Source: Acidobacteriota bacterium (lineage in GTDB: Bacteria > Actinomycetota > Acidimicrobiia > Spongiisociales > UBA5794). From it: a DNA stretch of 64,000 bases. Of the stretch, positions 1 to 64,000 are shown piece after piece. Positions within the stretch are counted from its first letter, which is position 1, and every line of letters starts with the position of its first letter. The notes under the pieces are model-generated. The model was given only the letters and a program-made list of their open reading frames with translations, did not search any database and was not told where the DNA came from. The position numbers and the translations under genes were made by a program. The stretch covers positions 1 to 64,000 of the forward strand of contig JADFQA010000015.1 of assembly GCA_022562055.1 (NCBI GenBank), read 5' to 3'.

Positions 1-132
1 GATGACAAACACATCGTTGTTTCCAGATGTTTTCGGCAGGTACTCGAGCACCCATCGCGCGGGGAGGAGGCTCGATAGCTGCTCGTACGCCGAGCGCACG
101 AGCGCTTCATCGGTGGCGAGTCGTAGCGTCAT
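1..132 (-). CDS. N-terminal fragment of an unknown protein (cut by window edge)
   Basis: An open frame starts at the ATG at 130-132 on the minus strand and runs off the left edge, giving 44 residues (MTLRLATDEALVRSAY... to ...NNDVFVI). The fragment is too short to assign a family. The pattern of an N-terminal helix followed by LLPARWVLEYLP resembles the start of actinobacterial AbiEi-like regulators, but this is only a guess. Two TGTTTGCC-containing inverted repeats lie 45-150 bp upstream of the start, which fits an autoregulated gene. Confidence 0.45.
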   Translation of the reverse strand, partial: MTLRLATDEALVRSAYEQLSSLLPARWVLEYLPKTSGNNDVFVI

Positions 133-175
133 GTGCCTATTGTCCTACGTTTTCTCATATATTGCAAGATAAACA

Positions 176-198
176 TGTTTGCCATCGAGTGGCAAACA
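176..198. promoter_or_regulatory. Perfect inverted repeat, probable operator of the leftmost gene
   Basis: TGTTTGCCA, 5 nt, then TGGCAAACA form a perfect 9-bp dyad. It lies about 45 bp upstream of the minus-strand start at 132. An AT-rich stretch (TCATATATTG, 154-163) sits between it and the gene and could hold a -10 box. The short spacer and lack of a T-run argue for an operator rather than a terminator. Confidence 0.5.
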
Positions 199-262
199 CC
201 AGTAACTTGCAATGATGTGATCTTTAACACCTGTCCGAAAACGAGCTGTTTCATTCTCGACG

Positions 263-284
263 TGTTTGCCACTGTGGTGAAACA
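263..284. promoter_or_regulatory. Second, imperfect copy of the TGTTTGCC dyad
   Basis: TGTTTGCCAC is followed closely by GTGGTGAAACA, an inverted repeat with one indel. It shares the TGTTTGCCA core with the perfect dyad at 176-198. Two sites about 87 bp apart suggest cooperative binding by one regulator. The rest of 133-505 shows no coding signal. Confidence 0.35.
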
Positions 285-505
285 GCGGATATCTGGCAAT
301 GTACAGGGCGGGGAGTGGAGTCTACGAATGACGCAGCCGCAGATCCCTATTTCGAGGAACCTCCTTTTCGCCAAGGAGAAGTCGACTCCCTGTGGTCGAC
401 TTGGCGAAGATCGTACGGGCTGCCTGGATCCTCACGGCCCGCTACCCCGTCTCGCACACGCGTCGTGCAAGACATGATGCCTACTCGGCGATGATCGGGG
501 AGCTA

Positions 506-588
506 GGTCATATCGACAAGAGTCCACCCAAGTCTATCGCCGAGGACGGCGACCATCTTCTCTACGGTCGATGCCGCAGATCGACGCC
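506..588 (-). pseudogene. Remnant of a HigA-like antitoxin C-terminus
   Basis: On the minus strand this stretch matches, nearly base for base, the last 80 or so bases of the intact antitoxin gene ending at 3733. Both end in codons for WTLVDM before the stop region. Relative to the intact gene the remnant has a 1-nt deletion near 573 and an in-frame TAG nearby, so it cannot encode the helix-turn-helix domain. No similarity is visible beyond 588. It is best read as the scar of a second higBA-like locus. The interval 589-727 holds nothing else recognisable. Confidence 0.7.
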
Positions 589-727
589 TTCCCGCAAGAG
601 CTAGATCCAGGACATAGAAACGGACTCCGGCCGGGGTCATCTGTGGTTCGTGTCTCCGAATTGTTTCCGTGAGCGGCACACGCTTCAGCCGGTGCCGCGC
701 AGGTTTTCAGGTTGTCTCGGGCCACAG

Positions 728-1237
728 CTACTTGAAATGGTCGAACACCTGTCGTTGCAGTGCATCGAGTGGCGCATCGAATCCCTGCGAGCGGGCGTAG
801 GATTCCAACCCGGATCCGGGTGTTCCGGTGCTTGCGCGCACAATGATGGACGACAGCAGACATCCATCGGTCTTCCTGTTGGTTTCCATCGCGAGGCGGC
901 CGAACGAGTTGTGGCCGACCTTCATTGAAGTGGCCTCATAGGCGGCGACGCGAAGCTCGCCGTAGGTGATCGTCTCGCCCCTCTTGGCTGCTTCGATCGT
1001 GACGACCCGTGCTGCTGTGACGGCCACGTCCCATTCGTGAGGGGTTGCGATGTGGCCGAGCGCCTTGATCGAGCTATCGAAGTTAATCCCGGAGGCTAAT
1101 GCAGCGGCTTCATCGGGCGTCATATTGGCTATCCGTTCACGAAGGGCGTCCTCGGCCTCCGCCCTCTCCTTGGCGCGCTCGCCGGCCCCAGCTTTGGCAC
1201 GTCGTCGAGCCTCCTGGATTCGCTGCTCCCTATTCAT
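728..1237 (-). CDS. Conserved-looking hypothetical protein, 169 aa
   Basis: The ATG at 1237 is preceded by GAGGAAG about 8 nt upstream, which supports the start. The first 45 residues are charged and helical (MNREQRIQEARRRAKAG), then comes a globular part with TPHEWDVAVTAARVV and TITYGELRVAAYEAT, followed by VGHNSFGRLAMETNRK and DGCLLSSIIVRA. The ITYGEL and LLSSIIV pieces look structured and constrained, but I do not recognise a named family. No signal peptide or membrane segment is seen. Its setting between a HigA remnant and a HEPN-CBS protein places it in the accessory island. Function unknown. Confidence 0.7.
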   Translation of the reverse strand: MNREQRIQEARRRAKAGAGERAKERAEAEDALRERIANMTPDEAAALASGINFDSSIKALGHIATPHEWDVAVTAARVVTIEAAKRGETITYGELRVAAYEATSMKVGHNSFGRLAMETNRKTDGCLLSSIIVRASTGTPGSGLESYARSQGFDAPLDALQRQVFDHFK

Positions 1238-1585
1238 GATGTGGCTTCCTCCCCATATGCACGGTGATCGACGTTACTCCTCAGAGTATGCGCATCGCTC
1301 GCCACCCACAGGTTCGGTTGCGCGACCGGTGGGTATCTCGCAGTGTAGAAAATTGGAGGGGTTCCCGGCAGGACTCGATGACCAAACGGAGCGACTCACG
1401 ATTAGCCTGGGACTGGGCCACGTATGATCGAATACTGCGGTTTCCTTCCTGGCCACGTATAGCGGATGTTTCAACATTCACGGCTGATGGCCGAGGTGAG
1501 AGCACAGTGAGGTCGCACCGTTTTGGCAGGGACTCTGATCGCTGAGTCGCAGGGAGCAGCGCACCGGAACATTTGTGATCGGGCG
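1238..1585. other. Intergenic stretch without a recognisable gene
   Basis: About 350 bp between two minus-strand genes. The decamer GGCCACGTAT occurs at 1416-1425 and 1451-1460, 35 bp apart, which could be a paired binding site for the gene starting at 1237. Reading frames here have atypical composition and no start with a ribosome binding site. Confidence 0.4.
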
Positions 1586-2959
1586 TCACCCAGATATCTG
1601 TTGCGCGTAAAGCCCTTGCACCCACTCGAGGAACGTATGAAGAAGGTCTAGGTCGGAGTCCGCGAGGGGATCCGGGCTGAAATGCATGACCTCGTTGCGG
1701 ATGCGTCGCACGACGTCGAGGTTCTGAATGAAGACCTTTCGGTCAGCCGCCCAACCGAGCTGGTCGAAGTGGTCAGCATCCGAGATGAAGTATTGGATCT
1801 CGCCAAGCGTCAGGGACTCTGCCCCATGAACGGCCCTGTCGTCGTTCGGGTCAAGGGCCTCCAAGAGGTCCTCTGGGTCGAAACTGCTATCGATCGCCAT
1901 CCGAATGACTATCTCAATCTCGCCGAGAAGAAGGAATGGGCGTGTGAGTAGGGTGAACTGCTCCGTGAGGTCGGCGGTTGTGATGATTCCCACGATCCGG
2001 TTGTTGTCTCTGACGAAGACGTAGCCAGCCTTTGTTACCGCAGGTACGGCTTCGAGGAGCGGTTGATCCGGACGCACAACCGCAGGATTCGGATCGATGC
2101 AATCAGCCAACGTGGCCGACGGATTGACCAGCAGGGCCTTTGCCATCGACTCCCAAGAGATGGCTCCGTTCAGCTTGTATTGAGTTTCCATCACCGCGAG
2201 TTGTGAGTAGTCGTGCGCCTGCATCTCGCTGTGGGCGACGGCGAGGTCGTCGTCCGGGTTAACGGCCTTGATCCCCCCGGTCGCCGACGGGATGTTTCCC
2301 ACCACGAGGCTCCTGGATTCATGGCCGTCCACGGCGGGGACGATCGCTGTTGTCGCAGCTTCAGTGGGTTGATCGTCTGTCGTTTTGGCGATGATGGACA
2401 CGGTCGAATCGAGAGAGCCGATTGCAAAGTCAGGATCCGTGGTCAGGTCTGCGCCATGTAACGACTGATTGACTCTCGCAATAACGTTTGTCCGGCGTCT
2501 ACTTGCTCCCCACATCTGGATCAACTCACGTACCGTCATGTGGGCCGGATCGCCGGCAAGTGATCTGTCGCGGAACGCGTCCAACGCCGCTGCCGTCGGC
2601 TGCATTTCTTCGTACGCGTCTGCCACGGCGTTTTCGAGTTCCGCAATGGCGTCGCTGTCGGGGAGTTGGGAGATCCTCTGCCCCTCGGGTGTGGATGCCC
2701 ACACGCCGTGCCCTGCTCCTTCGAGTGCGCCCACACGCTTGAGCATGCTTCTCGCCCAAGCGATACGGTGCAGTATCTTTGGTCCGGATGCCTTGGCGCT
2801 TTCGCCGTAGACCACGGCGAGCTGGTCGTCGGTTATGTCCGCCTCCGCGATGGCTTTTTCGTCGATGTCCGAGTAGGAAGCGGTCCCGCCGAGCGCCACG
2901 ACCGACCGTAGGGTCGGCAGCATGAGTTGTTGGGGGAGAGGAAGGGAAGGCTCAGGCAC
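1586..2959 (-). CDS. Mrr_N-CBS-HEPN fusion protein, 457 aa
   Basis: A multidomain protein. Residues about 8-90 (LPTLRSVVALGG...LHRIAWARSMLKRVGALE...GVWASTPEG) match the winged-helix Mrr N-terminal domain of restriction-system proteins. Residues about 240-345 carry paired CBS motifs (LADCIDPNPAVVRPDQPLLEA; YVFVRDNNRIVGIITTADLT), which in this family usually bind adenine nucleotides. Residues about 345-450 are helical and contain RRIRNEVMHFSPD, an Rx4H motif of the HEPN RNase type. The start is GTG at 2959, overlapping the end of the upstream toxin remnant. A nucleotide-sensing RNA-cleaving toxin or defence effector is a reasonable inference but is untested; HEPN domains can also be non-catalytic. 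Confidence 0.75.
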   Translation of the reverse strand: MPEPSLPLPQQLMLPTLRSVVALGGTASYSDIDEKAIAEADITDDQLAVVYGESAKASGPKILHRIAWARSMLKRVGALEGAGHGVWASTPEGQRISQLPDSDAIAELENAVADAYEEMQPTAAALDAFRDRSLAGDPAHMTVRELIQMWGASRRRTNVIARVNQSLHGADLTTDPDFAIGSLDSTVSIIAKTTDDQPTEAATTAIVPAVDGHESRSLVVGNIPSATGGIKAVNPDDDLAVAHSEMQAHDYSQLAVMETQYKLNGAISWESMAKALLVNPSATLADCIDPNPAVVRPDQPLLEAVPAVTKAGYVFVRDNNRIVGIITTADLTEQFTLLTRPFLLLGEIEIVIRMAIDSSFDPEDLLEALDPNDDRAVHGAESLTLGEIQYFISDADHFDQLGWAADRKVFIQNLDVVRRIRNEVMHFSPDPLADSDLDLLHTFLEWVQGLYAQQISG

Positions 2960-3128
2960 GTGGCCAGGCTAGCGGTCGATCTCTCGGGTCCCAAGAAGTC
3001 ATCTGTGTCCTGGAAGACTCCCATTGGAAGGTGTGCCGGTCGTTATCTTCCTTGCTCACCAGATACCGCATGTCGTGTTCTCCCAGTGCGTCGAGGATCC
3101 TTGCGGCATCTACGTCTTCCGTAGGCAT
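2952..3128 (-). pseudogene. Truncated nucleotidyltransferase toxin partner of the XRE gene
   Basis: A 58-codon frame starts at an ATG overlapping the stop of the XRE gene (TGATG at 3126-3130). Its first residues, MPTEDVDAARILDALGEHD followed by MRYLV, match the usual start of nucleotidyltransferase toxins that follow such XRE antitoxins, where the next segment would be the IGG motif. That motif and the DxD site are missing: the frame continues with unrelated residues and stops at 2952. It looks like a toxin removed by deletion at the boundary with the CBS-HEPN gene. A short genuine protein cannot be excluded. Confidence 0.6.
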
Positions 3129-3472
3129 CAGTTGCCCCTGACTCGGCGAAGTCGCGCAGCTTCAACCCGTGATCGGCTCTGGTCCGCAAGCTCAGCCTGT
3201 CTGGCAGGTGGCAGTGTCTTCATGAACGCTTTCAACGTGGCGCCGTGGTCGTCGATCGGTTCGAGACGAATGCGCATCTCCAGCCCCGCCGCTGCGAGTA
3301 GGCGTTGGAGGGTGGGGAGAGTTGGTTCCTTTCGCCCGGTCTCATATGCCGAGACGGCCTGTTGAGAGATCCCGGCGTTCGATGCAAGCTCAGCTTGGGT
3401 CATGTGCGCCTTATCCCGCGCAAGTCTGAGCAAGCCGGCTGCGAGCGTGGGAGCAGGATCGAATTTGCCCAT
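3128..3472 (-). CDS. XRE-family antitoxin-like regulator, 114 aa
   Basis: The protein starts MGKFDPAPTLAAGLLRLARD. It has a classic helix-turn-helix at residues about 24-46 (TQAELASNAGISQQAVSAYE), then a C-terminal extension with LPPARQAELADQSRS. I chose the ATG at 3472 because it follows a 52-bp palindrome at 3486-3537 and removes an upstream extension that would read through that palindrome. The architecture fits the antitoxin of an XRE/nucleotidyltransferase TA pair: the stop overlaps the start of the toxin remnant at 3128. Its partner now appears broken, leaving an orphan antitoxin that may still repress its own promoter. Confidence 0.8.
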   Translation of the reverse strand: MGKFDPAPTLAAGLLRLARDKAHMTQAELASNAGISQQAVSAYETGRKEPTLPTLQRLLAAAGLEMRIRLEPIDDHGATLKAFMKTLPPARQAELADQSRSRVEAARLRRVRGN

Positions 3473-3485
3473 GCATGCATCGCAC

Positions 3486-3537
3486 ACAACCTTTCGGTTG
3501 TTTACAACCCTTCGTATGTAAACAACCGAAAGGTTGT
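3486..3537. promoter_or_regulatory. 52-bp perfect palindrome, operator of the XRE gene
   Basis: Two perfect 21-nt arms (3486-3506 and 3517-3537) flank a 10-nt centre. Each arm itself contains the smaller dyad ACAACC-TTTC-GGTTGT, so there are two nested operator sites. It lies 13 bp upstream of the XRE start and presumably overlaps its promoter. In a transcript it could form a long hairpin, but there is no T-run. Confidence 0.75.
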
Positions 3538-3614
3538 GCGCCTTCCCTGGGGTCCGGCAACCACTCTGACGAGAACTTCCCGGCGCTTGACCATCGACGG
3601 TGGTGTGTCCCGAC

Positions 3615-3633
3615 AGTTGAGCTTTGCTCAACT
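3615..3633. terminator. Short perfect stem-loop downstream of higA
   Basis: AGTTGAGC, TTT, GCTCAACT form an 8-bp perfect stem about 100 bp beyond the higA stop on the minus strand. No clear U-tract follows, so a termination role is only tentative. Confidence 0.3.
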
Positions 3634-3732
3634 CTCCCGGGATCGAACGGCGTGCCGGTGCAAGGAGTAACCGACCATGCCAACCGCTTCCCGGTGCCGC
3701 AGTTGATGCCTGGGCGGTGCTGGGCCAGCGTG

Positions 3733-4020
3733 TCAGTTCATGTCGACAAGAGTCCACTCAAGTCGCTTGCCGAGGACGGCGGCCATCTTCGCCACGGTCG
3801 ACAATCGCACATCCACGTCCCCGCTCTCGGCCCGAGCGATCTGAGACTGCGAAGTCCCCGCGGCGGCGGCGAGTTTCGTCTGCGACAGCTCCGCTGCGAT
3901 CCGAGCTTCGGCCAACTCTCGCATGAGCAGTCGTTGGTCGAGCGCTGCTTGGACCTTTTGGGGGAAGGTCGGGTCCTCCAACGTACTCTCTCTAACAATG
4001 TCATCGAGGAAATCGGACAT
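3733..4020 (-). CDS. higA: HigA-type XRE antitoxin, 95 aa
   Basis: A small DNA-binding antitoxin expected to neutralise HigB and repress the operon. An N-terminal segment (MSDFLDDIVRESTLEDPTFP) precedes a helix-turn-helix at residues about 45-68 (LSQTKLAAAAGTSQSQIARA, then ESGDVDVRLSTVAKMAAVLG). It follows the toxin gene by 70 bp, the usual toxin-first higBA order. The gap holds a dyad at 4041-4058. A decayed copy of this gene's 3' end is present at 506-588. Confidence 0.85.
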   Translation of the reverse strand: MSDFLDDIVRESTLEDPTFPQKVQAALDQRLLMRELAEARIAAELSQTKLAAAAGTSQSQIARAESGDVDVRLSTVAKMAAVLGKRLEWTLVDMN

Positions 4021-4040
4021 GTTGTGTCTCCGGTAGTAGT

Positions 4041-4058
4041 CATACCACGAAGGGTATG
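4041..4058. promoter_or_regulatory. Dyad between higB and higA
   Basis: CATACC, 6 nt, GGTATG, with further TGGTATA and GGTATAG half-sites just to the right (4059-4088). This lies 21 bp upstream of the higA start, suggesting that the antitoxin has its own promoter repressed by HigA. Confidence 0.5.
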
Positions 4059-4090
4059 TGGTATATGATATGCTGAATTAGGTATAGTCG

Positions 4091-4456
4091 TCAAGACCGT
4101 GAACGTGATCTCCAGTCTCGTAGACGCTGCTCGGCTAGCAGAATGTCGCGCCCAGGCACGGTTCGGGTCTTCTTCACAATGGCATGTATGGCCAGGAGAA
4201 CCTGCTCGGACTTGCCCTCAGTCGCATAGAGGATGCGATACTGCCGTCGGTTTGCCCGTGCCCTGACCTCGTAAATGTCGCCTCTGAGGTGATGGGCAAC
4301 CGCGTTGCCATGGACTCTCACATCCTTCATGGCCGCTGCAACGGCAGCTCTATCATCCAAAGGGAGACCCATGATGAACTCTTTGACGGGGGATCGGCCA
4401 AAACTCGTGCGATAGTCGCGCCATCGGCGTCGGGCGCGGCGTGGAGGAGTCTGCAT
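4091..4456 (-). CDS. higB: HigB/Gp49-like RelE-superfamily toxin, 121 aa
   Basis: Likely a ribosome-dependent mRNA interferase. The core reads GRSPVKEFIMGLPLDDRAAV, then HHLRGDIYEVRARANRRQYR, ILYATEGKSEQVLLAIHAIV and KKTRTVPGRDILLAEQRL. This is the standard order of phage-derived Gp49/HigB proteins: LxGdiyElR, YRilya, llLhaFvKKt and a C-terminal helix. The length is typical. The start at ATG 4456 has a weak GAAAG ribosome site. It precedes higA on the same strand and all elements appear intact. Confidence 0.85.
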   Translation of the reverse strand: MQTPPRRARRRWRDYRTSFGRSPVKEFIMGLPLDDRAAVAAAMKDVRVHGNAVAHHLRGDIYEVRARANRRQYRILYATEGKSEQVLLAIHAIVKKTRTVPGRDILLAEQRLRDWRSRSRS

Positions 4457-4900
4457 GGTTCTTTCGGATAGGCGATGTCCTGCACCGTATCAACCGCCTG
4501 CGACGACTCCAGGATGAGTATCGGTGCTTTCTGCGCTCGGCTCCTATTGCCCGTTGTGAGATCGCGGGTCGATCGTTCAGCCCCCAGCGACATGAGTTCT
4601 CGTCCGGTACATGTTCGCGTGCGCACCCGTCTCTTACTGCCGCTCGAGTTGCCTGTCTGCATCCAACGCCAGCTCGCGGTGGGCCACCCATTTATCGACA
4701 CGTCTTATTGTGCGCGGCGGGCACCATCGACAGCGAGTAGTTCGTCGCGGCTGCATGGATCGCTGGCCTCCCATCAGGTCCGAGTTAGCGGTCGGTCGCC
4801 TCTATGGCGTCCAAAGGCTCGGCTTTGGCACACTGATCGTCGTGTCGCATGTCTGCCGAGTCCGCTCGACACGGTCCGTTAGTCGGTCCACTGTGGACGC
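4457..4900. other. Intergenic stretch between divergent TA loci
   Basis: About 440 bp between the minus-strand higB and the plus-strand Phd remnant. Several overlapping frames are open but none has a convincing ribosome site, domain or composition. It should contain the promoter for higBA and one for the Phd-like gene, though I could not pin either down. Confidence 0.4.
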
Positions 4901-5116
4901 ATGAGCACAGTCGATATCCGCGAGGCGAAGAACAATTTGTCACGGTTGTTGCGTAGGGTTCCGGCAGGCGAGGAGATCACAATTACACGTTCCGGCGAAT
5001 CGGTAGCAAAACCTTGTCGCAGTCGTTCCAGTGACGGGTCAGCGCCAATGCGTTGCCGCGGGTGAGGTTACCGACGACTTCGACGATCCCCGATGGGGTG
5101 AGCCTGCTGATTGGGC
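4901..5116 (+). pseudogene. Frameshifted Phd/YefM-type antitoxin
   Basis: From ATG 4901 the frame reads MSTVDIREAKNNLSRLLRRV followed by PAGEEITITRSGESVAK, a textbook Phd/YefM antitoxin N-terminus. It then runs into PCRSRSS and stops at 5065. Removing one C from AAAACCTTG (about 5008-5013) restores LVAVVPVTGQRQ and a typical acidic tail GEVTDDFDDP in the next frame. That compensated frame has no stop before the AbiEi-like gene at 5202. The partner toxin is absent. A sequencing error at the C-run is possible. Confidence 0.75.
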
Positions 5117-5153
5117 GAGTCGGTGGAGGTCAGTCGACGAAAAGTACCTAGAT

Positions 5154-5197
5154 AATACCTCAATATTGCGGTATAGTTCACGACGCGGTGAGGTATT
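5154..5197. promoter_or_regulatory. Operator with inverted half-sites upstream of abiEi-like gene
   Basis: AATACCTCA (5154-5162) and TGAGGTATT (5189-5197) are perfect inverted repeats 26 bp apart, with another GGTAT half-site between them at about 5170. The right half-site ends 4 bp before the ATG at 5202. AbiEi proteins are known to bind inverted repeats in their own promoters, and the placement here fits that. Confidence 0.6.
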
Positions 5198-5201
5198 GAT
5201 A

Positions 5202-6227
5202 ATGACTGATGTATTAGACGCTCGGATTGCCGGCCCCGACCGTATCGCGGTCAGGGTTGCTGAGGCGATTCGTGCCGTGCTGCCGTCCTCGGTGTCGGTA
5301 CGGGCGGCGAGAACCGAGGCAACGGTAGTTAACCTCGTTGTCAACGAGCAACACCTCACCGTCCGTTGGGTACGCGAAGGGTGGTTACGGGCGATCCAAG
5401 AGGTGCTCGACACGGAAACTCCTTTGCCCGACATTGTTGTGTCACGCAGGATGGGACCCGCCTCGCGCGACGCGCTGTCAGCGGCCGGTGTCGGGTGGGT
5501 TGATGAGACGGGGGCCGCCGAAGTGGTTGTGGGTCCGCTGATCGTCTCTCGAAGCGGATCTCCTGAGCACAAGAGAACGCCCCGTTGGACACGATCGGTG
5601 CTGGCCGTTGCAGAAGCCTTGCTGTGTGGCTCAAAGGCGACGGTCACAAGCATGGGTGACGCGACAGGGTTGTCGACCGGTACGTGCACCAACGCGCTGC
5701 GCTTGCTTTCCGACCTCGAGCTCCTTGAGGCATCTTCACCTCGGGGGCGCGGCTCGGCAAGGCGCGTGAGCGACGCGACGGACCTTCTGGCGGCGTACGT
5801 TGAGGAGGCCCAGTCGCTGGTCCGGCCTGTGTCACTACAGGTCGGGGTGACATGGCAGGACTCGGTCTCCGGGTTGGCGGGCATCGGCAAAACATGGGAT
5901 GTTCTCGGGACCGACTGGGTGGCCAGCGCTCAGGTGGCAGCGGCAGTGATGGCACCGCTGCTCACATCGGTGAGGATGGCCATCGTCTACGTGGATGCTG
6001 ACACTGTCCCAAAGCTTGTGGCTGTTGCCGGCCAGGTCGGGCTGCGCCCTATCGAGGGTGGAAGATTGACGCTCGTCCCGTTCCCAACGGTCACCACGCA
6101 AAGGCTTTCCTCCACTGTTCAGAGCCTCCGGGTAGCGCCCTGGCCGCGGGTATTTGTGGACCTTCAGATGTCGGGTGTGCGTGGGGAAGAGGCCGCGGAG
6201 CATCTTCGCGAGGTATTCAATGGCTGA
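5202..6227 (+). CDS. AbiEi-like antitoxin/transcriptional regulator, 341 aa
   Basis: The start ATG 5202 (MTDVLDARIAGPDRIAVRVA) was chosen over the longer frame because the extra residues belong to the frameshifted Phd tail and the operator. The N-terminal part carries LSAAGVGWVDETGAAEVVVG, the xGhxYhDxtGnh motif of AbiEi-like antitoxins. A winged-helix follows at about 185-235 (ATVTSMGDATGLSTGTCTNA, LRLLSDLELLE). The C-terminal half is an alpha/beta domain typical of the group. It is expected to repress the operon and counter the toxin encoded immediately downstream. Confidence 0.75.
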   Translation: MTDVLDARIAGPDRIAVRVAEAIRAVLPSSVSVRAARTEATVVNLVVNEQHLTVRWVREGWLRAIQEVLDTETPLPDIVVSRRMGPASRDALSAAGVGWVDETGAAEVVVGPLIVSRSGSPEHKRTPRWTRSVLAVAEALLCGSKATVTSMGDATGLSTGTCTNALRLLSDLELLEASSPRGRGSARRVSDATDLLAAYVEEAQSLVRPVSLQVGVTWQDSVSGLAGIGKTWDVLGTDWVASAQVAAAVMAPLLTSVRMAIVYVDADTVPKLVAVAGQVGLRPIEGGRLTLVPFPTVTTQRLSSTVQSLRVAPWPRVFVDLQMSGVRGEEAAEHLREVFNG

Positions 6228-6271
6228 CGACACTCCCCGCTCTCGGGCTTGCCGGGGCCGCGGAAACGGCG

Positions 6272-7054
6272 TTGGTGCGGGTCGTACATCACTATGGCGC
6301 GCGTCCGGAATTCGTTGTCCTTGGTGGTCTCGTCCCTGAGCTGTTGTGCAGCAACAGTGCGTTCCACCATGCCGGCGCCACCGACGTCGATGTGCAGGTA
6401 GACCTTGAGATTGCGTGTGGATCGGTGAACACCGTTCGTCTGGAGTCGGCCCTACGCAATGCCGACTTCGTTCCTAGCGCTGACAAGGTATGGCGTTGGC
6501 AAGCTCGCGGCGGCTCGGCGGGAGTGATCGTCAAGTTTGAACTACTGGCTGATCTCGACTACTCGCCGTCGGAAGCCACGATCGCGTTCGATGGGTGCGA
6601 CGACCTCGGCGCCCTCAACCTGCGCGGCACCGGGTTCGCCGCTGAAGATGTCGTCGTTCTTTCACTCGCAGCCCACATCGACGGAGTTCGCTACGACATT
6701 GAGGTCAATGTCACCGGCCTCGCCGGATTTCTTCTGGCCAAGACCGCCGCTGCGTACTCGCGGCGTTTGCCCAAGGACTGGTACGACATTGCGTTCGTGC
6801 TTCTCCACAGCAACCGAGGTGGGCCACATGCCGCTGGGAGGGAGGTGGTCGATCGCTTTGGTGATGCTCTGCGCGGCTCCGTCCGAACGGCCCTGGGTGA
6901 CCTTGTTGCGAATTTTGAGACTCCGAGCGCCCAAGGCTCGCAGGCCTACGTGTCTCAGATCGCACAAGACCACCCCGAGATAGGGGCGGCAGAGGCGGCC
7001 GCAGATGCCGTAGCTGCGGTGCGCGAGTTTCATGCGACAGTGCTTCCGGAGTGA
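6272..7054 (+). CDS. AbiEii-like nucleotidyltransferase toxin
   Basis: A nucleotidyltransferase-fold protein: PEFVVLGGLVPELL supplies the GG motif, GATDVDVQVDLEI the DxD metal site, and KDWYDIAFVLLH a late motif common in AbiEii-like toxins. Such enzymes are proposed to transfer nucleotides to RNA targets. The recognisable N-terminus (LGLAGAAETALVRVV) extends upstream of the TTG at 6272 in the same frame. The only good ATG, at 6220 overlapping the end of the AbiEi gene, is one base out of frame, so the gene may carry a 1-nt insertion near 6229 or start inefficiently at TTG or GTG. Confidence 0.7.
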   Translation: MVRVVHHYGARPEFVVLGGLVPELLCSNSAFHHAGATDVDVQVDLEIACGSVNTVRLESALRNADFVPSADKVWRWQARGGSAGVIVKFELLADLDYSPSEATIAFDGCDDLGALNLRGTGFAAEDVVVLSLAAHIDGVRYDIEVNVTGLAGFLLAKTAAAYSRRLPKDWYDIAFVLLHSNRGGPHAAGREVVDRFGDALRGSVRTALGDLVANFETPSAQGSQAYVSQIAQDHPEIGAAEAAADAVAAVREFHATVLPE

Positions 7055-7154
7055 TGGCAACGTTGGCGCAGTCTCGACGGTTCGCCGCAGTCGTTTCCCG
7101 GCCTTCCGCATCTCGGACGTCTCGGGTCGGGACCTGTTGCCGCTGGTGGTCGCG

Positions 7155-8279
7155 TCAGAACTCGATGACTTGGCGGAGGGCTTCGCCGTCGGCGAGGCGG
7201 TCTAGGGCGGCGTTGATGTCGCCGAGTTGGATGTGGTGTGAGATCAGCTTGTCGGTGGGGAGGTGGCCCTCCCGGTGTAGTTGGATGAAGCGGGGGACAT
7301 CACGTTGGGTGACACACGATCCGAGATAGCTTCCTTGGATCGTGATTCCCCTCGCAACCAGAGGAGCGAGGCCGAGGTTATGAGACACACCCGGGCCCGG
7401 CAGGCCGAGCGTCGTCACCGTGCCACCCCGGCGCACCAGGCTCACGGCAAGGTTGAAACCCTCCAACGTGCCCGACGCTTCGATGGCGTGATCGACACCG
7501 CCCGGCGCCAAGTCTGCGACACGGCCCGGGGTCGCATCATCCGCCACCACGACATCGGTGGCGCCGAGCGACATCGCCGCTGCAAGCTTGTCCTCAAGCC
7601 GGTCGATCGCGACGACGCGACCCGCACCTGCAACCTTGGCGCCGAGGATCGCCGAGAGGCCAACCGCCCCCAGACCCACGACCGCCACCGACTCGCCCTC
7701 AGTAACCCCGGCGGTGTTCAGCGCGGTCCCCGCACCACACAACACGGCGCATCCGAAGATACAGGTATCGGCCGCCGCGAGACCCGCCGGCACCCTCACC
7801 GCTGACGCCTCGGCCACCAGCGTGTACTCGGCAAATGCCGCCACGCCCATGTGATGATGGATCGGTTCACCGTCGAGCGTGAGGCGGGTACCTCCGGTGA
7901 GTAGCTCACCCTTGTTGTTCGCTGCCACCCCGACGTCGCATAACCATGCCTCGCCGCTGCGACAGCGGACACAGCTTCCGCACTGGGGGAGATACACGAG
8001 CACGACATCGTCGCCCGGTACCAGGCCCGCGACCTCCGGTCCCACGGCCGCGACGGTCCCCGCAGCCTCGTGGCCGATCACCATCGGCAGTGGCCACACC
8101 CGTGCCCCCGTCACCACCGACAGATCGGACCGGCACAGGCTCGCAGCCCCAACCTTGACGAGAACCTCCCCGAGCCCCGGATCGGGGAGTTCAAGTTCGA
8201 CGATCTCCAGCGGTCGAGACTCGCCATAGGGGCGTGCCAACCCAGCCTCGCGCAGCACGGCCCCACGAAACCTGGTCAT
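7155..8279 (-). CDS. Zinc-dependent alcohol dehydrogenase, 374 aa
   Basis: A medium-chain dehydrogenase. It has the catalytic zinc region CRSDLSVVTG and GHEAAGTV, the structural zinc cluster CGSCVRC...C around residues 95-110, and a Rossmann motif (VAVVGLGAVGLSAILGAK). Late residues QGSYLGSCV and the 375-aa length fit the class III/NDMA-type branch of actinobacterial dehydrogenases; substrate unknown. Start ATG 8279 follows AGGGG; the adjacent GTG at 8282 is an alternative. A decayed partial copy lies at 14505-14800, and both copies sit beside a vapB sequence. Confidence 0.85.
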   Translation of the reverse strand: MTRFRGAVLREAGLARPYGESRPLEIVELELPDPGLGEVLVKVGAASLCRSDLSVVTGARVWPLPMVIGHEAAGTVAAVGPEVAGLVPGDDVVLVYLPQCGSCVRCRSGEAWLCDVGVAANNKGELLTGGTRLTLDGEPIHHHMGVAAFAEYTLVAEASAVRVPAGLAAADTCIFGCAVLCGAGTALNTAGVTEGESVAVVGLGAVGLSAILGAKVAGAGRVVAIDRLEDKLAAAMSLGATDVVVADDATPGRVADLAPGGVDHAIEASGTLEGFNLAVSLVRRGGTVTTLGLPGPGVSHNLGLAPLVARGITIQGSYLGSCVTQRDVPRFIQLHREGHLPTDKLISHHIQLGDINAALDRLADGEALRQVIEF

Positions 8280-8455
8280 CACAGAGCCCCTGCGTTGGGT
8301 TCAACGGTCATCATCAACAGTGTGGCACATCGAACCCCACCGTTCTTGTGCCGCTTAAGGGGAATAATTCTGTCGAAGCGTCACAAGAACGGGATAGTGC
8401 CGGCGGTGGCCGGAATATGATTGCATTACGACTGTGATGCTTGCATAATGCATGC

Positions 8456-8540
8456 ATGGCTACATCCATCACCATAAGAAACGTTCCGGACGACACCAGG
8501 GACGAACTGGCGGCCAGAGCGGCGAGGAGCGGTGCGGTCG
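8456..8540 (+). pseudogene. Truncated vapB-like antitoxin
   Basis: ATG 8456 begins MATSITIRNVPDDTRDELAA then RAARSG, identical at protein level to the first 26 residues of the intact VapB at 14849. After about 8535 the sequence diverges, the expected RSLQEYLR segment is lost, and no VapC follows. The upstream DNA (GCATAATGCATGC) is also shared with the other copy. The frame continues into unrelated sequence overlapping the end of the minus-strand aminotransferase. Confidence 0.75.
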
Positions 8541-8626
8541 CCTGGATCGTTGGCCGAGGATTACCTGCTCTCGTCAGTGCGTGCCAGAGCAGCACAGCAG
8601 CGGTACCAGCTGGTGGTCCGCGTCGG

Positions 8627-9712
8627 CTAACTGATAGCGGCTGCGAGTACAGCCATGTCTTCGTGGGTGTTGTAGAGATGGACGGAGATCCGCAATTTTC
8701 CAGCACGTATCGACGCCTTGATTCCCTCGCGGGTGAGGGCGCTCATAGCCGCTTCGGGGTCCTCTAGGTCAATCGATACGATCGGGGAGCGGTTAGGAGC
8801 GTCGAATGGAATCGTGAATCCTCTCGACTCGAGGTCATCGATCAAGACCCTACCGTGCGTTTCAATGGATTCGATCCCAACGCTTTCTATGATCCTCAGA
8901 CCTTCGATGTTGACGATGGGGTCGAACCACGGGACGGAGTCATCAAGTTTGCTCGCAGTCGTCGAGAGTTCGATCGTCGGCCCGTAGAAACTCTCCATTG
9001 GTCGGGCGGCTGCTTTCCATCCCGGCGTGATCGGCACGAAGGAGTCGTGCAGCTCGGGGCGCACGTACAGATGTCCCATGCCACGCATCCCAAGGATCCA
9101 CTTGTGGCTGCAGCTGAAGAGGGCGTCGATTCCGTCAATGTCGATTGCGATACTCCCAAACGCTTGGGATGCGTCGATGACAAGCCAGGCCTCCGCTTCG
9201 GCGGCCTGTGTCTTGAGGGCGGCGAGGTCGATTCGAAACCCCGTTGCCGACTGAATCAGTGAGGTCGCGATGACCGCGGTATGACTGTCGATCTTTGTGG
9301 CGAAGGCGTCGGCTGAGAGAACGCCGTCCGTGTCCTTTACGAGACGGATTTGGTACCCTCGGTCTTGAAGCAGCATCCATGGGACGAAGTTTGAAGCGAA
9401 CTCGTGTTCAGGGACCACGATGTTGGCACCGTTCACCCCCGGTGGAAGTTGCGCTGCAACGGTCGAGGCACCGCCGCTCACGCCGGTTACGAACGCTATG
9501 TCGTCAGGGGAGACCTGCAACTGCGAGGCCACCAACGATCGAAGGTCCTCAGCAACACCCTCCGCCTGGACCCAGTCAAAGGCACCGGCCTGCCACCGCT
9601 CTAGTGCGGATACCAGTGCCTGAGATCCCGGGAGGTTGCCAAGCGCCATCGAAGCGGTGTTCAAGTACACACCACTAGCCGCACCCGGAAACCATGAGGC
9701 TACGTCGATCAC
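8627..9712 (-). CDS. Class V aminotransferase family protein, 361 aa
   Basis: A PLP-dependent fold type I enzyme of the cysteine desulfurase/isopenicillin epimerase group. Visible motifs are FVTGVSGGASTV in the phosphate-binding region, WLVIDASQAFGSIAIDID with the PLP-interacting Asp, and FSCSHKWILGMRG carrying the Schiff-base Lys. The C-terminal RAGKLRISVHLYNT is typical of selenocysteine-lyase/epimerase relatives. The start is GTG 9712 (MIDVASWFPGA). No conserved cysteine loop of a true desulfurase is evident, so the substrate is open. It stands between a vapB remnant and recQ. Confidence 0.8.
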   Translation of the reverse strand: MIDVASWFPGAASGVYLNTASMALGNLPGSQALVSALERWQAGAFDWVQAEGVAEDLRSLVASQLQVSPDDIAFVTGVSGGASTVAAQLPPGVNGANIVVPEHEFASNFVPWMLLQDRGYQIRLVKDTDGVLSADAFATKIDSHTAVIATSLIQSATGFRIDLAALKTQAAEAEAWLVIDASQAFGSIAIDIDGIDALFSCSHKWILGMRGMGHLYVRPELHDSFVPITPGWKAAARPMESFYGPTIELSTTASKLDDSVPWFDPIVNIEGLRIIESVGIESIETHGRVLIDDLESRGFTIPFDAPNRSPIVSIDLEDPEAAMSALTREGIKASIRAGKLRISVHLYNTHEDMAVLAAAIS

Positions 9713-9880
9713 ATCGACAGGTTAATAGGCTCTTGACAGCGTTCGCATCGGGATGACACCCTGGCTGCACATCGTTGGGCGCCATAAAACCCGCATCGGA
9801 CGGATGGCGCGCAGAATTCGTTTCGATGGTGCACGATGCTACGCAACGCCTCTGTACCCGCGCCCGCGGCCACATACGGG

Positions 9881-11926
9881 TCACGATCTTCCGGCGTCGG
9901 CTAGGGCGAAGGGGTAAACCGCTGTTGCGCCTGCTTGCAATATCAGATTGCCGATGACCGTTAGGGTCCAGCGCGACTCAACAATGTCGTCGACCAGCAG
10001 AACCGGGCCTTCCGGCACTCGGCCAACATCGAAACTATCGAGCACGTTTCTTGCCTGCTGATAGCTGTTGTGCATCTCGCTTTGAGGTGGACCCTCGGCC
10101 ACACGTTTCACAACGTCAACAAACTCAATGCCCAGGCCATCTGCGAGGCGGGCAGCGAAATCGACGACCTCGTTATGCTCACCTCGGTTCGGCACGGCGG
10201 TCACCCACTGCGGGAACGGACGTGGTGACCACTTGCGGATGAGGTCAACCGCTGCAGTCACCAACTCGTCGTCGAACCGGCCGGTGTGGTTCTTGCCGAC
10301 CTGGACGAGCTCGCCCCAGCCCGGGTCGCCGTATCGTGCCAGCGCATGGCCCTCCTCGATGCGATACTTCCGCAGGTTGAGGCGTGGAAACGAACCGGGG
10401 GATTGTTTGCGAGGTTCGATCACGATCGGTTGCAGACGGATGAAATCGTGAGCTACCGCAATCAGCGACCGATCAACGGTGGCATCGAGCGGATCGTCAA
10501 CGCAGTTCGCACACCGACCACAGTCTTCCGCCTCGTCGTCGAGCTCCGATCTCAGAAACGCCATCAGACATTCATCGGTAGCGACATACCGGGCCATTGC
10601 CTGCTGCTCAAGCCTGCGGTTTGCGTTCACTGCCTCGACCCGCTCGCTGGGATACGCCCACTCGGTGGCCGAACGAAACCACTTGCTGCCCTCGCGGTGC
10701 ACCGCCATCTCGATCTCAAGAAGCTTGAGCGTTGCATCCATGCGACTCGGCTGCATGTTCACCTGCTGCGCCAGCGCACCTCGTGTGGTGCCATTCGCCT
10801 CTGCAAGCGTCTCAAGGATTGTTGTTGTGATCTCCTCAGAAGGAAACGCCGTCTCGATGAAGTAATCCTGGATACGCACGTCCTCTGCACCTGACAACGC
10901 CACGCCGTACGCCACATCGACCGCCCTCCCGGCGCGCCCAACCTGCTGGTAGTACGCAATCGGCGAACCGGGCACCTGGAAATGGATCACAAACTGGATG
11001 TGCGGGTTGTCGTACCCCATGGCAAGCGCAGACGTCGCAACCACCACTTTGAGCGTGTTCGCCGACAGGCGGTGCTCGATATCGAGCCGGTCCTCGGTCT
11101 CGCTCTGCCCCGTATACACCGCAGCGTCGACACCCTGACTCTTCAAGAAACGGGTGACACGCTTGGCGTCGGTGATGGTGAGGGCGTACACAATGCCGGC
11201 ACCTGGGAGCGTTGGGATCGTCTTTGCCAACCACGCCATGCGCTCTGCCTTGTTTGGCATATCAATCACTTGGAGGCGGAGGCTGGGGCGGTCGAGCGTG
11301 CCCCGAATGACCACAAGGTCGGATCCCAACTGTTCCTCAATGTCGGCCACGACTCGGTCGTTTGCCGTTGCGGTGGTTGCCAGCACCGGTGTCGTTGGCG
11401 GGAGCGACGCAACGACACCCTGCAACCTGCGGTAGTCCGGTCGAAAGTCGTGACCCCAGTCTGAAATGCAGTGCGCTTCGTCGATGACGAGCAACCCCAG
11501 TCGGTCCAGCAAGTCTGGGAGAATGTCGCTCCTGAACGTCGGGTTGTTGAGCCTCTCGGGTGAGATCAACAGCAGGTCGATCTCGTCGTTGTCGATCGCG
11601 GCAAATACCTCTGTCCAGTCGTCCCTGTTGCTCGAATTCACCGTTTCTGCGTTGAGATCGAGTCGTGCCGCAGCCTCGACCTGGTTACGCATCAACGCCA
11701 GCAGGGGAGACACGATCACGGTGGGCCCGGTGCCGCCGGCTCGCAGAATCTTGGTCGCAATAAAGTACACCGCTGACTTCCCCCAGCCCGTGCGTTGCAC
11801 CACAAGCGCCCTGCCTCCGCGTGCGGTCACGGTTTCGATCGCCTCAAGCTGACCCGGATGGAACGTCGCCGACGGGTTTGCAGTGAGGTCCCCGAGTAGT
11901 GCAACCGGGTCGAGCTGAGTGTTCAT
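9881..11926 (-). CDS. recQ: RecQ-family DNA helicase with C-terminal phosphoribosyltransferase domain, 681 aa
   Basis: Start ATG 11926 (MNTQLDPVALLGDLTANPSA) is preferred; the upstream extension is Arg-rich and unlike RecQ. Helicase motifs are present: GWGKSAVYF (I), VIDEAHCISDWGHDFRPDYR (II), LATTATAN (III) and YYQQVGRAGRA (VI). A zinc-binding Cys set follows (CLMAFL...CGRCANC). From about residue 540 a separate domain ends in GPVLLVDDIVESRWTLTVIG, a PRPP-binding motif of type I phosphoribosyltransferases. RecQ-PRTase fusions are known in actinobacteria, but their role is unclear. The RQC wing appears replaced. Confidence 0.85.
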   Translation of the reverse strand: MNTQLDPVALLGDLTANPSATFHPGQLEAIETVTARGGRALVVQRTGWGKSAVYFIATKILRAGGTGPTVIVSPLLALMRNQVEAAARLDLNAETVNSSNRDDWTEVFAAIDNDEIDLLLISPERLNNPTFRSDILPDLLDRLGLLVIDEAHCISDWGHDFRPDYRRLQGVVASLPPTTPVLATTATANDRVVADIEEQLGSDLVVIRGTLDRPSLRLQVIDMPNKAERMAWLAKTIPTLPGAGIVYALTITDAKRVTRFLKSQGVDAAVYTGQSETEDRLDIEHRLSANTLKVVVATSALAMGYDNPHIQFVIHFQVPGSPIAYYQQVGRAGRAVDVAYGVALSGAEDVRIQDYFIETAFPSEEITTTILETLAEANGTTRGALAQQVNMQPSRMDATLKLLEIEMAVHREGSKWFRSATEWAYPSERVEAVNANRRLEQQAMARYVATDECLMAFLRSELDDEAEDCGRCANCVDDPLDATVDRSLIAVAHDFIRLQPIVIEPRKQSPGSFPRLNLRKYRIEEGHALARYGDPGWGELVQVGKNHTGRFDDELVTAAVDLIRKWSPRPFPQWVTAVPNRGEHNEVVDFAARLADGLGIEFVDVVKRVAEGPPQSEMHNSYQQARNVLDSFDVGRVPEGPVLLVDDIVESRWTLTVIGNLILQAGATAVYPFALADAGRS

Positions 11927-12109
11927 GCCCCGGACGCTAGCCCGCCTCTGTGACACCGATGCCAGGACGCCCCCGCGGCTACGGTGGCGTCGTCGATGTG
12001 TGGGCGCGGGTCTTGGCTTCGGTGTAGCCAATTTTTCGGTGCGCGAAAAGTTAGGACGCGTGGGGGTTCCCTATTGAAGTAGTGGCGCGTATGGTGAAGA
12101 GACATCGAT

Positions 12110-12685
12110 GTGGTTGGGAGTCAAGACTTGCGTGTAGTGGGGTGGATGTTGTTCGGGATGGCGCTGGTTTTGGCTGCGTGCAGCGGCAGCAATGTCGTGC
12201 CCGCCACCGCACCACCGACGTTCGCACCAACAACGATTGTGGTCACGATCACGACGACTACGGAAGCCCCGACCATCACGACCACGACCCAGGTGACAAC
12301 CACTACGGTGGACCGGGTGGCTGAGATAGAGGCGATTCTGGTCGACCTCGTGACCAGACGCACTCTTGCGCAAGTCGAGCGGGACGAAGCTGCCTACAGA
12401 GAGGTGTTCGCCAACGCCGGGTTTCTGAACGAGTCGATGATCGTTTTCGAAGCTGACCTATTCGAAGTCCTGCCCCCGCTAATCGAGGTCGACGTCTTGG
12501 CCGTGCTCAGCGACAGCCCAACGTGTATAGCGGTTTCGCGGCAGACGCGGATGGAAGGCAGGGGAGATGGAGAGTGGTTCGAGGACACGACCGTGTTAGA
12601 GCTGACGGCATTGGGGAGTTGGGGATTCTCATTCATTGGGGAAGGGTGGGTATGCGACGGACCGCATCCTTTCTCGGACTCATAG
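12110..12685 (+). CDS. Thr-rich lipoprotein of unknown function, 191 aa
   Basis: Start GTG 12110 is preceded by GAAGAGA. A signal peptide ends in a lipobox (WMLFGMALVLAACSG), followed by a low-complexity Thr/Pro linker at residues about 35-65 (TIVVTITTTTEAPTITTTTQ) and a mature domain of about 125 residues. The mature domain resembles the NTF2-like/SnoaL pattern (helical LVDLVTRRTLAQVERDEAAY, later strands ending GEGWVCDG), but this is weak. It overlaps the next gene by 34 bp, implying coupled translation. Confidence 0.7.
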   Translation: MVGSQDLRVVGWMLFGMALVLAACSGSNVVPATAPPTFAPTTIVVTITTTTEAPTITTTTQVTTTTVDRVAEIEAILVDLVTRRTLAQVERDEAAYREVFANAGFLNESMIVFEADLFEVLPPLIEVDVLAVLSDSPTCIAVSRQTRMEGRGDGEWFEDTTVLELTALGSWGFSFIGEGWVCDGPHPFSDS

Positions 12686-13494
12686 CCAGCGCTGGCTTTT
12701 TCATTCTTTTGGGCTCTATCGCTGGTGCGGCGGATCATTGCGCTTTCAGTCCAGAACTCGGCCGGATCATATGTGATGTTTCTGAGCCTCCTTCTGGGGG
12801 GCCGGTTGTTGATGATCCGGTGGTTGATCCTCCGGTTCCGCCTTCTTTGCAGTTTGTGTATACCGGGGTTGATCCGAATACGGGTGGTGATTGTTATTAC
12901 TGGTCGAGCGTCCCTGGTGGCCTTGATGCGTGGGACCCGGCGAATGACCCTGCGGTGATAGCCATCACGACAAGTTTGCCGGTGTGTACTGCGGTTCCCC
13001 CAGTTGTGGTTGACGTCTTGGGGTGGGAGGTGTTCCGTTCATGGGCCTTGGGTGCGCCCGACCCGGTGTTATCACCACCAGGGTCAGGGGTAACCGGGGT
13101 TCCGACGTGGATCATTGCAACACCTGACGCAGCGATTGTCGAAGACGTGGTGTTACCTGACGGCCGGGTGTTGCAGGTGCGGGGTGAGATTGTGGTGTTG
13201 TCTGTTGATTGGGGTGACGGGGCCTTCTCCAATCATCTCCCCGGTGACTCGATCACACCTGGTGGGGTTGCTCACACATATGTGACGAAGACATGTGATG
13301 GGGAGCAGCGTTCGCGTCGTCGGGGGCATTTGTGTCACCCGTTTCTTGAGGCTTATCCGATCACGTTGGTGTATACGTGGGAGGGTGAGTACCGGGTGCT
13401 GCCTAACGTGGCATGGATCCGCCTTGGGACGTTGGATAGGGTCACGACTGTTGATTATGACGTTGACGAAATCATCGGCGTCCTCAACGGATAG
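12652..13494 (+). CDS. Secreted PKD-domain protein, 280 aa
   Basis: ATG 12652 has GAAGGG 6-8 nt upstream and begins a Sec signal peptide (MRRTASFLGLIASAGFFILL, GSIAGAADH). A Pro/Asp-rich segment (PVVDDPVVDPPVPPS) leads to a Cys-containing domain. Near residue 185 is LSVDWGDGAFSNHLPG followed by AHTYVTKTC, a PKD-like Ig fold signature. The upstream long frame is shadow sequence over the lipoprotein gene. Codons in 12780-13000 are less GC-biased than the neighbours, hinting at foreign origin. Likely surface or extracellular; binding partner unknown. Confidence 0.75.
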   Translation: MRRTASFLGLIASAGFFILLGSIAGAADHCAFSPELGRIICDVSEPPSGGPVVDDPVVDPPVPPSLQFVYTGVDPNTGGDCYYWSSVPGGLDAWDPANDPAVIAITTSLPVCTAVPPVVVDVLGWEVFRSWALGAPDPVLSPPGSGVTGVPTWIIATPDAAIVEDVVLPDGRVLQVRGEIVVLSVDWGDGAFSNHLPGDSITPGGVAHTYVTKTCDGEQRSRRRGHLCHPFLEAYPITLVYTWEGEYRVLPNVAWIRLGTLDRVTTVDYDVDEIIGVLNG

Positions 13495-13550
13495 AGGCAT
13501 GCTGTCGACTCTGCTCCAGGGAAACATCCGTTGACTCGACACAACACAAG

Positions 13551-13817
13551 TTGTATGGTGTCAACACATTGAGGGTGCGACATCCCAAGAAGGAAGTCGA
13601 CAAGGCCCTTGCGGACGCCCAAAATGCCGGGTGGACAGTGACCGCAACTCGATCAGGGCACCGGTGGGGAGTCATGCGTTGCGGTGAAGCCAGCCGGTCG
13701 GGGTGTCAGGTTTCGATCTGGTCAACTCCACGTAACCCGGGCAACCATGCCCGCCAGATCAGACGTGCGCTCGGGCGATGCCCGCACGAGTGGGAGACAA
13801 CGGAAGTTACGAAGTGA
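13551..13817 (+). CDS. HicA-like putative RNase toxin, 88 aa
   Basis: A small basic protein with KKEVDKALADAQNAGWTVT, then TRSGHRWGVMRC, SIWSTPRNPGNHARQIRRAL and CPHEW. The pattern (Lys-rich helix, GH, W/G strand, STPRNP, basic helix, CPH) fits the dsRBD-like HicA fold with His in GHRWG as the catalytic candidate; the Cys residues could bind metal. The start is uncertain: TTG 13551, TTG 13569 or GTG 13575. It overlaps the next gene by one nucleotide (TGATG), as TA pairs often do. Assignment is from pattern only. Confidence 0.6.
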   Translation: MYGVNTLRVRHPKKEVDKALADAQNAGWTVTATRSGHRWGVMRCGEASRSGCQVSIWSTPRNPGNHARQIRRALGRCPHEWETTEVTK

Positions 13818-14350
13818 TGACTCACCAATTCACGCTCATTGTTGAAGGCCCCGACCTCCAGGCCGACGGTCGCATCGACGAATTGTCGGAAGCGGGTTGT
13901 GATGACGCGTTGGTCGGGCGCACCGACGGTGTCCAGTACCTCGACTTCGATCGAGACGCCACAAGTCTGCGAGAGGCGATCTTGTCGGCAGTCTCCGACG
14001 TGGAGCGTGTCGCCGATGTTGAGGTGGTCCGCATTGCCGATGCAGGGGTGGTGTCGATGGCTGACATCGCCAGCCGGACAGGTCGGACGCGCGAAAGCGT
14101 ACGGTTGCTCGTCGCCGGCGAGCGGGGACCCGGCGGATTCCCTCCTCCACTCACCGATCCCCGCAGCCGCTACAGGTTGTGGCGTTGGTATGAGGTGGAA
14201 CGGTGGTTCGCACTGCACTTCGGCTTGGCCCAACCGACTTCCGGAGCCCATGTGGTAGAAACGATCAACGCTGCCCTTGAGCTGCGCTATCACCGCCGAC
14301 GTCTGGACCCGACTGACTCAGCCGACCTGAACAACCTTGTCGGACTGTGA
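13817..14350 (+). CDS. HTH protein, putative antitoxin to the HicA-like gene, 177 aa
   Basis: ATG 13817 overlaps the toxin stop; an upstream extension in frame lies inside the toxin gene and is ignored. Residues 1-75 (MTHQFTLIVEGPDLQADGRI, DELSEAGCDDALVG, SLREAILSAVSDVE) form an alpha/beta domain reminiscent of HicB-type folds. Residues about 85-135 are a DNA-binding helix-turn-helix (VSMADIASRTGRTRESVRLL) followed by RYRLWRWYEVERWF, similar to the W-x-W end of excisionase/MerR-like wings. The pair looks like a conserved actinobacterial TA-like module, unnamed as far as I can tell. Confidence 0.6.
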   Translation: MTHQFTLIVEGPDLQADGRIDELSEAGCDDALVGRTDGVQYLDFDRDATSLREAILSAVSDVERVADVEVVRIADAGVVSMADIASRTGRTRESVRLLVAGERGPGGFPPPLTDPRSRYRLWRWYEVERWFALHFGLAQPTSGAHVVETINAALELRYHRRRLDPTDSADLNNLVGL

Positions 14351-14367
14351 CGACGGCCGACCAACGG

Positions 14368-14405
14368 TCCCCGGTCTTGTCTCTGGACTTCGGCCCGCTT
14401 GTCGG
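14368..14405. repeat. Left copy of a 38-bp direct repeat
   Basis: The core GGTCTTGTCTCTGGACTTC (14373-14391) is shared exactly with 15517-15535. Over 38 bp only four positions differ from the right copy. The two copies bracket the dehydrogenase remnant plus vapBC. Confidence 0.75.
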
Positions 14406-14504
14406 TGTATTGCACGACGCTGGACCCGAACGACGGTTCTGACGACTACGGTGCCGCCGGTGAAGTCCTGAACGAAAGTACCGATAGTTTCGCCTCGGAG
14501 GCCC

Positions 14505-14800
14505 CGGCAGTAACAGCGTGTACTCGGCAAACGCCGCCACGCCCATGTGGTGATGGATCGGCTCCCCGTCGAACATGAGATGGGTACCTCCATTGAGCAG
14601 CGCACCCAGATTGTTCGCCGCAACCCCGATGTCGCTCATCCACGCCTCGCTATTGCGGCATCTGACACAGGTGCTGCACTGTGGGGGGATAGACGAGCAG
14701 GAAATCGTCACCCGTCCCAGATTCGTGACTGCTGGCCCCACATCCGAGACGGTCCCGGCAGCCTTTCGGCCGATCGCCTTCGGCCACACCCGTGCCCAGA
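14505..14800 (-). pseudogene. Decayed internal fragment of the zinc alcohol dehydrogenase
   Basis: This minus-strand stretch aligns over about 290 bp with the intact gene at roughly 7820-8110. It retains the structural zinc region CSTCVRCRNSEAW and the segment DIGVAANNLGALLNGGTHLM, then DGEPIHHHMGVAAFAEYTLL. Both ends are missing: no catalytic-zinc N-terminus and no Rossmann domain. The frame runs into unrelated sequence on either side. It therefore cannot encode an active enzyme. Its placement next to vapB mirrors the intact gene next to the vapB fragment at 8456. Confidence 0.85.
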
Positions 14801-14831
14801 GGCCGGTTTGTGGTTGCAATATGACTGTGTA

Positions 14832-14848
14832 GCATGCATAATGCATGC
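14832..14848. promoter_or_regulatory. Near-palindrome just upstream of vapB
   Basis: GCATGCATAATGCATGC is palindromic except for its centre and ends one base before the vapB ATG at 14849. A related GCATAATGCATGC precedes the truncated copy at 8456. It is a good candidate for the VapB/VapBC autorepression site. The overlap with the start implies a very short leader. Confidence 0.5.
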
Positions 14849-15085
14849 ATGGCTACTTCCATCACCATAAGAAACGTCCCGGACGACACCAGGGACGAGC
14901 TGGCGGCCAGGGCGGCCAGGAGCGGTCGATCGCTTCAGGAGTACCTGCGGGGCGAGATGATCGAGCTCGCCAGAACACCCGACATTGAAACACTTGCGGC
15001 ACGTGTCGAAGCACGAAAACGTGTGTCTGGCACGACGCTCTCGGCCGAGAAGATCGTCGAACTTCGAGACGCGGCTCGCAGGTGA
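14849..15085 (+). CDS. vapB: VapB antitoxin (ribbon-helix-helix type), 78 aa
   Basis: MATSITIRNVPDDTRDELAA begins a FitA/RHH-type domain: an N-terminal strand (SITIRNVP) then two helices with RSLQEYLRGEMIELA. The C-terminal tail (LRDAARR) would bind VapC. The second in-frame ATG (14849) is chosen because the first (14834) lies within the palindrome and is not conserved in the other copy. It overlaps vapC by four bases (GTGA). Confidence 0.85.
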   Translation: MATSITIRNVPDDTRDELAARAARSGRSLQEYLRGEMIELARTPDIETLAARVEARKRVSGTTLSAEKIVELRDAARR

Positions 15086-15480
15086 CGATCGTTGTCGATG
15101 CATCGGTAGTAGTCGCCGCGTTCGTCGACTCCGGGCCCGGTGGGCAGTGGGCTCTCGAGCAGTTGAGGCGAAGTCGCCTGGCAGCCCCCCACCTGATGCC
15201 TGTGGAAGTAGCAAGTGTGTTGCGGCGTGGAGAGTCGGCCGGTGACCTGTCGTCCGATGCGGCGGCGCTCGCCCACGCTGACGTTGTGGATCTGCCCGTG
15301 AAGCTGTTTCCCTACGAACCCTTTGCGCAGAGGATCTGGCAGCTACGCAAGACAGTCACGTCATACGATGCCTGGTACGTCGCGCTTGCCGAGGAACTCG
15401 ATGCGACCCTGCTCACGCTGGATGCGCGATTGCCGGGCGCTCCCGGCCCGCGGTGCCGCATCGAGACACCACCGTCCTGA
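15082..15480 (+). CDS. vapC: VapC PIN-domain toxin, 132 aa
   Basis: A PIN-domain endoribonuclease. The N-terminal strand MTIVVDASVVVAAF carries the first acidic residue, PVEVASVLRR the Glu in the middle, and TSYDAWYVALAEELDATLLT then LDARL the C-terminal acidic pair. Length is typical and all acidic sites look intact, so the toxin should be active and controlled by VapB encoded immediately upstream. Translation probably re-initiates at the GTG at 15082 inside the vapB stop. Confidence 0.88.
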   Translation: MTIVVDASVVVAAFVDSGPGGQWALEQLRRSRLAAPHLMPVEVASVLRRGESAGDLSSDAAALAHADVVDLPVKLFPYEPFAQRIWQLRKTVTSYDAWYVALAEELDATLLTLDARLPGAPGPRCRIETPPS

Positions 15481-15511
15481 CAGTCCTTGTATAACTCGGT
15501 GCCTCCGACCT

Positions 15512-15549
15512 TCCCTGGTCTTGTCTCTGGACTTCAGCCTGCTTGACGG
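15512..15549. repeat. Right copy of the 38-bp direct repeat
   Basis: Same orientation as 14368-14405, with GGTCTTGTCTCTGGACTTC exact and four mismatches over 38 bp. It starts 32 bp after the vapC stop. The repeated unit is not obviously an IS end. Confidence 0.75.
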
Positions 15550-15580
15550 AGCGTTACGCATCGTGTCTCTTGAGACGGCG

Positions 15581-15611
15581 AAAGGGCCGTGTCCGAAAAC
15601 ACGGCCCCTTT
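15581..15611. terminator. Bidirectional rho-independent terminator
   Basis: AAAGGGCCGTGT, 6-nt loop, ACACGGCCCCTTT form a 12-bp stem with one bulged C. A-run and T-run flanks on each strand allow it to serve both vapBC (plus) and the lipoprotein gene ending at 15645 (minus). Confidence 0.75.
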
Positions 15612-15644
15612 CCACGTTCCGAGAGTTGTCTGCGGCGTGAGCGT

Positions 15645-16697
15645 CTAGGGCAGGTCGGCGGGAACCTCGATCGGGAACAGCGCCGTGACACCCTCGGCCT
15701 CCCCGGCCTCGAACGCGACTTCGATGACATCCAACGGCACACGGAACGCCCAAATCAGTTCGATACCTTCTCCGCTCTTGAGTAGTTCGCTGGCACTGTT
15801 TATCGGTCCGATGGGCAGCCCGTCGATGACCAACCGGAACGCTGCCGTGGTCAGGACCGTCCCGCCGCAGGTCCCTCCCCCGGCAATGGCCTGCACGCGA
15901 ACGCGGAGGAACCGTTCGCCAGCGACAGTCCGCATGGAGCCAGCGCCAACTATGAGCTTCCCGTTTTGGTCGACGCCGCCGTCGATGTCCCATTCCGCGT
16001 CGAGGACGTTGACGGTACCGCGCGAATCAGAGCAGCCACCCTCGTAGTCGACCTCGCCGGTACCATCGATCTGGACGCTGATCGGGTACGGATCTTCGGG
16101 TACTGGCCCATCGAGCGCAAGAACCATTGGCTCGTTGACCTCGTTGTTGTATGTCAGCACGGCCCCGGCGAGATCGATGTCGCCACCAGGGAAGGCCAGC
16201 GCGGCGGTCTTCGCGTCACCAAAGAGGAGAATCGTGCTCGAGAAATCGACTCCGTTTGCCACGATCGTCGTGCCGTCCGCAAGACGCAACGCAAACGAGG
16301 AGACCTGAAATTCCTGGCCTCTTTCGGGGAAACCCGGTTCGAAGTCCGCAACGTACCTGAGGTAGAGAAACCGCTCCTCGCCCATCTTGGGGTCATCTTC
16401 AAGATAGGTCCCGGGTTTGGCGTTGGAGAACTCCGCAGCCGTGACCTCGAAGAGAATGTGTCCGTACGTCTGCGAACGAGGCAGGTCGAGTCCGGCGTCG
16501 ACCGCCGGTGGCAAGGTAGTTGTGGTCGTCGTGCTAGTCGACGTTGTCGTGGAGGTTGTCGGCGCGGTCGAAGCCGTAGGTGCTGGTGTCGCGGTGGTTG
16601 TCGTCGTGTCCGTTGTTCCGCTGCATGCCGCGACAACCAGTACGAGCACCGTGAGCATGGCCCCGATGTGCAACCGTGACTTTGATTTCTGCGACAT
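15645..16697 (-). CDS. Thr-linker lipoprotein, unknown function, 350 aa
   Basis: ATG 16697 is preceded by GGGAGGG, a strong ribosome site; the longer frame is rejected. The signal peptide (RLHIGAMLTVLVLVVAACSG) ends in a lipobox, followed by a Thr/Ala/Pro linker of about 45 residues (TTTTTATPAPTASTAPTTST). The mature part is beta-rich with two similar halves: FEVTAAEFSNAKPGTYL...ERFLYLRYV and VNVLDAEWDI...GERFLRVRVQAI. This suggests a duplicated Ig-like or DUF4352-like domain. Surface anchored; ligand unknown. Confidence 0.8.
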   Translation of the reverse strand: MSQKSKSRLHIGAMLTVLVLVVAACSGTTDTTTTTATPAPTASTAPTTSTTTSTSTTTTTTLPPAVDAGLDLPRSQTYGHILFEVTAAEFSNAKPGTYLEDDPKMGEERFLYLRYVADFEPGFPERGQEFQVSSFALRLADGTTIVANGVDFSSTILLFGDAKTAALAFPGGDIDLAGAVLTYNNEVNEPMVLALDGPVPEDPYPISVQIDGTGEVDYEGGCSDSRGTVNVLDAEWDIDGGVDQNGKLIVGAGSMRTVAGERFLRVRVQAIAGGGTCGGTVLTTAAFRLVIDGLPIGPINSASELLKSGEGIELIWAFRVPLDVIEVAFEAGEAEGVTALFPIEVPADLP

Positions 16698-16920
16698 GAA
16701 CCCTCCCGATTGTGCAGACGCCGCCTGCCCACCGACACCTGCAACGCCCAAGGACACCCAGTCGGGGCTGCGCGATCCGGAAGCCGAACGCGGTCGTTAA
16801 AAAATACCACGACGCGCCCGTGCGCGTCCACCGTCGCTCGCCCACCTTCGTCGCGTTCGTGCGCGAGAAGTCGTCGGTACCGGATCCGTCACATGCGATG
16901 ACGGTGATAGGGTCAGCATC

Positions 16921-17928
16921 ATGTCAACACCTCTGAGGCTTGCGATCGTCGGTGTGGGGAGGATGGGGGAGTTCCATGCCCGCATTCTCAATGAGCTCGA
17001 CCAGATTGATCTAGTCGCGATTGTCGACGGTCGGGCCGAGGTTGTCGAAAGGCTGGGGCGGGAACTTAACGTGGCGGCCCACGCCGCCATTGATGCGGTT
17101 CTCGATACGGACGATATCGAGGCTTTGCTCATCGCGACACCGACACCATCACACCCGAACATCGTGCGACAAGCGCTCGATGCGGGCAAACATGTTCTGT
17201 GCGAGAAGCCACTGGCGCTCGATCCCGTCGAAAGCACTGAGCTCGGAGATCTCGCTGCAACGTTGGGGTTGACTCTCCAAATTGGGTTCTGGCGGAGGTT
17301 CTCCCCGCCATGGGTGGCGGCAAGGCGGGCGTTGTCCGCCGGAGCGATCGGCGACCCGGTGATGATCCGGCTCAGCCAATGGGACGCCAATCCGCCGCCA
17401 CCGGAATTCTGCGATCCCGCAGTCAGCGGCGGCTTAGCGATCGACTGCGGTGTTCACGAATTCGACCTTGCAGAATGGTTCACGAATTCGCAAGTCACGT
17501 CGGTGTTCGGGCGAAACCTCCGGCTCGTCGACGAGGCGGTTGGCAGCTCCGGAGACGTCGACAATCTCGTCGCGATGCTCGATCTATCAAATGGTGTTGC
17601 CGCTACCGTCGATCTCAGCCGGAACAGCCGCTACGGCGACGATGTGCGCACTGAAATTCTCGGCTCTGAGGGTGCCTTGTTGATCGATTTGCTTCCCCAT
17701 GGTCAGACCCGGATCGCCACCGCATCCGGCACAAGCGTGCTTGCAGGTTCGGTCACGAACGACGCCACCGCTGCGGGTGTCGCCAACCAGGCCAAGGCGT
17801 TTGCTGCCCGGATAGCGGGCGAAGCCCTCGAAGTGCCGGGGGCTGCGGAGAGCGGCAGGGCTGTCGCGATCGGCAAGGCCGTGCAGCGTTCGGCTAGGAC
17901 GGGTCTTCCCGAGGGAGTGTCAGCCTGA
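16921..17928 (+). CDS. Gfo/Idh/MocA-family oxidoreductase (inositol/sugar dehydrogenase type), 335 aa
   Basis: An NAD(P)-dependent sugar or inositol dehydrogenase. RLAIVGVGRMGEFHARIL is the Rossmann GxGxxG motif, GKHVLCEKPLALD the EKP signature, and GGLAIDCGVHEFDLAEWF the catalytic D..H region. Similarity in layout suggests inositol 2-dehydrogenase relatives, but substrate cannot be fixed. It converges on the deacetylase gene with a 9-bp overlap at the stops. Starts ATG 16921 (MSTPLRLAIVG). Confidence 0.85.
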   Translation: MSTPLRLAIVGVGRMGEFHARILNELDQIDLVAIVDGRAEVVERLGRELNVAAHAAIDAVLDTDDIEALLIATPTPSHPNIVRQALDAGKHVLCEKPLALDPVESTELGDLAATLGLTLQIGFWRRFSPPWVAARRALSAGAIGDPVMIRLSQWDANPPPPEFCDPAVSGGLAIDCGVHEFDLAEWFTNSQVTSVFGRNLRLVDEAVGSSGDVDNLVAMLDLSNGVAATVDLSRNSRYGDDVRTEILGSEGALLIDLLPHGQTRIATASGTSVLAGSVTNDATAAGVANQAKAFAARIAGEALEVPGAAESGRAVAIGKAVQRSARTGLPEGVSA

Positions 17929-18792
17929 CGGGGTGGTGCCCCTGAGCCGGTCGCGAAAACCACGCATGCCGACAATGTCGATGCCCTGGTTGGCAAGCCA
18001 CTCCTGGAATGTCGCGTCGCGGAAGACCCTGTACTCGCCGATGCGCCAGGCAGCGTCTTTGGGGTGGACGGCCTCGATGTCTCCCGGCGCCGAACAGTGC
18101 AGCGACAAGTACGTGACGCCAGGCCCGACATCGGCAAGGCACTTCTTGAGCACCAATTCGTGGTCTGATCTGCCCCGGTGGATCAGCGGCATGAGAAAGG
18201 TATCGCCGACCGCGACACCATGCTTGGTCGCCCGTCTGCGGGCGGCTTCGAGTACCGCAATATCGACCTCTCCCAGCTTGACGGCCGCGAGCATGCTTGC
18301 AATGTCGCTGGCGAACAGCATCGGGAGGTTGAAATCGATAGCCAGGTCGACGGTGTGTTCGACAAATTCGGGTGCGAGCGCTGCGCCCATGTGATGGTCG
18401 AGATGCGTCACGTCGATCCCGTTGCTCATCGCCAAGTCCACCTGTCGGCGCATCTCTGCGGCAACCGCCACGGGGTCGGCCGAGTCTCGTAGCTCTCGCA
18501 CGGTCGGCCACATAAATCCAGTCGGGTCGAACAACCCGGTCGCCCGGTCTGTCGTTGACACCGGTCGCCACCGTGCCGCTGCCGACTCCGAAGTCAATGT
18601 CAGGTGTACTCCAAGGTCAAGGTCCTCGGCAGATGCGATCGATGCGACGTCGGCGAACCACATTGCAGGCACCATGACAGAGCCCGATGTAACCGCCCCA
18701 GAGGCGGCGAGTTGCACCATTGCTTTGTTGGCACCACTGGCGCACCCGAGGTCATCGACGTGAGGGATCAAGACCCTCCGTCGTTCGATCAC
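17920..18792 (-). CDS. YdjC/ChbG-family carbohydrate deacetylase, 290 aa
   Basis: The YdjC fold is recognisable from IPHVDDLGCASGANKAM (DD metal/catalytic motif), LDLGVHLTLTSE (first His) and VTHLDHHMGAALAPEF (HLDxH). The C-terminal TYLSLHCSAPGD is a further family motif. Members hydrolyse N-acetyl groups from oligosaccharides such as diacetylchitobiose. The start is GTG 18792, overlapping the stop of the SDR remnant (TTGTGATC), so they were one operon. A deacetylase between Gfo/Idh and SDR genes points to catabolism of a modified sugar. Confidence 0.8.
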   Translation of the reverse strand: MIERRRVLIPHVDDLGCASGANKAMVQLAASGAVTSGSVMVPAMWFADVASIASAEDLDLGVHLTLTSESAAARWRPVSTTDRATGLFDPTGFMWPTVRELRDSADPVAVAAEMRRQVDLAMSNGIDVTHLDHHMGAALAPEFVEHTVDLAIDFNLPMLFASDIASMLAAVKLGEVDIAVLEAARRRATKHGVAVGDTFLMPLIHRGRSDHELVLKKCLADVGPGVTYLSLHCSAPGDIEAVHPKDAAWRIGEYRVFRDATFQEWLANQGIDIVGMRGFRDRLRGTTPSG

Positions 18793-19039
18793 AACGGCTC
18801 AGACATTGGACGCATCCCAATCAAGAACGTCCTTGCCTTTGCGGGCTGGGTGAGGGCAAACATTACGGCGTCCGCAAGCGCACGGTCACCGTCGCCGCGA
18901 CTTCTTCGATACGATCGGTGCGTCTTGTCGCCAACACCACGGTCGCCCCAGCTTCGGCCATGGTATATGCAGTGGCTCTTCCTATGCCGCTGCTTGCCCC
19001 CGTTACCACCGCTACGTTGTCGGTCAGCGTCCTGTTCAT
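18789..19039 (-). pseudogene. Internally deleted short-chain dehydrogenase
   Basis: From ATG 19039 the frame reads MNRTLTDNVAVVTGASSGIG then RATAYTMAEAGATVVLATRR, a normal SDR N-terminus with TGxxxGIG. After about 50 residues it shifts into RLRTP and stops at 18863. In another frame the adjoining DNA encodes AVMFALTQPAKARTFLIGMR followed by PMSEPL and a stop at 18789, which is the usual SDR C-terminus. The catalytic YxxxK region, roughly 170 residues, is gone. The stop still overlaps the ChbG-type start, so the deletion was internal to an operon gene. Confidence 0.8.
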
Positions 19040-19084
19040 GGTGCGTCTCCGGTTTAGGTTGACCCGGCTCGAAATTTGGGATGG

Positions 19085-19924
19085 TCAGGGGACCTCATCT
19101 TGGCGCAGAGCAGGGGCGGGACCTGCGCCGATCACGGTTTGATCGAAATCGACAACCGCACCAGTCATCATGCCAGAGTCGTCCGAGGCAAGGAACGCAA
19201 CCGCCGATGCTACTTCGTCGACTTTGAGCAATCTGCCAAATGGCGTTTTCGCCTCCGCGTCGGTCAGCCATCCGTCGTCAGCGCCGTGAAACCGCTTCTG
19301 TGTGGCGTCTTCGCCTGGTGTGTCCATCCAGCCGATCATGAGTGTGTTGATGCGGATGCGGTCCCTCGACATTGCGTATCCGACGCTTTTGGTGAACGGG
19401 ATAAGCGCGCCCTTCGAGATCGAGTACGGCGTGAGTGTCGGCGGTCCCCCATAGCCAGTGACCGAGCCGATGTTGACAATGGTGCCTGGAGTCCCCTCCC
19501 GCCGCATGATCTTGATGGCGCCTTGGGTCAGGAAAAACGGCGCCCGGACATTGACGTTCATGATCGTGTCCCACAGCTCACGGTCGGTATCGATGATCGT
19601 TCCGCGCAGCGGGGTACCGGCAGAATTGACAAGAACATCGATTCGTCCAAATGCTTCATCGGTTTGTTCGATGAGCCGAAGGACGTCGTCGTGGTTGCCA
19701 AGGTCAGCGCGCACAAACACGGCGCGAGTCCCGAGCGCCTCGAGTTCCGCTACCACGGACGGTCCCCGGGTCTGGTCCCGTCCGGTGACGACGATGCCGC
19801 TGGCCCCTTCCGACGCAAATCTGCGGGCTATCGCGGCTCCGAGTCCTTGGGTGCTCCCGGTGACCAGCGCGACCTTGGTTGCGAACCTCTGTTGCAGTGC
19901 GGGAACGGGTTGGCTAGTTGTCAT
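19085..19924 (-). CDS. Short-chain dehydrogenase/reductase, 279 aa
   Basis: A classical SDR: VALVTGSTQGLGAAIARRF is the cofactor site, LVNSAGTPLRG the NAG motif, IVNIGSVTGYGG supplies the catalytic Ser, and YSISKGALIPFTKS the YxxxK dyad. Length and architecture are intact. It is 13 bp downstream of the Gfo/Idh gene at 19938-21113 and upstream of the SDR remnant and deacetylase. It likely oxidises a sugar or polyol intermediate in the same pathway; substrate unknown. Confidence 0.85.
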   Translation of the reverse strand: MTTSQPVPALQQRFATKVALVTGSTQGLGAAIARRFASEGASGIVVTGRDQTRGPSVVAELEALGTRAVFVRADLGNHDDVLRLIEQTDEAFGRIDVLVNSAGTPLRGTIIDTDRELWDTIMNVNVRAPFFLTQGAIKIMRREGTPGTIVNIGSVTGYGGPPTLTPYSISKGALIPFTKSVGYAMSRDRIRINTLMIGWMDTPGEDATQKRFHGADDGWLTDAEAKTPFGRLLKVDEVASAVAFLASDDSGMMTGAVVDFDQTVIGAGPAPALRQDEVP

Positions 19925-19937
19925 GGGACGCCCTTAT

Positions 19938-21113
19938 CTATTCGATCGTGAGGTTGATCACGGATTCCCACCCGTCGGACTCCCAAGATCGGACCATCGC
20001 GTCGAGCACGCTGGCCACGGCGACTGCGTGTTGCAGACCGGGGGAGTGCTGTTCACCAGCAGCAACCGACTTGAGAAACTCAAGGGCCTCGATCACCTTC
20101 ATAGCCTCAAAACCGATCGAGTTGCCTCCTCCTGGGACGAAGTTTGACTGGTGGGGAAGTCCGTCGCCTGCCAACACCTGAATGAATCCATCGGTCGGCT
20201 GTTCGTCTGGGAGGTAGAGCTTGAGTTGGTTCAGCGTCTCGTGATCCCACGATGCTGCCCCCTTCGAACCGTTCAGTTCGAACGCCATTGAGCTTTGCGG
20301 ACCAAAGATGGACCGGTCAGCTTCGAGCGTTCCTCGCACACCGTTCTCGAACTCGATCAGCGCCCCGACGTAGTCTTCGTTGGTGACGGCTCCTGTAGGG
20401 TCGTCTGGCGATCCCCGGTCGTAGTGGGTGCTGTTTCCGGGCACCGGCAGTGGGCGCTCCGTTACAAAAGTATTCTTCATAGACACGACCCGCTTGATGG
20501 GGCCCGCTAGATGCAGCGCTAGGTCGACCGCATGAGACATGATGTCCATGAGAGCGCCGTATCCGGCTTCTTCTTGCAGGAACCGCCAGGACAGCACGCC
20601 GAGTCGGTCTCTGCCGTACATGGAAAAAAACCGGCCCCGGTAGTGGGTCAAATCGCCGAGCCTGCCTTCTTCGATGAGCTGCTTGGTGTATTGCACCATC
20701 GGAGCCCATCGATAGTTGTAGCCGCAGCCCGCGATGACACCCGCCTTGCGCGCGGCTAGTTCGATGGCCGCGGTCTCGGCAGGGCTTGACCCAACGGGCT
20801 TCTCACAGAACAGATGTTTTCCGGCGGCTGCGGCTGCCTCTGCAATTTCGCGGTGAAAGGATGTCGGCGCTGTGATGTCGATCACGTCGATGTCAGGTCG
20901 GGCGACGAGCTCTCGCCAGTCGGCCGTCCCTGATTCGAAGCCGAAGTTGTCGAGTGCCAACTTCACACGGTCTGGAGCATTGTCGGCCACTGCGACGAGT
21001 CTCGGCATGATCCCGGCTTCGGGGAAGTAGGTCGGGATCGAACGATACGAGCGTGAATGAGATTGACCCATCCATCCAAAACCAACGAGTCCGATACGGA
21101 TCTCTTCGGTCAT
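19938..21113 (-). CDS. Gfo/Idh/MocA-family oxidoreductase, 391 aa
   Basis: Start ATG 21113 (MTEEIRIGLVGFGWMGQSHS) has GGAG upstream; an in-frame extension is rejected. GFGWMGQSH is the nucleotide-binding motif, GKHLFCEKPVGSS the EKP motif, and GALMDIMSHAVDLALHL the catalytic D/H region. The C-terminus includes SIGFEAMKVIEALEFL, usual for this family's large members. It is the first gene of a minus-strand cluster (oxidoreductase, SDR, SDR remnant, deacetylase) diverging from the xylF-like gene. The 14-bp palindrome at 21224 lies 110 bp upstream, so both directions may share control. Confidence 0.85.
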   Translation of the reverse strand: MTEEIRIGLVGFGWMGQSHSRSYRSIPTYFPEAGIMPRLVAVADNAPDRVKLALDNFGFESGTADWRELVARPDIDVIDITAPTSFHREIAEAAAAAGKHLFCEKPVGSSPAETAAIELAARKAGVIAGCGYNYRWAPMVQYTKQLIEEGRLGDLTHYRGRFFSMYGRDRLGVLSWRFLQEEAGYGALMDIMSHAVDLALHLAGPIKRVVSMKNTFVTERPLPVPGNSTHYDRGSPDDPTGAVTNEDYVGALIEFENGVRGTLEADRSIFGPQSSMAFELNGSKGAASWDHETLNQLKLYLPDEQPTDGFIQVLAGDGLPHQSNFVPGGGNSIGFEAMKVIEALEFLKSVAAGEQHSPGLQHAVAVASVLDAMVRSWESDGWESVINLTIE

Positions 21114-21223
21114 ATGGTGACACTCCTTCGATCGTCGAACCCTGCAATGGCCGACTACGACCTGCTTGACCACTCACCGACCCGCTTCCTCGCGGTGGGC
21201 GAACTCACCCTAGCAACAATTTA

Positions 21224-21237
21224 TTGGAACGTTCCAA
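21224..21237. promoter_or_regulatory. LacI-type operator O1
   Basis: TTGGAACGTTCCAA is a perfect palindrome with the central CG typical of LacI/GalR-family sites. It sits in the 524-bp gap between divergent sugar genes, closer to the Gfo/Idh gene. An identical site is at 21515. Confidence 0.8.
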
Positions 21238-21514
21238 CAAAAATCGAAGTTCGTTCCCGCCTAGCAAGAACTGGGCGCCGCCTTCTCGGGCGTTCAGCGA
21301 GTTCCCCAGAACTCGACTACTTGCAGGTTGTGCGTCTTTCGCTCAAGTAGTTACCGCCGTCGTAGACGTCGTGGCATCACTCCGGCCTTCGTCTTATGTG
21401 GTCCGGCTGGCGTTTCGGTCACGGCTCGGTCGGTCTGGTCCGCAGTTCGTTCTAGATTCGATCTTGATCGTGCTTGACGGCTGGCTCTCTACGCGGTTAC
21501 GCTCCGATTCTATT

Positions 21515-21528
21515 GGAACGTTCCAACC
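21515..21528. promoter_or_regulatory. LacI-type operator O2
   Basis: Identical TTGGAACGTTCCAA palindrome (also ATTGGAACGTTCCAACxxG context shared with O1), 291 bp from O1 and 110 bp upstream of the xylF-like ATG. Two operators at this spacing could support DNA looping. No LacI-family gene is encoded in this window. Confidence 0.8.
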
Positions 21529-21637
21529 GGTCATTTTGGCCGGTGCTTCCAGTAGTTATTTCAACGAGGGTCGAGTGATCGACCCTTCGACGGAGAGGCG
21601 CGGAAAATGGCGTCTCGAGGATGAGAAGGTTCATTGC

Positions 21638-22681
21638 ATGAAACGGACAAGACTATTCGCAGTCGCCGTTGTACTTTTGCTTGTGGCTGCCGCGTGCAGC
21701 AGTGACAGCGGAGATACAACAACCAGCGGTGCCAGCGGAGATACAACGACGACGGCTGGCGCTGACGGTGGCGACGGAACGACGACAACAACCGAGACCG
21801 TTACACTCAGTCAGGGTTCAGACCTGACGTTCTACATGGTTACGCACGCCGACGACGGCACGTTCTGGTCAGTCGTTAAGCGCGGCGCAGAGGATGCTGC
21901 CAAGGCTGTTGGTGTGAAGCTCGTGTGGAGCCCATCTTTCAACGATCCTGAGAAGCAGGTCCAGGACATCGAAGCCGCAATCGCGGCCGGTGCTGACGGA
22001 CTTGGTGTTTCGTTGGCAGCCCCTGAAGCGGTTGGTCCAGCAGCGAAGGCGGCCGCTGATGCGGGAATTCCGCTCTACACGATCAACTCTGGTGTAAACC
22101 AGTACAAAGATCTTGGCGCTACGACGCACGTCGGTCAGACCGAGGTTGTGGCCGGTAACGGCGCAGGTGAGTTCTTTAACGACCTCGGCGCAACCACGGT
22201 GTTGTGTGCTCGTCAAGAGCAGGGCAATGTCGGGCTCGAGGAGCGCTGCCAAGGTCTCGGCGAGACGTTCAGCGGCACCGTGATCTCAGAGTTCGTCGGT
22301 GGCGATGATGACCCAACAGGCCAAGAGGCCTCGATTTCTGCGTTGCTCCTTGCAAACCCTGAAATCGATGGTGTTCTGGGCACGGGTCCGAACATCGCCG
22401 TGCGTGCGGTGAGCGCATGCACAACGGCTGGTCGTGACTGCTTCATCGGTGGATTCGACATCTCGAACGACATCATTGCAGCCATGGAAGCCGGCGACGT
22501 TGACTTCACGGTCGATCAGCAGCAGTACCTCCAGGGGTACCTGCCGATCATCCTGATGTTCCTTGAGGTCACAAACCTCAACACCGCTGGTGGCGGTCTG
22601 CCGATCCTCACGGGTCCAGGATTCGTTACCAAAGACAACGTTGGCGAAGTGAAGGCTCTCGTTAACGCTGGCACCCGGTAA
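21638..22681 (+). CDS. xylF: Sugar ABC transporter substrate-binding lipoprotein (xylose type), 347 aa
   Basis: ATG 21638 follows GAGAAGG. A signal peptide with lipobox (LFAVAVVLLLVAAACSSDSG) and a Thr/Gly linker lead to a periplasmic-binding-protein-like fold of the ribose/xylose group (DLTFYMVTHADDGTFWSVVK; QVQDIEAAIAAGADGLGVSL; VDQQQYLQGYLPIILMF). The earlier in-frame sequence covers operator O2 and is non-coding. It is the first gene of a transporter operon with xylH-like and xylG-like genes. Xylose specificity is inferred from the isomerase and kinase downstream; other sugars are possible. Confidence 0.85.
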   Translation: MKRTRLFAVAVVLLLVAAACSSDSGDTTTSGASGDTTTTAGADGGDGTTTTTETVTLSQGSDLTFYMVTHADDGTFWSVVKRGAEDAAKAVGVKLVWSPSFNDPEKQVQDIEAAIAAGADGLGVSLAAPEAVGPAAKAAADAGIPLYTINSGVNQYKDLGATTHVGQTEVVAGNGAGEFFNDLGATTVLCARQEQGNVGLEERCQGLGETFSGTVISEFVGGDDDPTGQEASISALLLANPEIDGVLGTGPNIAVRAVSACTTAGRDCFIGGFDISNDIIAAMEAGDVDFTVDQQQYLQGYLPIILMFLEVTNLNTAGGGLPILTGPGFVTKDNVGEVKALVNAGTR

Positions 22682-22706
22682 CTATTAGCGACTGATAGCA
22701 TATGCA

Positions 22707-22749
22707 TGCTGGGGTCGGGACACTCTAGTCTCGGCCCCAGCACGCTTTT
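22707..22749 (+). terminator. Stem-loop plus T-run between xylF-like and xylH-like genes
   Basis: A 15-nt arm (22707-22721) and its complement (22728-22742) with two mismatches enclose a 6-nt loop, followed by CGCTTTT. Such a partial terminator after the binding-protein gene is common and gives excess binding protein over the permease and ATPase. Confidence 0.75.
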
Positions 22750-22844
22750 ACAGACCTACATATTTCACGGACCGACAAGGCAACCAACCACCGAGATATC
22801 AAGAACGCGGACCGGGGAACGGTCCATGACCGAAGGAAGGCCAC

Positions 22845-24740
22845 GTGAGCACATCAGAAGCTGCTGCGGTCGTTGATGCGGAAAAGATCGACGAGCGACT
22901 CGCTTATCGGGGGCCGGTCCAGCGTCTCCTAACGCGGCCTGAGATTGGAGCGTTGGTCGGGGCAGCGGTCATCTGGGTGTATTTCTGGCTCGTCAGCGAC
23001 GTGTTCGGCACCGCTGCCGGAACCGCAAACTTCCTCGACGTTTCGGCCACCCTCGGCATCATGGCGGTGGCAGTTTCCCTGCTGATGATCGGCGGCGAAT
23101 TCGACCTCTCGGCTGGTGCCATGACCGGGGCAACGGGAATCCTGGTGGTGCTGCTCGTCAAAGACAGGGGAGAATTTGGCGGCGCCGGATTATCGCTATT
23201 CATCGCCATCCCGCTCGTACTCATCTTTGCGCTGGCGATTGGATGGTTCAACGGTACCGTCGTGGAAAAGACGGGGCTGCCTAGTTTCATAGTGACGCTT
23301 GCAACGTTTTTCGTGCTAATCGGCGCCAAGCTCGGATTCGCCAAACTGTTCACTTCCAAGGTCATCGTGGAGGGACTCAACCAGGGCTCAGGGCATGCCT
23401 TCTGGTCGAATATTTTCGGTTCGGTGTGGACTCGAAACACCCACATACTCGACACGCGGGGGACCGTGTTTGGCGTCTTAATCATCGTCGGTGCGGCGGC
23501 GACCGTGTACGGCCTTCTCGAAATGTCGTACAGACGTAAGGCTTTAGAGGACTTCAGCGGCAGGATCGTTACGGCGGTCGGCCTCGCTGTCGCGGTCGGC
23601 GGCCTAATCGGACTCGTGTCCAGCGACGGAGTTTCGTCGAACTGGCTCTACGGGGGCGTTGCAGGTGCCGGCATGATCCTTGCGTCTCTCGGTGTCGGTA
23701 GCTGGCGATTCGAGAGGGTATCAGACCGGGGGTCATTTTCTCTCACAAGTTCTGGCAAACGCAACGTCGGTATCGGCCTCGCTGCGGTGATCGCCGGCAG
23801 CATCATCGCAATCGGTGTCGACTCAACCTCGCAGGATATTGTTGGTTTCTTGCTCACAGTTCAAGGTTTGCGGGCCGCGTTGTTTGCGGCGGGCGCCATT
23901 GCCGGCATTGCGCTGCCTCTGATGGTGGCCCGTGGTTCGGCCAAGGACTCGCCGATCACGCAGTTCGTGTTGACATCGGTCGTTTCATTGGTTCTTGTCG
24001 GTCTCGCCTTCCTGATCCAAAGCGAAGCAGCGTCGCGCAAGTTCCGCTCCGAGTTCTTTGCGGTATTGCTGCTCCTTGCCTTGGCTGTGTTCCTCGCCGG
24101 ACTCATGAGGCTCTTGTTTGTTGCACGCTCGAGTCAACACACGGCGGCCGACCGCCTTGGACGGACCGCCACTATGGCGGGACTATCGCTGATCGTGCTC
24201 TCGGTGGTTGTCAGGCTGATGTTTATGACAACAGAGGAGGCTGCAGCTACAAAAGCAGTGTTCAACTACCGTGTTTCGATTCTGTGGTTCGTCGGGTTTG
24301 CGGTGATCGCGGGACTCGTTTCGATGCGGACGAGGTTTGGCAACTGGACATTTGCGGTTGGCGGCAACAAAAAGGCCGCCCGCGAGGTCGGTGTCCCGGC
24401 AGCACGGACAAAAACGATCCTTTTCATGACGGTCTCGGTCGCTGCCTTTGTTGTCGGCATGTTGTTGGCATTCAGACTGAACTCTGTGCAGGCGAGCGTG
24501 GGAGACGGTCAGGAGTTCTTCTACATCATCGCCGCGGTCGTCGGCGGTAACTTGCTGACCGGTGGATACGGGTCTGTCGCCGGTGGTGCCCTCGGGGCCC
24601 TCATCATGGCAATGTCGTTTCAAGGGATTCCGTTCGCAGGATGGAACTCGGACTGGCGGTTCCTATTCGTCGGGGCGATCCTCTTACTTGCGGTCCTAGT
24701 CAATAACTTTGTGCGGAAGAAAGCTGAGGCTGCACGATGA
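22845..24740 (+). CDS. xylH: Sugar ABC transporter permease (XylH-like), 631 aa
   Basis: GTG 22845 follows GAAGGAAG. Many hydrophobic segments are visible. [17 protein letters not shown] is the RbsC/XylH-family signature near the N-terminus, and the C-terminal [20 protein letters not shown] then [10 protein letters not shown] is equally characteristic. At 631 residues it is longer than usual XylH (about 400); the middle, about residues 190-430, holds extra membrane segments (two insert-like blocks, [14 protein letters not shown]- and [14 protein letters not shown]-type). It overlaps the ATPase gene by 4 bp (ATGA). Confidence 0.85.
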
Positions 24741-25600
24741 GCACACCACTGCTTGAGATGCGCAACATCTCGAAGTACTACGGAAACATCAACGCACTCC
24801 AGGGCATCACGACTTCGGTCCTCGCAGGCGAGGTTACGTGCGTGCTCGGTGACAACGGCGCAGGCAAGTCGACGTTAATTAAGATCCTTGCCGGCGCCCA
24901 CCAGCAGAGCGAGGGCGAGCTGCTTGTCGAGGGGAAAGAAGTGCACTTCGAGTCGCCTCGTGACGCTCTCGCGCTTGGCATCGCGACCGTCTATCAGGAC
25001 CTTGCTGTTGTTCCACTCATGTCTGTGTGGAGAAACTTCTTCCTCGGCGCCGAACCAACGAAGAGCTTCGGCCCGATCAAATGGATCGACAAGGCCAAGG
25101 CATCGCGCATTGCGAAAGAAGAGATGGCCAAGATGGGCATCGACATTCGTGACACTGAGCAGGCCGTCGGCACGCTCTCAGGTGGCGAGCGCCAGTCCGT
25201 CGCCATTGCACGCGCGGCCTACTTTGGTGCGAAGGTCCTGATCCTTGACGAGCCGACGTCGGCACTCGGCGTTAGACAGTCAGGGATGGTGCTCAAGTAC
25301 ATCATCGAGGCTCGCAACCGCGGGTTGGGCGTGATCTTTATCACCCACAACCCGAACCATGCGTACCCGGTGGGTGACCGGTTCCTCATCCTGAACCGCG
25401 GAAAGTCGATGGGTGACTTCCGCAAGGATGAGATCTCGAGAGACGAACTGATCATGATGATGGCGGGCGGCGCAGAACTCGAGGCACTTACAAAGGAGCT
25501 TGAGAAGGCCAGCGCCGACGACGAGGGTATGAAAAAGGTAGCAGCAGAGTTCGCAGAAGAAGTGCACGAACTCGAGCACCGCGCCGAGGATGCAGAGTGA
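24737..25600 (+). CDS. xylG: Sugar ABC transporter ATP-binding protein (XylG-like, single domain), 287 aa
   Basis: A single ABC domain: [16 protein letters not shown] (Walker A), [15 protein letters not shown] (signature), [12 protein letters not shown] (Walker B/D-loop), and [19 protein letters not shown] (H-loop). Unlike E. coli XylG or RbsA, which carry two tandem ABC domains over about 500 residues, this is the short form seen in actinobacterial xylose and fructose systems. The C-terminal tail is acidic and helical ([15 protein letters not shown]). Two copies would pair with the permease. Confidence 0.87.
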
Positions 25601-25776
25601 CGATATGCGGCTACGGCGGACGAGGACGTCCCTCCGAGTTGGGCTAATTGCTCGCCAGTCCGGCACCGTTGGCGGCAGGAAGCCGCTGCAGTGCGCCGAT
25701 GGTTCTGCGGTGACTGCCGACCTGTCTCCGGTCGAAGGCATTGTGTATCTTCGTACGCACCTGGTATTCGGAGAGT

Positions 25777-26466
25777 ATGAGATCAGTGTCCAATGATGTC
25801 CGTCGTTACATCGTCTTGCTCTCTCTCGTTGTGGTGGGCGCGAGTTGCGGATCGCAACGTGCCGTTGTTGAACCGCTCGATGTCAGAGATTCCATTGTTC
25901 GGTTGGCGGGTACCGCGTGTCTCAAACCGATTCTCGCTACCGCATTCGTGGTCGCATCGGGAACAATCGTGACCGTTGCTCACGGCATCGCCGGTGTCGA
26001 AGAAGATCTGCGTGTTATCGACTCACTCGGCGGTGTGCACGACGTCGATGTCATGGCTTTCGATGATCAACTCGACATTGCCGTCCTATCTGTCGATGGC
26101 TTCGACGGCACACCGATCAACGCGGCGCAGGCGGTACCAGGAACGTCCGGCGTAGTGGCGGCGATGACGGTAGATTCCGATATCGCTCTCATCGACTACG
26201 AAGTGCTGAGAAATGTCAACGCCCGCACCGCCGACATCTACAACGATGGGACGGTCGAACGCGCAGCGGTTGACGTCCGATCGGACGTCCAACGGGGGAC
26301 GTCTGGCGCGCCTCTGCTCAACGACAAAGGTGAATACATTGCAATGCTGTTCGCGATAAGCAGCGACCGCGAAAGTGGAGTGTATGCCCTTGCCGCGTCC
26401 GAGATCGTGGACTACCTCTCAACCGCGACGATGGGGACGCATGTTGACCGGGGGCGCTGCCGGTGA
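25777..26466 (+). CDS. Trypsin-like serine protease lipoprotein, 229 aa
   Basis: Start ATG 25777 has GGAGAG upstream. A signal peptide ends in a lipobox (YIVLLSLVVVGASCGS). The mature domain has the chymotrypsin/S1C order: His in IVTVAHGIAG, Asp in DDQLDIAVLSVDG, Ser in VQRGTSGAPLLNDKGEYIA. All three catalytic residues are present, so it may be an active extracytoplasmic protease related to Deg/MucD without a PDZ domain. It stands alone between transporter and ACT-like genes, and its substrate is unknown. Confidence 0.8.
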   Translation: MRSVSNDVRRYIVLLSLVVVGASCGSQRAVVEPLDVRDSIVRLAGTACLKPILATAFVVASGTIVTVAHGIAGVEEDLRVIDSLGGVHDVDVMAFDDQLDIAVLSVDGFDGTPINAAQAVPGTSGVVAAMTVDSDIALIDYEVLRNVNARTADIYNDGTVERAAVDVRSDVQRGTSGAPLLNDKGEYIAMLFAISSDRESGVYALAASEIVDYLSTATMGTHVDRGRCR

Positions 26467-26545
26467 GACACAAGACCAACCAACCAGTGACTGGCGAGCC
26501 GGGCCCTTGGCGCGCGTTCAGAACGAAACCAATAGGAGATCATCT

Positions 26546-26923
26546 ATGCAAGAACTTACGTTCGTAATCGGCCCAAATCGACCAGCGGCCGAAATATGGG
26601 AAGCGATCGGAAACGCTGGAGTTCCGATGGAAGCTTCGTGTACCTACCCAAGTATCGACGGTCGTAACGTTCGCATTGTCGTCACCGATGACGATGCGCC
26701 CAAAGCCCGCAGCGCTGCCACTGACGCGGGCTTCGGCCCTATCGACCAACACGAGGTGCTTATCGCTGATGTTGATGTACGGCCTGGCGGCCTCGGGGCT
26801 TTGGCCCGAAAGGTTGCTGACGCCGGCGCCAAAGTCACCATCCTCTACATGGCGACTGGAGACCGCGTAGTCATTGGTGCGGACAATCTTGTCGTAGCTG
26901 AGGAGGCAATCAGCGGCGCTTGA
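26546..26923 (+). CDS. Small ACT-domain-like protein, 125 aa
   Basis: ATG 26546 follows AGGAGA by 6 nt; upstream in-frame codons overlap the protease gene. The sequence shows two ACT-like beta-alpha-beta repeats: VPMEASCTYPSIDGRNVRIV then ARSAATDAGFGPIDQHEVL, and DVDVRPGGLGALARKVADAG then AKVTILYMATGDRVVIGAD. There is no attached enzyme domain, so it may be a stand-alone amino-acid sensor. Function unproven. Confidence 0.7.
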   Translation: MQELTFVIGPNRPAAEIWEAIGNAGVPMEASCTYPSIDGRNVRIVVTDDDAPKARSAATDAGFGPIDQHEVLIADVDVRPGGLGALARKVADAGAKVTILYMATGDRVVIGADNLVVAEEAISGA

Positions 26924-27008
26924 CGTCGGACGCATCGTGAGATCCCTGTCGCCACTGCGGCACCAGTTTGTCGGGTTGGCGCCAACCTGCCGCCATTGCC
27001 TTTTCGGG

Positions 27009-27578
27009 CTACGGCGTGCTGACGGTCATGGTGAACATTGACGATATCGTCAGGTTCCCTGCGCTCACTTCGATGTAGTACGAGCCGGGACTCCAGATAA
27101 GGTCGGGGTCGATATCGATGGTTATGCCATGATCCGCGGCGTCGCTAGTGCCCGAGGTGCGGAGACCAACCCCACCCTTTTTGACTGTGTCGAGATCCGG
27201 GTACCCCACAAAGAGGCTGAGGTCCGCGGTCAACCCCGTGAGAGAAACCGTGAAGCTGTCGACGCCTGTTGGGACGTCCACGCAGAAGTACATGCGCGAA
27301 AGCTCGGGGTCGTCGCCCTTAACCTCCGCGTTGATAGTTGAGCCGAGTGCGACGTTGTCTACGGGGCCTTCGCATTTGGGGGTATCCTCGGGCGGTATTT
27401 CGGATGTACTGGTCCGCTGCTGCGTAGTTGCAGTGGTTGTGGTCGTCGCAGGCGGAGTGGTTGTCTGTTGGGCTACTGCGGTAGTGCTCGTGCTGCCTCC
27501 ACAAGCGGCGACGATCAGCAGCGCGGCCGTTGCAGCCGCGAGCCACAGACGTCGTTTCGTTGCGCGCTTCATTTTCAC
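27009..27578 (-). CDS. Lipoprotein with PPC-like beta domain, 189 aa
   Basis: Begins at GTG 27578 or ATG 27572 (MKRATKRRLWLAAATAALLI, VAACGGS lipobox). A Thr-rich linker (TTTPPATTTTTATTQQ) follows, then a beta-sandwich with ELSRMYFCVDVPTGVDSFTV, SLTGLTADLSLFVGYPDLD and WSPGSYYIEVSAGN. This order is typical of pre-peptidase C-terminal (PPC) domains. It is transcribed divergently from xylA. Probably surface-exposed; function unknown. Confidence 0.75.
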   Translation of the reverse strand: MKMKRATKRRLWLAAATAALLIVAACGGSTSTTAVAQQTTTPPATTTTTATTQQRTSTSEIPPEDTPKCEGPVDNVALGSTINAEVKGDDPELSRMYFCVDVPTGVDSFTVSLTGLTADLSLFVGYPDLDTVKKGGVGLRTSGTSDAADHGITIDIDPDLIWSPGSYYIEVSAGNLTISSMFTMTVSTP

Positions 27579-27654
27579 CGATTGCCCGCGAGATCGTGCA
27601 CGTACGATCGCAGGCTAGTACCGCGACGTGGGCGCTCGCGTTGAACGGGAGCGC

Positions 27655-27692
27655 GGCGACAAACCGCCCACGCGACTAGCGGGTTTGTCGCC
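27655..27692. promoter_or_regulatory. Inverted repeat upstream of xylA
   Basis: GGCGACAAACC (27655-27665) and GGTTTGTCGCC (27682-27692) are perfect 11-bp arms 16 bp apart, about 126 bp before xylA. A smaller dyad (GCGCTC...GAGCGC) lies just left of it. It differs from the TTGGAACGTTCCAA operators, so xylAB and the transporter may answer to different regulators. Confidence 0.5.
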
Positions 27693-27817
27693 AGGCACCT
27701 CGTCGTGCAGCAACAGACATCGACGAAGGGTTTGCCCGCATGTATTCTCAGAGGAACGAGGCCTGGCACTCTGAAGATCTCAGCTTTGTGCAGTGGCCGT
27801 ATGGTGTACCGGAGTTG

Positions 27818-29155
27818 ATGATGATGACCGATTTCTTTACCGACGTTCCCAACCGAGTCGCATTTGCGGGCACGGACCCAGGCGACGGTCTGGGCTTTCG
27901 GGTATACGACCCGGACCGCATCATTGCGGGTCGCCGGATGGAAGACCATCTGCGGATAGCGGTCTGCTATTGGCACAGCTTCAACTGGCCAGGCAATGAC
28001 GTCTTTGGTGTTGGCACATTTGACCGACCGTGGCTGGAAGCGACCGATGACCCAATGGCGGCCGCGCGAGCAAAACAGAATGCCGCGTTCGAATTCTTCG
28101 AGAAGCTCGGCACTCCGTTTTACTGTTTCCACGATGTTGATATGGCCCCGCCGGGCGCCAGCCTCGATGAGTCACGGTCAAACCTCGCCATGATGGTTGA
28201 TCGTGCCGCCGAGAAACAGGCAGCGACGGGTGTCGGGCTGTTGTGGGGCACTGCGAACCTCTTCTCGCACCCGCGGTACGCCGCCGGTGCGGCGACGAAT
28301 CCAGATCCGGAGGTTTTCGCCCATGCAGCGGTTCAGGTCCGTGATGCGTTGAACGCTACACATGCGCTCGGCGGGCAAAACTATGTGCTGTGGGGCGGCC
28401 GCGAAGGGTATGAGACGCTGCTCAACACCGACATGAAACGTGAGAGCGACCAACTCGGGCGGTTCCTTGAGTTGGTTGCCGACCACAAACGCAACATTGG
28501 TTTCACGGGCGCGCTCCTCATCGAACCAAAACCGCAAGAGCCGACGAAACACCAGTACGACTATGACGTGGCCACTGTGCACGGGTTTCTGGAACGTTAC
28601 GACCTTGCGGGTGAATACAACGTGAACATCGAGGTGAACCACGCCACTCTTGCCGGACACTCGTTTCACCACGAGGTTGCGTACGCTGTCGACAACGGGA
28701 TATTCGGTAGTATCGATGCGAACCGGGGGGACCCCCAGAACGGGTGGGACACCGATCAGTTTCCCAATTCGGTCGATGAGCTGTCTCTCGGGCTGTTCGA
28801 GATCATCCGCGCCGGCGGATTCACCACCGGGGGTTTCAATTTCGACACCAAGCTGCGTCGTCAAAGCATGGACCGCATCGATCTCTTCCACGCACACATT
28901 GGGGGCATTGACACGCTCGCCCGTTCGCTGCTTGTCGCTGATGCTCTTATCACCGATGGTGCCCTCGACCGCGGACGTGCCGACCGTTACGCCGGCTGGA
29001 AGTCCGATCTTGGTCTGCTGATTTTCTCCGAGGAGGCAAGCCTCGACGTCATTGCACAAGAGACGGCTGCCGACGGTCTCGATCCGACGCCGGTGTCCGG
29101 ACACCAGGAACTGCTCGAAAACGAGGTCAACAGGGTCATCTGGTCCACGAAATGA
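27818..29155 (+). CDS. xylA: Xylose isomerase, 445 aa
   Basis: Converts D-xylose to D-xylulose. Motifs in order: [12 protein letters not shown] (catalytic His), [50 protein letters not shown] (metal Glu), [36 protein letters not shown] and [13 protein letters not shown]. The start lies at one of three consecutive ATGs (27818, 27821, 27824) just after GGAG; the longer frame extends into the inverted repeats. The protein is close to the usual 440 aa. It overlaps xylB by 4 bp. Confidence 0.92.
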
Positions 29156-30573
29156 CGTTGGTGGCAGGCGTCGACTCCTCGACACAGTCGACAAAGGTCG
29201 AGATCAGAGACGCAGCAACCGGTGAACTGGTGGCGACCGGTCGTGCGTCGCATCCGACGACCCAGCCGCCGATTAGCGAGCAGGACCCGGAGAGCTGGTG
29301 GGTTGCACTGTGCGAAGCCCTCGCCCAAGTCGCTGAGCATCTCGAACGTGTCGATGCAATATCCGTCGTTGCGCAACAGCACGGCCTGGTGTGTCTTGAC
29401 GGAGATGGCCTCCCTCTGCGTCCGGCGAAGCTGTGGAATGACACGACATCGGCACCGCAAGCAGCAAGGCTTGTCGAACAAATCGGTACAAAGGCGTGGG
29501 TTCAGGCGTGCGGGCTGGTACCTGTAGCTTCAATGACCATCACGAAACTTGCGTGGCTTGCGGACAACGAGCCGGACATCCTTGAGAAGACGGCATCTTT
29601 CATGCTGCCGCACGACTTTCTGACATTTCGGTTGACCGGAGAGCGCATCACGGACCGGGGTGACGCATCAGGTACGGGGTGGTGGTCGCCCCTCACCGGG
29701 GCCTACCAAGGCTCGCTGTTGGGTCTCGTCGTTGGCGATCCACGGAGCATCATTGACCGTTTGCCGCGGGTGCTCGGTCCGTGGGATTCGGCAGGTGAGG
29801 TCACCGGAATAGCTGCGGTAGAGACTGGTCTCCGCCTCGGGACGTCGGTCGCTTGCGGCACCGGTGACAACATGGGTGCTGCCTACGGCCTCGGACTCGA
29901 GCCCGGCGACCTTGTCATGTCGCTTGGCACGTCGGGGACGGTGTACGCGGTGAGCGAAAATGCGATAACCGATGCGAGCGGCGTCGTCGCCGGTTTCGCC
30001 GATGCAACAGGGAGGTATCTTCCGCTCGTTGCCACCCTCAATGCCACCCGCGTGACGGACACGGTTGCTGGCTGGCTTGCGGCCGACCAGCAAGAGTTCG
30101 CCCGCCTTGCCCTCGAAACGCTGCCCGCGCCGACCGTTGTCCTGAAACCGTATTTCGATGGCGAGAGGACACCGAACCTTCCCAATGCTAAGGGCTCGTT
30201 TTTCGGACTCGACAATCTCACGACTCGTGCCGACATTGCGGCTGCGGTTCATATCGGTGTCGTTTGCGGGCTGATGCACGGCATCGAAGCTCTCGCCGCG
30301 GCTGGCGTTGACACGGCAGGTCAGCTTCACCTCACGGGTGGTGGTGCCCGCTCGGCTGCCTTTCAACAATGGGTTGCCGATCTGTGGGGTCGACCGGTGG
30401 CTGTGCATTCCATCGGAGAATGCGCCGCAGCCGGTGCCTGTCGACAGGCTGCGGCTGTTGTCGAGGGGGTGGAGCCTCCGTGGCGACTGAACCCTGACTT
30501 AACCGTCGATCCCAGGCCCGATGTCGATGGCCAGAGCTACCGTCAGGCCTACGAAACCACCACGTCGCACTGA
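29152..30573 (+). CDS. xylB: Xylulokinase, 473 aa
   Basis: Phosphorylates D-xylulose to xylulose 5-phosphate. A FGGY-family sugar kinase: [15 protein letters not shown] (phosphate 1), [16 protein letters not shown] and [11 protein letters not shown] (sugar-binding, typical of XylB), [20 protein letters not shown] (hinge), and [20 protein letters not shown] then GRPV in the C-terminal ATPase lobe. It begins ATG 29152 inside the xylA stop and is co-translated with it. Its end is 6 bp from the end of the convergent synthetase gene. Confidence 0.92.
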
Positions 30574-30578
30574 TCCAG

Positions 30579-32177
30579 TTAATGAATCTGGCGTTCCCGC
30601 CCGGCCCATTCCTTGTCGCGCAGCACGTATTTCTGGATCTTGCCGGTGGACGTCTTTGGCAGCTCATCCAAGACTTCGATCTCGTCGGGAGCCTTGAAGT
30701 GGGCGATACGTTCTCTGACGTGGTCGATAATCTCCTGACCGGTAACGGTCTGCCCCTCTTTTAGGACAATGAAACCCTTAGGCCGCTCCCCCCACTTCTC
30801 GTGCGGCACCGCAACGACTGCAGATTCGAGCACTGCTGGGTGAGTTTCGATCGCCCGCTCGACTTCGATGGTAGAGATGTTCTCGCCACCTGAAATGACG
30901 ATGTCCTTCGACCGATCCTTGAGATCGATGTAGTTGTCCGGATGCCATACCGCAATGTCTCCAGAGTGGAACTCGCCGCCGCGGAATGCCTCCTCGGTGG
31001 CTTCTGGGTTGTCGTAGTAACCCTTCATCACGTTGTTTCCGCGCATGACAACTTCGCCCATTTCAGTCGCATCCCTGGCGACATCGTTCATCTGATCATC
31101 GACCACGCGTGTCGGGTCGGCAGTGATAAACGACACTCCCTGGCGCGCCAAGAAACTTGCCCGGTCGGCGACACTCAGCTCTGAAATACCTGGCTGAAGT
31201 TCGCACACAGTGTGCGGTCCGTACGTTTCGGTGAGGCCGTACACGTGGACGAGTTTTGCGCCGAGGCCCTCGATAGCCTCGATGACTGTCGGGCTCGGTG
31301 GTGCTCCGGCAGTCGTGATCGTTACGGACCGGGAGAAAGGGTGCGCTTCTGGCGCGTTGATGAGACCGATGAGGACGGTGGGCGCAGCGTTGAAGTGCGT
31401 CACTCCTTCGCTGTCTATCAGCGACCAGATCTGCGCAGGATCGGCCTGCCGAAGACAGACATGGGTCCCCCCGATAGCTGTCACTCCCCACGTTGTGCAC
31501 CAGCCGTTGCAGTGGAACATTGGCAGCGTCCACAGGTATACCGAGTCGGGGGAGTGGTTTGAATGGATGATCTCGGCAAGCGCATTGAGGTATGCGCCGC
31601 GATGTGTGTACATCACACCTTTTGGCCGCCCCGTTGTGCCCGACGTGTAGTTGATTGAGATCGTGCGCTCCTCATCGTCAACCGTCCACGGCAGCGGGTC
31701 GGTACTGCCTCTCGTAAGAAGGTCGTCGTACGTGGTGGTGTCGAAGTCGAGAGCTGTGCCGATTTCGTCGATCGAGACGATCTCCTTCACCGTTGTAAGG
31801 TCGTCGATGACCGGTGCAAGTGGCGCTAGCAACGCCGTATCTCCAACCAACATCTTGGCGCCACAATGGTCCAGAATGTACTGGATCTCCATTGGAGCCA
31901 GCCGTGTATTGATAGCGACCAGGACACCGTGGATGAGCGGCACTGCAAAGTGGGCGATCAACAATTCGGGAATGTTGGGACTCAGAAATGCAACCCTGTC
32001 CCCTTCCGAGATCCCCGAGGCGAGCAGCGCCGACGCCAGCCGCGTTGCGTGCTCGGCCATCTCGGCATAGTTGAGTGTCCGCTCGCCGTGGACGATCGCC
32101 GTCTTTTGCGGAAAAACGATCTCGGACCGTTCGAGGAACGAGAGAGGTGTCAACTCAGTTCTGTATACAGACGTCAT
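30579..32177 (-). CDS. Acyl-CoA synthetase (AMP-forming), 532 aa
   Basis: Activates a carboxylic acid to its CoA thioester through an acyl-AMP. ISINYTSGTTGRPKGVMYTH is the P-loop, VHVYGLTETYGPHTVCE the A5 motif, GEFHSGDIAVWHPDNYIDLK then DRSKDIVISGGENIS the A7-A8 region, and LPKTSTGKIQKYVLRD carries the catalytic A10 Lys. The ATG at 32177 overlaps the hydratase stop (ATGA) and is preferred over ATG 32189. The closest pattern is the medium/aromatic-acid branch (LWTLPMFHCNGWC), but substrate is not fixed. Likely a two-gene fatty or aromatic acid catabolic unit. Confidence 0.87.
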   Translation of the reverse strand: MTSVYRTELTPLSFLERSEIVFPQKTAIVHGERTLNYAEMAEHATRLASALLASGISEGDRVAFLSPNIPELLIAHFAVPLIHGVLVAINTRLAPMEIQYILDHCGAKMLVGDTALLAPLAPVIDDLTTVKEIVSIDEIGTALDFDTTTYDDLLTRGSTDPLPWTVDDEERTISINYTSGTTGRPKGVMYTHRGAYLNALAEIIHSNHSPDSVYLWTLPMFHCNGWCTTWGVTAIGGTHVCLRQADPAQIWSLIDSEGVTHFNAAPTVLIGLINAPEAHPFSRSVTITTAGAPPSPTVIEAIEGLGAKLVHVYGLTETYGPHTVCELQPGISELSVADRASFLARQGVSFITADPTRVVDDQMNDVARDATEMGEVVMRGNNVMKGYYDNPEATEEAFRGGEFHSGDIAVWHPDNYIDLKDRSKDIVISGGENISTIEVERAIETHPAVLESAVVAVPHEKWGERPKGFIVLKEGQTVTGQEIIDHVRERIAHFKAPDEIEVLDELPKTSTGKIQKYVLRDKEWAGRERQIH

Positions 32178-32944
32178 TGTTGGCTCCATTGCGGCTCACG
32201 CTTCTCCAGGAACGCTCCCATGCCCTCCTGCGCATCAGGGTTGGCGGCGTTGGCGGCCATCACCGGTGTGGCAATGTCGTAGGCGGCGTTCTCGGGCATC
32301 TCAGTCTGGGCGTGATAGGTGCTCTTCCCCAGAGCAATCGTGTTTTTCGAATAGCGCAAGATTTTTTCCGCCATCTCAGTCACGGCAGCGTCGAGTTGGT
32401 CAGCGGGTACCGCTTCGTTGATGAGGCCCCAGTCGACAGCAGTCGCAGCATTGATCGGCTCGCCGGTCAACAACATGTACATTGCGCGTTTGTGCCCCAC
32501 TGCGCGGCTCACCGGCACCAAGGGTGTATGGCAGAACAGACCGATCTGGACGCCCGGGGTTGCAAACCATGCCGTGTCGGCCGCGACGGCCAGGTCACAG
32601 CTCGCAACAAGCTGGCAGCCCGCCGCGGTAGCGATGCCCTGCACTTTTGCGATTACGGGTTGGCGCAGATTGCGGACAGCTCGCATCATGTTCCTGGAGG
32701 TGTCGAACAATTCGGCGTAGTACTCGTCAGGTCTGTCCATCATCTCGGCCATGTCGTGGCCAGCAGAGAATGCCTTTCCCTCTCCGGTGAGGACAACGAC
32801 GCCAGCCTCTACCGGCACATTCTCAAGAGTCTTGAGCATCAGACGCATCAGATCCAGGCTGAGTGCGTTCCGCTTCTCGGGCCGTGCCAAAGTGATTGTG
32901 GCGATCGATCCTTCGATGTCAAGGCGAATCTGATTCTCGTCCAT
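32174..32944 (-). CDS. Enoyl-CoA hydratase/isomerase family protein, 256 aa
   Basis: A crotonase-fold protein starting ATG 32944 (MDENQIRLDIEGSIATITLA). RPEKRNALSLDLM and GEGKAFSAGHDMAEM form the CoA pocket and first oxyanion-hole strand; VIAKVQGIATAAGCQLVASC the second. The catalytic Glu pair of true hydratases is not obvious: FATPGVQIGLFCHTPLVPVS has no Glu at the usual site. An isomerase or other crotonase function is therefore possible. It is cotranslated with the acyl-CoA synthetase downstream. Confidence 0.83.
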   Translation of the reverse strand: MDENQIRLDIEGSIATITLARPEKRNALSLDLMRLMLKTLENVPVEAGVVVLTGEGKAFSAGHDMAEMMDRPDEYYAELFDTSRNMMRAVRNLRQPVIAKVQGIATAAGCQLVASCDLAVAADTAWFATPGVQIGLFCHTPLVPVSRAVGHKRAMYMLLTGEPINAATAVDWGLINEAVPADQLDAAVTEMAEKILRYSKNTIALGKSTYHAQTEMPENAAYDIATPVMAANAANPDAQEGMGAFLEKREPQWSQQ

Positions 32945-33150
32945 ACGCTCGCTCCGTGATGGGTGAAACCTCCCTGCGTGGGTCGCCACCTCGACGTCGA
33001 ACAATACGGAGCAGGGCTGGTTCCGGCTTCCGAGGTGCTGACGCCTGGGGGGCACGCAGGCCCGGCCACAATACCATCGGTGGTCGTTCGACTCTATCGA
33101 GTGACCGAGCCGTGGCACGGCACAGCCCACCCGACTCGTCGCCCAGGCTT

Positions 33151-33530
33151 CTACGGGATGATGCCGGTCTTGCATGCCTTGGCCACGATGTCTTTGCGGC
33201 GGCTTGTACCGAGCTTGCGCGCGACGCCGTGTATGTGTGTTTTTACCGTGGAGAGGGAGATATGCAGCTCGGCCGCAATGTCCTTACGGGTGCCCGTGCC
33301 CGGCAGCATCCGCAGCACCACGACCTCGCAGTCGGTGAGTTTTTCCACCGTCTGGTCCTTGCCTGCGCAGACCTAGACCCGAAGCGAATGTCGTTGTTGA
33401 CTCGGGCGAGTTCGCCCGCCTCTTCGACCGCGAAACCTAGATCAGCGATCCGAACTTCACAGGGATGGCCTCGGGCCTGCAAGCGAGGTGTTGGCAGCGC
33501 CGGGTCTTCACGAGAGGCGACCACCATCTG
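33151..33530 (-). pseudogene. Collapsed LAL-type (MalT-like) LuxR regulator
   Basis: At 33400-33527 one frame encodes MVVASREDPALPTPRLQARG then HPCEVRIADLGFAVEEAGEL, a hallmark of the ATPase/wing region of large MalT-like regulators. At 33151-33348 another frame encodes a full LuxR C-terminal HTH (EKLTDCEVVVLRMLPGTGTR, KDIAAELHISLSTVKTHIHG). About 600 intervening residues of a normal LAL protein are missing and the frames do not match. It is a deletion remnant. The 65-aa HTH piece (GTG 33348) could in principle still be translated as a mini-regulator. Confidence 0.75.
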
Positions 33531-33571
33531 AACGTGGTGCGCGCCGCCGCGATATCTGCTGCTCCGAGTCC

Positions 33572-33919
33572 TTACAACGCGGCTGCTGCGTCTGCCAGCT
33601 GTTCAGCGTCGGTGATAATTGAGCGGCCGCTCCGGCGCATGATGACCTGTCCATCGTGGTCGGTGAGGATTGCAACGGGTAGTCCTCTGATAGGTCCCAG
33701 CGATGCCGGAGCATCTGAAATGTCGAGCACTCTCGGGGTCGCCCCGAGATTCTGCAGCGTTGAGACTGCCGGATCGCAGAGACGACAATGTGGACCCGTC
33801 ACGATCGTGATTCCGGTATTGAGACCGGCATGCATCGGTCTGGTACGTCGCTCTCCAAAAGCGACGGTTAGGTATGCACCGCCAATGAGTGCGACGAGGA
33901 TCAAGAGTCGTACGATCAC
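33572..33919 (-). CDS. Membrane-anchored thioredoxin/glutaredoxin-like protein, 115 aa
   Basis: Start GTG 33919 with AAGG upstream. The N-terminal helix (MIVRLLILVALIGGAYLTVA) is an anchor or signal. The rest resembles a glutaredoxin-like fold: GITIVTGPHCRLCDPAVSTL has a CxxC at the expected position, and IRGLPVAILTDHDGQVI carries the cis-Pro (GLPV). It follows the DUF4395 gene by 4 bp, a pairing also seen for other DUF4395 proteins with thioredoxin-like partners. Probably handles thiol redox at the membrane surface. Confidence 0.75.
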   Translation of the reverse strand: MIVRLLILVALIGGAYLTVAFGERRTRPMHAGLNTGITIVTGPHCRLCDPAVSTLQNLGATPRVLDISDAPASLGPIRGLPVAILTDHDGQVIMRRSGRSIITDAEQLADAAAAL

Positions 33920-33923
33920 GTTG

Positions 33924-34400
33924 TCAGGTCCTTACTACTCGTCGGTACAGGATGCACCCAACGCAGATCCGCGCGGTTGAGGCCAGTGTCGCAAGCACAA
34001 ACACGAGCAGCGTGACCGCCCATCCCGCGACCGTGGCCCCGACGAGGAACAATACCGTGGCGAGACCGAGGAAGATCACCGCGAGAAGTTGTGAGAATCG
34101 AGGGGGTGCGGCCCACTCGGTCTCGGTGTGATCAGCGAGACGGGGTCGTATCAGGCGCAGGTAGATTTGCGTGGATATCCCGTAGCGTGGACCCGCAAAC
34201 CTGGTGAGGCCGACGATTGCGAACGTGAACGCGACGAGCGGCCAGACCTGAAGCAGGAAGCCGAGACCGGTAAGGGCCGCTACGACGGCCTGGTTGAAAC
34301 GTGGGATGTTGACATCGACGTACGCACGAGAAGCGGTGGTCGGTGCAGTGTTTTTTGATCTGGCGTCGCGGTCGTGAGACGCATTAACGGTGTTGCTCAT
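33924..34400 (-). CDS. DUF4395 family membrane protein, 158 aa
   Basis: ATG 34400 is chosen (AGGA about 11 nt upstream); ATG 34409 is an alternative. After a polar N-terminus comes YVDVNIPRFNQAVVAALTGL, the usual start of DUF4395, four hydrophobic segments (FLLQVWPLVAFTFAIVGL; FSQLLAVIFLGLATVLFLVG; WAVTLLVFVLATLAST) and the C-terminal ARICVGCILYRRV. The CVGC pair is conserved in the family and could exchange disulfides with the thioredoxin-like protein encoded next. Confidence 0.8.
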   Translation of the reverse strand: MSNTVNASHDRDARSKNTAPTTASRAYVDVNIPRFNQAVVAALTGLGFLLQVWPLVAFTFAIVGLTRFAGPRYGISTQIYLRLIRPRLADHTETEWAAPPRFSQLLAVIFLGLATVLFLVGATVAGWAVTLLVFVLATLASTARICVGCILYRRVVRT

Positions 34401-34430
34401 TGAAGACATCCTGGTGTGGGAAAACAAGAA

Positions 34431-34474
34431 ATCTGACGCCGCAGGGAAGGTCTCTTCGGGTGGGGGCGTCAGAT
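34431..34474. promoter_or_regulatory. 10-bp inverted repeat in the DUF4395 leader
   Basis: ATCTGACGCC and GGCGTCAGAT are perfect arms 24 nt apart, 31 bp upstream of the DUF4395 start. On the minus-strand RNA it would form a stem close to the ribosome site. I could not match it to a known riboswitch. Confidence 0.45.
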
Positions 34475-34505
34475 CAGGAGTGCATTTGCGCAGGTCGCTA
34501 CGGCA

Positions 34506-34524
34506 CTCGGGTGAGCCACCCGAG
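34506..34524. promoter_or_regulatory. Strong hairpin in the DUF4395 leader
   Basis: CTCGGGTG, 3-nt loop, CACCCGAG. It lies about 110 nt upstream of the gene and could pair in alternation with the downstream stem at 34431-34474, whose loop on the minus strand contains CCCACCCGAAGAG, partly complementary to the CTCGGGTG arm. Confidence 0.4.
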
Positions 34525-34603
34525 AGGTTGTACAGCAACACATACACATAAAGCGCGTCATAAGCCGCGAAGGTACGCCACTTCGTTCACGGTGTCAAGC
34601 CCC

Positions 34604-34643
34604 AGCGAGAAGAACCTCCGCCGAAGCAGAGGTTCTTCTCGCT
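34604..34643. terminator. 15-bp perfect stem-loop downstream of the 5'-nucleotidase
   Basis: AGCGAGAAGAACCTC and its exact complement flank a 10-nt loop. It begins about 40 bp past the minus-strand nucleotidase stop. No long U-run, but the stem is strong and lies between two genes of the same strand. Confidence 0.6.
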
Positions 34644-34690
34644 AGTTCGTGCTGTCAGATCAGGGGCTAGTTCGTGCTGTCAGATCAGGG
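34641..34690. repeat. Two perfect 25-bp tandem repeats
   Basis: The unit GCTAGTTCGTGCTGTCAGAT-CAGGG occurs at 34641-34665 and again at 34666-34690. The right copy contains the nucleotidase stop codon; the left copy abuts the terminator stem. A recent slippage duplication of the gene's end. Confidence 0.85.
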
Positions 34691-36340
34691 GAGTGTCACC
34701 GGGCAGTCGGTGCCGAGGCCAGCTATATAACTCGCGATCACTGCGTCCAGGAAGTCTCGCGACTGTGCGTCGATGGACGTGTTGGGGTATCCGTCACCAC
34801 CGTTCGACATGAAGTCGTTGAGGGCCACCGAATAGGTCGTCCCGGCCGTTAGATCAACGGCAGCTCCCGTGCAGGTACCGTCGGCTGCCTGCACGACTGC
34901 CCCGGTGACACGCGATCCGACTGCCGCCGAAATGTCGTACGTCACACACAGACCTGAGACCTGGGCGAACTGTCCATCCGGCGTCGGCATTTCGGCGACG
35001 CCGTTTTCAAGGTGGTCCTTCAGCAAAGCGCCCGTCATGTCGACCGTCACCACTACGTTGCCAAACGGCAGAACGGTGAGGATCTGGCCGTCGGTGATAT
35101 CGAATGGCGACCCTGACTGTGATCCACAAAAGTCGCTGGGGTTATCGATCGATGGACAAGTCAGATCTGCGCGTAGCCCACCAGAATTGGTGATAGCAAA
35201 GTCGGTTCCGTATGTGGTCAGCATCGCGTCCGTGACCACGTCGCCAACGAGAGATTCACACGAACGACCGCTTGAGTGACCACACGAGTCGCTCCGGGGA
35301 ATGAACACATCAGACGTTCCCACCACACCGCTGAGCAAGACATCTAGTTGCGCACGCAGAGGATCAAGGAGCGCAACGATCGCCGGATCGGGCGTTACCG
35401 CATCGCTTACTGGGTCAACGAACTCCACCGTCACGTTCTCGACTTCTGCCTTTACCTTGCCGTTCTTCTTTACTTCCTTCTCGACCTCCATCGTGATCCG
35501 GGCATACGTCCGTCCACGGCTTTCGTTTTCCACAACCGGAATACCGTTGATCACTCCCGAATACTGGACGCCGGTGTGGTCACCAAGAATCAGGTCGATC
35601 TTCTTCACCGAGTTGGCCAGATCGATGATCGGTCCCTGGGGGTTGCCGTCAACATCGAATGACGTAACACCCATGTGAGCGATTACGATGAAAATCGTGG
35701 CGCCCTCTTTCTTAGCCTGCTTGCGTGCCTTCTTAACAGCCCTTGCGGGGTCGGTTACCACAATGGTGCCGAAACTGTCTGGGAAGACCAGAGTCGGTGC
35801 TTCGGGGTTGGTGATGCCAATGACTGCGACCTTGATGCCGTCCATCTCGAAGATCTGGTACGGTTCGACACCGTCGAGTTCGTCGTTGACGTTCTTCAAG
35901 TTCGCCGAGACGTAGGGGAAATCAGCAATGTCGATCATCTGCTGAAGATGGTCGATGCCTTTGTCGAAGTTGTGGTTCCCGAGTCCGTCGACATCGAATC
36001 CCATCAGGTTCATGGCCTGCACCGCGGGTACCTCGTCGAAGAACGACGACAGCGGCAGCGATGCTCCGAACGCGTCGCCGGCCGTGAGCGTCAATGTGTT
36101 CGGGTTGTTGGTGCGTTCCTGCGCGAAGTATGTCGACAGCTCTGCCGCACCGCCAAAATTGCCTAGACCGAATACGAACAGCGGATCGAGCTGGCCATGC
36201 CAGTCCGAGATCGAGAGGAACTGCAGTTCGACGGTCTCTTCGGTTTTTCCGTTGCTGTTGTCGTCCTCGTCGTCATGCGCTTGGACGGGTCCGGTGAATG
36301 CAGCGAGCGATGCCGCTAGCAGAGCGATGCTCAAAAGCAT
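34685..36340 (-). CDS. Secreted 5'-nucleotidase/UshA-family metallophosphoesterase, 551 aa
   Basis: A signal peptide (MLLSIALLAASLAAFTGPVQ, AHDDEDD) precedes a calcineurin-like domain: SISDWHGQLDPL and LTAGDAFGASLPLSSFF (metal-binding DxH and GDxx), GLGNHNFDKG (GNHExD-like) and FIVIAHMGV with ILGDHTGVQYSG. The C-terminal 5'-nucleotidase domain has TDFAITNSGGLRADLTC and FMSNGGDGYPNT. The usual GNHEFD Glu is Asn here (GNHNFD), as in some relatives. It acts outside the membrane to release phosphate or nucleosides. Likely start ATG 36340; an earlier GTG is not excluded. Confidence 0.85.
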   Translation of the reverse strand: MLLSIALLAASLAAFTGPVQAHDDEDDNSNGKTEETVELQFLSISDWHGQLDPLFVFGLGNFGGAAELSTYFAQERTNNPNTLTLTAGDAFGASLPLSSFFDEVPAVQAMNLMGFDVDGLGNHNFDKGIDHLQQMIDIADFPYVSANLKNVNDELDGVEPYQIFEMDGIKVAVIGITNPEAPTLVFPDSFGTIVVTDPARAVKKARKQAKKEGATIFIVIAHMGVTSFDVDGNPQGPIIDLANSVKKIDLILGDHTGVQYSGVINGIPVVENESRGRTYARITMEVEKEVKKNGKVKAEVENVTVEFVDPVSDAVTPDPAIVALLDPLRAQLDVLLSGVVGTSDVFIPRSDSCGHSSGRSCESLVGDVVTDAMLTTYGTDFAITNSGGLRADLTCPSIDNPSDFCGSQSGSPFDITDGQILTVLPFGNVVVTVDMTGALLKDHLENGVAEMPTPDGQFAQVSGLCVTYDISAAVGSRVTGAVVQAADGTCTGAAVDLTAGTTYSVALNDFMSNGGDGYPNTSIDAQSRDFLDAVIASYIAGLGTDCPVTLP

Positions 36341-36499
36341 CCTCAGTAGTTTTGTTTTCCTGTGCTCGGTATTTCTCCTCCTGTGGCGATCGCGTTGTCG
36401 CGGTCACGGCCCACGATCCGATTCTGGCAACTTTGCGTGGTAATTGCTCGCCACGCACTGTCACCACCGACTTGGTGCCTCAGATTGGTGCCGTAGTCA

Positions 36500-36943
36500 G
36501 TGCATTGTCCGATCGCCTGGGTCTCCGTTGGCGGGTTGAGGGTGCGACAAGAAAGTTCTCGAAACACCTTGACTTCGACCTGGGTCGTTGTGACGATCGC
36601 GTTTTCGTCGCTTCTCGATTCCTTGGGCAATCTTGTTGCGGTGCCACCGGCGCGGCCCTCGTTTGCCTTGTTGACTGGGGGTCTTGTCGGAGCCGGCTTC
36701 AAGAGTGCCGCATTTATGTTGGTGACGGTAAACCCATTGTTGTTCTTTTCGATTCCACTCGAACTCTTTGCACGCCCAACCGTGTACACCCTGTCAATGT
36801 TGGTGATGCGGCGCCAGATAGATGATGGCGATCCTGTTCCGCGGTGGCTGGTGGGCGTCGCGATGCGCGTGAGTTTGGTCGCCATGTTTGCGTTGATCAC
36901 TCTTTGCACCGCCGTCGGTGGGCCCGAGGGCATACTCGATTAG
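36500..36943 (+). CDS. Possible small membrane protein, 147 aa
   Basis: A GTG-started frame with three or four hydrophobic stretches (STWVVVTIAFSSLLDSLGNL; FALLTGGLVGAGFKSAAFML; LVGVAMRVSLVAMFALITLC) separated by ARPTVYTLSMLVMRRQIDDG. The opposite-strand frame is polar and less plausible. No ribosome site is clear and the true start may be nearer 36585. No family recognised. Confidence 0.4.
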   Translation: MHCPIAWVSVGGLRVRQESSRNTLTSTWVVVTIAFSSLLDSLGNLVAVPPARPSFALLTGGLVGAGFKSAAFMLVTVNPLLFFSIPLELFARPTVYTLSMLVMRRQIDDGDPVPRWLVGVAMRVSLVAMFALITLCTAVGGPEGILD

Positions 36944-36984
36944 TGGTTTTGTCGTGACAGGCCGGTGCTCTAGCAAGAAGCGGC

Positions 36985-37647
36985 TTAGCCGACCGCGTCC
37001 CATGGCGGACGGACACGTAGGACCTCTTCGCGGGTGCGTAGCGACAGCACGATCTCGTCCATTGATTCCTGGCCGATGCCGACTATTTCGCATCGCAGCA
37101 GCCGGGTGCCGTCATCCTCGGTCATCGAAATTCGGTGAACTTGTGCGCCGATCGCGTTGAGGGTCTCGAACAGCGGCGTCAGCGTGCCATGACCAGGTTT
37201 GTATTTGATCTCCAGCTCCTGCGTGGTGTTTCGCCACATCAGATGCCGGATGGGCGCAAAACCGAGCATCATCACAAGTGCAACGGCAAGCGCGCCGATG
37301 GCAAGGAAATACAGACCAAACGCGACAGACACCCCAAGCGCTGCAGAAAACCACAACGTTGCGGCTGTCGTGATGCCGGTTGTGGTGAACCCGGTTTTGA
37401 TCATCCCACCGGCTCCGATGAAGCCGATCCCGGTGACCACCTGCGCGGCTATCCGGGTCGGATCGCCGACTGAGCCCTGCACACCGAACATGCCGGCGAC
37501 TGTAAAAAGTGTTGCCCCGGCGGCGACGAGTGTGTGGGTTCGCAGTCCGGCAGGCTTCTGCTGTGACTCCCTTTCGGCACCGATGGCGGCGCCGAGAACT
37601 GCAGAGAGCAGTATGCGAAGGAAAAGTTCAAGTTCTGTTGGTTCCAC
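36985..37647 (-). CDS. MgtC/SapB-family membrane protein, 220 aa
   Basis: GTG 37647 has a good GGAGG 9 nt upstream, so the longer ATG form is rejected. The family motif [20 protein letters not shown] is present, followed by [36 protein letters not shown] and [21 protein letters not shown] soluble C-terminal ACT-like domain ([20 protein letters not shown]) completes it. MgtC proteins help adaptation to low Mg2+ and modulate ATP synthase; the role here is inferred. Upstream lies the IS30 element, 125 bp away. Confidence 0.85.
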
Positions 37648-37771
37648 TGTGGAAACCTCCGTTGTTGGCGGGCGGCGTTTGGATCGCGGCTCCATGTTGG
37701 CGCGGCAGGTCGTGCACCGGCGGTACCGCCCAAGCGGTGATTCTACCTGTCAAACAGAATTGCCCTTGCAA

Positions 37772-39040
37772 AGACCGTTCTGGCGTCCAATCGTGCAGGA
37801 TCCTGCGGTGGTCTCTAGTGGTGTGCGCGACGGGGTGACTTTTTGGAGTGTGTTTATGTCTCGACCGAGGTTGGGGTGGGTAGTGACGCGGGTTGCGTTG
37901 TTTGAGTTAGCTAGGGGGGCGTCGATTGTTGACGCGGCGCGGGTTGCGGGGGTGTCTCCGCGTAGTGTTAACCGTTTTGTTCACGATTATGGTCGGATGA
38001 TTATGCGTGAAACAAAACTTCGTGTCAGTGCTTTGTCTGAGGGTGAGCGTGAGGAGATTCGTTGCGGTATTGAACGCGGTGAGTCTGCACCTGTGATTGC
38101 CCAAACATTGGGGAGGCACCGTTCAACAATATGGCGTGAAATTGAGGCGAATGGTGGGCGTGACAATTATCACGCTTACCGGGCTCATAACCGCGCCCAT
38201 GTCAACGCGGGACGGTCCCGGGTCACATGGGTAGAGACCCGCCCGTGGCTGTGGGATGTGGTGGTTGGGTTACTCAGACACGATAAGTGGTCACCGCAGC
38301 AGATCTCTCACCGGCTTGTCAAGGATCACCCTGATGATTCATCATGGTGGGTGTCGCACGAAACGATTTATCAAGCTATCTATGTGCAAGCCAGGGGCGG
38401 GTTACGTAAAGAACTATTGACTTGTCTGCGTTCTGGGCGGGTGAGGCGGAAAGCGCACTCACGTGAGGTGGTGTCGAGGGACAGGTTCGCGGGCATGGTG
38501 ATGATTGCGGATCGGCCACCTGAGGTTGAAGACCGCGCAGTGCCGGGGCATTGGGAGGGTGACCTCATTGTTGGCAAAGACAACAAATCAGTGGTCGCAA
38601 CGTTGGTGGAGCGCACTACCCGGGTGGGGATGCTGATCAAACTTGATTCCAAACACGCAGCACATGTTGCTCAACGTCTCAGCGAGCATGTTGTGAAACT
38701 GCCGGGTGAGTTAATGAAAACTTTGACGTGGGATCAAGGCACTGAGCTTGCTGACCACGCCACGTTCACGATCAAGACTGGGGTTCCCGTGTTCTTTTGT
38801 GATCCCCGGTCACCGTGGCAGCGTGGCAGCAACGAGAACTTCAACGGTCTCGTGAGACAGTTCCTCCCTAAAGGCACCGACCTGTCAGTGCCGACCCAAG
38901 ACGACCTTGACAGCTATGCCCGGTTACTCAACAACCGGCCACGTAAAACGCTTAACTGGGACACACCAGCTGAGCGATACAACCAACTCGTCGCGCCCAC
39001 AGCTTGAAACCACCTGCACGATTGGACGCCAGAACGGTCT
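37772..39040 (+). mobile_element. IS30-family insertion sequence, complete, 1269 bp
   Basis: Perfect 28-bp terminal inverted repeats lie at 37772-37799 and 39013-39040 (left end starts AGACCGTTCTGGCGTCCAAT). They enclose one transposase gene with intact catalytic motifs. Flanks (CAA on the left, ATT on the right) show no clear 2-3 bp target duplication. T-rich codons in the transposase, unlike the neighbours, suggest recent arrival. The right end touches the stop codon of the Ig-like gene. Confidence 0.93.
37856..39007 (+). CDS. IS30-family transposase, 383 aa
   Basis: ATG 37856 follows TTGGAG. An N-terminal HTH ([20 protein letters not shown]) and a second one ([20 protein letters not shown]) bind the ends. 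The DDE catalytic core shows [17 protein letters not shown] (first Asp), [16 protein letters not shown] (second Asp) and [20 protein letters not shown] then FLPKGTD (Glu), the family hallmark. The frame upstream of 37856 belongs to shadow sequence over the MgtC gene. Complete and presumably active. Confidence 0.93.
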
Positions 39041-39440
39041 ATTGGACCGTGAAGGTCCATGCGAACTCGCCGGTGTCGGCGGTTCCGACGATGCGGTCGT
39101 ATCTGACCGAGATCGAGTGGATACCGACGGGCCATGAGATTGCGCCGTCGTCATCTGTCGGGCGCCAGATCGTGATACTCGTAGCTTCGGTGAACTCGAG
39201 CTGTGATGCCGGGATCTCTACCCCGTCGACGATCAGGGTGATTTCGTAGCCATTCTTCATGTCGACGCTGATGTGTACTTGGCGTTGCATTGTGTCGCCA
39301 TGATTCGGGCTGAAATCCTCGATGGCGTCCGGCACCACCGCAGGGCGGCCGGTCGGGGCAAGCGCCACCATTGCAATCACGACGCCCATCAGCGCAAAGC
39401 CGAGCAAGGTCAGCGTGATCCGAAACCGTGTAGGACTCAT
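39039..39440 (-). CDS. Membrane-anchored Ig-like domain protein, 133 aa
   Basis: MSPTRFRITLTLLGFALMGV opens with a single hydrophobic anchor. The rest is a beta-rich domain: DFSPNHGDTMQRQVHISVDM, YEITLIVDGVEIPAS and WPVGIHSISVRYDRIVG, ending GEFAWTFTVQ. Its TAG stop spans 39039-39041, of which 39039-39040 belong to the IS30 right end. WTFTV is a normal end for such domains, so little if anything was lost, but a longer original C-terminus cannot be excluded. Confidence 0.7.
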   Translation of the reverse strand: MSPTRFRITLTLLGFALMGVVIAMVALAPTGRPAVVPDAIEDFSPNHGDTMQRQVHISVDMKNGYEITLIVDGVEIPASQLEFTEATSITIWRPTDDDGAISWPVGIHSISVRYDRIVGTADTGEFAWTFTVQ

Positions 39441-39498
39441 ACTCTCAGTCTACGGCTCGTGACACCGATGCTCATTCGGGTCGACTACCGTTTGGGCC

Positions 39499-40653
39499 AT
39501 GCGAATCAACCCTGTCCTTGCAGACTTGGGCGAGTACAAGATCGCGGTCGTAAAAGAGATCGCTCGGGAAATGGAACTCGCTGGCAAGAGAGTCATCGAT
39601 TTTTCGATCGGCGACCCTCGCGAACCGACGCCGTCGTTCATCACGGACGCCCTGCACGATGCAATCCCAGAGGTGAGTCAGTATCCGGCGGCGGCCGGGC
39701 TGCCAGAGTTTCGTGAGGCGGTTGCTCGCTACGTCGCAGGCAGGTTTGATGTCGAGATCGACCCCGCCACCCAGGTCGTGCCGACTTCGGGGTCGAAAGA
39801 GGCGGTCTTCACAACGCCGTTTGCGTTTTGTGACGCATCTGCAGGTGACATCGTGGTGTACGGCTCTCCGGCGTATCCAATCTACGAGCGCGGCGCCAAG
39901 TTTGCCGGTGCCCAGACACATGCGGTCGAGCTTTCGGGTGATTTCGTTCTCCGCCACGACGACATCCCAGGCGCTGTGTGGGACAAGGCCCGCCTGGTCT
40001 GGACATGCACGCCGCACAACCCAAGCGGGGCAGTGACATCGGCCGAAGACCTGTTGGCGCTTCTCGAGCGATGCCGCGAAAACGACGCGCTGTTGCTTTC
40101 GGACGAGTGTTACGTGGACGTGTATGAGGAAGAACACTTCCCATCGGGCCCGACGTCGGTGCTCGAAGTCGCAGGTCCAGGGTGCAGCGGTGCGCTTGTG
40201 TATCTCTCGCTGTCGAAACGATCGGGGATGACCGGGTACCGCTCCGGTGCGATCGTCGGAGACGCCGAGGCGATTGCGGTACTGAAGAATCTTCGTTCAA
40301 CGACGGGAACCGCCGCGCCAGAGCACATCCAGCGTATGGCCATTGCCGCATGGGGCGACGATGCACACCCCAAGGAACGTCGCGACGTATTCGCAGCGAA
40401 ACGTGCGATTCTCCGCAAGGGGTTCGAGCCTCTTGGGTACGAAGTTGTCGCGTCCCAGGCCGGTCTATATCTGTGGATCAAAGTTGGAGATGACGTTGCC
40501 ATGATGGACAAGTTGGTCAATGCGGGTGTCGTTGTTTCGGCAGGTCGCTTCTTTGGTCCCGGGGGAGAGGGATACATTCGGTTGGCGTTGGTGCCGACGC
40601 TTGAAGAATGCCACGAGGCTGTGGAGGTGGTCCGAGAATGCCTGACGTCATGA
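39499..40653 (+). CDS. dapC: Succinyldiaminopimelate transaminase, 384 aa
   Basis: A PLP-dependent class I aminotransferase: PTSGSKEAVFTTPFAF, TPHNPSGAVTSAEDLL, LLLSDECYVDVY and SLSKRSGMTGYRSGAIVGD with the Schiff-base Lys. Assignment to DapC rests on its place at the head of a dapC-dapD-dapE run and on family-typical residues. It converts N-succinyl-2-amino-6-ketopimelate to N-succinyl-LL-DAP. The stop overlaps the dapD start (ATGA). Confidence 0.9.
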   Translation: MRINPVLADLGEYKIAVVKEIAREMELAGKRVIDFSIGDPREPTPSFITDALHDAIPEVSQYPAAAGLPEFREAVARYVAGRFDVEIDPATQVVPTSGSKEAVFTTPFAFCDASAGDIVVYGSPAYPIYERGAKFAGAQTHAVELSGDFVLRHDDIPGAVWDKARLVWTCTPHNPSGAVTSAEDLLALLERCRENDALLLSDECYVDVYEEEHFPSGPTSVLEVAGPGCSGALVYLSLSKRSGMTGYRSGAIVGDAEAIAVLKNLRSTTGTAAPEHIQRMAIAAWGDDAHPKERRDVFAAKRAILRKGFEPLGYEVVASQAGLYLWIKVGDDVAMMDKLVNAGVVVSAGRFFGPGGEGYIRLALVPTLEECHEAVEVVRECLTS

Positions 40654-41456
40654 GCGACCAAGAAGCGGTGGAAGCCGCATACGCCGATCACGAACTCCTG
40701 GACGACGCCACGTCCGCCATCGAACGAACTATTGGGATGCTTGATCGGGGGGAGATCCGGGTCGCGGAGAAGGTCGATGACGACTGGGTTGTCAACCAGT
40801 GGGTGAAGCAGGCAATTTCGTTGTACTTCCGCATCGCCAAATTGGAGACCTGGAAGGTCGGGATGCTTGAGTTTCGCGACAAGATCCCACCCAAAACGGG
40901 TCTTGCGGATTTCGGCGTTCGTGTGGTCCCGCCGGGTGTCATCCGCTACGGCGCGTTCTGCGAACCCGGAGTTGTTGTGATGCCCGGCTACGTGAACATC
41001 GGCGCCTACGTGGGGTCTGGCACGATGGTCGACACCTGGGCGACCGTCGGCTCATGCGCCCAGATCGGACAAAACGTCCACCTCTCTGGTGGTGTTGGTA
41101 TAGGCGGTGTGCTCGAGCCTCCCGGCGCATCTCCAGTGATTATCGAGGACGGTGCCTTCATCGGCAGCCGTTCCATTGTCGTTGAGGGCGTGCGGATTGG
41201 TGCCGGCACCGTTCTCGGTGCGAACACCACGATCACGATGTCGACCCCGATCATCGACGTCACTGGCCCAGAACCCGTGGAATCGCGCGGATTCGTCCCT
41301 CCAAACTCGGTCGTCGTTCCCGGCACCCGCCCGAAGAAGTTTCCGGCGGGCACATTCAACCTCCAGTGCGCATTGATCATCGGGAAACGGTCGGAGTCGA
41401 CCGACCGTAAGACCTCGCTCAATGACGCGCTGCGCGTGTTTGGTGTTTCGGTGTGA
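40650..41456 (+). CDS. dapD: Tetrahydrodipicolinate N-succinyltransferase, 268 aa
   Basis: Catalyses succinyl-CoA dependent acylation of tetrahydrodipicolinate. An N-terminal helical part precedes a left-handed beta-helix of hexapeptide repeats (IRYGAFCEPGVVVMPGYVNI; VDTWATVGSCAQIGQNVHLS). VGIGGVLEPPGASPVIIEDG then AFIGSRSIVVEGV is diagnostic for DapD of the E. coli type. Start ATG 40650 overlaps dapC; ATG 40638 is an alternative. Overlaps dapE by 4 bp. Confidence 0.92.
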   Translation: MSDQEAVEAAYADHELLDDATSAIERTIGMLDRGEIRVAEKVDDDWVVNQWVKQAISLYFRIAKLETWKVGMLEFRDKIPPKTGLADFGVRVVPPGVIRYGAFCEPGVVVMPGYVNIGAYVGSGTMVDTWATVGSCAQIGQNVHLSGGVGIGGVLEPPGASPVIIEDGAFIGSRSIVVEGVRIGAGTVLGANTTITMSTPIIDVTGPEPVESRGFVPPNSVVVPGTRPKKFPAGTFNLQCALIIGKRSESTDRKTSLNDALRVFGVSV

Positions 41457-42511
41457 GCCTTCTCGACACGCTGACCTGGCTGGTCAACATCCCATCGGTC
41501 ACGGGCAACGAGGAAAGGATCTGCACCGAAATCATCGACCGGTTGCGAGCCACATATTCGGAGGACGAAATACTCCGAATAGGCAACGCCGTCACCATTG
41601 GTCGGCGATCTGGTCGGCCGCTCATCGTGCTGTACAGCCACATCGACACGGTGCCCGTCCAGGGCAACTCCACGGCCCGTCTCGATGGAGGTCGGCTGTT
41701 CGGGCTTGGCACGTCGGACATGAAGTCGGGTGTCGCGGTTCAGATCGAACTCCTTGAAAACGCACAGGTGCTCGCAGGCCAGTACGACGTTGTCGGCGTG
41801 TTCTATGACAAGGAGGAAGGCCCGTCTGTCGAGAACGGACTCGGTGCGGTTCTTGATTCGGTGGCTTGGCTGGCGGATGCTGTGCTTTCGATCGTCTTGG
41901 AGCCGACCGACCTGCGAATCGAGCTTGGTTGTAACGGCGTGCTCAACGCGGATGTGATATTTAGGGGTGTCGCCGCGCATTCCGCACGACCATGGCGTGG
42001 CGAAAACGCCATTACGAAGGCCGGCGAGTGGTTGGCGAAGCTCCACACAACGGAGCCCGAACCGGTCGAGATCTCGGGTCTGACTTACAGCGAAGTGTTT
42101 TCGGTCACCAAGATCAGCGGCGGTATTGCGAACAACGTCATTCCGTCAGAAGTGGTGATCAACCTAAACCACCGGTTCCCTCCGATCTACTCAATCGATC
42201 AAGCGATCGAACGGCTGCGGGCAGTGGCGGCAGACGCTGACGAGGTGATCATCCGCGACAGCGCAAGCGCCGGACTGATTCCTGACGGCAACCCACACCT
42301 CGATCGTCTCGCCGCGATTTCCGGCGGCCAGCTGTCCGCCAAACAGGGTTGGACCGACGTCGCCCGTCTCACCGGCCGAGGCATCGACGCTGTGAACTTC
42401 GGACCGGGTGAGGTGGCGCAGTGTCACCAGGCAACCGAGTCCGTTGAGGTCGCGGCGTTATCGACCGGTTATTCCGTGATGGTTGATTTCTTGACCGGCG
42501 CGGTCGAGTAG
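41453..42511 (+). CDS. dapE: Succinyl-diaminopimelate desuccinylase, 352 aa
   Basis: An M20 metallopeptidase: LIVLYSHIDTVPVQGN (metal His/Asp), LFGLGTSDMKSGVAVQIELL (bridging Asp), FYDKEEGPSVENGLG (catalytic Glu/metal Glu), and FGPGEVAQCHQATESVEV with the late His. It removes succinate to give LL-DAP, completing the branch begun by dapC and dapD. Start GTG 41453 is inside the dapD stop. It converges with the YczE-like gene over 43 bp. Confidence 0.9.
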   Translation: MSLLDTLTWLVNIPSVTGNEERICTEIIDRLRATYSEDEILRIGNAVTIGRRSGRPLIVLYSHIDTVPVQGNSTARLDGGRLFGLGTSDMKSGVAVQIELLENAQVLAGQYDVVGVFYDKEEGPSVENGLGAVLDSVAWLADAVLSIVLEPTDLRIELGCNGVLNADVIFRGVAAHSARPWRGENAITKAGEWLAKLHTTEPEPVEISGLTYSEVFSVTKISGGIANNVIPSEVVINLNHRFPPIYSIDQAIERLRAVAADADEVIIRDSASAGLIPDGNPHLDRLAAISGGQLSAKQGWTDVARLTGRGIDAVNFGPGEVAQCHQATESVEVAALSTGYSVMVDFLTGAVE

Positions 42512-43137
42512 TCGGTCCTTTCGAAAGACAGCAGCCGCAGGAAGATCTGCACAAGAGGGCCGATGCCGACCAGGAACACGACCGTACCGATACCCGCCTG
42601 ACCACCGAGCAGCACACCGACCGACAGAGCGGTCGCTTCGACGATGGTTCTGGCCATGCGAATCGAAAGCCCCTTGCTGGCAAGGCCTGTCATGATCCCA
42701 TCCCTGGGGCCCGGTCCGAGACCCGCCCCGATGTAGAACCCGGAGCCGATGGCGACGGTCACGACCCCGCCGACCATGAGCCCCACGCGACCCGGTAGAG
42801 CTTCCACGTTCGGGACGGCGTTCAGAAACATATCGACGACGACGCCGACCCACATGGCGTTGGCGACCGTGCCGAGGCCCAGCCGCTGCTTCAGTGGAAT
42901 CCACGCAATCAGGACTGCCAGGCCCGTGAGAATGACAACCGTCCCGAATGACAGGCCGGTGCGGTCCGACACTCCTTGATGAAACGCACCCCACGGTGGC
43001 AGACCCAGTTCCGCTCTCACCATCATTCCCACACCGACGCCGAACAGCGTAAGACCGAGGAAGAGACGCCCGAGCCGCTTCGGTAGGTCGCCGTGTCGCG
43101 GCATCGGCAAAAGGAATGTCGACGTGTCAATAGCCAT
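42469..43137 (-). CDS. YczE/YyaS-type integral membrane protein, 222 aa
   Basis: Starts MAIDTSTFLLPM at 43137 (a longer form starts 43164). Five hydrophobic segments: LGRLFLGLTLFGVGVGMMVR, FGTVVILTGLAVLIAWI, LGTVANAMWVGVVVDMFLNA, VGLMVGGVVTVAIGSGFYIG and a C-terminal pair. LGLPPWGAFHQGVSDRTGLS and LGPGPRDGIMTGLA are family motifs. Function unknown; sometimes linked to antibiotic or osmotic contexts. Confidence 0.83.
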   Translation of the reverse strand: MAIDTSTFLLPMPRHGDLPKRLGRLFLGLTLFGVGVGMMVRAELGLPPWGAFHQGVSDRTGLSFGTVVILTGLAVLIAWIPLKQRLGLGTVANAMWVGVVVDMFLNAVPNVEALPGRVGLMVGGVVTVAIGSGFYIGAGLGPGPRDGIMTGLASKGLSIRMARTIVEATALSVGVLLGGQAGIGTVVFLVGIGPLVQIFLRLLSFERTDYSTAPVKKSTITE

Positions 43138-43264
43138 GACAGCGAGCTTAACCGACCCCAACATGCCCTAAGGCGCCATTGAACCTTACGGTATCGACCC
43201 GCTGGCTGATCACGGGTCTCGTTGAGGTTAGCTACCGTCTGACTGTAAACGAGGGAGAACTTCT

Positions 43265-43729
43265 GTGGTTGATTTCACGATCCGTAATGAGGATTACGTC
43301 ACGAGGGTGCGTGATAGTTTCGGGCGTCAAGGGTTCATGGCTTCGCTCAATGCAACGTTGAGCGCGGTGGACCCGGGACGAGTCGAGATCCAAGTTCCGT
43401 TCGAGACGGTGCTCTCCCAGCAGCATGGGTACTTTCACGGCGGCGTCATCGGGGCTGTTGCCGACAACGCCGGTGGTTACTCTACGTTCACGCTGCTCGC
43501 AGCATCGGACTCGATCCTGACGGTCGAGTACAAGCTGAACATCGTTGCTCCAGCAGACGGTGACACGCTGATAGCCCGGGGGCAGGTGCTACGTCCCGGT
43601 CGGACCCTCACGGTCAGCGAAGCGAAAGTCTTTGTGGTGCGCGATGGAGTCGAACGCCTCTGTGCCGTGATGCTTGGCACGTTTATGACTCTGCCCAATA
43701 CATCCGACGAGCCGGCGCAGCCGCGTTGA
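43265..43729 (+). CDS. PaaI-like hotdog thioesterase, 154 aa
   Basis: A hotdog-fold protein. VLSQQHGYFHGGVIGAVADN is the core helix motif with the HGG and the Asp/Asn active-site pattern, then LTVEYKLNIVAPADGDTLIA and LTVSEAKVFVVRDGVERLCA. Such enzymes hydrolyse phenylacetyl- or acyl-CoA. Start GTG 43265 after GGGAGAA. It stands alone between the dap and gat loci. Confidence 0.83.
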   Translation: MVDFTIRNEDYVTRVRDSFGRQGFMASLNATLSAVDPGRVEIQVPFETVLSQQHGYFHGGVIGAVADNAGGYSTFTLLAASDSILTVEYKLNIVAPADGDTLIARGQVLRPGRTLTVSEAKVFVVRDGVERLCAVMLGTFMTLPNTSDEPAQPR

Positions 43730-43783
43730 TCGGGTGCCTACAGATGTGGTTCGACTCGAAGCGGACCAGCTAGCATTTCGCCC

Positions 43784-44074
43784 ATGCCAGTTGAAATAGA
43801 TATTGCAAAGGTCGCTCATCTTGCCCGAATCGACCTGTCAGATGCAGAATTGGCGCAGTATGGCGAGCAGCTAGGTGTCATTCTTGAACACGCCAAACGT
43901 GTCCAGGCTTTGCCGACCGAGGGTGTGGAGCCGACGTCTCACCCGCTGCCCGCAACGAACGCCTTCCGGCCAGATGTGGTCATCCCCTCTCTCACAAATG
44001 AAGAAGCCTTGGCCATGGCACCCGAAGCCGAAGATGGCTACTTCCGGGTTCCCCGAATTATGGGTGAACCGTGA
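43784..44074 (+). CDS. gatC: Asp-tRNA(Asn)/Glu-tRNA(Gln) amidotransferase subunit C
   Basis: A 96-aa subunit. VAHLARIDLSDAELAQYGEQ and VQALPTEGVEPTSHPLPATN followed by FRPDVV are typical GatC signatures. It wraps the A-B interface and ends overlapping gatA by 4 bp (GTGA). Confidence 0.93.
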   Translation: MPVEIDIAKVAHLARIDLSDAELAQYGEQLGVILEHAKRVQALPTEGVEPTSHPLPATNAFRPDVVIPSLTNEEALAMAPEAEDGYFRVPRIMGEP

Positions 44075-45549
44075 CGGATCTTGCAGATCTTTCGATAACC
44101 GAGGCGGGGCGTCAGCTTCGCTCCGGTGACATCAGCGCGGTTGACCTTTGGGAAGCGACTGTGACCCGGCTCGCGTATACGGAGCCCCACCTCCACGCGT
44201 TCCTTCAGGTTGATCGGATCAGCGCCCGTGCCGGCGCGCACGCGGCTGACGCCGCGTTCAAAGCCGGGGAAGATGCAGGACCCCTCCAGGGTATCCCCAT
44301 CGCGCTTAAAGACAACATGTGCACCAAGGGTCTCGCGACAACCGCCTCATCGAAGATGCTTGAGGGGTGGGTGCCACCGTACGACGGAACCGCAGTCGCG
44401 AAGTTGCGTAGCTGCGGCACCGTATTCGTCGGGAAAACCAACCTCGACGAGTTCGCCATGGGCTCCTCGACCGAAAACTCGGCGTTTGGGACCACACGAA
44501 ATCCGTGGAACACCGACCGTGTACCCGGGGGGTCATCGGGCGGGTCGGCTGCAAGCGTCGCGGCCGGCGCCGCGTTCGGTGCGTTTGGTTCAGACACCGG
44601 AGGTTCAATCCGTCAACCTGCCGCGTTCTGCGGTGTCATCGGGATGAAACCCACCTATGGCCTCGTGTCCCGTTACGGGTTGATAGCGTTCGCCTCGTCA
44701 CTGGACCAGATTGGGCCGTTTGCGCGGTCGGTCGAGGATGCGACGTTGCTCCTTGGTGCGGTGGCGGGCCAAGACATTCGTGACGCAACTTCATACAGAG
44801 GCGAGTATCCCAAACTCGACGACGGCCTGAACCTTGGGGTCAAGGGGTTGCGAATCGGCATCGTCAAGGAACTGATGGTCGATGAAATCGACGTCGAGAT
44901 TCGCGACGCCACCCTGGCAATGGCGGACAAGCTTTCCGACGCTGGCGCCGAAGTTGTCGAAGTTGGACTCCCGTCGAGCGAGTATGCGTTGTCGGCCTAC
45001 TACATCATTGCGCCAGCTGAGTGTTCTGCAAACCTTGCCCGTTTTGACGGCGTGCGGTACGGGAATCGCGTCGATGGCGCCACGACCGAAGAGATGATGG
45101 GCAAGACACGAGCTGCCGGGTTCGGTCCCGAGGTCATCCGACGCATCTTGCTCGGCACTTACGCACTTTCTGCCGGGTATTACGACGCGTTTTACGGCCA
45201 GGCACAACGTGTCCGGACCTTGGTCAGACGAGATTTTGCCAAGGCGTATGAGCAGACGGACGTTTTGATCTCGCCGACCACACCATCGACGGCGTTTGCG
45301 GTAGGCGCAAAGTCCGACGATCCAATGGCGATGTACTACTCCGATGTCTGCACGATTCCGTCGAACCTTGCGGGCGACCCGTCGATCTCGATTCCGATCA
45401 GCCTCGACAGCCAAGGTCTGCCGGTCGGGTTCCAGGTGATGGCTCCGGCACTCGCCGAGTCGATGCTGTTTCGGGTGGCTGCCGAGGTCGAGAGACTCGC
45501 CGAATTCTCTGATCGCCCGGCGCTCGCAGTATCAAAGGAGGCCGTGTAG
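44071..45549 (+). CDS. gatA: Asp-tRNA(Asn)/Glu-tRNA(Gln) amidotransferase subunit A
   Basis: The glutaminase subunit, 492 aa. The amidase triad is intact: Lys in LQGIPIALKDNM, cis-Ser in SDTGGSIRQPAAFCG, nucleophilic Ser in GGSSGGSAASVAAG. It liberates ammonia from Gln for GatB. The GTG start overlaps gatC and the stop overlaps gatB by one base. Confidence 0.95.
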   Translation: MTDLADLSITEAGRQLRSGDISAVDLWEATVTRLAYTEPHLHAFLQVDRISARAGAHAADAAFKAGEDAGPLQGIPIALKDNMCTKGLATTASSKMLEGWVPPYDGTAVAKLRSCGTVFVGKTNLDEFAMGSSTENSAFGTTRNPWNTDRVPGGSSGGSAASVAAGAAFGAFGSDTGGSIRQPAAFCGVIGMKPTYGLVSRYGLIAFASSLDQIGPFARSVEDATLLLGAVAGQDIRDATSYRGEYPKLDDGLNLGVKGLRIGIVKELMVDEIDVEIRDATLAMADKLSDAGAEVVEVGLPSSEYALSAYYIIAPAECSANLARFDGVRYGNRVDGATTEEMMGKTRAAGFGPEVIRRILLGTYALSAGYYDAFYGQAQRVRTLVRRDFAKAYEQTDVLISPTTPSTAFAVGAKSDDPMAMYYSDVCTIPSNLAGDPSISIPISLDSQGLPVGFQVMAPALAESMLFRVAAEVERLAEFSDRPALAVSKEAV

Positions 45550-46997
45550 TGGTCGCCTGGGAAGCCGTTATCGGCATTGAGACTCACGTCGAGTTGCAGA
45601 CAAAGTCAAAGATGTTCTGCGGGTGCGCTGTCTCGTTCGGCGATGCGCCGAACACGAATACTTGTCCGGTGTGTCTGGCCTTGCCGGGCGCGATTCCTGT
45701 GCCCAACAAGGAGGCGATCGAGGGCATCGTCAAGATCGGGACCGCGCTCGATTCCACGATCAACAAGGATTCACTGTTCTACCGCAAGAACTACTTTTAC
45801 CCTGACCTGCCGAAGAACTATCAGATCAGCCAGTACACGTTTCCGGTGTGCGAGTTCGGCAAACTCGAGATTCAGGTGGATGGAGAGCCGTTCACCGTCG
45901 GTATCACGCGGGTCCACATGGAGGAGGACACCGGGAAGAGCCGCCACGTTGGTGAGGGCGGCCGCATCCACGAGGCCAGCCATTCGTTGCTTGACTTCAA
46001 CCGATCCGGCGTCCCGCTCGTCGAGATTGTGACCGAGCCCGACATTCGTACCGCCGAACAGGCCAGGGCGTACGGTGCTGAGATTCAGAGAATCGTTCGC
46101 ACCCTCGGTGTCTCAGACGCACGCCTTGAGGAGGGTTCGATGCGGTTTGATGCCAACGTCTCGGTGCGGCGCGGACCAGACGCCGAGCTCGGCACAAGAA
46201 CAGAGACGAAGAACGTGAACTCTCTGCGGTCGCTCCAGCGGGCGATCGAGTTCGAGATTGATCGGCAGATCAAGGTTCTCGAGGACGGCGGGTCGATCAT
46301 TCAAGAGACACGTCATTGGAACGAGGACAAGGGCGTCACGATCAGTATGCGCATCAAGGAGGAGTCCGAGGACTATCGGTACTTCCAAGAGCCCGACATG
46401 CTGCCGCTCGAGATCGACGAACAGTGGCAGGCAAGGGTGAAGGCCGGCCAGCCAGAACTTCCCGCCGAGACACGTATGCGCCTTGTTGAGCTCGGCACCG
46501 ATCTGCATACCGCAGAGTTGCTTGCCGACGACCCAAGTCTCAGGACTCTCTTTGATCGTGCGGTAAATGAGGGTGCTGATGGCAAGCAAACGGGGATTTG
46601 GTTAACCCAGGAAGTGGTTGCGTACCTTCGCCGTGAGGAGAAGTCGTTGGGCGGGACCTCTCTGTCGAGCGCCCACTTGGTGGAGCTGGCAGCCATGGTG
46701 TCCGCTGGCGACCTCTCGTCGACGGCCGCAAAAGAAGTACTCATCGGGGTGCTTTCCGGTGAGGGGACACCTCGAGCGATCGCCGAGGCAAGGGATCTCA
46801 TCCAGATTTCGGACACGGGCTTCCTCGAAACCGAACTCGACAGCGTGATCGCCGACAACGCAGATGCGTTTGCGAAGCTGTTGCACGGTGACTCGAAGAT
46901 GATCGGCTTCTTTGTCGGCCAAATCATGAGACGCACCGGTGGCAAGGCCGACCCCCGCATGGTATCCGAGATGGTCAGGAACCGGGCCAACGGATAG
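45549..46997 (+). CDS. gatB: Asp-tRNA(Asn)/Glu-tRNA(Gln) amidotransferase subunit B
   Basis: The kinase/amidase subunit, 482 aa. VIGIETHVELQTKSKMFCGC includes part of the zinc site with CPVCLALPG. EDTGKSRHVGEGGRIHEASH and LLDFNRSGVPLVEIVTEPD are the signature. The C-terminal YqeY-like tail (MIGFFVGQIMRRTGGKADPR) binds tRNA. With gltX and tRNA-Gln in the same window it provides transamidation of misacylated Glu-tRNA(Gln). GTG start. Confidence 0.95.
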   Translation: MVAWEAVIGIETHVELQTKSKMFCGCAVSFGDAPNTNTCPVCLALPGAIPVPNKEAIEGIVKIGTALDSTINKDSLFYRKNYFYPDLPKNYQISQYTFPVCEFGKLEIQVDGEPFTVGITRVHMEEDTGKSRHVGEGGRIHEASHSLLDFNRSGVPLVEIVTEPDIRTAEQARAYGAEIQRIVRTLGVSDARLEEGSMRFDANVSVRRGPDAELGTRTETKNVNSLRSLQRAIEFEIDRQIKVLEDGGSIIQETRHWNEDKGVTISMRIKEESEDYRYFQEPDMLPLEIDEQWQARVKAGQPELPAETRMRLVELGTDLHTAELLADDPSLRTLFDRAVNEGADGKQTGIWLTQEVVAYLRREEKSLGGTSLSSAHLVELAAMVSAGDLSSTAAKEVLIGVLSGEGTPRAIAEARDLIQISDTGFLETELDSVIADNADAFAKLLHGDSKMIGFFVGQIMRRTGGKADPRMVSEMVRNRANG

Positions 46998-47632
46998 TGC
47001 TTACCGGCGTCATCTTCGACTGTGACGGGGTGCTCGTCGACTCAGAGCCGTTGGCCGAGGAGGCCTGGGCACATGTGTTGAGTACGCATGGCGCAACTAT
47101 GACGACCGACGACGTGAGAGCCGTTGCCGGCACAAGTTCGACCGATACTTACGACTATTTTGCTCGTTCCACCAACCTTCCGCCATATTCCGAAGTAGCG
47201 TCAGCGGTGGACGCGTATCTCCTTCCGGCGCTGGCGGACCGCCTCGAGCCTTTTGCTGATGCGGTTGCGACCGTGCGAGCACTCGCTGCCGAAGGTGTCC
47301 CTCTGGCAGTCGCATCGTCGTCGAACCGTCGCGAGCTCGACATGAAGTTGGCAAAATTCGATCTTGCCAGACACTTCGATTACGTGATCGCGGGTGACGA
47401 GGTTGCATTCGGGAAACCCGCCCCTGACCTGTATGTGGGCGCGGCCTCCGGCCTCGGCGTTGACCCGCGTTCATGCCTCGCGGTCGAGGATTCGGTCCAC
47501 GGCGCAAAGGCCGCCCACGCTGCGGGGATGCGGGTCGTGCTCATCGATCGCGTCGGCATCATTCCCGCCGACTGGTCGACGGTTTCGTCCATCGATCCCG
47601 AATTCATAAAAACCTGGTTGGGCCTTGCGTAA
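46997..47632 (+). CDS. HAD-superfamily phosphatase/phosphomutase, 211 aa
   Basis: LTGVIFDCDGVLVDSEPLAE is motif I (DxDG), VPLAVASSSNRRELDMKL motif II, GDEVAFGKPAPDLYVGAA motif III (Lys), and CLAVEDSVHGAKAAHAAGMR motif IV. The cap resembles beta-phosphoglucomutase/GPH-like enzymes. It starts GTG 46997 one base inside the gatB stop, so it is part of the gat operon; the substrate is unknown and the association may be only transcriptional. Confidence 0.85.
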   Translation: MLTGVIFDCDGVLVDSEPLAEEAWAHVLSTHGATMTTDDVRAVAGTSSTDTYDYFARSTNLPPYSEVASAVDAYLLPALADRLEPFADAVATVRALAAEGVPLAVASSSNRRELDMKLAKFDLARHFDYVIAGDEVAFGKPAPDLYVGAASGLGVDPRSCLAVEDSVHGAKAAHAAGMRVVLIDRVGIIPADWSTVSSIDPEFIKTWLGLA

Positions 47633-47708
47633 GTGCCGGCTTCGATGTTCGGCACACCTTGGAATCAGGCACAACATTTCGTATCACGAGGGGCCAGAAC
47701 ATGTTTGG

Positions 47709-50480
47709 CTAGCCGGTGTTGCGGAGGCCTGCAGCTAGGCCGTTTACTGTCAGCAGCAGGGCGCGCCTCAGGTCGGGGTCTACGACGTCAGATTTGCGAA
47801 CACGCTGGAGCAGCGACACCTGTAGGTAGCTGATGGGGTCGAGGTAGCGATCTCGCACCGCAAGCGTGTGACGTAGCGTCGGGTATCGGTCAATCAGAGC
47901 ATCCCCGCCGGTGATGAGGAGAATCTGCTCGAGTGTCTGGTTGAACTCGTGCTCTATCACATCGAACAGACCCGCCGACTCGGGTTTTGCGAGCGCGTCG
48001 ACGTAGCGGGCTGCAATCGTAAGGTCGGTCTTGGCCACCGTCATCTCGACGTTTGAGATGAACGCCTGGAAGAAGGACCACTCTCGATACATTTCGTCGA
48101 TAAGGTCGCCGTGGCCTGCCTCGCGAGCCGCGCTCAGGCCCGCTCCGACCCCAAACCAACCGGGAATGATTTGACGTGACTGCGTCCAGCCGAACACCCA
48201 CGGGATCGCCCTCAGTCCGCCAAGGCCGACGTTGTCCGTGCCGCCGCCGGGGCGCTTCGATGGGCGCGACCCAATGTTCATCGAAGCGAGTTCGTTCACG
48301 GGTGTCGATGTCAAAAAGTAATCAACCAGACGGGGGTCGTCGATCAGCGACCGGTACGCTTCGTATGCGGGATCGCTAATCGCGGACATGGCGGTGTCCC
48401 AGCGCTCGAGAACGTCCGGCTCTCGTCGAGAACTTTGATGGAACACCGTTGCTTCTAGTGTTGCCGCAAGCGCAAGTTCCATGTTGTCAGCGGCGAGCCT
48501 GGGAAGGCCATATTTGTCGGCGATGACCTCACCCTGCTCGGTGATCTTGATGCGGCCGTGGATGGTGCCCCACGGCTGCGCCATGATCGCCTCACCTGTG
48601 GGGCCACCCCCGCGGCCAACAGTTCCACCGCGACCGTGGAATAGCACGAGCTCGATTCCGTACTTGATCGCGACATCGCGAAGGGAACGTGAGCACCGGT
48701 ACAGCTCCCACTGGGACGTTGTTATGCCACCGTGTTTGTTCGAGTCTGAATAGCCGAGCATGACCTCCTGGCGATCTCCGCGCAGGCGAACCAATTCACG
48801 GTACGGCGCCGCAGAAAGCAGCTTGTCCATGATGAGGTGGGCGTTGCGTACCTCATCGATCGTTTCGAACAGTGGGACGAATCCGATGGATGCGACACCC
48901 GCTGTGAGGTCAACGAGTCCTGCATCGCGGGCCAGCACCGCAGCAGCGAGCACGTCGTCCGCCCCGCGCGTTTCCGAGATGATGTACGACTCGATCACGT
49001 CAGGTCCGAAACGTTTTAGTGCGCGCCGTACGGTGTGAAAGATCTCCAAAGTCCTCGCAAGGTCATCCGGTAGTTCTGAGGCAAGCGTGCTCAATGGTCT
49101 TCCGCCTGCGAGTTCATGGGTGAGGAGGGCGACCCTATTGTCGAGGTCCATATCGGTGTATCCGGGCTGGCCGACGCGGTCGAGTAGGTGGCTGATCAGT
49201 GCAGTGTGGCGGTCGGCATGCTCGCGAATGTCCATGGTGGCGAGTCGGAATCCGAAGGCGGCTGTCCGTCGCATGAGGCGGGCGACGAGTCCTCCAGCTA
49301 TCAGTTCGCCGTTGTTTTCCATCAGGCTGTCGTGCATCAGCTCGAGGTCAGAGAGAAATGCTCCGGCCTCTAGGTAGTCGACACCGGGCTCGTGTGTGCC
49401 GTCGGTTGCGATTCGATGTCGGGTATTGAGCAGTCGCTGATAGATAAACGCACACTTCTGGCGGTATGGCTCTCCGGCGGACAGCGCTTGATACTTGCGC
49501 GCGGTCTCGGGGAGCGCAACTGAGTCAGTAACCAACGATTCCGTAAGGCTGCTGCTGACCTCCGTGTGGAAGTCGGAGGAACTCAACGCGGCGGAGAGTT
49601 CTTCGACGGCTTTGGTGAGGCCACGCAGCGCTCGATCGTGCTGAAGAACAAGGATCTCGAACGTCACCGAAGGTGTCACGTTGGGGTTGCCGTCGCGATC
49701 CCCGCCAACCCAAGTGCCGAACGACACGGGTGCGAGCGTAGGCGGGTAGTCGAGGTCGAGGCGCGTCATCTGGTGTGCGAACTCGTCGAATAGGTCGCCC
49801 GCAACCTGGCTGAAAATCTGGTCGAAGTAGTAGATCGCTGAACGGGCCTCGTCGACCGGTGTCGGCCGCTCATCGCGGAGTTCATTGGTTTGCCAAATGA
49901 GGTCGATGTGCTCGGCGATTCGTCGGACTAGCCGTGCCTTGTCCGTTGCGGAGAGCCGGGCGTCAGAGCGTTTGTTGAGAAGGACCGCGATGGCTGTTGT
50001 CTTGGAGAGAATTGACCGCCTCGCAGCTTCTGTGGGATGGGCGGTGAACACCGGCCGGAGATCGAGACTCTCTACGGCAGCTTGAAGGTTGTCGTTCCCA
50101 ACATGATCTGAATCTAATATCGCATCGACTACTCGCTCGAGTTGACCGCTACCTGCAGAGCCCCGCTGGGTGTCTTCGTCGAGGCGGTGTGTTTGCTCGG
50201 CAACGTTGGCGAGGTAGAAAAATACAGTGAACGCACGGACGAGCGACATTGTTGTGTCGATATCAAGATCGGCGAGGAGGTCGGTGAGATCCTTTGTTGC
50301 GGACAGGTCCGCCGGCTGGTCTCCGGCTCCGCGGATCAGCTTGGTGTACTTGCGAACTTCCTCGACGAGCGCCAGCAGTTGCGGGCCTTCTTGGCGCACC
50401 AGCGTCTCACCTAGGAGGTCTCCGAGCAGTCTGATGTCAAGGCGAAGTGACGCGTCCCGGCTCTCGCTTGTGTCTTCCAT
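47709..50480 (-). CDS. ppc: Phosphoenolpyruvate carboxylase, 923 aa
   Basis: Anaplerotic enzyme forming oxaloacetate from PEP and bicarbonate. Motifs: LRPVFTAHPTEAARRSIL (catalytic His), GYSDSNKHGGITTSQWEL (Lys/Asp region), LVLFHGRGGTVGRGGGPTGE (Gly-rich loop) and the C-terminal LAAGLRNTG. Length is standard. N-terminal LLGDLLGETLVRQEGPQLLA is usual. Stand-alone gene on the minus strand; it feeds aspartate and hence the dap pathway encoded nearby. Confidence 0.95.
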   Translation of the reverse strand: MEDTSESRDASLRLDIRLLGDLLGETLVRQEGPQLLALVEEVRKYTKLIRGAGDQPADLSATKDLTDLLADLDIDTTMSLVRAFTVFFYLANVAEQTHRLDEDTQRGSAGSGQLERVVDAILDSDHVGNDNLQAAVESLDLRPVFTAHPTEAARRSILSKTTAIAVLLNKRSDARLSATDKARLVRRIAEHIDLIWQTNELRDERPTPVDEARSAIYYFDQIFSQVAGDLFDEFAHQMTRLDLDYPPTLAPVSFGTWVGGDRDGNPNVTPSVTFEILVLQHDRALRGLTKAVEELSAALSSSDFHTEVSSSLTESLVTDSVALPETARKYQALSAGEPYRQKCAFIYQRLLNTRHRIATDGTHEPGVDYLEAGAFLSDLELMHDSLMENNGELIAGGLVARLMRRTAAFGFRLATMDIREHADRHTALISHLLDRVGQPGYTDMDLDNRVALLTHELAGGRPLSTLASELPDDLARTLEIFHTVRRALKRFGPDVIESYIISETRGADDVLAAAVLARDAGLVDLTAGVASIGFVPLFETIDEVRNAHLIMDKLLSAAPYRELVRLRGDRQEVMLGYSDSNKHGGITTSQWELYRCSRSLRDVAIKYGIELVLFHGRGGTVGRGGGPTGEAIMAQPWGTIHGRIKITEQGEVIADKYGLPRLAADNMELALAATLEATVFHQSSRREPDVLERWDTAMSAISDPAYEAYRSLIDDPRLVDYFLTSTPVNELASMNIGSRPSKRPGGGTDNVGLGGLRAIPWVFGWTQSRQIIPGWFGVGAGLSAAREAGHGDLIDEMYREWSFFQAFISNVEMTVAKTDLTIAARYVDALAKPESAGLFDVIEHEFNQTLEQILLITGGDALIDRYPTLRHTLAVRDRYLDPISYLQVSLLQRVRKSDVVDPDLRRALLLTVNGLAAGLRNTG

Positions 50481-50508
50481 GAGCTAGGAGCGTAGCCTGC
50501 GTCAACGC

Positions 50509-50901
50509 TCAGGAATCCTCGTTGTTCTTCAGATAGAAGTGCCGTTCTGCCGCAACCCAGAGAGTGCGTGAGAAGGGCCAGAAGAGTAGAGGAACTGCAA
50601 GGTTCGTGGCCAGCATTATCGCTGTGAGTTTCCCGACAGGGATGTCTGGCCAAGTGATGACAAGGGATGTGAGCAATACCACCAGGAATACGGCTTCGGT
50701 CACGCCGAAGTTAATCATCATCGCGCCCAGGAAGTAGCCGTTCTCGCGTTCGAAGTGGAGACCGCAATTCGGGCAGTCTTCGTGTTGCTCGAACCAGCGG
50801 GGGAACAGTCTGCCACCTCCGCACCGCGAGCACTTCTTACGAATCCCGCGAGTGATTTTACGGGTAAGGGATGGGGGATCGGTGAACGATGTCGTAGCCA
50901 T
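50509..50901 (-). CDS. DUF983 membrane protein, 130 aa
   Basis: Starts MATTSFTDPPSLTRKI at 50901 (or 50910). A zinc-ribbon-like pair KKCSRCGGGRLFPRWF and EDCPNCGLHFERENGYFLGA is followed by two membrane helices (TEAVFLVVLLTSLVITW; LTAIMLATNLAVPLLFWPFS). This is the DUF983 pattern. Function unknown. Confidence 0.83.
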   Translation of the reverse strand: MATTSFTDPPSLTRKITRGIRKKCSRCGGGRLFPRWFEQHEDCPNCGLHFERENGYFLGAMMINFGVTEAVFLVVLLTSLVITWPDIPVGKLTAIMLATNLAVPLLFWPFSRTLWVAAERHFYLKNNEDS

Positions 50902-50959
50902 CGAGTGCACGATAGCTTCTATCCAATGCGTCCCACGATTGTTCGGTTACGATGTGGAA

Positions 50960-51283
50960 ATGCAAACCTTATGGTTCCATCTCGAAGATCTGCCCCCAGA
51001 AGTAGTTGAGAATTTGTCAGACGACATCGTTCAGCGGTTCAAGAGCGGCGTGATTCACAAAATCCCCAAGGACGCGTTCGATCTCCTGCCTGATCGCGCG
51101 CAGAACCTTGTGCCGGCGGGTCTCGTTGAGACGAACCCGAAGTTCGCCCTGGTCCTTGCAGCCATAGGTGTTCTTGGTGTCATTGGGCTCGTCTATTCGA
51201 TCGTGAAATCGACGATCAAGATCGCGGTTCTCTCGGGGGTTGTCGCTTTCGGAGCTTGGTACTTTTTCTTCCAGAGCCAGTAA
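50960..51283 (+). CDS. Hypothetical membrane-tail protein, 107 aa
   Basis: From ATG 50960 (MQTLWFHLEDLPPEVVENLS) an N-terminal helical part leads to two hydrophobic helices at the C-terminus (FALVLAAIGVLGVIGLVYSI; IAVLSGVVAFGAWYFFFQSQ). Ends two bases before tupB, so it may be cotranscribed. No family recognised. Confidence 0.6.
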   Translation: MQTLWFHLEDLPPEVVENLSDDIVQRFKSGVIHKIPKDAFDLLPDRAQNLVPAGLVETNPKFALVLAAIGVLGVIGLVYSIVKSTIKIAVLSGVVAFGAWYFFFQSQ

Positions 51284-51285
51284 AC

Positions 51286-51987
51286 ATGGGTTTTCTCGGT
51301 GACGTTCTCCGGGAGACCCTCGACTTCTTCCGAGGATCGGGGGCGGATCTCACCTCGGTTGTGATAAGAACCGTATGGATCGCCATATCGGCAACGCTCG
51401 GTGCCGTTGTGTTGGGTGTGCCGCTCGGTGTGATTCTCGGGAGGACCCGGTTTGTCGGCCGGACGCTTGTGATGACCCTCGTTAACACGGCCATGGCCCT
51501 TCCGCCGGTGTTGGTTGGGCTGGTTCTGTTGCTGCTGATTTGGCCCGCCGGTCCCCTCGGTGGTCTGAACATTTTGTTCACGCCCGCCGCAATGGTGATC
51601 GCCCAGGTAGTACTGGCCACACCGATCGTGATTGGGCTCACTGCTGCCGCAGTAGGTTCGCTTCCGGCTCCTGCCGTCGAGTTCGTGAGTTCGCTGCAGC
51701 TGAACGCAGTGACACGATTCAGGGTGTATGTAACGGAGGCCTGGCCGCAGATCTTGGCGGCAGTCGCAACTGGGTTTGGCCGCGTGATCGCCGAGGTTGG
51801 CGCTGTGCTGCTTGTTGGCGGAAACATCGTTGGCGAGACGCGTGTTTTGACCACGGCGATTGTTCAAGAGACACGTCAGGCGAGGTTCGGTGCTGCTCTC
51901 GCGCTCGGCGGGGTGCTCCTTGTGGTTGCATTGTTTACGAACGGTGTACTGACGTGGTTGCAGGTAAAGGGAGAGCGCGATGGCTAG
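51286..51987 (+). CDS. tupB: Tungstate ABC transporter permease, 233 aa
   Basis: Starts ATG 51286 (MGFLGDVLRETLDFFRGSGA). Five or six membrane segments with the ABC permease loop FVSSLQLNAVTRFRVYVTEA. IAEVGAVLLVGGNIVGETRV is characteristic of TupB/MolB-type permeases for oxyanions. It overlaps tupC by 8 bp. Confidence 0.88.
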   Translation: MGFLGDVLRETLDFFRGSGADLTSVVIRTVWIAISATLGAVVLGVPLGVILGRTRFVGRTLVMTLVNTAMALPPVLVGLVLLLLIWPAGPLGGLNILFTPAAMVIAQVVLATPIVIGLTAAAVGSLPAPAVEFVSSLQLNAVTRFRVYVTEAWPQILAAVATGFGRVIAEVGAVLLVGGNIVGETRVLTTAIVQETRQARFGAALALGGVLLVVALFTNGVLTWLQVKGERDG

Positions 51988-52930
51988 ATGCGGAGCGGTC
52001 GCTGTACCGAATATCTCGATTCCGCCATTCGGACGACTGGTTCTTTTCGGCGCCAACGGCGCTGGAAAGACCACGCTCCTCCGACACCTGTTCGACACGC
52101 GGAGCGATGTTGCATATCTACCGCAGCACACGTGGATGCTGCGCGGTCCTGCGATCCGCACGCTGGCCGTCGGTTTATCCGAAACGAAGACGTCACGTGC
52201 GAAACATTGGGCCGCGTTACTCGGTGTCGCGGACGTTCTTGACGTACGGGGGCGAAGTCTGTCCGGTGGCGAGCAGAAGCGCGTCAACCTAGCTCGGGTG
52301 CTTGCTTCGGAGGCCAAACTGCTGCTACTTGACGAACCTCTTGCCCCGATTGACCAGCGAGATCGAGGGTTAGTAATCCGCGCCATTGCGGAAGCCTCAG
52401 AGGAACGGTCGGCGGTGATCGTGGCCCATGACCGCGACGTTGTCGCGATGTTGGCGACTGAGGTTGCGATCTTGGTTGATGGCGAGATTTTGCAGCAGGG
52501 TCCGGTCGCCGACGTTATGCATTCACCTGTTTCTGAAGACGTTGCGCAAATCATCGGGGTGGAAAATGTGCTCGTAGGAGCTGTAACCGAGGTGCGCGCC
52601 GACATGTGCACCGTTGCGTGCGGTCCCGTGTCGATCAACGCTCGCCTTGCCGAAGGCCTCGACGTCGGCGACAAGGTTGCTGTCCTATTCGGCGCTGAGG
52701 CTGTGCTCGTTTCGCGCGGAGACACAACAACATCGGCCCAAAACAACTGGCGGGGCTCCGTCTCTTCAAGTGTCCGTCTCGGCTCTCTAATACGGCTCAT
52801 CGTCGATGTTGGTGTGCCGATCGTCGCTGTCATCACACCGGCGGCTCGGGATGCTCTCGGTATTGAAGTCTCTGCCGAGGTGTTCGTGAGCGTGAAGGCG
52901 ACAGCGGTCCGGGCGGTGGAGAGAGCGTGA
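51980..52930 (+). CDS. tupC: Tungstate ABC transporter ATP-binding protein, 316 aa
   Basis: LVLFGANGAGKTTLLRHLFD (Walker A), RSLSGGEQKRVNLARVLASE (signature) and LLLLDEPLAPIDQ (Walker B). After residue 200 a TOBE/Mop-like domain follows in two parts (VLVGAVTEVRADMCTVACGP; SVRLGSLIRLIVDVGVPIVA), typical of molybdate/tungstate ATPases that sense the anion. GTG or ATG at 51980. Long 19-residue spacing before Walker A is shorter than usual, so the first strand is abbreviated. Confidence 0.86.
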   Translation: MARCGAVAVPNISIPPFGRLVLFGANGAGKTTLLRHLFDTRSDVAYLPQHTWMLRGPAIRTLAVGLSETKTSRAKHWAALLGVADVLDVRGRSLSGGEQKRVNLARVLASEAKLLLLDEPLAPIDQRDRGLVIRAIAEASEERSAVIVAHDRDVVAMLATEVAILVDGEILQQGPVADVMHSPVSEDVAQIIGVENVLVGAVTEVRADMCTVACGPVSINARLAEGLDVGDKVAVLFGAEAVLVSRGDTTTSAQNNWRGSVSSSVRLGSLIRLIVDVGVPIVAVITPAARDALGIEVSAEVFVSVKATAVRAVERA

Positions 52931-53715
52931 GGAAGGTAGCGATGCTAGCCGTGCTGGTGGTTGCGACTGGAGCGTGTGGAAGTTCGGTCTCACCATCCGC
53001 GCCGGTTGTTGCTGCCGGCACCACTGTGGTGGACAACGGTGTTGTCAAGTACTTGGTCGAAGCTTCTCCGGGGCTAGGCGCCGCTCGCGTTGTGGCTGCA
53101 ACATCGGCGGAGGCGCTAGAACTGTTACAGCAGGGCGCTGCCGACCTGGCGATCGTGCACGCTCCGGATCGGCTGGCGGCGTTTACGCAGCGCCACGAAG
53201 ACGCCTCCACCGGCACTCTGTTTGGGACGAGGTTCGTGCTTGTCGGTCCGCCCGAAACCGCAAGTGCCTATGACGGACTCACCGCACCCGAAGCATTTGC
53301 CGCGATCGCTCGCGACGGCGCGCCGTTCGTTACTCGTGCCGACGGGTCGGGGACGTATGAGTCTGAGATCGGTGTGTGGGCAGCATCGGGTATCGATCCA
53401 GCCGGCGCTCCTTGGCTCATCACCACAGGTCAGGGCATGGGTTTCACTCTGCAGGTCGCCCTCGTGCGCAAAGCCTTCGTATGGGTCGAAGAGGGGACGT
53501 TGGCGGCATCATCGCTTGCCGAGACTCTGCGTATCGTCCAGATCGCCGACGCTGACAGGTACGACAATGTGTACACCGCCGTGTGGCTTGTCGACACGTC
53601 CGACCGACTCGCCGATTTTGTTGGATGGGTGGGGTCGAACGCAGGTACCGCCGCCATCAGCGCAATGAACAGCTCCCTATTTGGGCGCGGTGTCGTCGTG
53701 CCGCCTACGGAATGA
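52927..53715 (+). CDS. tupA: Tungstate-binding lipoprotein, 262 aa
   Basis: A signal peptide with lipobox (VAMLAVLVVATGACGS) and a TupA-like domain: TSAEALELLQQGAADLAIVH, RFVLVGPPETAS, FVTRADGSGTYESEIGVWAA and AWLITTGQGMGFTL-like ITTGQGMGFTLQVA. RADGSGT and QGMG bind the oxyanion in TupA. The gene order tupB-tupC-tupA places the binding protein last, an unusual arrangement. It converges with the universal stress gene (11-bp overlap). Confidence 0.87.
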   Translation: MRKVAMLAVLVVATGACGSSVSPSAPVVAAGTTVVDNGVVKYLVEASPGLGAARVVAATSAEALELLQQGAADLAIVHAPDRLAAFTQRHEDASTGTLFGTRFVLVGPPETASAYDGLTAPEAFAAIARDGAPFVTRADGSGTYESEIGVWAASGIDPAGAPWLITTGQGMGFTLQVALVRKAFVWVEEGTLAASSLAETLRIVQIADADRYDNVYTAVWLVDTSDRLADFVGWVGSNAGTAAISAMNSSLFGRGVVVPPTE

Positions 53716-54154
53716 GCAATACCGCGCTCGGGGCCTTGTGCGAGACTCGGTTAGCCACCGAGCCGATCATGATCCTCTCCAGCAATCCGGCTCCTTGGCG
53801 TCCGAGGACGATAAGGTCGACGTCGTTGGCAAGCGCGTAGTTGGTCAGCACCGCCGCGGGATCGCCGATCTCTTCCACAAGCTGATATTCGATATCGCTG
53901 AGATTGACGGTCTCCTCGGCAGCGTCGAGGACCTCACGCTGTGCGGACTCGAGCATCCGCGCCAACGCTGCTGCGGTTGGCGGAGCGCCAACAATCCCCC
54001 ACCAGCCTTCAGGTGGTCTCACGACTGTGATGATTGTCAACCTGGCTCCGTTTGTCCGCGCCATGTCGGCGGCGGTCTCGGCTGCGCGGGTCGCTTGTTC
54101 GGACCCGTCGATGCCAACAAGGACGTGTCTCGGTGGCCAATAGGTGGTTGTCAT
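53705..54154 (-). CDS. Universal stress protein (UspA family), 149 aa
   Basis: HVLVGIDGSEQATRAAETAA starts the Usp fold, and DLIVLGRQGAGLLERIMIGS then VANRVSHKAPSAVLLIP contains the ATP-binding G-2x-G-9x-G-S/T pattern. A single-domain nucleotide-binding Usp. Starts MTTTYWPPRHV at 54154. Confidence 0.88.
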   Translation of the reverse strand: MTTTYWPPRHVLVGIDGSEQATRAAETAADMARTNGARLTIITVVRPPEGWWGIVGAPPTAAALARMLESAQREVLDAAEETVNLSDIEYQLVEEIGDPAAVLTNYALANDVDLIVLGRQGAGLLERIMIGSVANRVSHKAPSAVLLIP

Positions 54155-54306
54155 GGCATCTCCGATTGTCGGCTACAACCCAAGCGTACGGACTTATTGC
54201 TGCAAATCAAGGGGCGATCAGAAATCGCGGACGTGCCAGGGTCGCTCGATTTTTAGGCTCGGTCGACTAGTGCAATGATGGCGCCTTGCGAGACCAGGAT
54301 GGAAGC

Positions 54307-55884
54307 GTGAAGCCAAAAGTCGTTGTCGCCGAAGAGATCGCCGCCGCGGGCATAGCGGCACTCTCCGAGCATTGCGAAGTCGACCTTGCGGTGGGTGTCG
54401 ATCGCGAAGAGCTGAAACGTCGCCTTGTCGACGCGCGCGGACTTCTTGTCCGGTCGGCTACGACCGTGGATGCCGAGTTGATCGCTGCCGCACCGAATCT
54501 CGACGTGATCGGTCGTGCGGGGATCGGCGTGGATAACATCGATCTCGACGCAGCGACCGCAGCGGGTGTGCTCGTCGTCAACGCTCCCAACGCCAATGTC
54601 ATCAGCGCTGCCGAACACACGATGGCGCTCATCCTCGCTCAGGCACGCCGCATCCCCGAGGCGGACGCATCACTCCGCAAAGGGGAATGGAATCGCTCGA
54701 AACTCGGGGGTGTCGAACTGCACGGAAAAACCCTCGGCATATTGGGTCTCGGCAAGATCGGATCGCTGGTCGCAGAACGTGCCAGAGCGTTTGGCATGTC
54801 GTTGGTTGCGTACGATCCGTTTGTGTCTGAGGAGCGGGCTAGCCGCATGGGCGTCAGCCTCGTCTCCAAGGACGAGGTGCTCGCAGCGGCTGATTTCCTT
54901 ACGATTCACCTCCCCCGTAACCGCGAGACAGAAGGATTGCTCAACGCTGCGGCCTTTCGTCAGATGAAGTCAACAGCAGTCGTAGTGAACGTTGCCCGCG
55001 GGGGCATTGTTGTAGAGAGCGACCTCGCCGACGCCGTCGCCAATGGTGTGATTGCGGGTGCGGCGATCGATGTGTACGACGTCGAACCGACTACTTCGTC
55101 CCCAGTTTTTGAACAACGGGCGATCGTTGTGACGCCGCACCTTGGCGCTTCAACGGTCGAGGCTCAGGACAAAGCCGGGATTGCCGTGGCGGAATCGGTC
55201 GCTGCAACGTTGCGCGGGGAACTGGTGTTGACCGGTGTGAACCTCGATCTCGGCCCGAATGTACCGAGCGAGCTCATCGCCTTTCTCCCCCTTGCCGCCC
55301 AGTTGGGCCGCGTGTTTGTAGCGCTTGCACGGGGTGTCCCGCAGGACTTCACAGTCATAGCTGAGGGGGCAATCAGCGAGTTTTCCGTCAAGCCGCTCGT
55401 GCTGGCAGTGTTGAAAGGCGCACTCTCAACCGTATCTGAACGCCCGGTCTCCTACGTCAATGCGCTATCAATCGCGGCGCAACGTGGTGTTGTGGTGCGT
55501 GAAATGGCGCGCGCTTCGACCGATGCGTATCAATCGAGCATTCGGATCACGGGAACGTTGGATGGCCGCGACCGCGTTGTTGCGGGTTCGATCAGCACGC
55601 ACAAGGGTCCTGTTCTTACCGAGATCGACGGCTATTACATCGAGGTCCCATTGGGTGGCAACATGCTGATGCTTCGCAACGATGACACTCCAGGCGTGAT
55701 CGGACGTGTCGGCGGTTATCTGGGCAAGCAGGGGATCAACATTGCCGACATGGTCGTCGGTCGCACGCCCGTGGGCGCCGCGATGATGGGCTTGTGTCTC
55801 GATCAGCCCGTCTCAGAGGAGCAGCTGGCAGATATTCTGAGCCTTGCGGGTGTGCTCTCGGTCCGCTACTTCGAACTTGGATAG
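54307..55884 (+). CDS. serA: D-3-phosphoglycerate dehydrogenase, 525 aa
   Basis: First step of serine synthesis. GTG 54307 (MKPKVVVAEEIAAAG) is preceded by GGATGGAAG. GKTLGILGLGKIGSLVAERA is the NAD site; VVNVARGGIVVESDLADAVA and HLGASTVEAQDKAGIAVAES carry the Arg, Glu and His. After about residue 320 come an intervening domain and a C-terminal ACT domain (LMLRNDDTPGVIGRVGGYLG, KQGINIADM) for Ser feedback, the long actinobacterial form. Confidence 0.93.
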   Translation: MKPKVVVAEEIAAAGIAALSEHCEVDLAVGVDREELKRRLVDARGLLVRSATTVDAELIAAAPNLDVIGRAGIGVDNIDLDAATAAGVLVVNAPNANVISAAEHTMALILAQARRIPEADASLRKGEWNRSKLGGVELHGKTLGILGLGKIGSLVAERARAFGMSLVAYDPFVSEERASRMGVSLVSKDEVLAAADFLTIHLPRNRETEGLLNAAAFRQMKSTAVVVNVARGGIVVESDLADAVANGVIAGAAIDVYDVEPTTSSPVFEQRAIVVTPHLGASTVEAQDKAGIAVAESVAATLRGELVLTGVNLDLGPNVPSELIAFLPLAAQLGRVFVALARGVPQDFTVIAEGAISEFSVKPLVLAVLKGALSTVSERPVSYVNALSIAAQRGVVVREMARASTDAYQSSIRITGTLDGRDRVVAGSISTHKGPVLTEIDGYYIEVPLGGNMLMLRNDDTPGVIGRVGGYLGKQGINIADMVVGRTPVGAAMMGLCLDQPVSEEQLADILSLAGVLSVRYFELG

Positions 55885-55908
55885 GCTTCTTTGGCGAAGG
55901 TCGGTCCG

Positions 55909-56364
55909 TCAAAATACAAGAGTGAGTGCCCACCCGGCTGCGAGACCATAGAGGCCCGCAAGCAAGTCGTCCATTGTGATGCCCACTGCCCCTGGCAGGG
56001 ATTCGGCCTGTCGTATTCCAGGTAACACCTTGTAGATGTCGGCAAGCCTGGCGACAACAAGCGCGCCGAACCACGGGACTCCACCGACCGACAGACCGAC
56101 GAGGGCGATCAACGTTCCCGCAACCTCATCGATAACAACCCACCCCGGGTCAGCGTGGTCGTCTGCGAACGGGCGCGGCGACCACAGCGAAAGCCCGATC
56201 GCAATCACGACAAGTGTGATCTGAACTCCGACACCCGATGACCACGTCACCCATGCCAGTGCCGCGGCGAGCATTGCCCCAAATGTGCCGGCGCCGTTGT
56301 CGGATCCCCAAAGCCTTTGCGGGATAAGCCCAACGCCGAAACCTGACGCGATGAATCGATGCAT
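55909..56364 (-). CDS. pgpA: Phosphatidylglycerophosphatase A, 151 aa
   Basis: Dephosphorylates phosphatidylglycerol phosphate in membrane lipid synthesis. FIASGFGVGLIPQRLWGSDN is the usual N-terminus, ADDHADPGWVVIDEVAGTLI supplies the conserved D/E site, and LPGAVGITMDDLLAGLY the second acidic motif. Four membrane segments. Convergent with serA. Confidence 0.88.
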   Translation of the reverse strand: MHRFIASGFGVGLIPQRLWGSDNGAGTFGAMLAAALAWVTWSSGVGVQITLVVIAIGLSLWSPRPFADDHADPGWVVIDEVAGTLIALVGLSVGGVPWFGALVVARLADIYKVLPGIRQAESLPGAVGITMDDLLAGLYGLAAGWALTLVF

Positions 56365-56441
56365 GCGCGGAGGCTACAGGAAGCGGCCGTGTGGCGCCGT
56401 ACTCGTTATCCTGGTGCCGATCCTCGAAGGGACCCTTCGCA

Positions 56442-58367
56442 ATGAAACCCGAACAGCTCGGCGACTTCAGAGTGCCTTCGGATCCGCAGATGCACCCCGA
56501 TGGCGACCGCGTCGCTTTCGTCGTTTCGCAGATGGATCTTCAAGACGACGAGCACCGACGGCAGATCTGGGTCTGGCACGATTCTCATTCTTCTCCTTTT
56601 ACATCAGGCCTTTCGGACACCTCTCCGCGTTGGTCCCCAAATGGTGACCGACTTGCGTTCATGCGGAAAGCGCAGGGGAAAGAAACCGTCGGTCAGATCG
56701 CGGTGATGCCGGCCAGCGGGGGCGAGGCGGCCGTTGTTTCGGAGTTTGAACTCGGTGTTCGTGAACTGGTGTGGCTGCCCGACGGATCAGGGCTGATCGT
56801 TATCGCGGCCGAGTGGATCGACGAGCTGAAGGACGTCGATAAGGACGAGCGACCTCGACTCGCAAAACACATTTCCGCAGCGCTGTATCGAGGTGACAAT
56901 CTCGGATTCACCTACGACAGGCGCACCCATGTGTGGCGTGTGTCACTCGACGGTTCTGACCCGGTGTGTCTCACCACTGGCGAATTCAACGAGTGGGGAA
57001 TTGCGGTGTCCCCCGATGGGAAAACGGTGGCATTCCAATCTCAACGTCACAACCCGGACGGGGTTCTTCCAGGCGCCCAGGTGTTCACGGTCCCCACAGC
57101 GCTCGGAGCAACAGTCGAGGTCAGCGAGATCGGAACTTGGTCATCGCTGACCTATGCGCCTGACGGTGCACTGCACGTCGTCGGAATTGACGACGAATGG
57201 GCGCACCCTACGATCTATCCGCTTCAGAAAGTGACGGCTAGAGGACTCGAACAACTCACGTCCCTGGACTACAACTTCGAGTCGTCGCCCCCTTCGCAGC
57301 CTACCGGGCCGGTCTTTCTTGAGGATGGTCGCATCTTTAGCACGCTGGAATACGAAGGTCGGGTGCACGTCGTGTCTTTGCGAGGCGACTCGTGGGAGAC
57401 CCTCGTTGGTGGAAATCGATGGGTGTCAGGCTTCTCATCACTCACCGACGGATCCGCCCTGGTATTCGTCGCCGCCGAGCCCACCGACCCCGGCGAGCTT
57501 TACTGGTATGAAGACGGATCCGAGACCCGACTAACGGACCTCAATGGCGAATTCAGGAACGCTGCTCATCTCGTTGAGCCGCACGAGTTCGCAATAGAAC
57601 ATGACGGAGTCTCGATCGCCGGGTGGGTGTACCTACCCGGCGACGGCAATGACCGTGTCCCGCTTCTCCTCAACATCCACGGTGGGCCGGCGACACAGTA
57701 CGGGTATAACTTCTTCGACGAGTTCCAGGTGTATGTCGGGGCTGGCTACGGCGTCGTTGCCATTAATCCCCGCGGTTCCAGTGGGCACGGTCGGGTACAC
57801 ATGCGCGCCGCTGTCGGGCGCTGGCACGAGGAGACACCCCCAGATTTGTTCGACATCCTTGCAGCCGTCGACACGGCCGCTGCCGCCTTTCCCCGTCTTG
57901 ACGTAGACCGCATGGGAGTGATGGGTGGTTCTTACGGCGGATGGGCCGTTGGATTCGTTCTCGCTCGCGATAATAGATTCAAGTCCGCAATATCAGAACG
58001 TGGGCTTTACAACTTCATCTCGTTCATAGGCACCTCTGATATCGGGCCATGGTTCACGAAGATGATGACCGGGCTCACGCTACCTGACGATTTTCGAAAA
58101 CTATGGCGTGCAAGCCCGCTTTCAGTCGCGCACCGAATCGTGACACCGACGTTGGTTCTACACTCGGAAGCAGATTTCCGCTGTCCGATCGAACAGGGCG
58201 AACAGTTTTTCACGGCGCTCAAATCAACAGGCTGCGAGGCAGAACTGGTGAGGTTTCCGTCGCCCGAGAGTCACGAGCTCTCGAGGGGCGGGTCGCCAAA
58301 ACATCGGCTCGAGCGGTTCGAAACGATCCTCGGGTGGCACGGACCGCGTCTGCATACACAGGAGTAA
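56442..58367 (+). CDS. S9-family serine peptidase (acylaminoacyl-peptidase type), 641 aa
   Basis: ATG 56442 (MKPEQLGDFRVPSDPQMHPD) has GAAGG upstream. The N-terminal half is a WD40-like propeller (HPDGDRVAFVVSQMD; SPRWSPNGDRLAFMRKAQGK). The C-terminal alpha/beta hydrolase has GVMGGSYGGWAVGFVLARDN (Ser), LVLHSEADFRCPIEQGEQFF (Asp) and FPSPESHELSRGGSPKHRL (His). Active triad complete. It probably removes acylated residues or short peptides in the cytoplasm. Five bases separate it from ilvE. Confidence 0.9.
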   Translation: MKPEQLGDFRVPSDPQMHPDGDRVAFVVSQMDLQDDEHRRQIWVWHDSHSSPFTSGLSDTSPRWSPNGDRLAFMRKAQGKETVGQIAVMPASGGEAAVVSEFELGVRELVWLPDGSGLIVIAAEWIDELKDVDKDERPRLAKHISAALYRGDNLGFTYDRRTHVWRVSLDGSDPVCLTTGEFNEWGIAVSPDGKTVAFQSQRHNPDGVLPGAQVFTVPTALGATVEVSEIGTWSSLTYAPDGALHVVGIDDEWAHPTIYPLQKVTARGLEQLTSLDYNFESSPPSQPTGPVFLEDGRIFSTLEYEGRVHVVSLRGDSWETLVGGNRWVSGFSSLTDGSALVFVAAEPTDPGELYWYEDGSETRLTDLNGEFRNAAHLVEPHEFAIEHDGVSIAGWVYLPGDGNDRVPLLLNIHGGPATQYGYNFFDEFQVYVGAGYGVVAINPRGSSGHGRVHMRAAVGRWHEETPPDLFDILAAVDTAAAAFPRLDVDRMGVMGGSYGGWAVGFVLARDNRFKSAISERGLYNFISFIGTSDIGPWFTKMMTGLTLPDDFRKLWRASPLSVAHRIVTPTLVLHSEADFRCPIEQGEQFFTALKSTGCEAELVRFPSPESHELSRGGSPKHRLERFETILGWHGPRLHTQE

Positions 58368-58372
58368 CCAAC

Positions 58373-59287
58373 ATGGAGGCAACAAAACTCATTTGGGTCA
58401 ACGGGAAGATGACGCCGTGGGAAGATGCGAACGTTCACTTCCTCACCCACGGGCTCCACTACGGCACGGGTGTGTTCGAAGGTATCCGGGCGTATAACAC
58501 ACCGGGTGGCACCGCGGTGTTCCGGCTCACCGACCACATGCAACGTTTACGCAACGGTGCCAAGGTGTATTGGGTGCCTGTCGAGTACTCGACCAAAGAG
58601 CTTGTCGAGGCCGTAAAGCAGGTCCTCCGTGAGAACGAACTCGCCCAGGGCTACATTCGGCCGCTCGTGTTTTTCGGTGGTGGGTCGATGGGTCTTAACC
58701 CTGAGGGTGCAGATCCGATGTGCCTCATCGCATGTTGGCCGTGGGGGGCGTACCTGGGTGATGACGGTCTCGCAAACGGGATCCGTGTGAAGATATCGTC
58801 GTGGAGACGCATCGACCAGGGTTCTTTCATACCAAATGCTAAGGGCGCTGGCGGCTACGTGAACTCTGTTCTCGCCAAAAGGGAGGCGTTGCGGTCCGGC
58901 TACGACGAGGCCCTCCTGTTGAACAATGACGGCATGGTCTGCGAGGGTTCCGGTGAAAACCTCTTCCTCGTGTCGAAAGGTGTTGTGTCCACCCCGCCGA
59001 TCGCGTCGGGCATCCTCGCCGGAATCACCCGCGACTCGGTCATGACAATCCTTCGTGAGGAAGGTTACGAAGTTGTCGAGCGGGTGATCACCCGCAGCGA
59101 TGTCTACTACGCCGACGAACTTTTCTTGACCGGAACCGCCGCGGAAGTGACGCCCATCCGTGAAGTGGATGATCTCGTCATCGGGGCGGGCAAACCAGGC
59201 CCGGTGACCAAATTCGTGCAAGAACGCTACATGGCCATCGTCAAAGGGGAGACCCCTGATCATGACGAGTGGCGCGAATACGTCTGA
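58373..59287 (+). CDS. ilvE: Branched-chain amino acid aminotransferase, 304 aa
   Basis: ATG 58373 follows CAGGAG. LIWVNGKMTPWEDANVHFLT, HGLHYGTGVFEGIRAY, then the PLP Lys in PNAKGAGGYVNSVLAKREAL, and EALLLNNDGMVCEGSGENLF. VYYADELFLTGTAAEVTPIR is the final signature. Fold type IV, E. coli-like length. Makes Val, Leu and Ile from keto acids. Confidence 0.93.
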   Translation: MEATKLIWVNGKMTPWEDANVHFLTHGLHYGTGVFEGIRAYNTPGGTAVFRLTDHMQRLRNGAKVYWVPVEYSTKELVEAVKQVLRENELAQGYIRPLVFFGGGSMGLNPEGADPMCLIACWPWGAYLGDDGLANGIRVKISSWRRIDQGSFIPNAKGAGGYVNSVLAKREALRSGYDEALLLNNDGMVCEGSGENLFLVSKGVVSTPPIASGILAGITRDSVMTILREEGYEVVERVITRSDVYYADELFLTGTAAEVTPIREVDDLVIGAGKPGPVTKFVQERYMAIVKGETPDHDEWREYV

Positions 59288-59356
59288 TCGGTAGCATGGC
59301 GACGGTTCGAGTCTGTCGAACATCAAGTGCTGTCTCCCGGGAGTAAATCCACAACC

Positions 59357-59866
59357 ATGGGCCAAGAGCCGAACATAGAGCTAGAGCCTGCGGATCGTCC
59401 GCGGACTGTTGCGAGGGTTGGTGTGCCGCGTCGCTGGACACCAACGCGGCCAGGGGATATCACGGCCCCCGAGCAGATGCCGGTAGGTCCGGGATTTGGC
59501 CGCATTGGTCCAGGTACCGGGTTCGCATTGAAACTCGTTGGCCGTGCCGCATTTGAGTTTGCGGAGGGGGAAAACCACCACGACGCGGAGTACGCAATAG
59601 CACTCATTGCCGGTGCACGGGCGTCACTCTGTGGACGTAGCCCTACGGTCGAAGATGTGGAGGTTGCGCTGACGTTGTGCGGGTACCGGAGCGAGACGAA
59701 CTCCGCCGCATTCGCGCGGGCACGCAACGTGGCCTTTGCCAACCTTGCGCACAACGACGCACACGCCCGCGCCCTGATCGATGCCATTCCCAGTTCGGTA
59801 TTGCTCGAATCCCCCGCCGACGTAGCAGCCCGGATTCGGGCCGGCGAACGATTCTTGAGCGACTGA
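59357..59866 (+). CDS. Conserved hypothetical protein, 169 aa
   Basis: From ATG 59357 (MGQEPNIELEPADRPRTVAR). A Pro-rich N-terminus (GVPRRWTPTRPGDITAPEQM) leads to a helical domain: GTGFALKLVGRAAFEFAEGE, NHHDAEYAIALIAGARASLC, GRSPTVEDVEVALTLCGYRS. A GTG at 59327 is an alternative start. No named family recognised. Placed between ilvE and an FAH-family gene. Confidence 0.65.
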   Translation: MGQEPNIELEPADRPRTVARVGVPRRWTPTRPGDITAPEQMPVGPGFGRIGPGTGFALKLVGRAAFEFAEGENHHDAEYAIALIAGARASLCGRSPTVEDVEVALTLCGYRSETNSAAFARARNVAFANLAHNDAHARALIDAIPSSVLLESPADVAARIRAGERFLSD

Positions 59867-59885
59867 TAGATATGAGATCACCCGC

Positions 59886-60647
59886 ATGAAGATTGTCCGC
59901 GTTGACACCAAGGCCGATGACATCACATATGGAGTTGTCGAAAACGAGGGGATTCGGTTGTATCGTGGCTCGCCGTTTGTCGCATGGGAGCCGACCGAGA
60001 CGGTGGTCGATTGGGACAAGGCTCGCTTGTTGGCCCCGGTTATTCCGACGAAGGTTGTATGTGTCGGCCGAAACTACATAGGTCATACGCAGGAGATGGG
60101 TAACGATGTCCCAGCCGAACCGGCGCTCTTTTTGAAACCGCCGACGACCGTGATCGGACCAATGCAGACGATTCGATACCCCGAGTCGAGTAGCGAGCTG
60201 AGTTACGAGGGTGAGCTTGCAGTTGTGATCAGCCGTGTCACGCGTAACGTCGAGATCGAAGACGTTGGTCCGCATATCCTGGGATACACGGCAGCGAACG
60301 ATATCACCGCCCGAGATCACCAGCGCGATGACGTGCAGTGGACGCGCGCCAAAGGCTTCGATACGTTCTGCCCGCTCGGACCCGCCATCGATACCGACAT
60401 CGACCCGCAAGAGGGGCTGTCGATCATCACCCGTGTCAATGGCGACATGCGCCAATCGGGTTCGACAGCCGACATGATCTTTGGAGTCGGATTCATCGTT
60501 TCATATATTTCGAAGATCATGACCCTTCTGCCCGGTGATGTGATCTTGACCGGGACTCCCGAGGGAGTCGGCGTTTTGAACCCCGGGGACAAAGTCGACG
60601 TTGAGATCGAGGGTATCGGTGTGCTTACTAATACCGTGAGTTCATAG
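59886..60647 (+). CDS. Fumarylacetoacetate hydrolase-family protein, 253 aa
   Basis: A C-C bond hydrolase/decarboxylase fold. VVCVGRNYIGHTQEMGNDVP, LFLKPPTTVIGP, YEGELAVVISRVTRNV, YTAANDITARDHQRDDVQWT, KGFDTFCPLGPAI and LLPGDVILTGTPEGVGVLNP include the metal-binding E-x-E and D. The family acts on fumarylpyruvate or 2-hydroxyhepta-2,4-diene-1,7-dioate type substrates; exact substrate unknown. Ends 10 bp before gltX. Confidence 0.88.
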   Translation: MKIVRVDTKADDITYGVVENEGIRLYRGSPFVAWEPTETVVDWDKARLLAPVIPTKVVCVGRNYIGHTQEMGNDVPAEPALFLKPPTTVIGPMQTIRYPESSSELSYEGELAVVISRVTRNVEIEDVGPHILGYTAANDITARDHQRDDVQWTRAKGFDTFCPLGPAIDTDIDPQEGLSIITRVNGDMRQSGSTADMIFGVGFIVSYISKIMTLLPGDVILTGTPEGVGVLNPGDKVDVEIEGIGVLTNTVSS

Positions 60648-60657
60648 GGTCAGCGTT

Positions 60658-62112
60658 GTGACCGTCCGTGTAAGAATCGCGCCATCACCGACCGGCTATC
60701 TGCATGTCGGTACCGCCCGCGCGGCGTTGTACAACTATCTCTTTGCTCGTCACAACCGTGGCACGTTCATCCTGCGTAGCGATGACACCGACACGGCGCG
60801 ATCTACGCAGGAGTTCTCAGACAGCATTGTCGATTCAATGAAATGGCTCGGGCTGGAATGGGACGAAGGGATTGTCGTTGGCGGACCACAAACGACATAC
60901 CGGCAGTCCGAGCGGCTCGACCGATATCGCGAGGTCGCGATGCAGCTAGTTGTTGAGGGCAAGGCTTACTACTCGTTTGCCAGCCCGGAACAGCTCGAAG
61001 AATTTCGGAACCAAGCGCGTCGAGATGGAACTTCGCCGGCGTACGACGGCCGGTTCAAGGTGTCGCAGGACGAGGCGCAGCAGCGACTGGCGGGCGGGGA
61101 GAAGGCCACGGTGCGGTTTGCGGTCCCGCGTCCCGGAGAGACGGTGTTCAACGATGTCGTGCGTGGCGATGTGCGCTTCGATCATATCCAGGTCGACGAC
61201 TTTGTGATCCTTCGCTCGAACGGCACACCGACGTATCACCTGGCGAGCACAGTGGACGACGTCGACTTTGCAATCACGCACGTCATTCGCGGCGAAGACA
61301 TTTTGTCGTCGACACCAAAACACATCCTTCTGACCAAAGCAATGGGCGCCGAGCCGCCGATTTACGCCCATCTTCCGCTGCTGATGGGTCCGGACGGGAA
61401 GAAGTTGTCCAAGCGACACGGTCACACCGCGCTAGCCGCGTATCGCGATGCTGGTTTCCTACCGGCCGCGGTTGTCAACTACCTTGCGCTGCTTGGGTGG
61501 AGTCCCGGTGACGATGACACCGTGATCGATTTGGCAGGCATGGTTGAGAAGTTTGATCTCAACCGGGTCTCGAAAAACCCGGCGATCTTCGACGTTGAGA
61601 AGCTCGAGTGGATGAACGGTGTGTACATTCGTGACATGGATCGCTCGGCGTTTGTCTCCCTCATTGAACCGCTTGTCGAGGACGATCTTGGTCGACAGTT
61701 GAGCCCGGAGGAATCTGAGGTGCTCGCTGCAATGGCGCCGCTCGTGCAAGAGCGTACCAAGCGTCTCACCGAGATTGCTCCGCAGATGCGATTCCTGTTT
61801 GTTGACGTTTCATATGACGAGACTTCGTGGCAGAAAGTCATGACGAAGCCGGACGCCGCCCGGGCGGTCAGTGCCGCGGCTCAGGCGTTGAGCTCCCTCA
61901 GTGATTTTTCGACCGAGTCCGTCGAACAGGCCTTGCGTGCGATGCTTGAGTCTGAAGACCTGAACCCACGTAAGGGTTTTCAGCCGTTGCGTGTTGCGAT
62001 CTCAGGTTCGTCTGTGAGTCTGCCACTGTTCGAGTCGATCACCGCACTCGGCAGAGATACCACGCTGGCCCGGCTCAACACTGTTACGGAGTTGCTGGCC
62101 GCAGACCACTGA
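60658..62112 (+). CDS. gltX: Glutamyl-tRNA synthetase, 484 aa
   Basis: Class I synthetase. RIAPSPTGYLHVGTARAALY holds the HIGH-type motif (HVGT) and GPDGKKLSKRHGHTALAAYR the KMSKS-type LSKRHG. YSFASPEQLEEFRNQARRDG and NGTPTYHLASTVDDVDFAIT, then HVIRGEDILSSTPKH are standard GluRS regions. With no GlnRS in view and gatCAB present it is probably nondiscriminating, charging tRNA-Gln with Glu. Starts GTG 60658. Confidence 0.93.
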   Translation: MTVRVRIAPSPTGYLHVGTARAALYNYLFARHNRGTFILRSDDTDTARSTQEFSDSIVDSMKWLGLEWDEGIVVGGPQTTYRQSERLDRYREVAMQLVVEGKAYYSFASPEQLEEFRNQARRDGTSPAYDGRFKVSQDEAQQRLAGGEKATVRFAVPRPGETVFNDVVRGDVRFDHIQVDDFVILRSNGTPTYHLASTVDDVDFAITHVIRGEDILSSTPKHILLTKAMGAEPPIYAHLPLLMGPDGKKLSKRHGHTALAAYRDAGFLPAAVVNYLALLGWSPGDDDTVIDLAGMVEKFDLNRVSKNPAIFDVEKLEWMNGVYIRDMDRSAFVSLIEPLVEDDLGRQLSPEESEVLAAMAPLVQERTKRLTEIAPQMRFLFVDVSYDETSWQKVMTKPDAARAVSAAAQALSSLSDFSTESVEQALRAMLESEDLNPRKGFQPLRVAISGSSVSLPLFESITALGRDTTLARLNTVTELLAADH

Positions 62113-62140
62113 AGAAGTCAACCGCCGTGTCAAGGGGTGG

Positions 62141-63493
62141 TTACCCGCGAGTCATCCAGATGGCGGCGGCTCCGTCGACAGTGACGATCGCGACGACCGT
62201 GCGATCACCCCAGTCGATGACAGCAATGTTGGACTCGAACCGCGCCCCCTCGGGCGTCACGAGGGTGAAGTCCTCTTGAAAGTTATCGCCTTCGAGCGAC
62301 AGTGCGACCAAAGTGTTTCGGCGTTGATTTGGTACTAACACCTCCCACTTGCCGTCCCCATCGAGGTCGCCGACGTAAGCACCGTCGAGGGTTCGGGAGT
62401 TGATCGTGTGCGATGAGTAGTCGCCTTTGATCGCAACGGATTCGAGACGGCCGTTGACGATGCGTAGTGCTTGCAGGCAGCCACCGATGTGGGGTGTGAG
62501 AATGGTGAGGATCAGCGGGCCCTCGGGGTCGTCAACGATGGCGAGCTGGTGACGCCACCGGTTGCCCTGCCCGATTGGGGCGCTCTCCGCTAGCAACGTG
62601 CCGTCGAGATCGAATACCGCCATTCGAGACCCGTCCGAAGCGTTCGATATCGTCACTACGACTTCTGTCTCACCGTTTCCCGTGACATCACCGAGCATTG
62701 CGGAGCGTCCTTCGATGACGTCGGGCTCGTCGAGGACGACCCGGGACCGAATCGCGCCGTTGTCTTCGATCACAACGAAGCCGCCGGCTTCGATTGCGTC
62801 GCCGACTATTCCGTGGTTGAGCCGGCTGACAGGGTCGGTGAGTGCGACGATGAAGGCGCCATCCGTCGCAAGAAGTGTGTCATTGAGCAAGTTCACAGGG
62901 GTCTCGGAATAATCGTTCGGTGTCCCGATAGCGACAATGTCTTCGCTGAAGACCCACGCCCAGCCGTCGCCAAACGGGACAGCGCCCGTCTGTGCGGTCC
63001 GGTCGGGGAGATCAACAAAACCAACGTTGTCGCCCACGGAGCCGAACATCGGGTCGGGACCTACACCGGCCCACTGCACGGCCCCTTCTAGGCCTATGCC
63101 ATCGTTGGTCAGAGTGGCGCGGGTGAGCGCACTGTCCGTCACTGAGGCGACCGAGATGTACAGGTCCCCCGACACGACCGCAAGGTCGATACGTATCGAT
63201 TCGGGATCGACGAGGAAGCTGATGGGCGGGGCAAATGTCCCACCGTTCGAGATCGGCTGTTCTGCGAGGTTGCCAGACGGAGCACGTGAAGATCGAATGG
63301 GGGAGTAGGGGAGGTCGGTATCGGAAAGAGGGACAGGAGTCGGCCCGTCAACCGACAAACTTGTTGGCGGGGGAGCGGCGGCGACTGAAAGCGGTCCGCT
63401 CGTGCTCGGGGTGTCTGTGGCTGATGGACTCGATGTTGTTGAGCATGCAGTCGCAACGATTGCGAGGACGGCGACGGTATGGCGCAAATGCAT
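62141..63493 (-). CDS. Secreted lipoprotein with FG-GAP/VCBS-like repeats, 450 aa
   Basis: Start ATG 63493 gives a signal peptide with lipobox (MHLRHTVAVLAIVATACSTT). After a Ser/Thr/Pro linker come beta-rich repeats. MLGDVTGNGETEVVVTISNA and AYVGDLDGDGKWEVLVPNQR are FG-GAP/VCBS-type D-x-D-G Ca2+ repeats. It probably folds as a propeller outside the cell. Function unknown. Confidence 0.75.
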   Translation of the reverse strand: MHLRHTVAVLAIVATACSTTSSPSATDTPSTSGPLSVAAAPPPTSLSVDGPTPVPLSDTDLPYSPIRSSRAPSGNLAEQPISNGGTFAPPISFLVDPESIRIDLAVVSGDLYISVASVTDSALTRATLTNDGIGLEGAVQWAGVGPDPMFGSVGDNVGFVDLPDRTAQTGAVPFGDGWAWVFSEDIVAIGTPNDYSETPVNLLNDTLLATDGAFIVALTDPVSRLNHGIVGDAIEAGGFVVIEDNGAIRSRVVLDEPDVIEGRSAMLGDVTGNGETEVVVTISNASDGSRMAVFDLDGTLLAESAPIGQGNRWRHQLAIVDDPEGPLILTILTPHIGGCLQALRIVNGRLESVAIKGDYSSHTINSRTLDGAYVGDLDGDGKWEVLVPNQRRNTLVALSLEGDNFQEDFTLVTPEGARFESNIAVIDWGDRTVVAIVTVDGAAAIWMTRG

Positions 63494-63559
63494 GCGTGCA
63501 TCGTAGTGGCGGTCTGAGATTGCCACTTTGGCTGCGGAAGCGTATCCTTGCGGCTCCAT

Positions 63560-63631
63560 TCGGAGGTGGTGTAATTGGTAACACGCCGGGTTCTGGTCCC
63601 GTCATTGGGGGTTCGAGTCCTCCCCTCCGAG
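63560..63631 (+). tRNA. tRNA-Gln (anticodon CTG)
   Basis: Acceptor TCGGAGG pairs with CCTCCGA (63624-63630), D-arm TGGTGTAATTGGTAACAC, anticodon loop TTCTGGT with anticodon CTG, T-arm GGGGG-TTCGAGT-CCTCC. CCA is not encoded. It reads CAG codons. Confidence 0.95.
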
Positions 63632-63658
63632 CCGGCGACCTTCCCGTAGGTCGCTCTC

Positions 63659-63731
63659 GGCCCCGTCGTCTAGAGGCCTAGGACGCCGCCCTCTCAAGGC
63701 GGTAACGCCGGTTCAAATCCGGTCGGGGCTA
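63659..63731 (+). tRNA. tRNA-Glu (anticodon CTC)
   Basis: Acceptor GGCCCCG pairs with CGGGGCT (first pair G-U), TCGTCTAGAGGCCTAGGA D-arm, anticodon stem CCGCC/GGCGG with loop CTCTCAA (anticodon CTC), T-loop TTCAAAT. CCA is encoded at 63732-63734. Reads GAG codons. Confidence 0.95.
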
Positions 63732-63734
63732 CCA

Positions 63735-63830
63735 GCAGAAACCCTTGCAATGGGGGCTGTCGCATAGATGGCCGCCGAGCGGGGGTTTTTGGCGTGTCTG
63801 GGTTAGGCCGCGTCGATCCTTGTTCCGGGT
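63735..63830. other. Spacer between tRNA-Glu and transposase
   Basis: Contains CCGC-CGA-GCGG followed by GGGTTTTT (63774-63790), a short possible terminator for the tRNA pair. No gene. Confidence 0.4.
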
Positions 63831-64000
63831 TTAGATGGCTGCGAGTCTCTGGCGGTGGATTTTGAGCAGGTTGTGGACGGTGCACACGAGTCGCCACTCA
63901 CTTGACGTTGCATCGAGTCCTCTGTTCGAGAATCGCCGAAACCCGAGGTTGGCTTTGATGTTCCCGAAGACCGTCTCGACGGTGGTTTTGCGTTTGGCAT
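63831..64000 (-). CDS. C-terminal part of an IS1182/IS5-like transposase (runs off window)
   Basis: Reading from the right edge: AKRKTTVETVFGNIKANLGF, RRFSNRGLDATSSEWRLVCT then VHNLLKIHRQRLAAI and TAA at 63831-63833. The ETVFG..K..LGFRRF..RG and EWRLVCT.HNLLK pattern is the C-terminal DDE (Glu) region of IS1182-like transposases. The overlapping frame with its own start at 64000 is a shadow. The gene body lies outside the window. Confidence 0.82.
   Translation of the reverse strand, partial: AKRKTTVETVFGNIKANLGFRRFSNRGLDATSSEWRLVCTVHNLLKIHRQRLAAI

Follow-up and report, generated by a model that had tools for sequence, protein, structure and literature searches.

Gene content of the two sites

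Two places in the window (the whole stretch of 64,000 nucleotides analysed here) carry all or part of a zinc dehydrogenase gene on the minus strand beside all or part of a vapB antitoxin gene on the plus strand (Table 1). They are called copy 1 and copy 2 below, and lie 6.4-6.7 kb apart on a single 66.6-kb contig. A first-pass annotation had described an intact dehydrogenase with a vapB cut after 26 codons at 7.2-8.5 kb and an intact vapBC with a 290-bp dehydrogenase scrap at 14.5-15.5 kb, in these orientations and with the string GCATAATGCATGC at both sites. This description holds, the scrap being 284 bp long.

Table 1. Coordinates of the features at and around copy 1 and copy 2
Feature	Position	Strand	Remarks
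Zinc-binding alcohol dehydrogenase (MDR family), complete, copy 1	7155..8282	-	PF08240 and PF00107
Block A, copy 1	7818..8107	+	Within dehydrogenase; 79% to 14514-14797
Stretch present in copy 1 only, 300 bp	8108..8407		Dehydrogenase N-terminus, leader, palindrome
53-bp near-palindrome, degraded family member	8340..8392		Dispersed in sister genomes; ssDNA fold z = -4.9
Block B, copy 1	8408..8541	+	vapB promoter/operator (putative) and first 26 codons
vapB -10/operator region (putative) with start codon, motif GCATAATGCATGC	8440..8458	+	Variants at the same place elsewhere
Unrelated DNA joined to broken vapB	8542..8626		No vapBC similarity above shuffles
Left direct repeat beside copy 2	14368..14405	+	89% to 15512-15549
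Dehydrogenase scrap (block A), copy 2	14514..14797	-	284 bp, cut at both ends, indels, frameshifted
Block B, copy 2	14801..14933	+	vapB promoter/operator (putative) and 5' end of vapB
vapB, complete, copy 2 (predicted FitA-like ribbon-helix-helix antitoxin)	14849..15085	+	PF22513, E 5e-12; ORF 14834-15085
vapC, complete, copy 2 (predicted PIN-domain toxin)	15082..15480	+	PF01850, E 1e-12
Right direct repeat beside copy 2	15512..15549	+	89% to 14368-14405

The dehydrogenase of copy 1 likely starts at the ATG at 8279 and is complete: it is full length with both Pfam domains, ADH_N and ADH_zinc_N, as in zinc-dependent medium-chain alcohol dehydrogenases generally, and 374 of 375 residues align with the orthologue of G007, a relative from another genus, at 83% identity. 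The nearest curated models are those of the mycothiol-dependent formaldehyde dehydrogenase and NDMA-dependent alcohol dehydrogenase families, against which the enzyme scores 266 and 265 bits, well below the equivalog/subfamily cut-offs of 513 and 440. Within the stretch common to both copies, it differs from the G007 gene at 10/96, 8/97 and 51/97 of the first, second and third codon positions, respectively, which points to purifying selection on the copy 1 gene. The leader is homologous to that of G007 up to 8329, where the match (L010) stops. Because the full gene and this leader both stand at copy 1, it would be the older dehydrogenase, and copying would have run from copy 1 to copy 2.

The pair at copy 2 is predicted to be a VapBC type II toxin-antitoxin. 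Both ORFs are complete, with the antitoxin upstream of the toxin and an overlap of 4 nt (15082-15085). VapB is 78% identical to its counterpart in G007 and VapC is 70% identical over 117 aa. By inspection of the translation, VapC has the acidic residues that are conserved in PIN active sites (in VVDAS, VEVAS, YDAWY and TLDAR; the equivalents in G007 are VVDAS, VEVAS, YDAWY and TLDRR). The FitA-like ribbon-helix-helix antitoxin, the PIN toxin, the 4-nt overlap and an operator-like palindrome at the start codon are all shared with the VapBC/FitAB modules, among which the intact copy is unremarkable; at copy 1, only 26 codons are left as a relic.

This relic (8456-8533, plus strand) encodes a protein identical to the corresponding part of copy 2. 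The BLAST alignment to copy 2 stops at 8541, following a 1-nt gap, and the DNA past the break reaches a score of 19 against vapBC, matched by 172 of 500 shuffles; it leads into the 3' end of a class V aminotransferase gene (8627-9712, minus). Continuation of vapB by a frameshift past codon 26 was considered. The resulting 32-aa peptide, VRSPGSLAEDYLLSSVRARAAQQRYQLVVRVG, has no Pfam or NCBIfam match and no similarity above that of shuffles, and the end of the relic is thus a true break.

A second decayed toxin-antitoxin repeat lies at 506-571, where the last 22 codons of an HTH (HigA-like) antitoxin stand alone, with 87% DNA identity to the intact counterpart, a pair at 3733-4020 and 4091-4456 (minus). 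Two adjacent genes at 5031-7054 (plus) have no match in Pfam, NCBIfam or PADLOC, are also adjacent in the congener G002 (L181, 47-66% identity), and in their order recall, as an impression only, a two-gene AbiE-like module. The gene at 9881-12031 (minus) encodes a RecQ-like helicase with a C-terminal phosphoribosyltransferase region, and it matches the PADLOC model PsyrT over nearly its full length (E 1e-255).

Homology between the two sites

What the two sites share is contiguous DNA and not short motifs only: block A aligns at 79% identity over 291 columns (E 4e-63) and block B at 88% over 134 columns (E 2e-41), values that rule out chance. The blocks measure 290 and 134 bp in copy 1, and are colinear and on the same strand at both sites. 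A global alignment shows that the homology is split in two because copy 2 is without the 300 bp that separate the blocks in copy 1, and it shows nothing at copy 2 that matches the final ~660 bp of the dehydrogenase. The exact dehydrogenase-vapB junction is not common to both copies, so that the contiguity of the two parts across it is inferred from their order and orientation. No third copy of the repeat was found in the 2.93-Mb assembly. Strain variants collapsed during assembly are an unlikely source of the two copies, since these are only 79-88% identical.

In a tree of the dehydrogenase fragment, copies 1 and 2 are sisters with 99% bootstrap support, and the copy 2 branch is long and holds nearly all of the change. 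The two vapB copies likewise have 5 silent differences between them, and 17-20 differences of any kind from the close homologues L018, L111 and L119. In both parts of the repeat the copies are thus mutual closest relatives, and the segmental duplication proposed by the first-pass annotation is upheld.

The shared string GCATAATGCATGC, which had been taken as part of the evidence, does not contribute to it, because the same motif, exact or varied, occupies the corresponding position at vapBC loci in other genera and families (for example L018, L111, L113 and L019). It contains CATAAT about 6 nt 5' of the ATG, within a near-palindrome, and is most simply read as the putative promoter/operator of vapB, the transcript of which is probably leaderless. 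Many vapB genes of this kind can be expected to have such a motif. The case for duplication rests on blocks A and B.

Relatives, age and origin of the pairing

Three measures of neutral divergence between the copies are available: 25/95 (0.26) at the third positions of the dehydrogenase, 9/48 (0.19) upstream of vapB and 5/26 (0.19) at the third positions of vapB. The values for scrap, promoter and vapB (0.19-0.26) agree and would fit one event, the junction of the blocks being lost in copy 2. Third-position divergence to G007 is about 0.53, which makes the duplication younger than the split from that lineage.

None of 80 dehydrogenase loci, examined in most cases with flanks of up to 6 kb, adjoins vapBC, and no vapBC locus of the order adjoins the dehydrogenase within flanks of about 1.5 kb. 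G007 carries both genes, on different contigs, and two congeners have no close homologues of either. Since the genes are adjacent in no relative examined, their pairing is most likely peculiar to this lineage and older than the duplication; no genome in the pre-duplication state was found among these relatives. In a search intended to polarise the two sites, synteny was found at 12.1-13.5 kb with G002, and at 16.9-21.1 kb and 9.9-11.9 kb with G006, and none of these stretches spans copy 1 or copy 2.

This distribution bears on the idea that each site independently acquired its combination of an unrelated dehydrogenase scrap with a mobile vapBC promoter/operator module. The start of block B about 48 bp upstream of vapB, at the promoter edge, would suit such a module, as would the recurrence of the operator motif at other vapBC loci. 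It is nevertheless extremely improbable, given that order, strand and side are alike in both copies, that both parts are sisters with similar neutral divergence, and that the pairing is absent from every relative examined.

Copy 2 is flanked by imperfect direct repeats, the exact core of which occurs at these two places only in the whole genome and which were not seen in the relatives' loci examined. They may be the target duplication of an insertion, with a divergence that suits the age of the blocks, or else the remains of a further tandem copy. The former agrees with an origin of copy 2 by horizontal transfer from a related lineage with the same gene pairing, where repeats of this kind, now 10-16% divergent, would be expected at its borders. 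The mobility of vapBC modules (PMC2701414) and the two congeners that are without close homologues of both genes also favour transfer. We nonetheless regard it as decidedly unlikely: the computed chance of a random insertion landing as near to copy 1, within 7 kb, is about 0.5%, the pairing is seen in no other genome examined, and no plasmid record contains the repeat block. The sole plasmid match is a 99-bp piece of the query (868-966, in the 3' part of vapC) on one Mycobacterium plasmid. Local duplication of toxin-antitoxin genes is known from the COG2880-PIN clusters of Archaeoglobus fulgidus, where PIN toxin-antitoxin genes are duplicated in tandem or locally (PMC2701414). Unlike those clusters, the unit duplicated here takes in part of an unrelated metabolic gene.

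Probable order of the losses

The codon positions of the two relics behave differently. Between the vapB copies, differences number 0/26, 0/26 and 5/26 at positions 1, 2 and 3, and between the scrap and the copy 1 dehydrogenase 14/94, 15/94 and 25/95. The latter counts are roughly those expected when one lineage is neutral and the other constrained. Their 1:1:2 pattern is noisy, with P 0.04 when position 3 is compared with positions 1 and 2. Taken together, positions 1 and 2 differ at 0/52 sites in vapB and at 29/188 in the scrap (Fisher P 0.001). Had the copy 1 vapB been dead throughout, 5-7 changes would be expected at these positions, and zero has a probability of 0.0007-0.006; at the 5% level it would have been dead for at most about half of the time since the duplication (0.44-0.62 according to the rate used), a signal of selection that comes from 26 codons in a very conserved stretch.

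These counts suggest that the scrap has been dead from about its birth, since positions 1 and 2 are not spared, and that copy 1 lost its vapBC later, since its vapB is clean at the same positions. The last 660 bp of the dehydrogenase are not found at copy 2, and the simplest reading is accordingly that the scrap was probably truncated by the duplication itself. A local duplication, with the scrap truncated at or near birth and the vapBC of copy 1 lost later, is in our judgement the likely history. A vapBC module would have come to sit divergently beside a zinc dehydrogenase gene in this lineage, and a segment from inside the dehydrogenase through vapBC would then have been copied to a site about 6.5 kb off. 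The dehydrogenase part of the new copy, being truncated, would have been dead at or soon after birth and free to drift neutrally, and a deletion of 300 bp in the new copy would also have reached the edge of the vapB promoter. For some time vapBC may have worked at both sites, until a single later break cost copy 1 its entire vapC together with the distal two thirds of its vapB. That loss was probably harmless, the vapB of copy 2 supplying the antitoxin and the toxin gene having gone simultaneously. Loss of vapB alone would leave a toxin without a check from its own partner; the disappearance of vapC as well, and the intact antitoxin at copy 2, would make the loss tolerable.

The first-pass annotation had instead seen reciprocal decay, in which the whole dehydrogenase-vapBC segment is duplicated intact and one gene of each copy then decays. 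It is correct, and speaks for this reading, that in each copy one unit is now complete and the other survives as a relic; the symmetrical decay of two complete pairs is not borne out. The 3' 660 bp of the dehydrogenase are without trace at copy 2, the scrap carries about its full neutral load while the copy 1 vapB has no change at positions 1 and 2, so that the losses appear asynchronous, and nothing in the data calls for a second dehydrogenase that was complete. True reciprocal decay is therefore considered unlikely. The further claim, that the repeat reveals which partner is retained, cannot stand as a general rule, this being a single case with staggered losses.

A palindrome family in the copy-1-only stretch

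The near-palindrome between the dehydrogenase leader and block B reads CCGTTCTTGTG...CACAAGAACGG and belongs to a family of the form CCGTTCTTGTGACG ... CGTCACAAGAACGG, with an AT-rich centre that is variable and mostly self-complementary. Of these near-perfect 53-bp palindromes there are 33 copies in the congener G002 and several in G001 (loci of these two genomes include L175, L184, L200, L229, L232, L234 and L236), and one degraded copy here; at the pattern used, the remaining 47 family genomes have no copy. The arms covary (for example CTTGTGACG/CGTCACAAG versus CTCGTGACG/CGTCACGAG), and pairing often reaches into the locus-specific flanks: over the 8 positions that follow, 48% are paired where about 25% would be expected, and some copies pair over 9-12 bp in a row. 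It is as if the element sat in the middle of a hairpin or terminator. Nearly all copies are intergenic according to a simple ORF caller. The family is genus-restricted and REP- or MITE-like. Rfam gave no matches in 4-18 kb, the palindrome included, and a literature search found nothing pertinent; this is possibly an undescribed element of that type. Further self-inverted repeats in the window lie at 3482-3541 (60 bp, 83%) and 34604-34643 (40 bp, 85%).

Implications

The remnant of vapB could be more than debris if it were kept as a regulatory site, with the VapBC of copy 2 binding the operator at copy 1. We think this very doubtful; if true, the stub would be an exapted operator and the divergent dehydrogenase gene would be coupled to toxin-antitoxin status. 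The 53-bp palindrome may merit more follow-up than the duplication, and may be the more novel of the two. The duplication itself is toxin-antitoxin turnover of an ordinary kind, and its host is an uncultured bacterium resembling Acidimicrobiia. Under the favoured history of local duplication and later loss at copy 1, it would provide a readable example of a toxin-antitoxin module lost without penalty while a second copy still supplies the antitoxin, and of how the sequence of losses in a decayed repeat can be worked out by counting differences at each codon position.

Follow-up and report, generated by a model that had tools for sequence, protein, structure and literature searches.

A pair of identical palindromes stands between two divergent operons in the 64-kb stretch of DNA analysed here (the window), raising the question of which regulator would read them and which compound the flanking genes serve. 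Our comparative sequence analysis suggests that both sites, hereafter O1 and O2, are very probably operators of a LacI-type repressor (IolR) encoded on another contig of the same genome (C21), and that the window holds a detached part of an inositol regulon. Since the operators match sites beside a LacI gene in the inositol (iol) cluster of C21, the window genes most likely import inositol and begin its breakdown, rather than serving xylose. This reading would replace a likely xylose annotation with an inositol assignment that can be tested, trace the missing regulator to a different contig and supply a clean operator, with promoter geometry that is conserved, for an actinobacterial family that has received little study. 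It would also name further likely regulon members (transaldolase-like, isopropylmalate-dehydrogenase-like and aldehyde dehydrogenase genes).

Paired putative operators between divergent operons

The motif TTGGAACGTTCCAA is a 14-bp even palindrome with a central CG. O1 (21224-21237), on the side of a Gfo/Idh oxidoreductase gene, and O2 (21513-21526), on the side of a substrate-binding-protein gene, are both exact palindromes with the same motif as on C21. The two identical copies described in an earlier note on this DNA are thus real, although they are spaced 289 bp apart from start to start rather than 291, and the second ends at 21526 rather than 21528. That note also placed one copy near each divergent start, and the gaps are indeed 110 bp from O1 to the Gfo/Idh ATG (21113, minus strand) and 111 bp from O2 to the binding-protein ATG (21638, plus strand). 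At up to two mismatches, the 64-kb window contained no match besides O1 and O2, where 0.19 would be expected by chance; two matches were reached in 1 of 100 shuffles.

A candidate regulator in the iol cluster of contig C21

The earlier note had proposed searching the genome for the motif and for a LacI gene next to one of its copies, and both searches lead to C21. The genome (2.93 Mb, 83 contigs, 97% complete) contains five exact copies of the motif and none of the backward-read pattern; besides O1 and O2, three are found on C21 (positions 21037, 21070 and 23172). A sixth site, with one mismatch, precedes a transaldolase-like gene (C21:26063). Matches with up to two mismatches numbered 14, against 6 for the backward control, and so two-mismatch matches are largely noise and were rejected as regulon members.

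Profile scores and gene content identify this part of C21 as a myo-inositol catabolic cluster. Its iolB (304.6 bits, cut-off 205), iolC (361.1 bits, cut-off 300) and iolD (841.5 bits, cut-off 715) score above their cut-offs, iolG (293.0 bits, cut-off 355) and an iolE-like gene (168.8 bits, cut-off 290) score below theirs, and the cluster also contains a Cgl0159-type protein and an aldehyde dehydrogenase. The iolA label is provisional, the translated frame having been judged by eye from features of that family. The sites at 21037 and 21070 lie between the divergent iolG and iolD genes, within a perfect tandem duplication offset by 33 bp (L020:15006-15084, on C21), and one operator copy there therefore arose by duplication. 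This offset corresponds to about three helical turns.

The site at 23172 precedes, by 25 bp, the start codon (ATG) of a LacI-family gene (G000:C21:23211-24230) inside the iol cluster. The 339-aa product of this gene matches PF00356 (50.8 bits, cut-off 27) and PF13377 (125.2 bits, cut-off 26.5). Operators on C21 thus precede the regulator's own gene as well as iol genes (21037, 21070, 23172 and 26063). A PF00356 profile search of the genome returned five LacI genes (two on C21 and one each on C46, C50 and C29) and none in the window or elsewhere on its contig. Because a motif copy stands before its own gene and the window's contig carries no LacI gene, the C21 protein is our candidate for the absent LacI regulator that the earlier note supposed to co-control both operons. 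A single LacI-type regulator encoded outside the window most likely controls both divergent operons.

Conservation across the family

Among 50 genomes of the window's family, several of them incomplete, the exact motif was present in 20 (backward control, 0/50), iolD in 22 and a relative of the C21 LacI protein (E <= 1e-60) in 23. Nineteen of the 20 motif-bearing genomes also contained iolD (Fisher p 9e-10) and 19 of 20 the LacI relative (Fisher p 5e-9), though these p-values are too small, since related genomes were treated as independent, and it is the counts that matter. Exceptions were genomes with the motif and no iolD (G034), with the motif and no LacI relative (G016), with iolD and no exact motif (G009, G024, G033) and with the LacI relative and no motif (G009, G026, G038, G049).

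We mapped genes by tblastn (E 1e-12) on 40 family regions, 34 of which held exact motif matches and 6 of which were taken for their binding-protein match alone. The queries comprised the aldehyde dehydrogenase and 18 other genes of the window and C21, and the resulting context counts rest on tblastn with these genes of a single genome. The 19 other motif-bearing genomes hold 40 exact sites, of which 30 fall in regions that also carry iol-type genes or window-gene orthologs; two of these 30 are at the edge of a contig, and for some the closest mapped gene is about 1 kb away. Of the remaining 10, 7 precede a further aldehyde dehydrogenase and 3 directly precede an isopropylmalate-dehydrogenase-like gene. 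In genus g7, the operator was seen before the aldehyde dehydrogenase at L071:6392, L075:9405, L076:1022, L080:2829, L083:9763, L087:5840 and L090:7927, and directly before the isopropylmalate-dehydrogenase-like gene at L072:9578, L077:8601 and L088:9842; both genes are likely extensions of the regulon in that genus. The transaldolase-like protein (PF00923) appears in the iol regulon of many relatives with an operator upstream (for example, L021:1163-2254 on C21, L070:7862 and L095:10071). To our knowledge, the transaldolase-like, isopropylmalate-dehydrogenase-like and second aldehyde dehydrogenase proteins are not part of the usual inositol pathway.

The iol clusters of relatives hold homologs of the window's Gfo/Idh oxidoreductase (71-75% in regions with iolD), of its short-chain dehydrogenase (55-61%) and of its ABC transporter, in keeping with the link between transporter and oxidoreductase that the earlier note had drawn. 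In L091 (genome G021), nearly all window-gene homologs occur in one stretch with iolD, iolG, iolB, the LacI gene and an operator. The same divergent Gfo/Idh and binding-protein pair occurs in L101 (G005), where each side carries a one-mismatch site and the two sites are 103 bp apart. There, the binding-protein gene starts 111 bp from its site, exactly as it does in the window, and the Gfo/Idh gene 52 bp from its own, compared with 110. In L105, the nearest named record (78%), one exact site lies between the pair and a three-mismatch site lies 112 bp away, and L100 (G002) carries close orthologs with no site at up to two mismatches.

The wider distribution was assessed on 80 named binding-protein loci, the best 80 of 585 confirmed, by tblastn at E 1e-15 and at least 90 bits. 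Flanks of 59 of these 80 contained iolB, iolC, iolD or a Cgl0159-type gene, a count from which the iolG and LacI queries were excluded because they matched paralogs, and 35 of the 80 contained iolD together with a homolog of the window's Gfo/Idh oxidoreductase at 45% or above. A site with at most one mismatch was present in only 5 of these best 80, and the exact motif is therefore mostly a feature of the window's family. Exact copies also occur in a Pontimonas sp. MAG (L174) and a Nanopelagicales MAG (L183). Among the same best 80 of 585, the named sequences closest to the binding protein come from Acidimicrobiia and other actinobacterial MAGs.

Promoter geometry and proposed mode of control

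The hexamer TANNNT is the actinobacterial form of the -10 element. We counted it at 40 offsets in the 150 oriented flanks of 76 sites, which have almost nothing in common beyond the ~14 bp of the motif. At 10, 11 and 12 bp beyond the operator it occurred in 29, 16 and 9 cases, compared with about 1.3 per offset in shuffles. In this total of 54 hits (against about 4 expected), a flank that carries the hexamer at 10 bp and again at 12 bp counts twice; at least one TANNNT at 10-12 bp was present in 48 of the 150 flanks (75 of the 76 sites, with L105 left out). Because the 10-12 bp range was picked once the counts at all offsets were known, the shuffling moved individual bases and the sites stem from related genomes, this excess should not be taken as a probability. 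In 28 flanks, a mapped gene starts on the side of the hexamer, namely iolD (9), LacI (7), the short-chain dehydrogenase (6), the Gfo/Idh oxidoreductase of the window, Gfo1 (3), a Gfo2-like gene (2) and iolB (1).

In the window, the hexamer TAGGGT (21207-21212, minus strand) lies 11 bp beyond O1, the family-wide position, and is the -10-like element of a predicted Gfo/Idh promoter. A -10-like hexamer at this distance places the operator over the -35 region, and repressor and RNA polymerase would therefore compete. No TANNNT was found at 10-12 bp from O2, nor, in any genome listed, at that distance in flanks facing iolG, the transaldolase-like gene or the binding protein, and a second promoter layout therefore exists. 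A scan with the plain sigma-70 consensus returned one site (minus strand, 21534-21507) against 0.7 expected, and this candidate was set aside as fitting neither operon. Upstream of the binding-protein gene, TTGACG (21474-21479) and TACGCT (21498-21503) look promoter-like by eye, and no promoter is claimed there.

We infer that the C21 LacI protein binds these sites, that it acts by repression and that inositol is the inducer. When inositol is lacking, an IolR dimer would occupy each operator and block both divergent promoters, on the Gfo/Idh side by covering the -35 region, and would thereby prevent synthesis of both the ABC importer (plus strand) and the Gfo/Idh and short-chain dehydrogenase pair (minus strand). 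Inositol or an early catabolite would release IolR, and the importer, the dehydrogenases and the iol operons of C21 would then be switched on together.

In a sub-variant of this explanation, which we consider unlikely, one repressor assembly bridges O1 and O2 in a loop and shuts both promoters. In favour of a loop, O1 and O2 are identical, and relatives often have a pair of sites between divergent genes. Against it, IolR-like proteins are 331-347 residues long and lack an extended tail, and pair spacing varies from 33 bp on C21 through 102-147 bp in relatives to 289 bp in the window. PMC3899939 assigns the E. coli tetramer tail to residues 340-357 and describes IpsA, which has no such tail, as dimeric. 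The short C-termini and varying spacing make separate dimers at each promoter likelier than a loop.

We see a very small chance that O1 and O2 are real operators read by another LacI protein of the genome, or shared by two. Five LacI genes are present in all, and our comparison of recognition regions covered those encoded on C21 (two) and C46. Against this, a copy of the motif stands at the promoter of the C21 candidate itself, whose recognition region (SKSLVS) is identical in 15 of 15 IolR-like proteins aligned, remaining constant among relatives that share the motif. The corresponding regions of the second C21 LacI (SRQTVS) and the C46 LacI (APSTVS) are both unlike it.

Predicted functions of the window genes

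The plus-strand operon encodes an ABC importer, whose binding protein (21638-22681) is predicted to bind inositol. Among solved structures, 4ru1 is the closest to it in sequence (E 2.9e-55; next best, 6.5e-20), and a model of the protein (51 sequences, mean pLDDT 89.1) aligned best with the same structure (Z 39.5, rmsd 1.7 over 287 residues; next structure, Z 32.2). The structure 4ru1 represents ACEI_1806 of Acidothermus cellulolyticus, named as a verified myo-inositol transporter in PMC10747050. It is thus the best match by both sequence and fold, at 38% identity, a level that does not fix which isomer the window protein binds. Homologs of the binding protein also occur in iol clusters. Against the rhizopine-type model NF052284 the protein scored 198.6 bits, below the cut-off of 420, and both it and Gfo1 fall below the curated cut-off of every NCBIfam model matched.

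The permease (22845-24740, plus strand; PF02653) is 631 aa long with a long insert, its conserved halves (about residues 16-193 and 474-630) being split by about 280 extra residues that appear hydrophobic by eye. This long form is shared along its length by L091, L099 and L105; in most other family regions, only the two permease halves match, close together. The ATPase (24737-25600, plus strand) has a single domain and is kept beside the permease in relatives.

On the minus strand, Gfo1 (19938-21113) resembles scyllo-inositol and levoglucosan dehydrogenases and has homologs beside iolD in relatives. It is about equally close to 6a3f (E 5.2e-74) and to the scyllo-inositol dehydrogenase 5ya8 (E 3.8e-70); 6a3f, labelled only as a putative dehydrogenase, we take to be levoglucosan dehydrogenase. 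Scores against the levoglucosan dehydrogenase model NF052479 (299.5 bits, cut-off 650) and the inositol 2-dehydrogenase IolG model TIGR04380 (96.6 bits, cut-off 355) were below cut-off. Because the inositol isomer accepted differs among related Gfo/Idh enzymes (PMC9603128), we name no single isomer for Gfo1. The short-chain dehydrogenase (19085-19924, minus strand; NF004847, 375.9 bits, cut-off 240), separated from Gfo1 by a 13-bp gap, is predicted to belong to the same operon, and in relatives operators lie directly upstream of orthologs.

Substrates are likewise inferred. We tentatively raise the possibility, itself rather doubtful, that the window is a separate regulon branch for another inositol (scyllo-inositol, or a rhizopine-type amino- or methyl-inositol) under the same IolR. 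The importer would then take up this compound, and the Gfo/Idh and short-chain dehydrogenases would convert it to the common keto-inositol of the iol pathway.

The earlier note had extended the transporter's link to a YdjC/ChbG-type deacetylase gene (17920-18792, minus strand; PF04794), an extension that our comparison does not support. The gene starts 292 bp past the dehydrogenase end, and homologs were seen in none of the 40 family regions and in one of the 80 named loci. Given this lack of conservation, it was rejected as a regulon member. Nor did we find support for acetylated sugars as the substrate, the evidence favouring inositol. At its end, the ChbG-type gene overlaps with a second iolG-like Gfo/Idh gene (16921-17928, plus strand; 236.3 bits, cut-off 355), and homologs of the two adjoin in L110 (5405 and 6418), near iol genes.

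About 2 kb beyond the importer lie genes for xylose isomerase (xylA, 631.6 bits, cut-off 533.25) and xylulokinase (xylB, 415 bits, cut-off 380.25; together 27740-30573), and the plus-strand operon could be a xylose importer feeding these enzymes, with operators that answer to xylose. An xylA- or xylB-like gene is also found near 7 of the best 80 of 585 named loci. We nonetheless regard this reading as highly improbable. No operator precedes xylA or xylB, as the window holds no further motif copy at up to two mismatches; the same motif marks the iol cluster on C21, 59 of those 80 loci have iol genes and the best match of the binding protein is 4ru1. The ATPase scored only 158.4 bits against XylG (TIGR02633, cut-off 723.65), a weak test given its single ATPase domain. 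The 4ru1 match, the iol contexts and the missing operator bear out the doubt that the earlier note had cast on a pure xylose role.

It is scarcely credible that O1 and O2 arose by chance or as a mobile repeat and lack any regulatory function: although two C21 copies do sit in a perfect 33-bp tandem duplication, the motif is found in 20 of 50 genomes and its backward control in none, the flanks of the 76 sites share almost nothing beyond ~14 bp, and promoter geometry at the operators is fixed.

Comparison with known inositol regulons

The motif string was not found in the main texts of the open-licence papers searched, which is weak evidence for its novelty, and the main text of PMC9430895 makes no mention of LacI or of an ABC transporter. 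LacI-family IolR regulons have been published in seven groups (PMC4052901, Ravcheev et al. 2014). As in that work, our case combines a LacI-type regulator of inositol genes, an even palindrome with a central CG and predicted autoregulation. The IolR sites reported there lie 30-140 bp before gene starts, a range that includes the 110 and 111 bp of the window. By these features, the present regulon appears to be a further LacI-type IolR regulon.

Also of the LacI type is IpsA of Corynebacterium and Mycobacterium, which PMC3899939 describes as released from DNA by its effector myo-inositol. Its targets there include an RbsB-like ABC importer, but IpsA is an activator of inositol synthesis (ino1), whereas the present regulator is encoded in a catabolic cluster. 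With LacI-type IolR regulons and a scattered inositol regulon in Caulobacter already published, the window adds a new example of a known regulon type. According to PMC2597717, a separate importer, dehydrogenase and iol operon of Caulobacter crescentus share the palindrome GGAA-N6-TTCC, similar to the arrangement proposed here, but their regulator is of the RpiR type and the half-sites are spaced differently.
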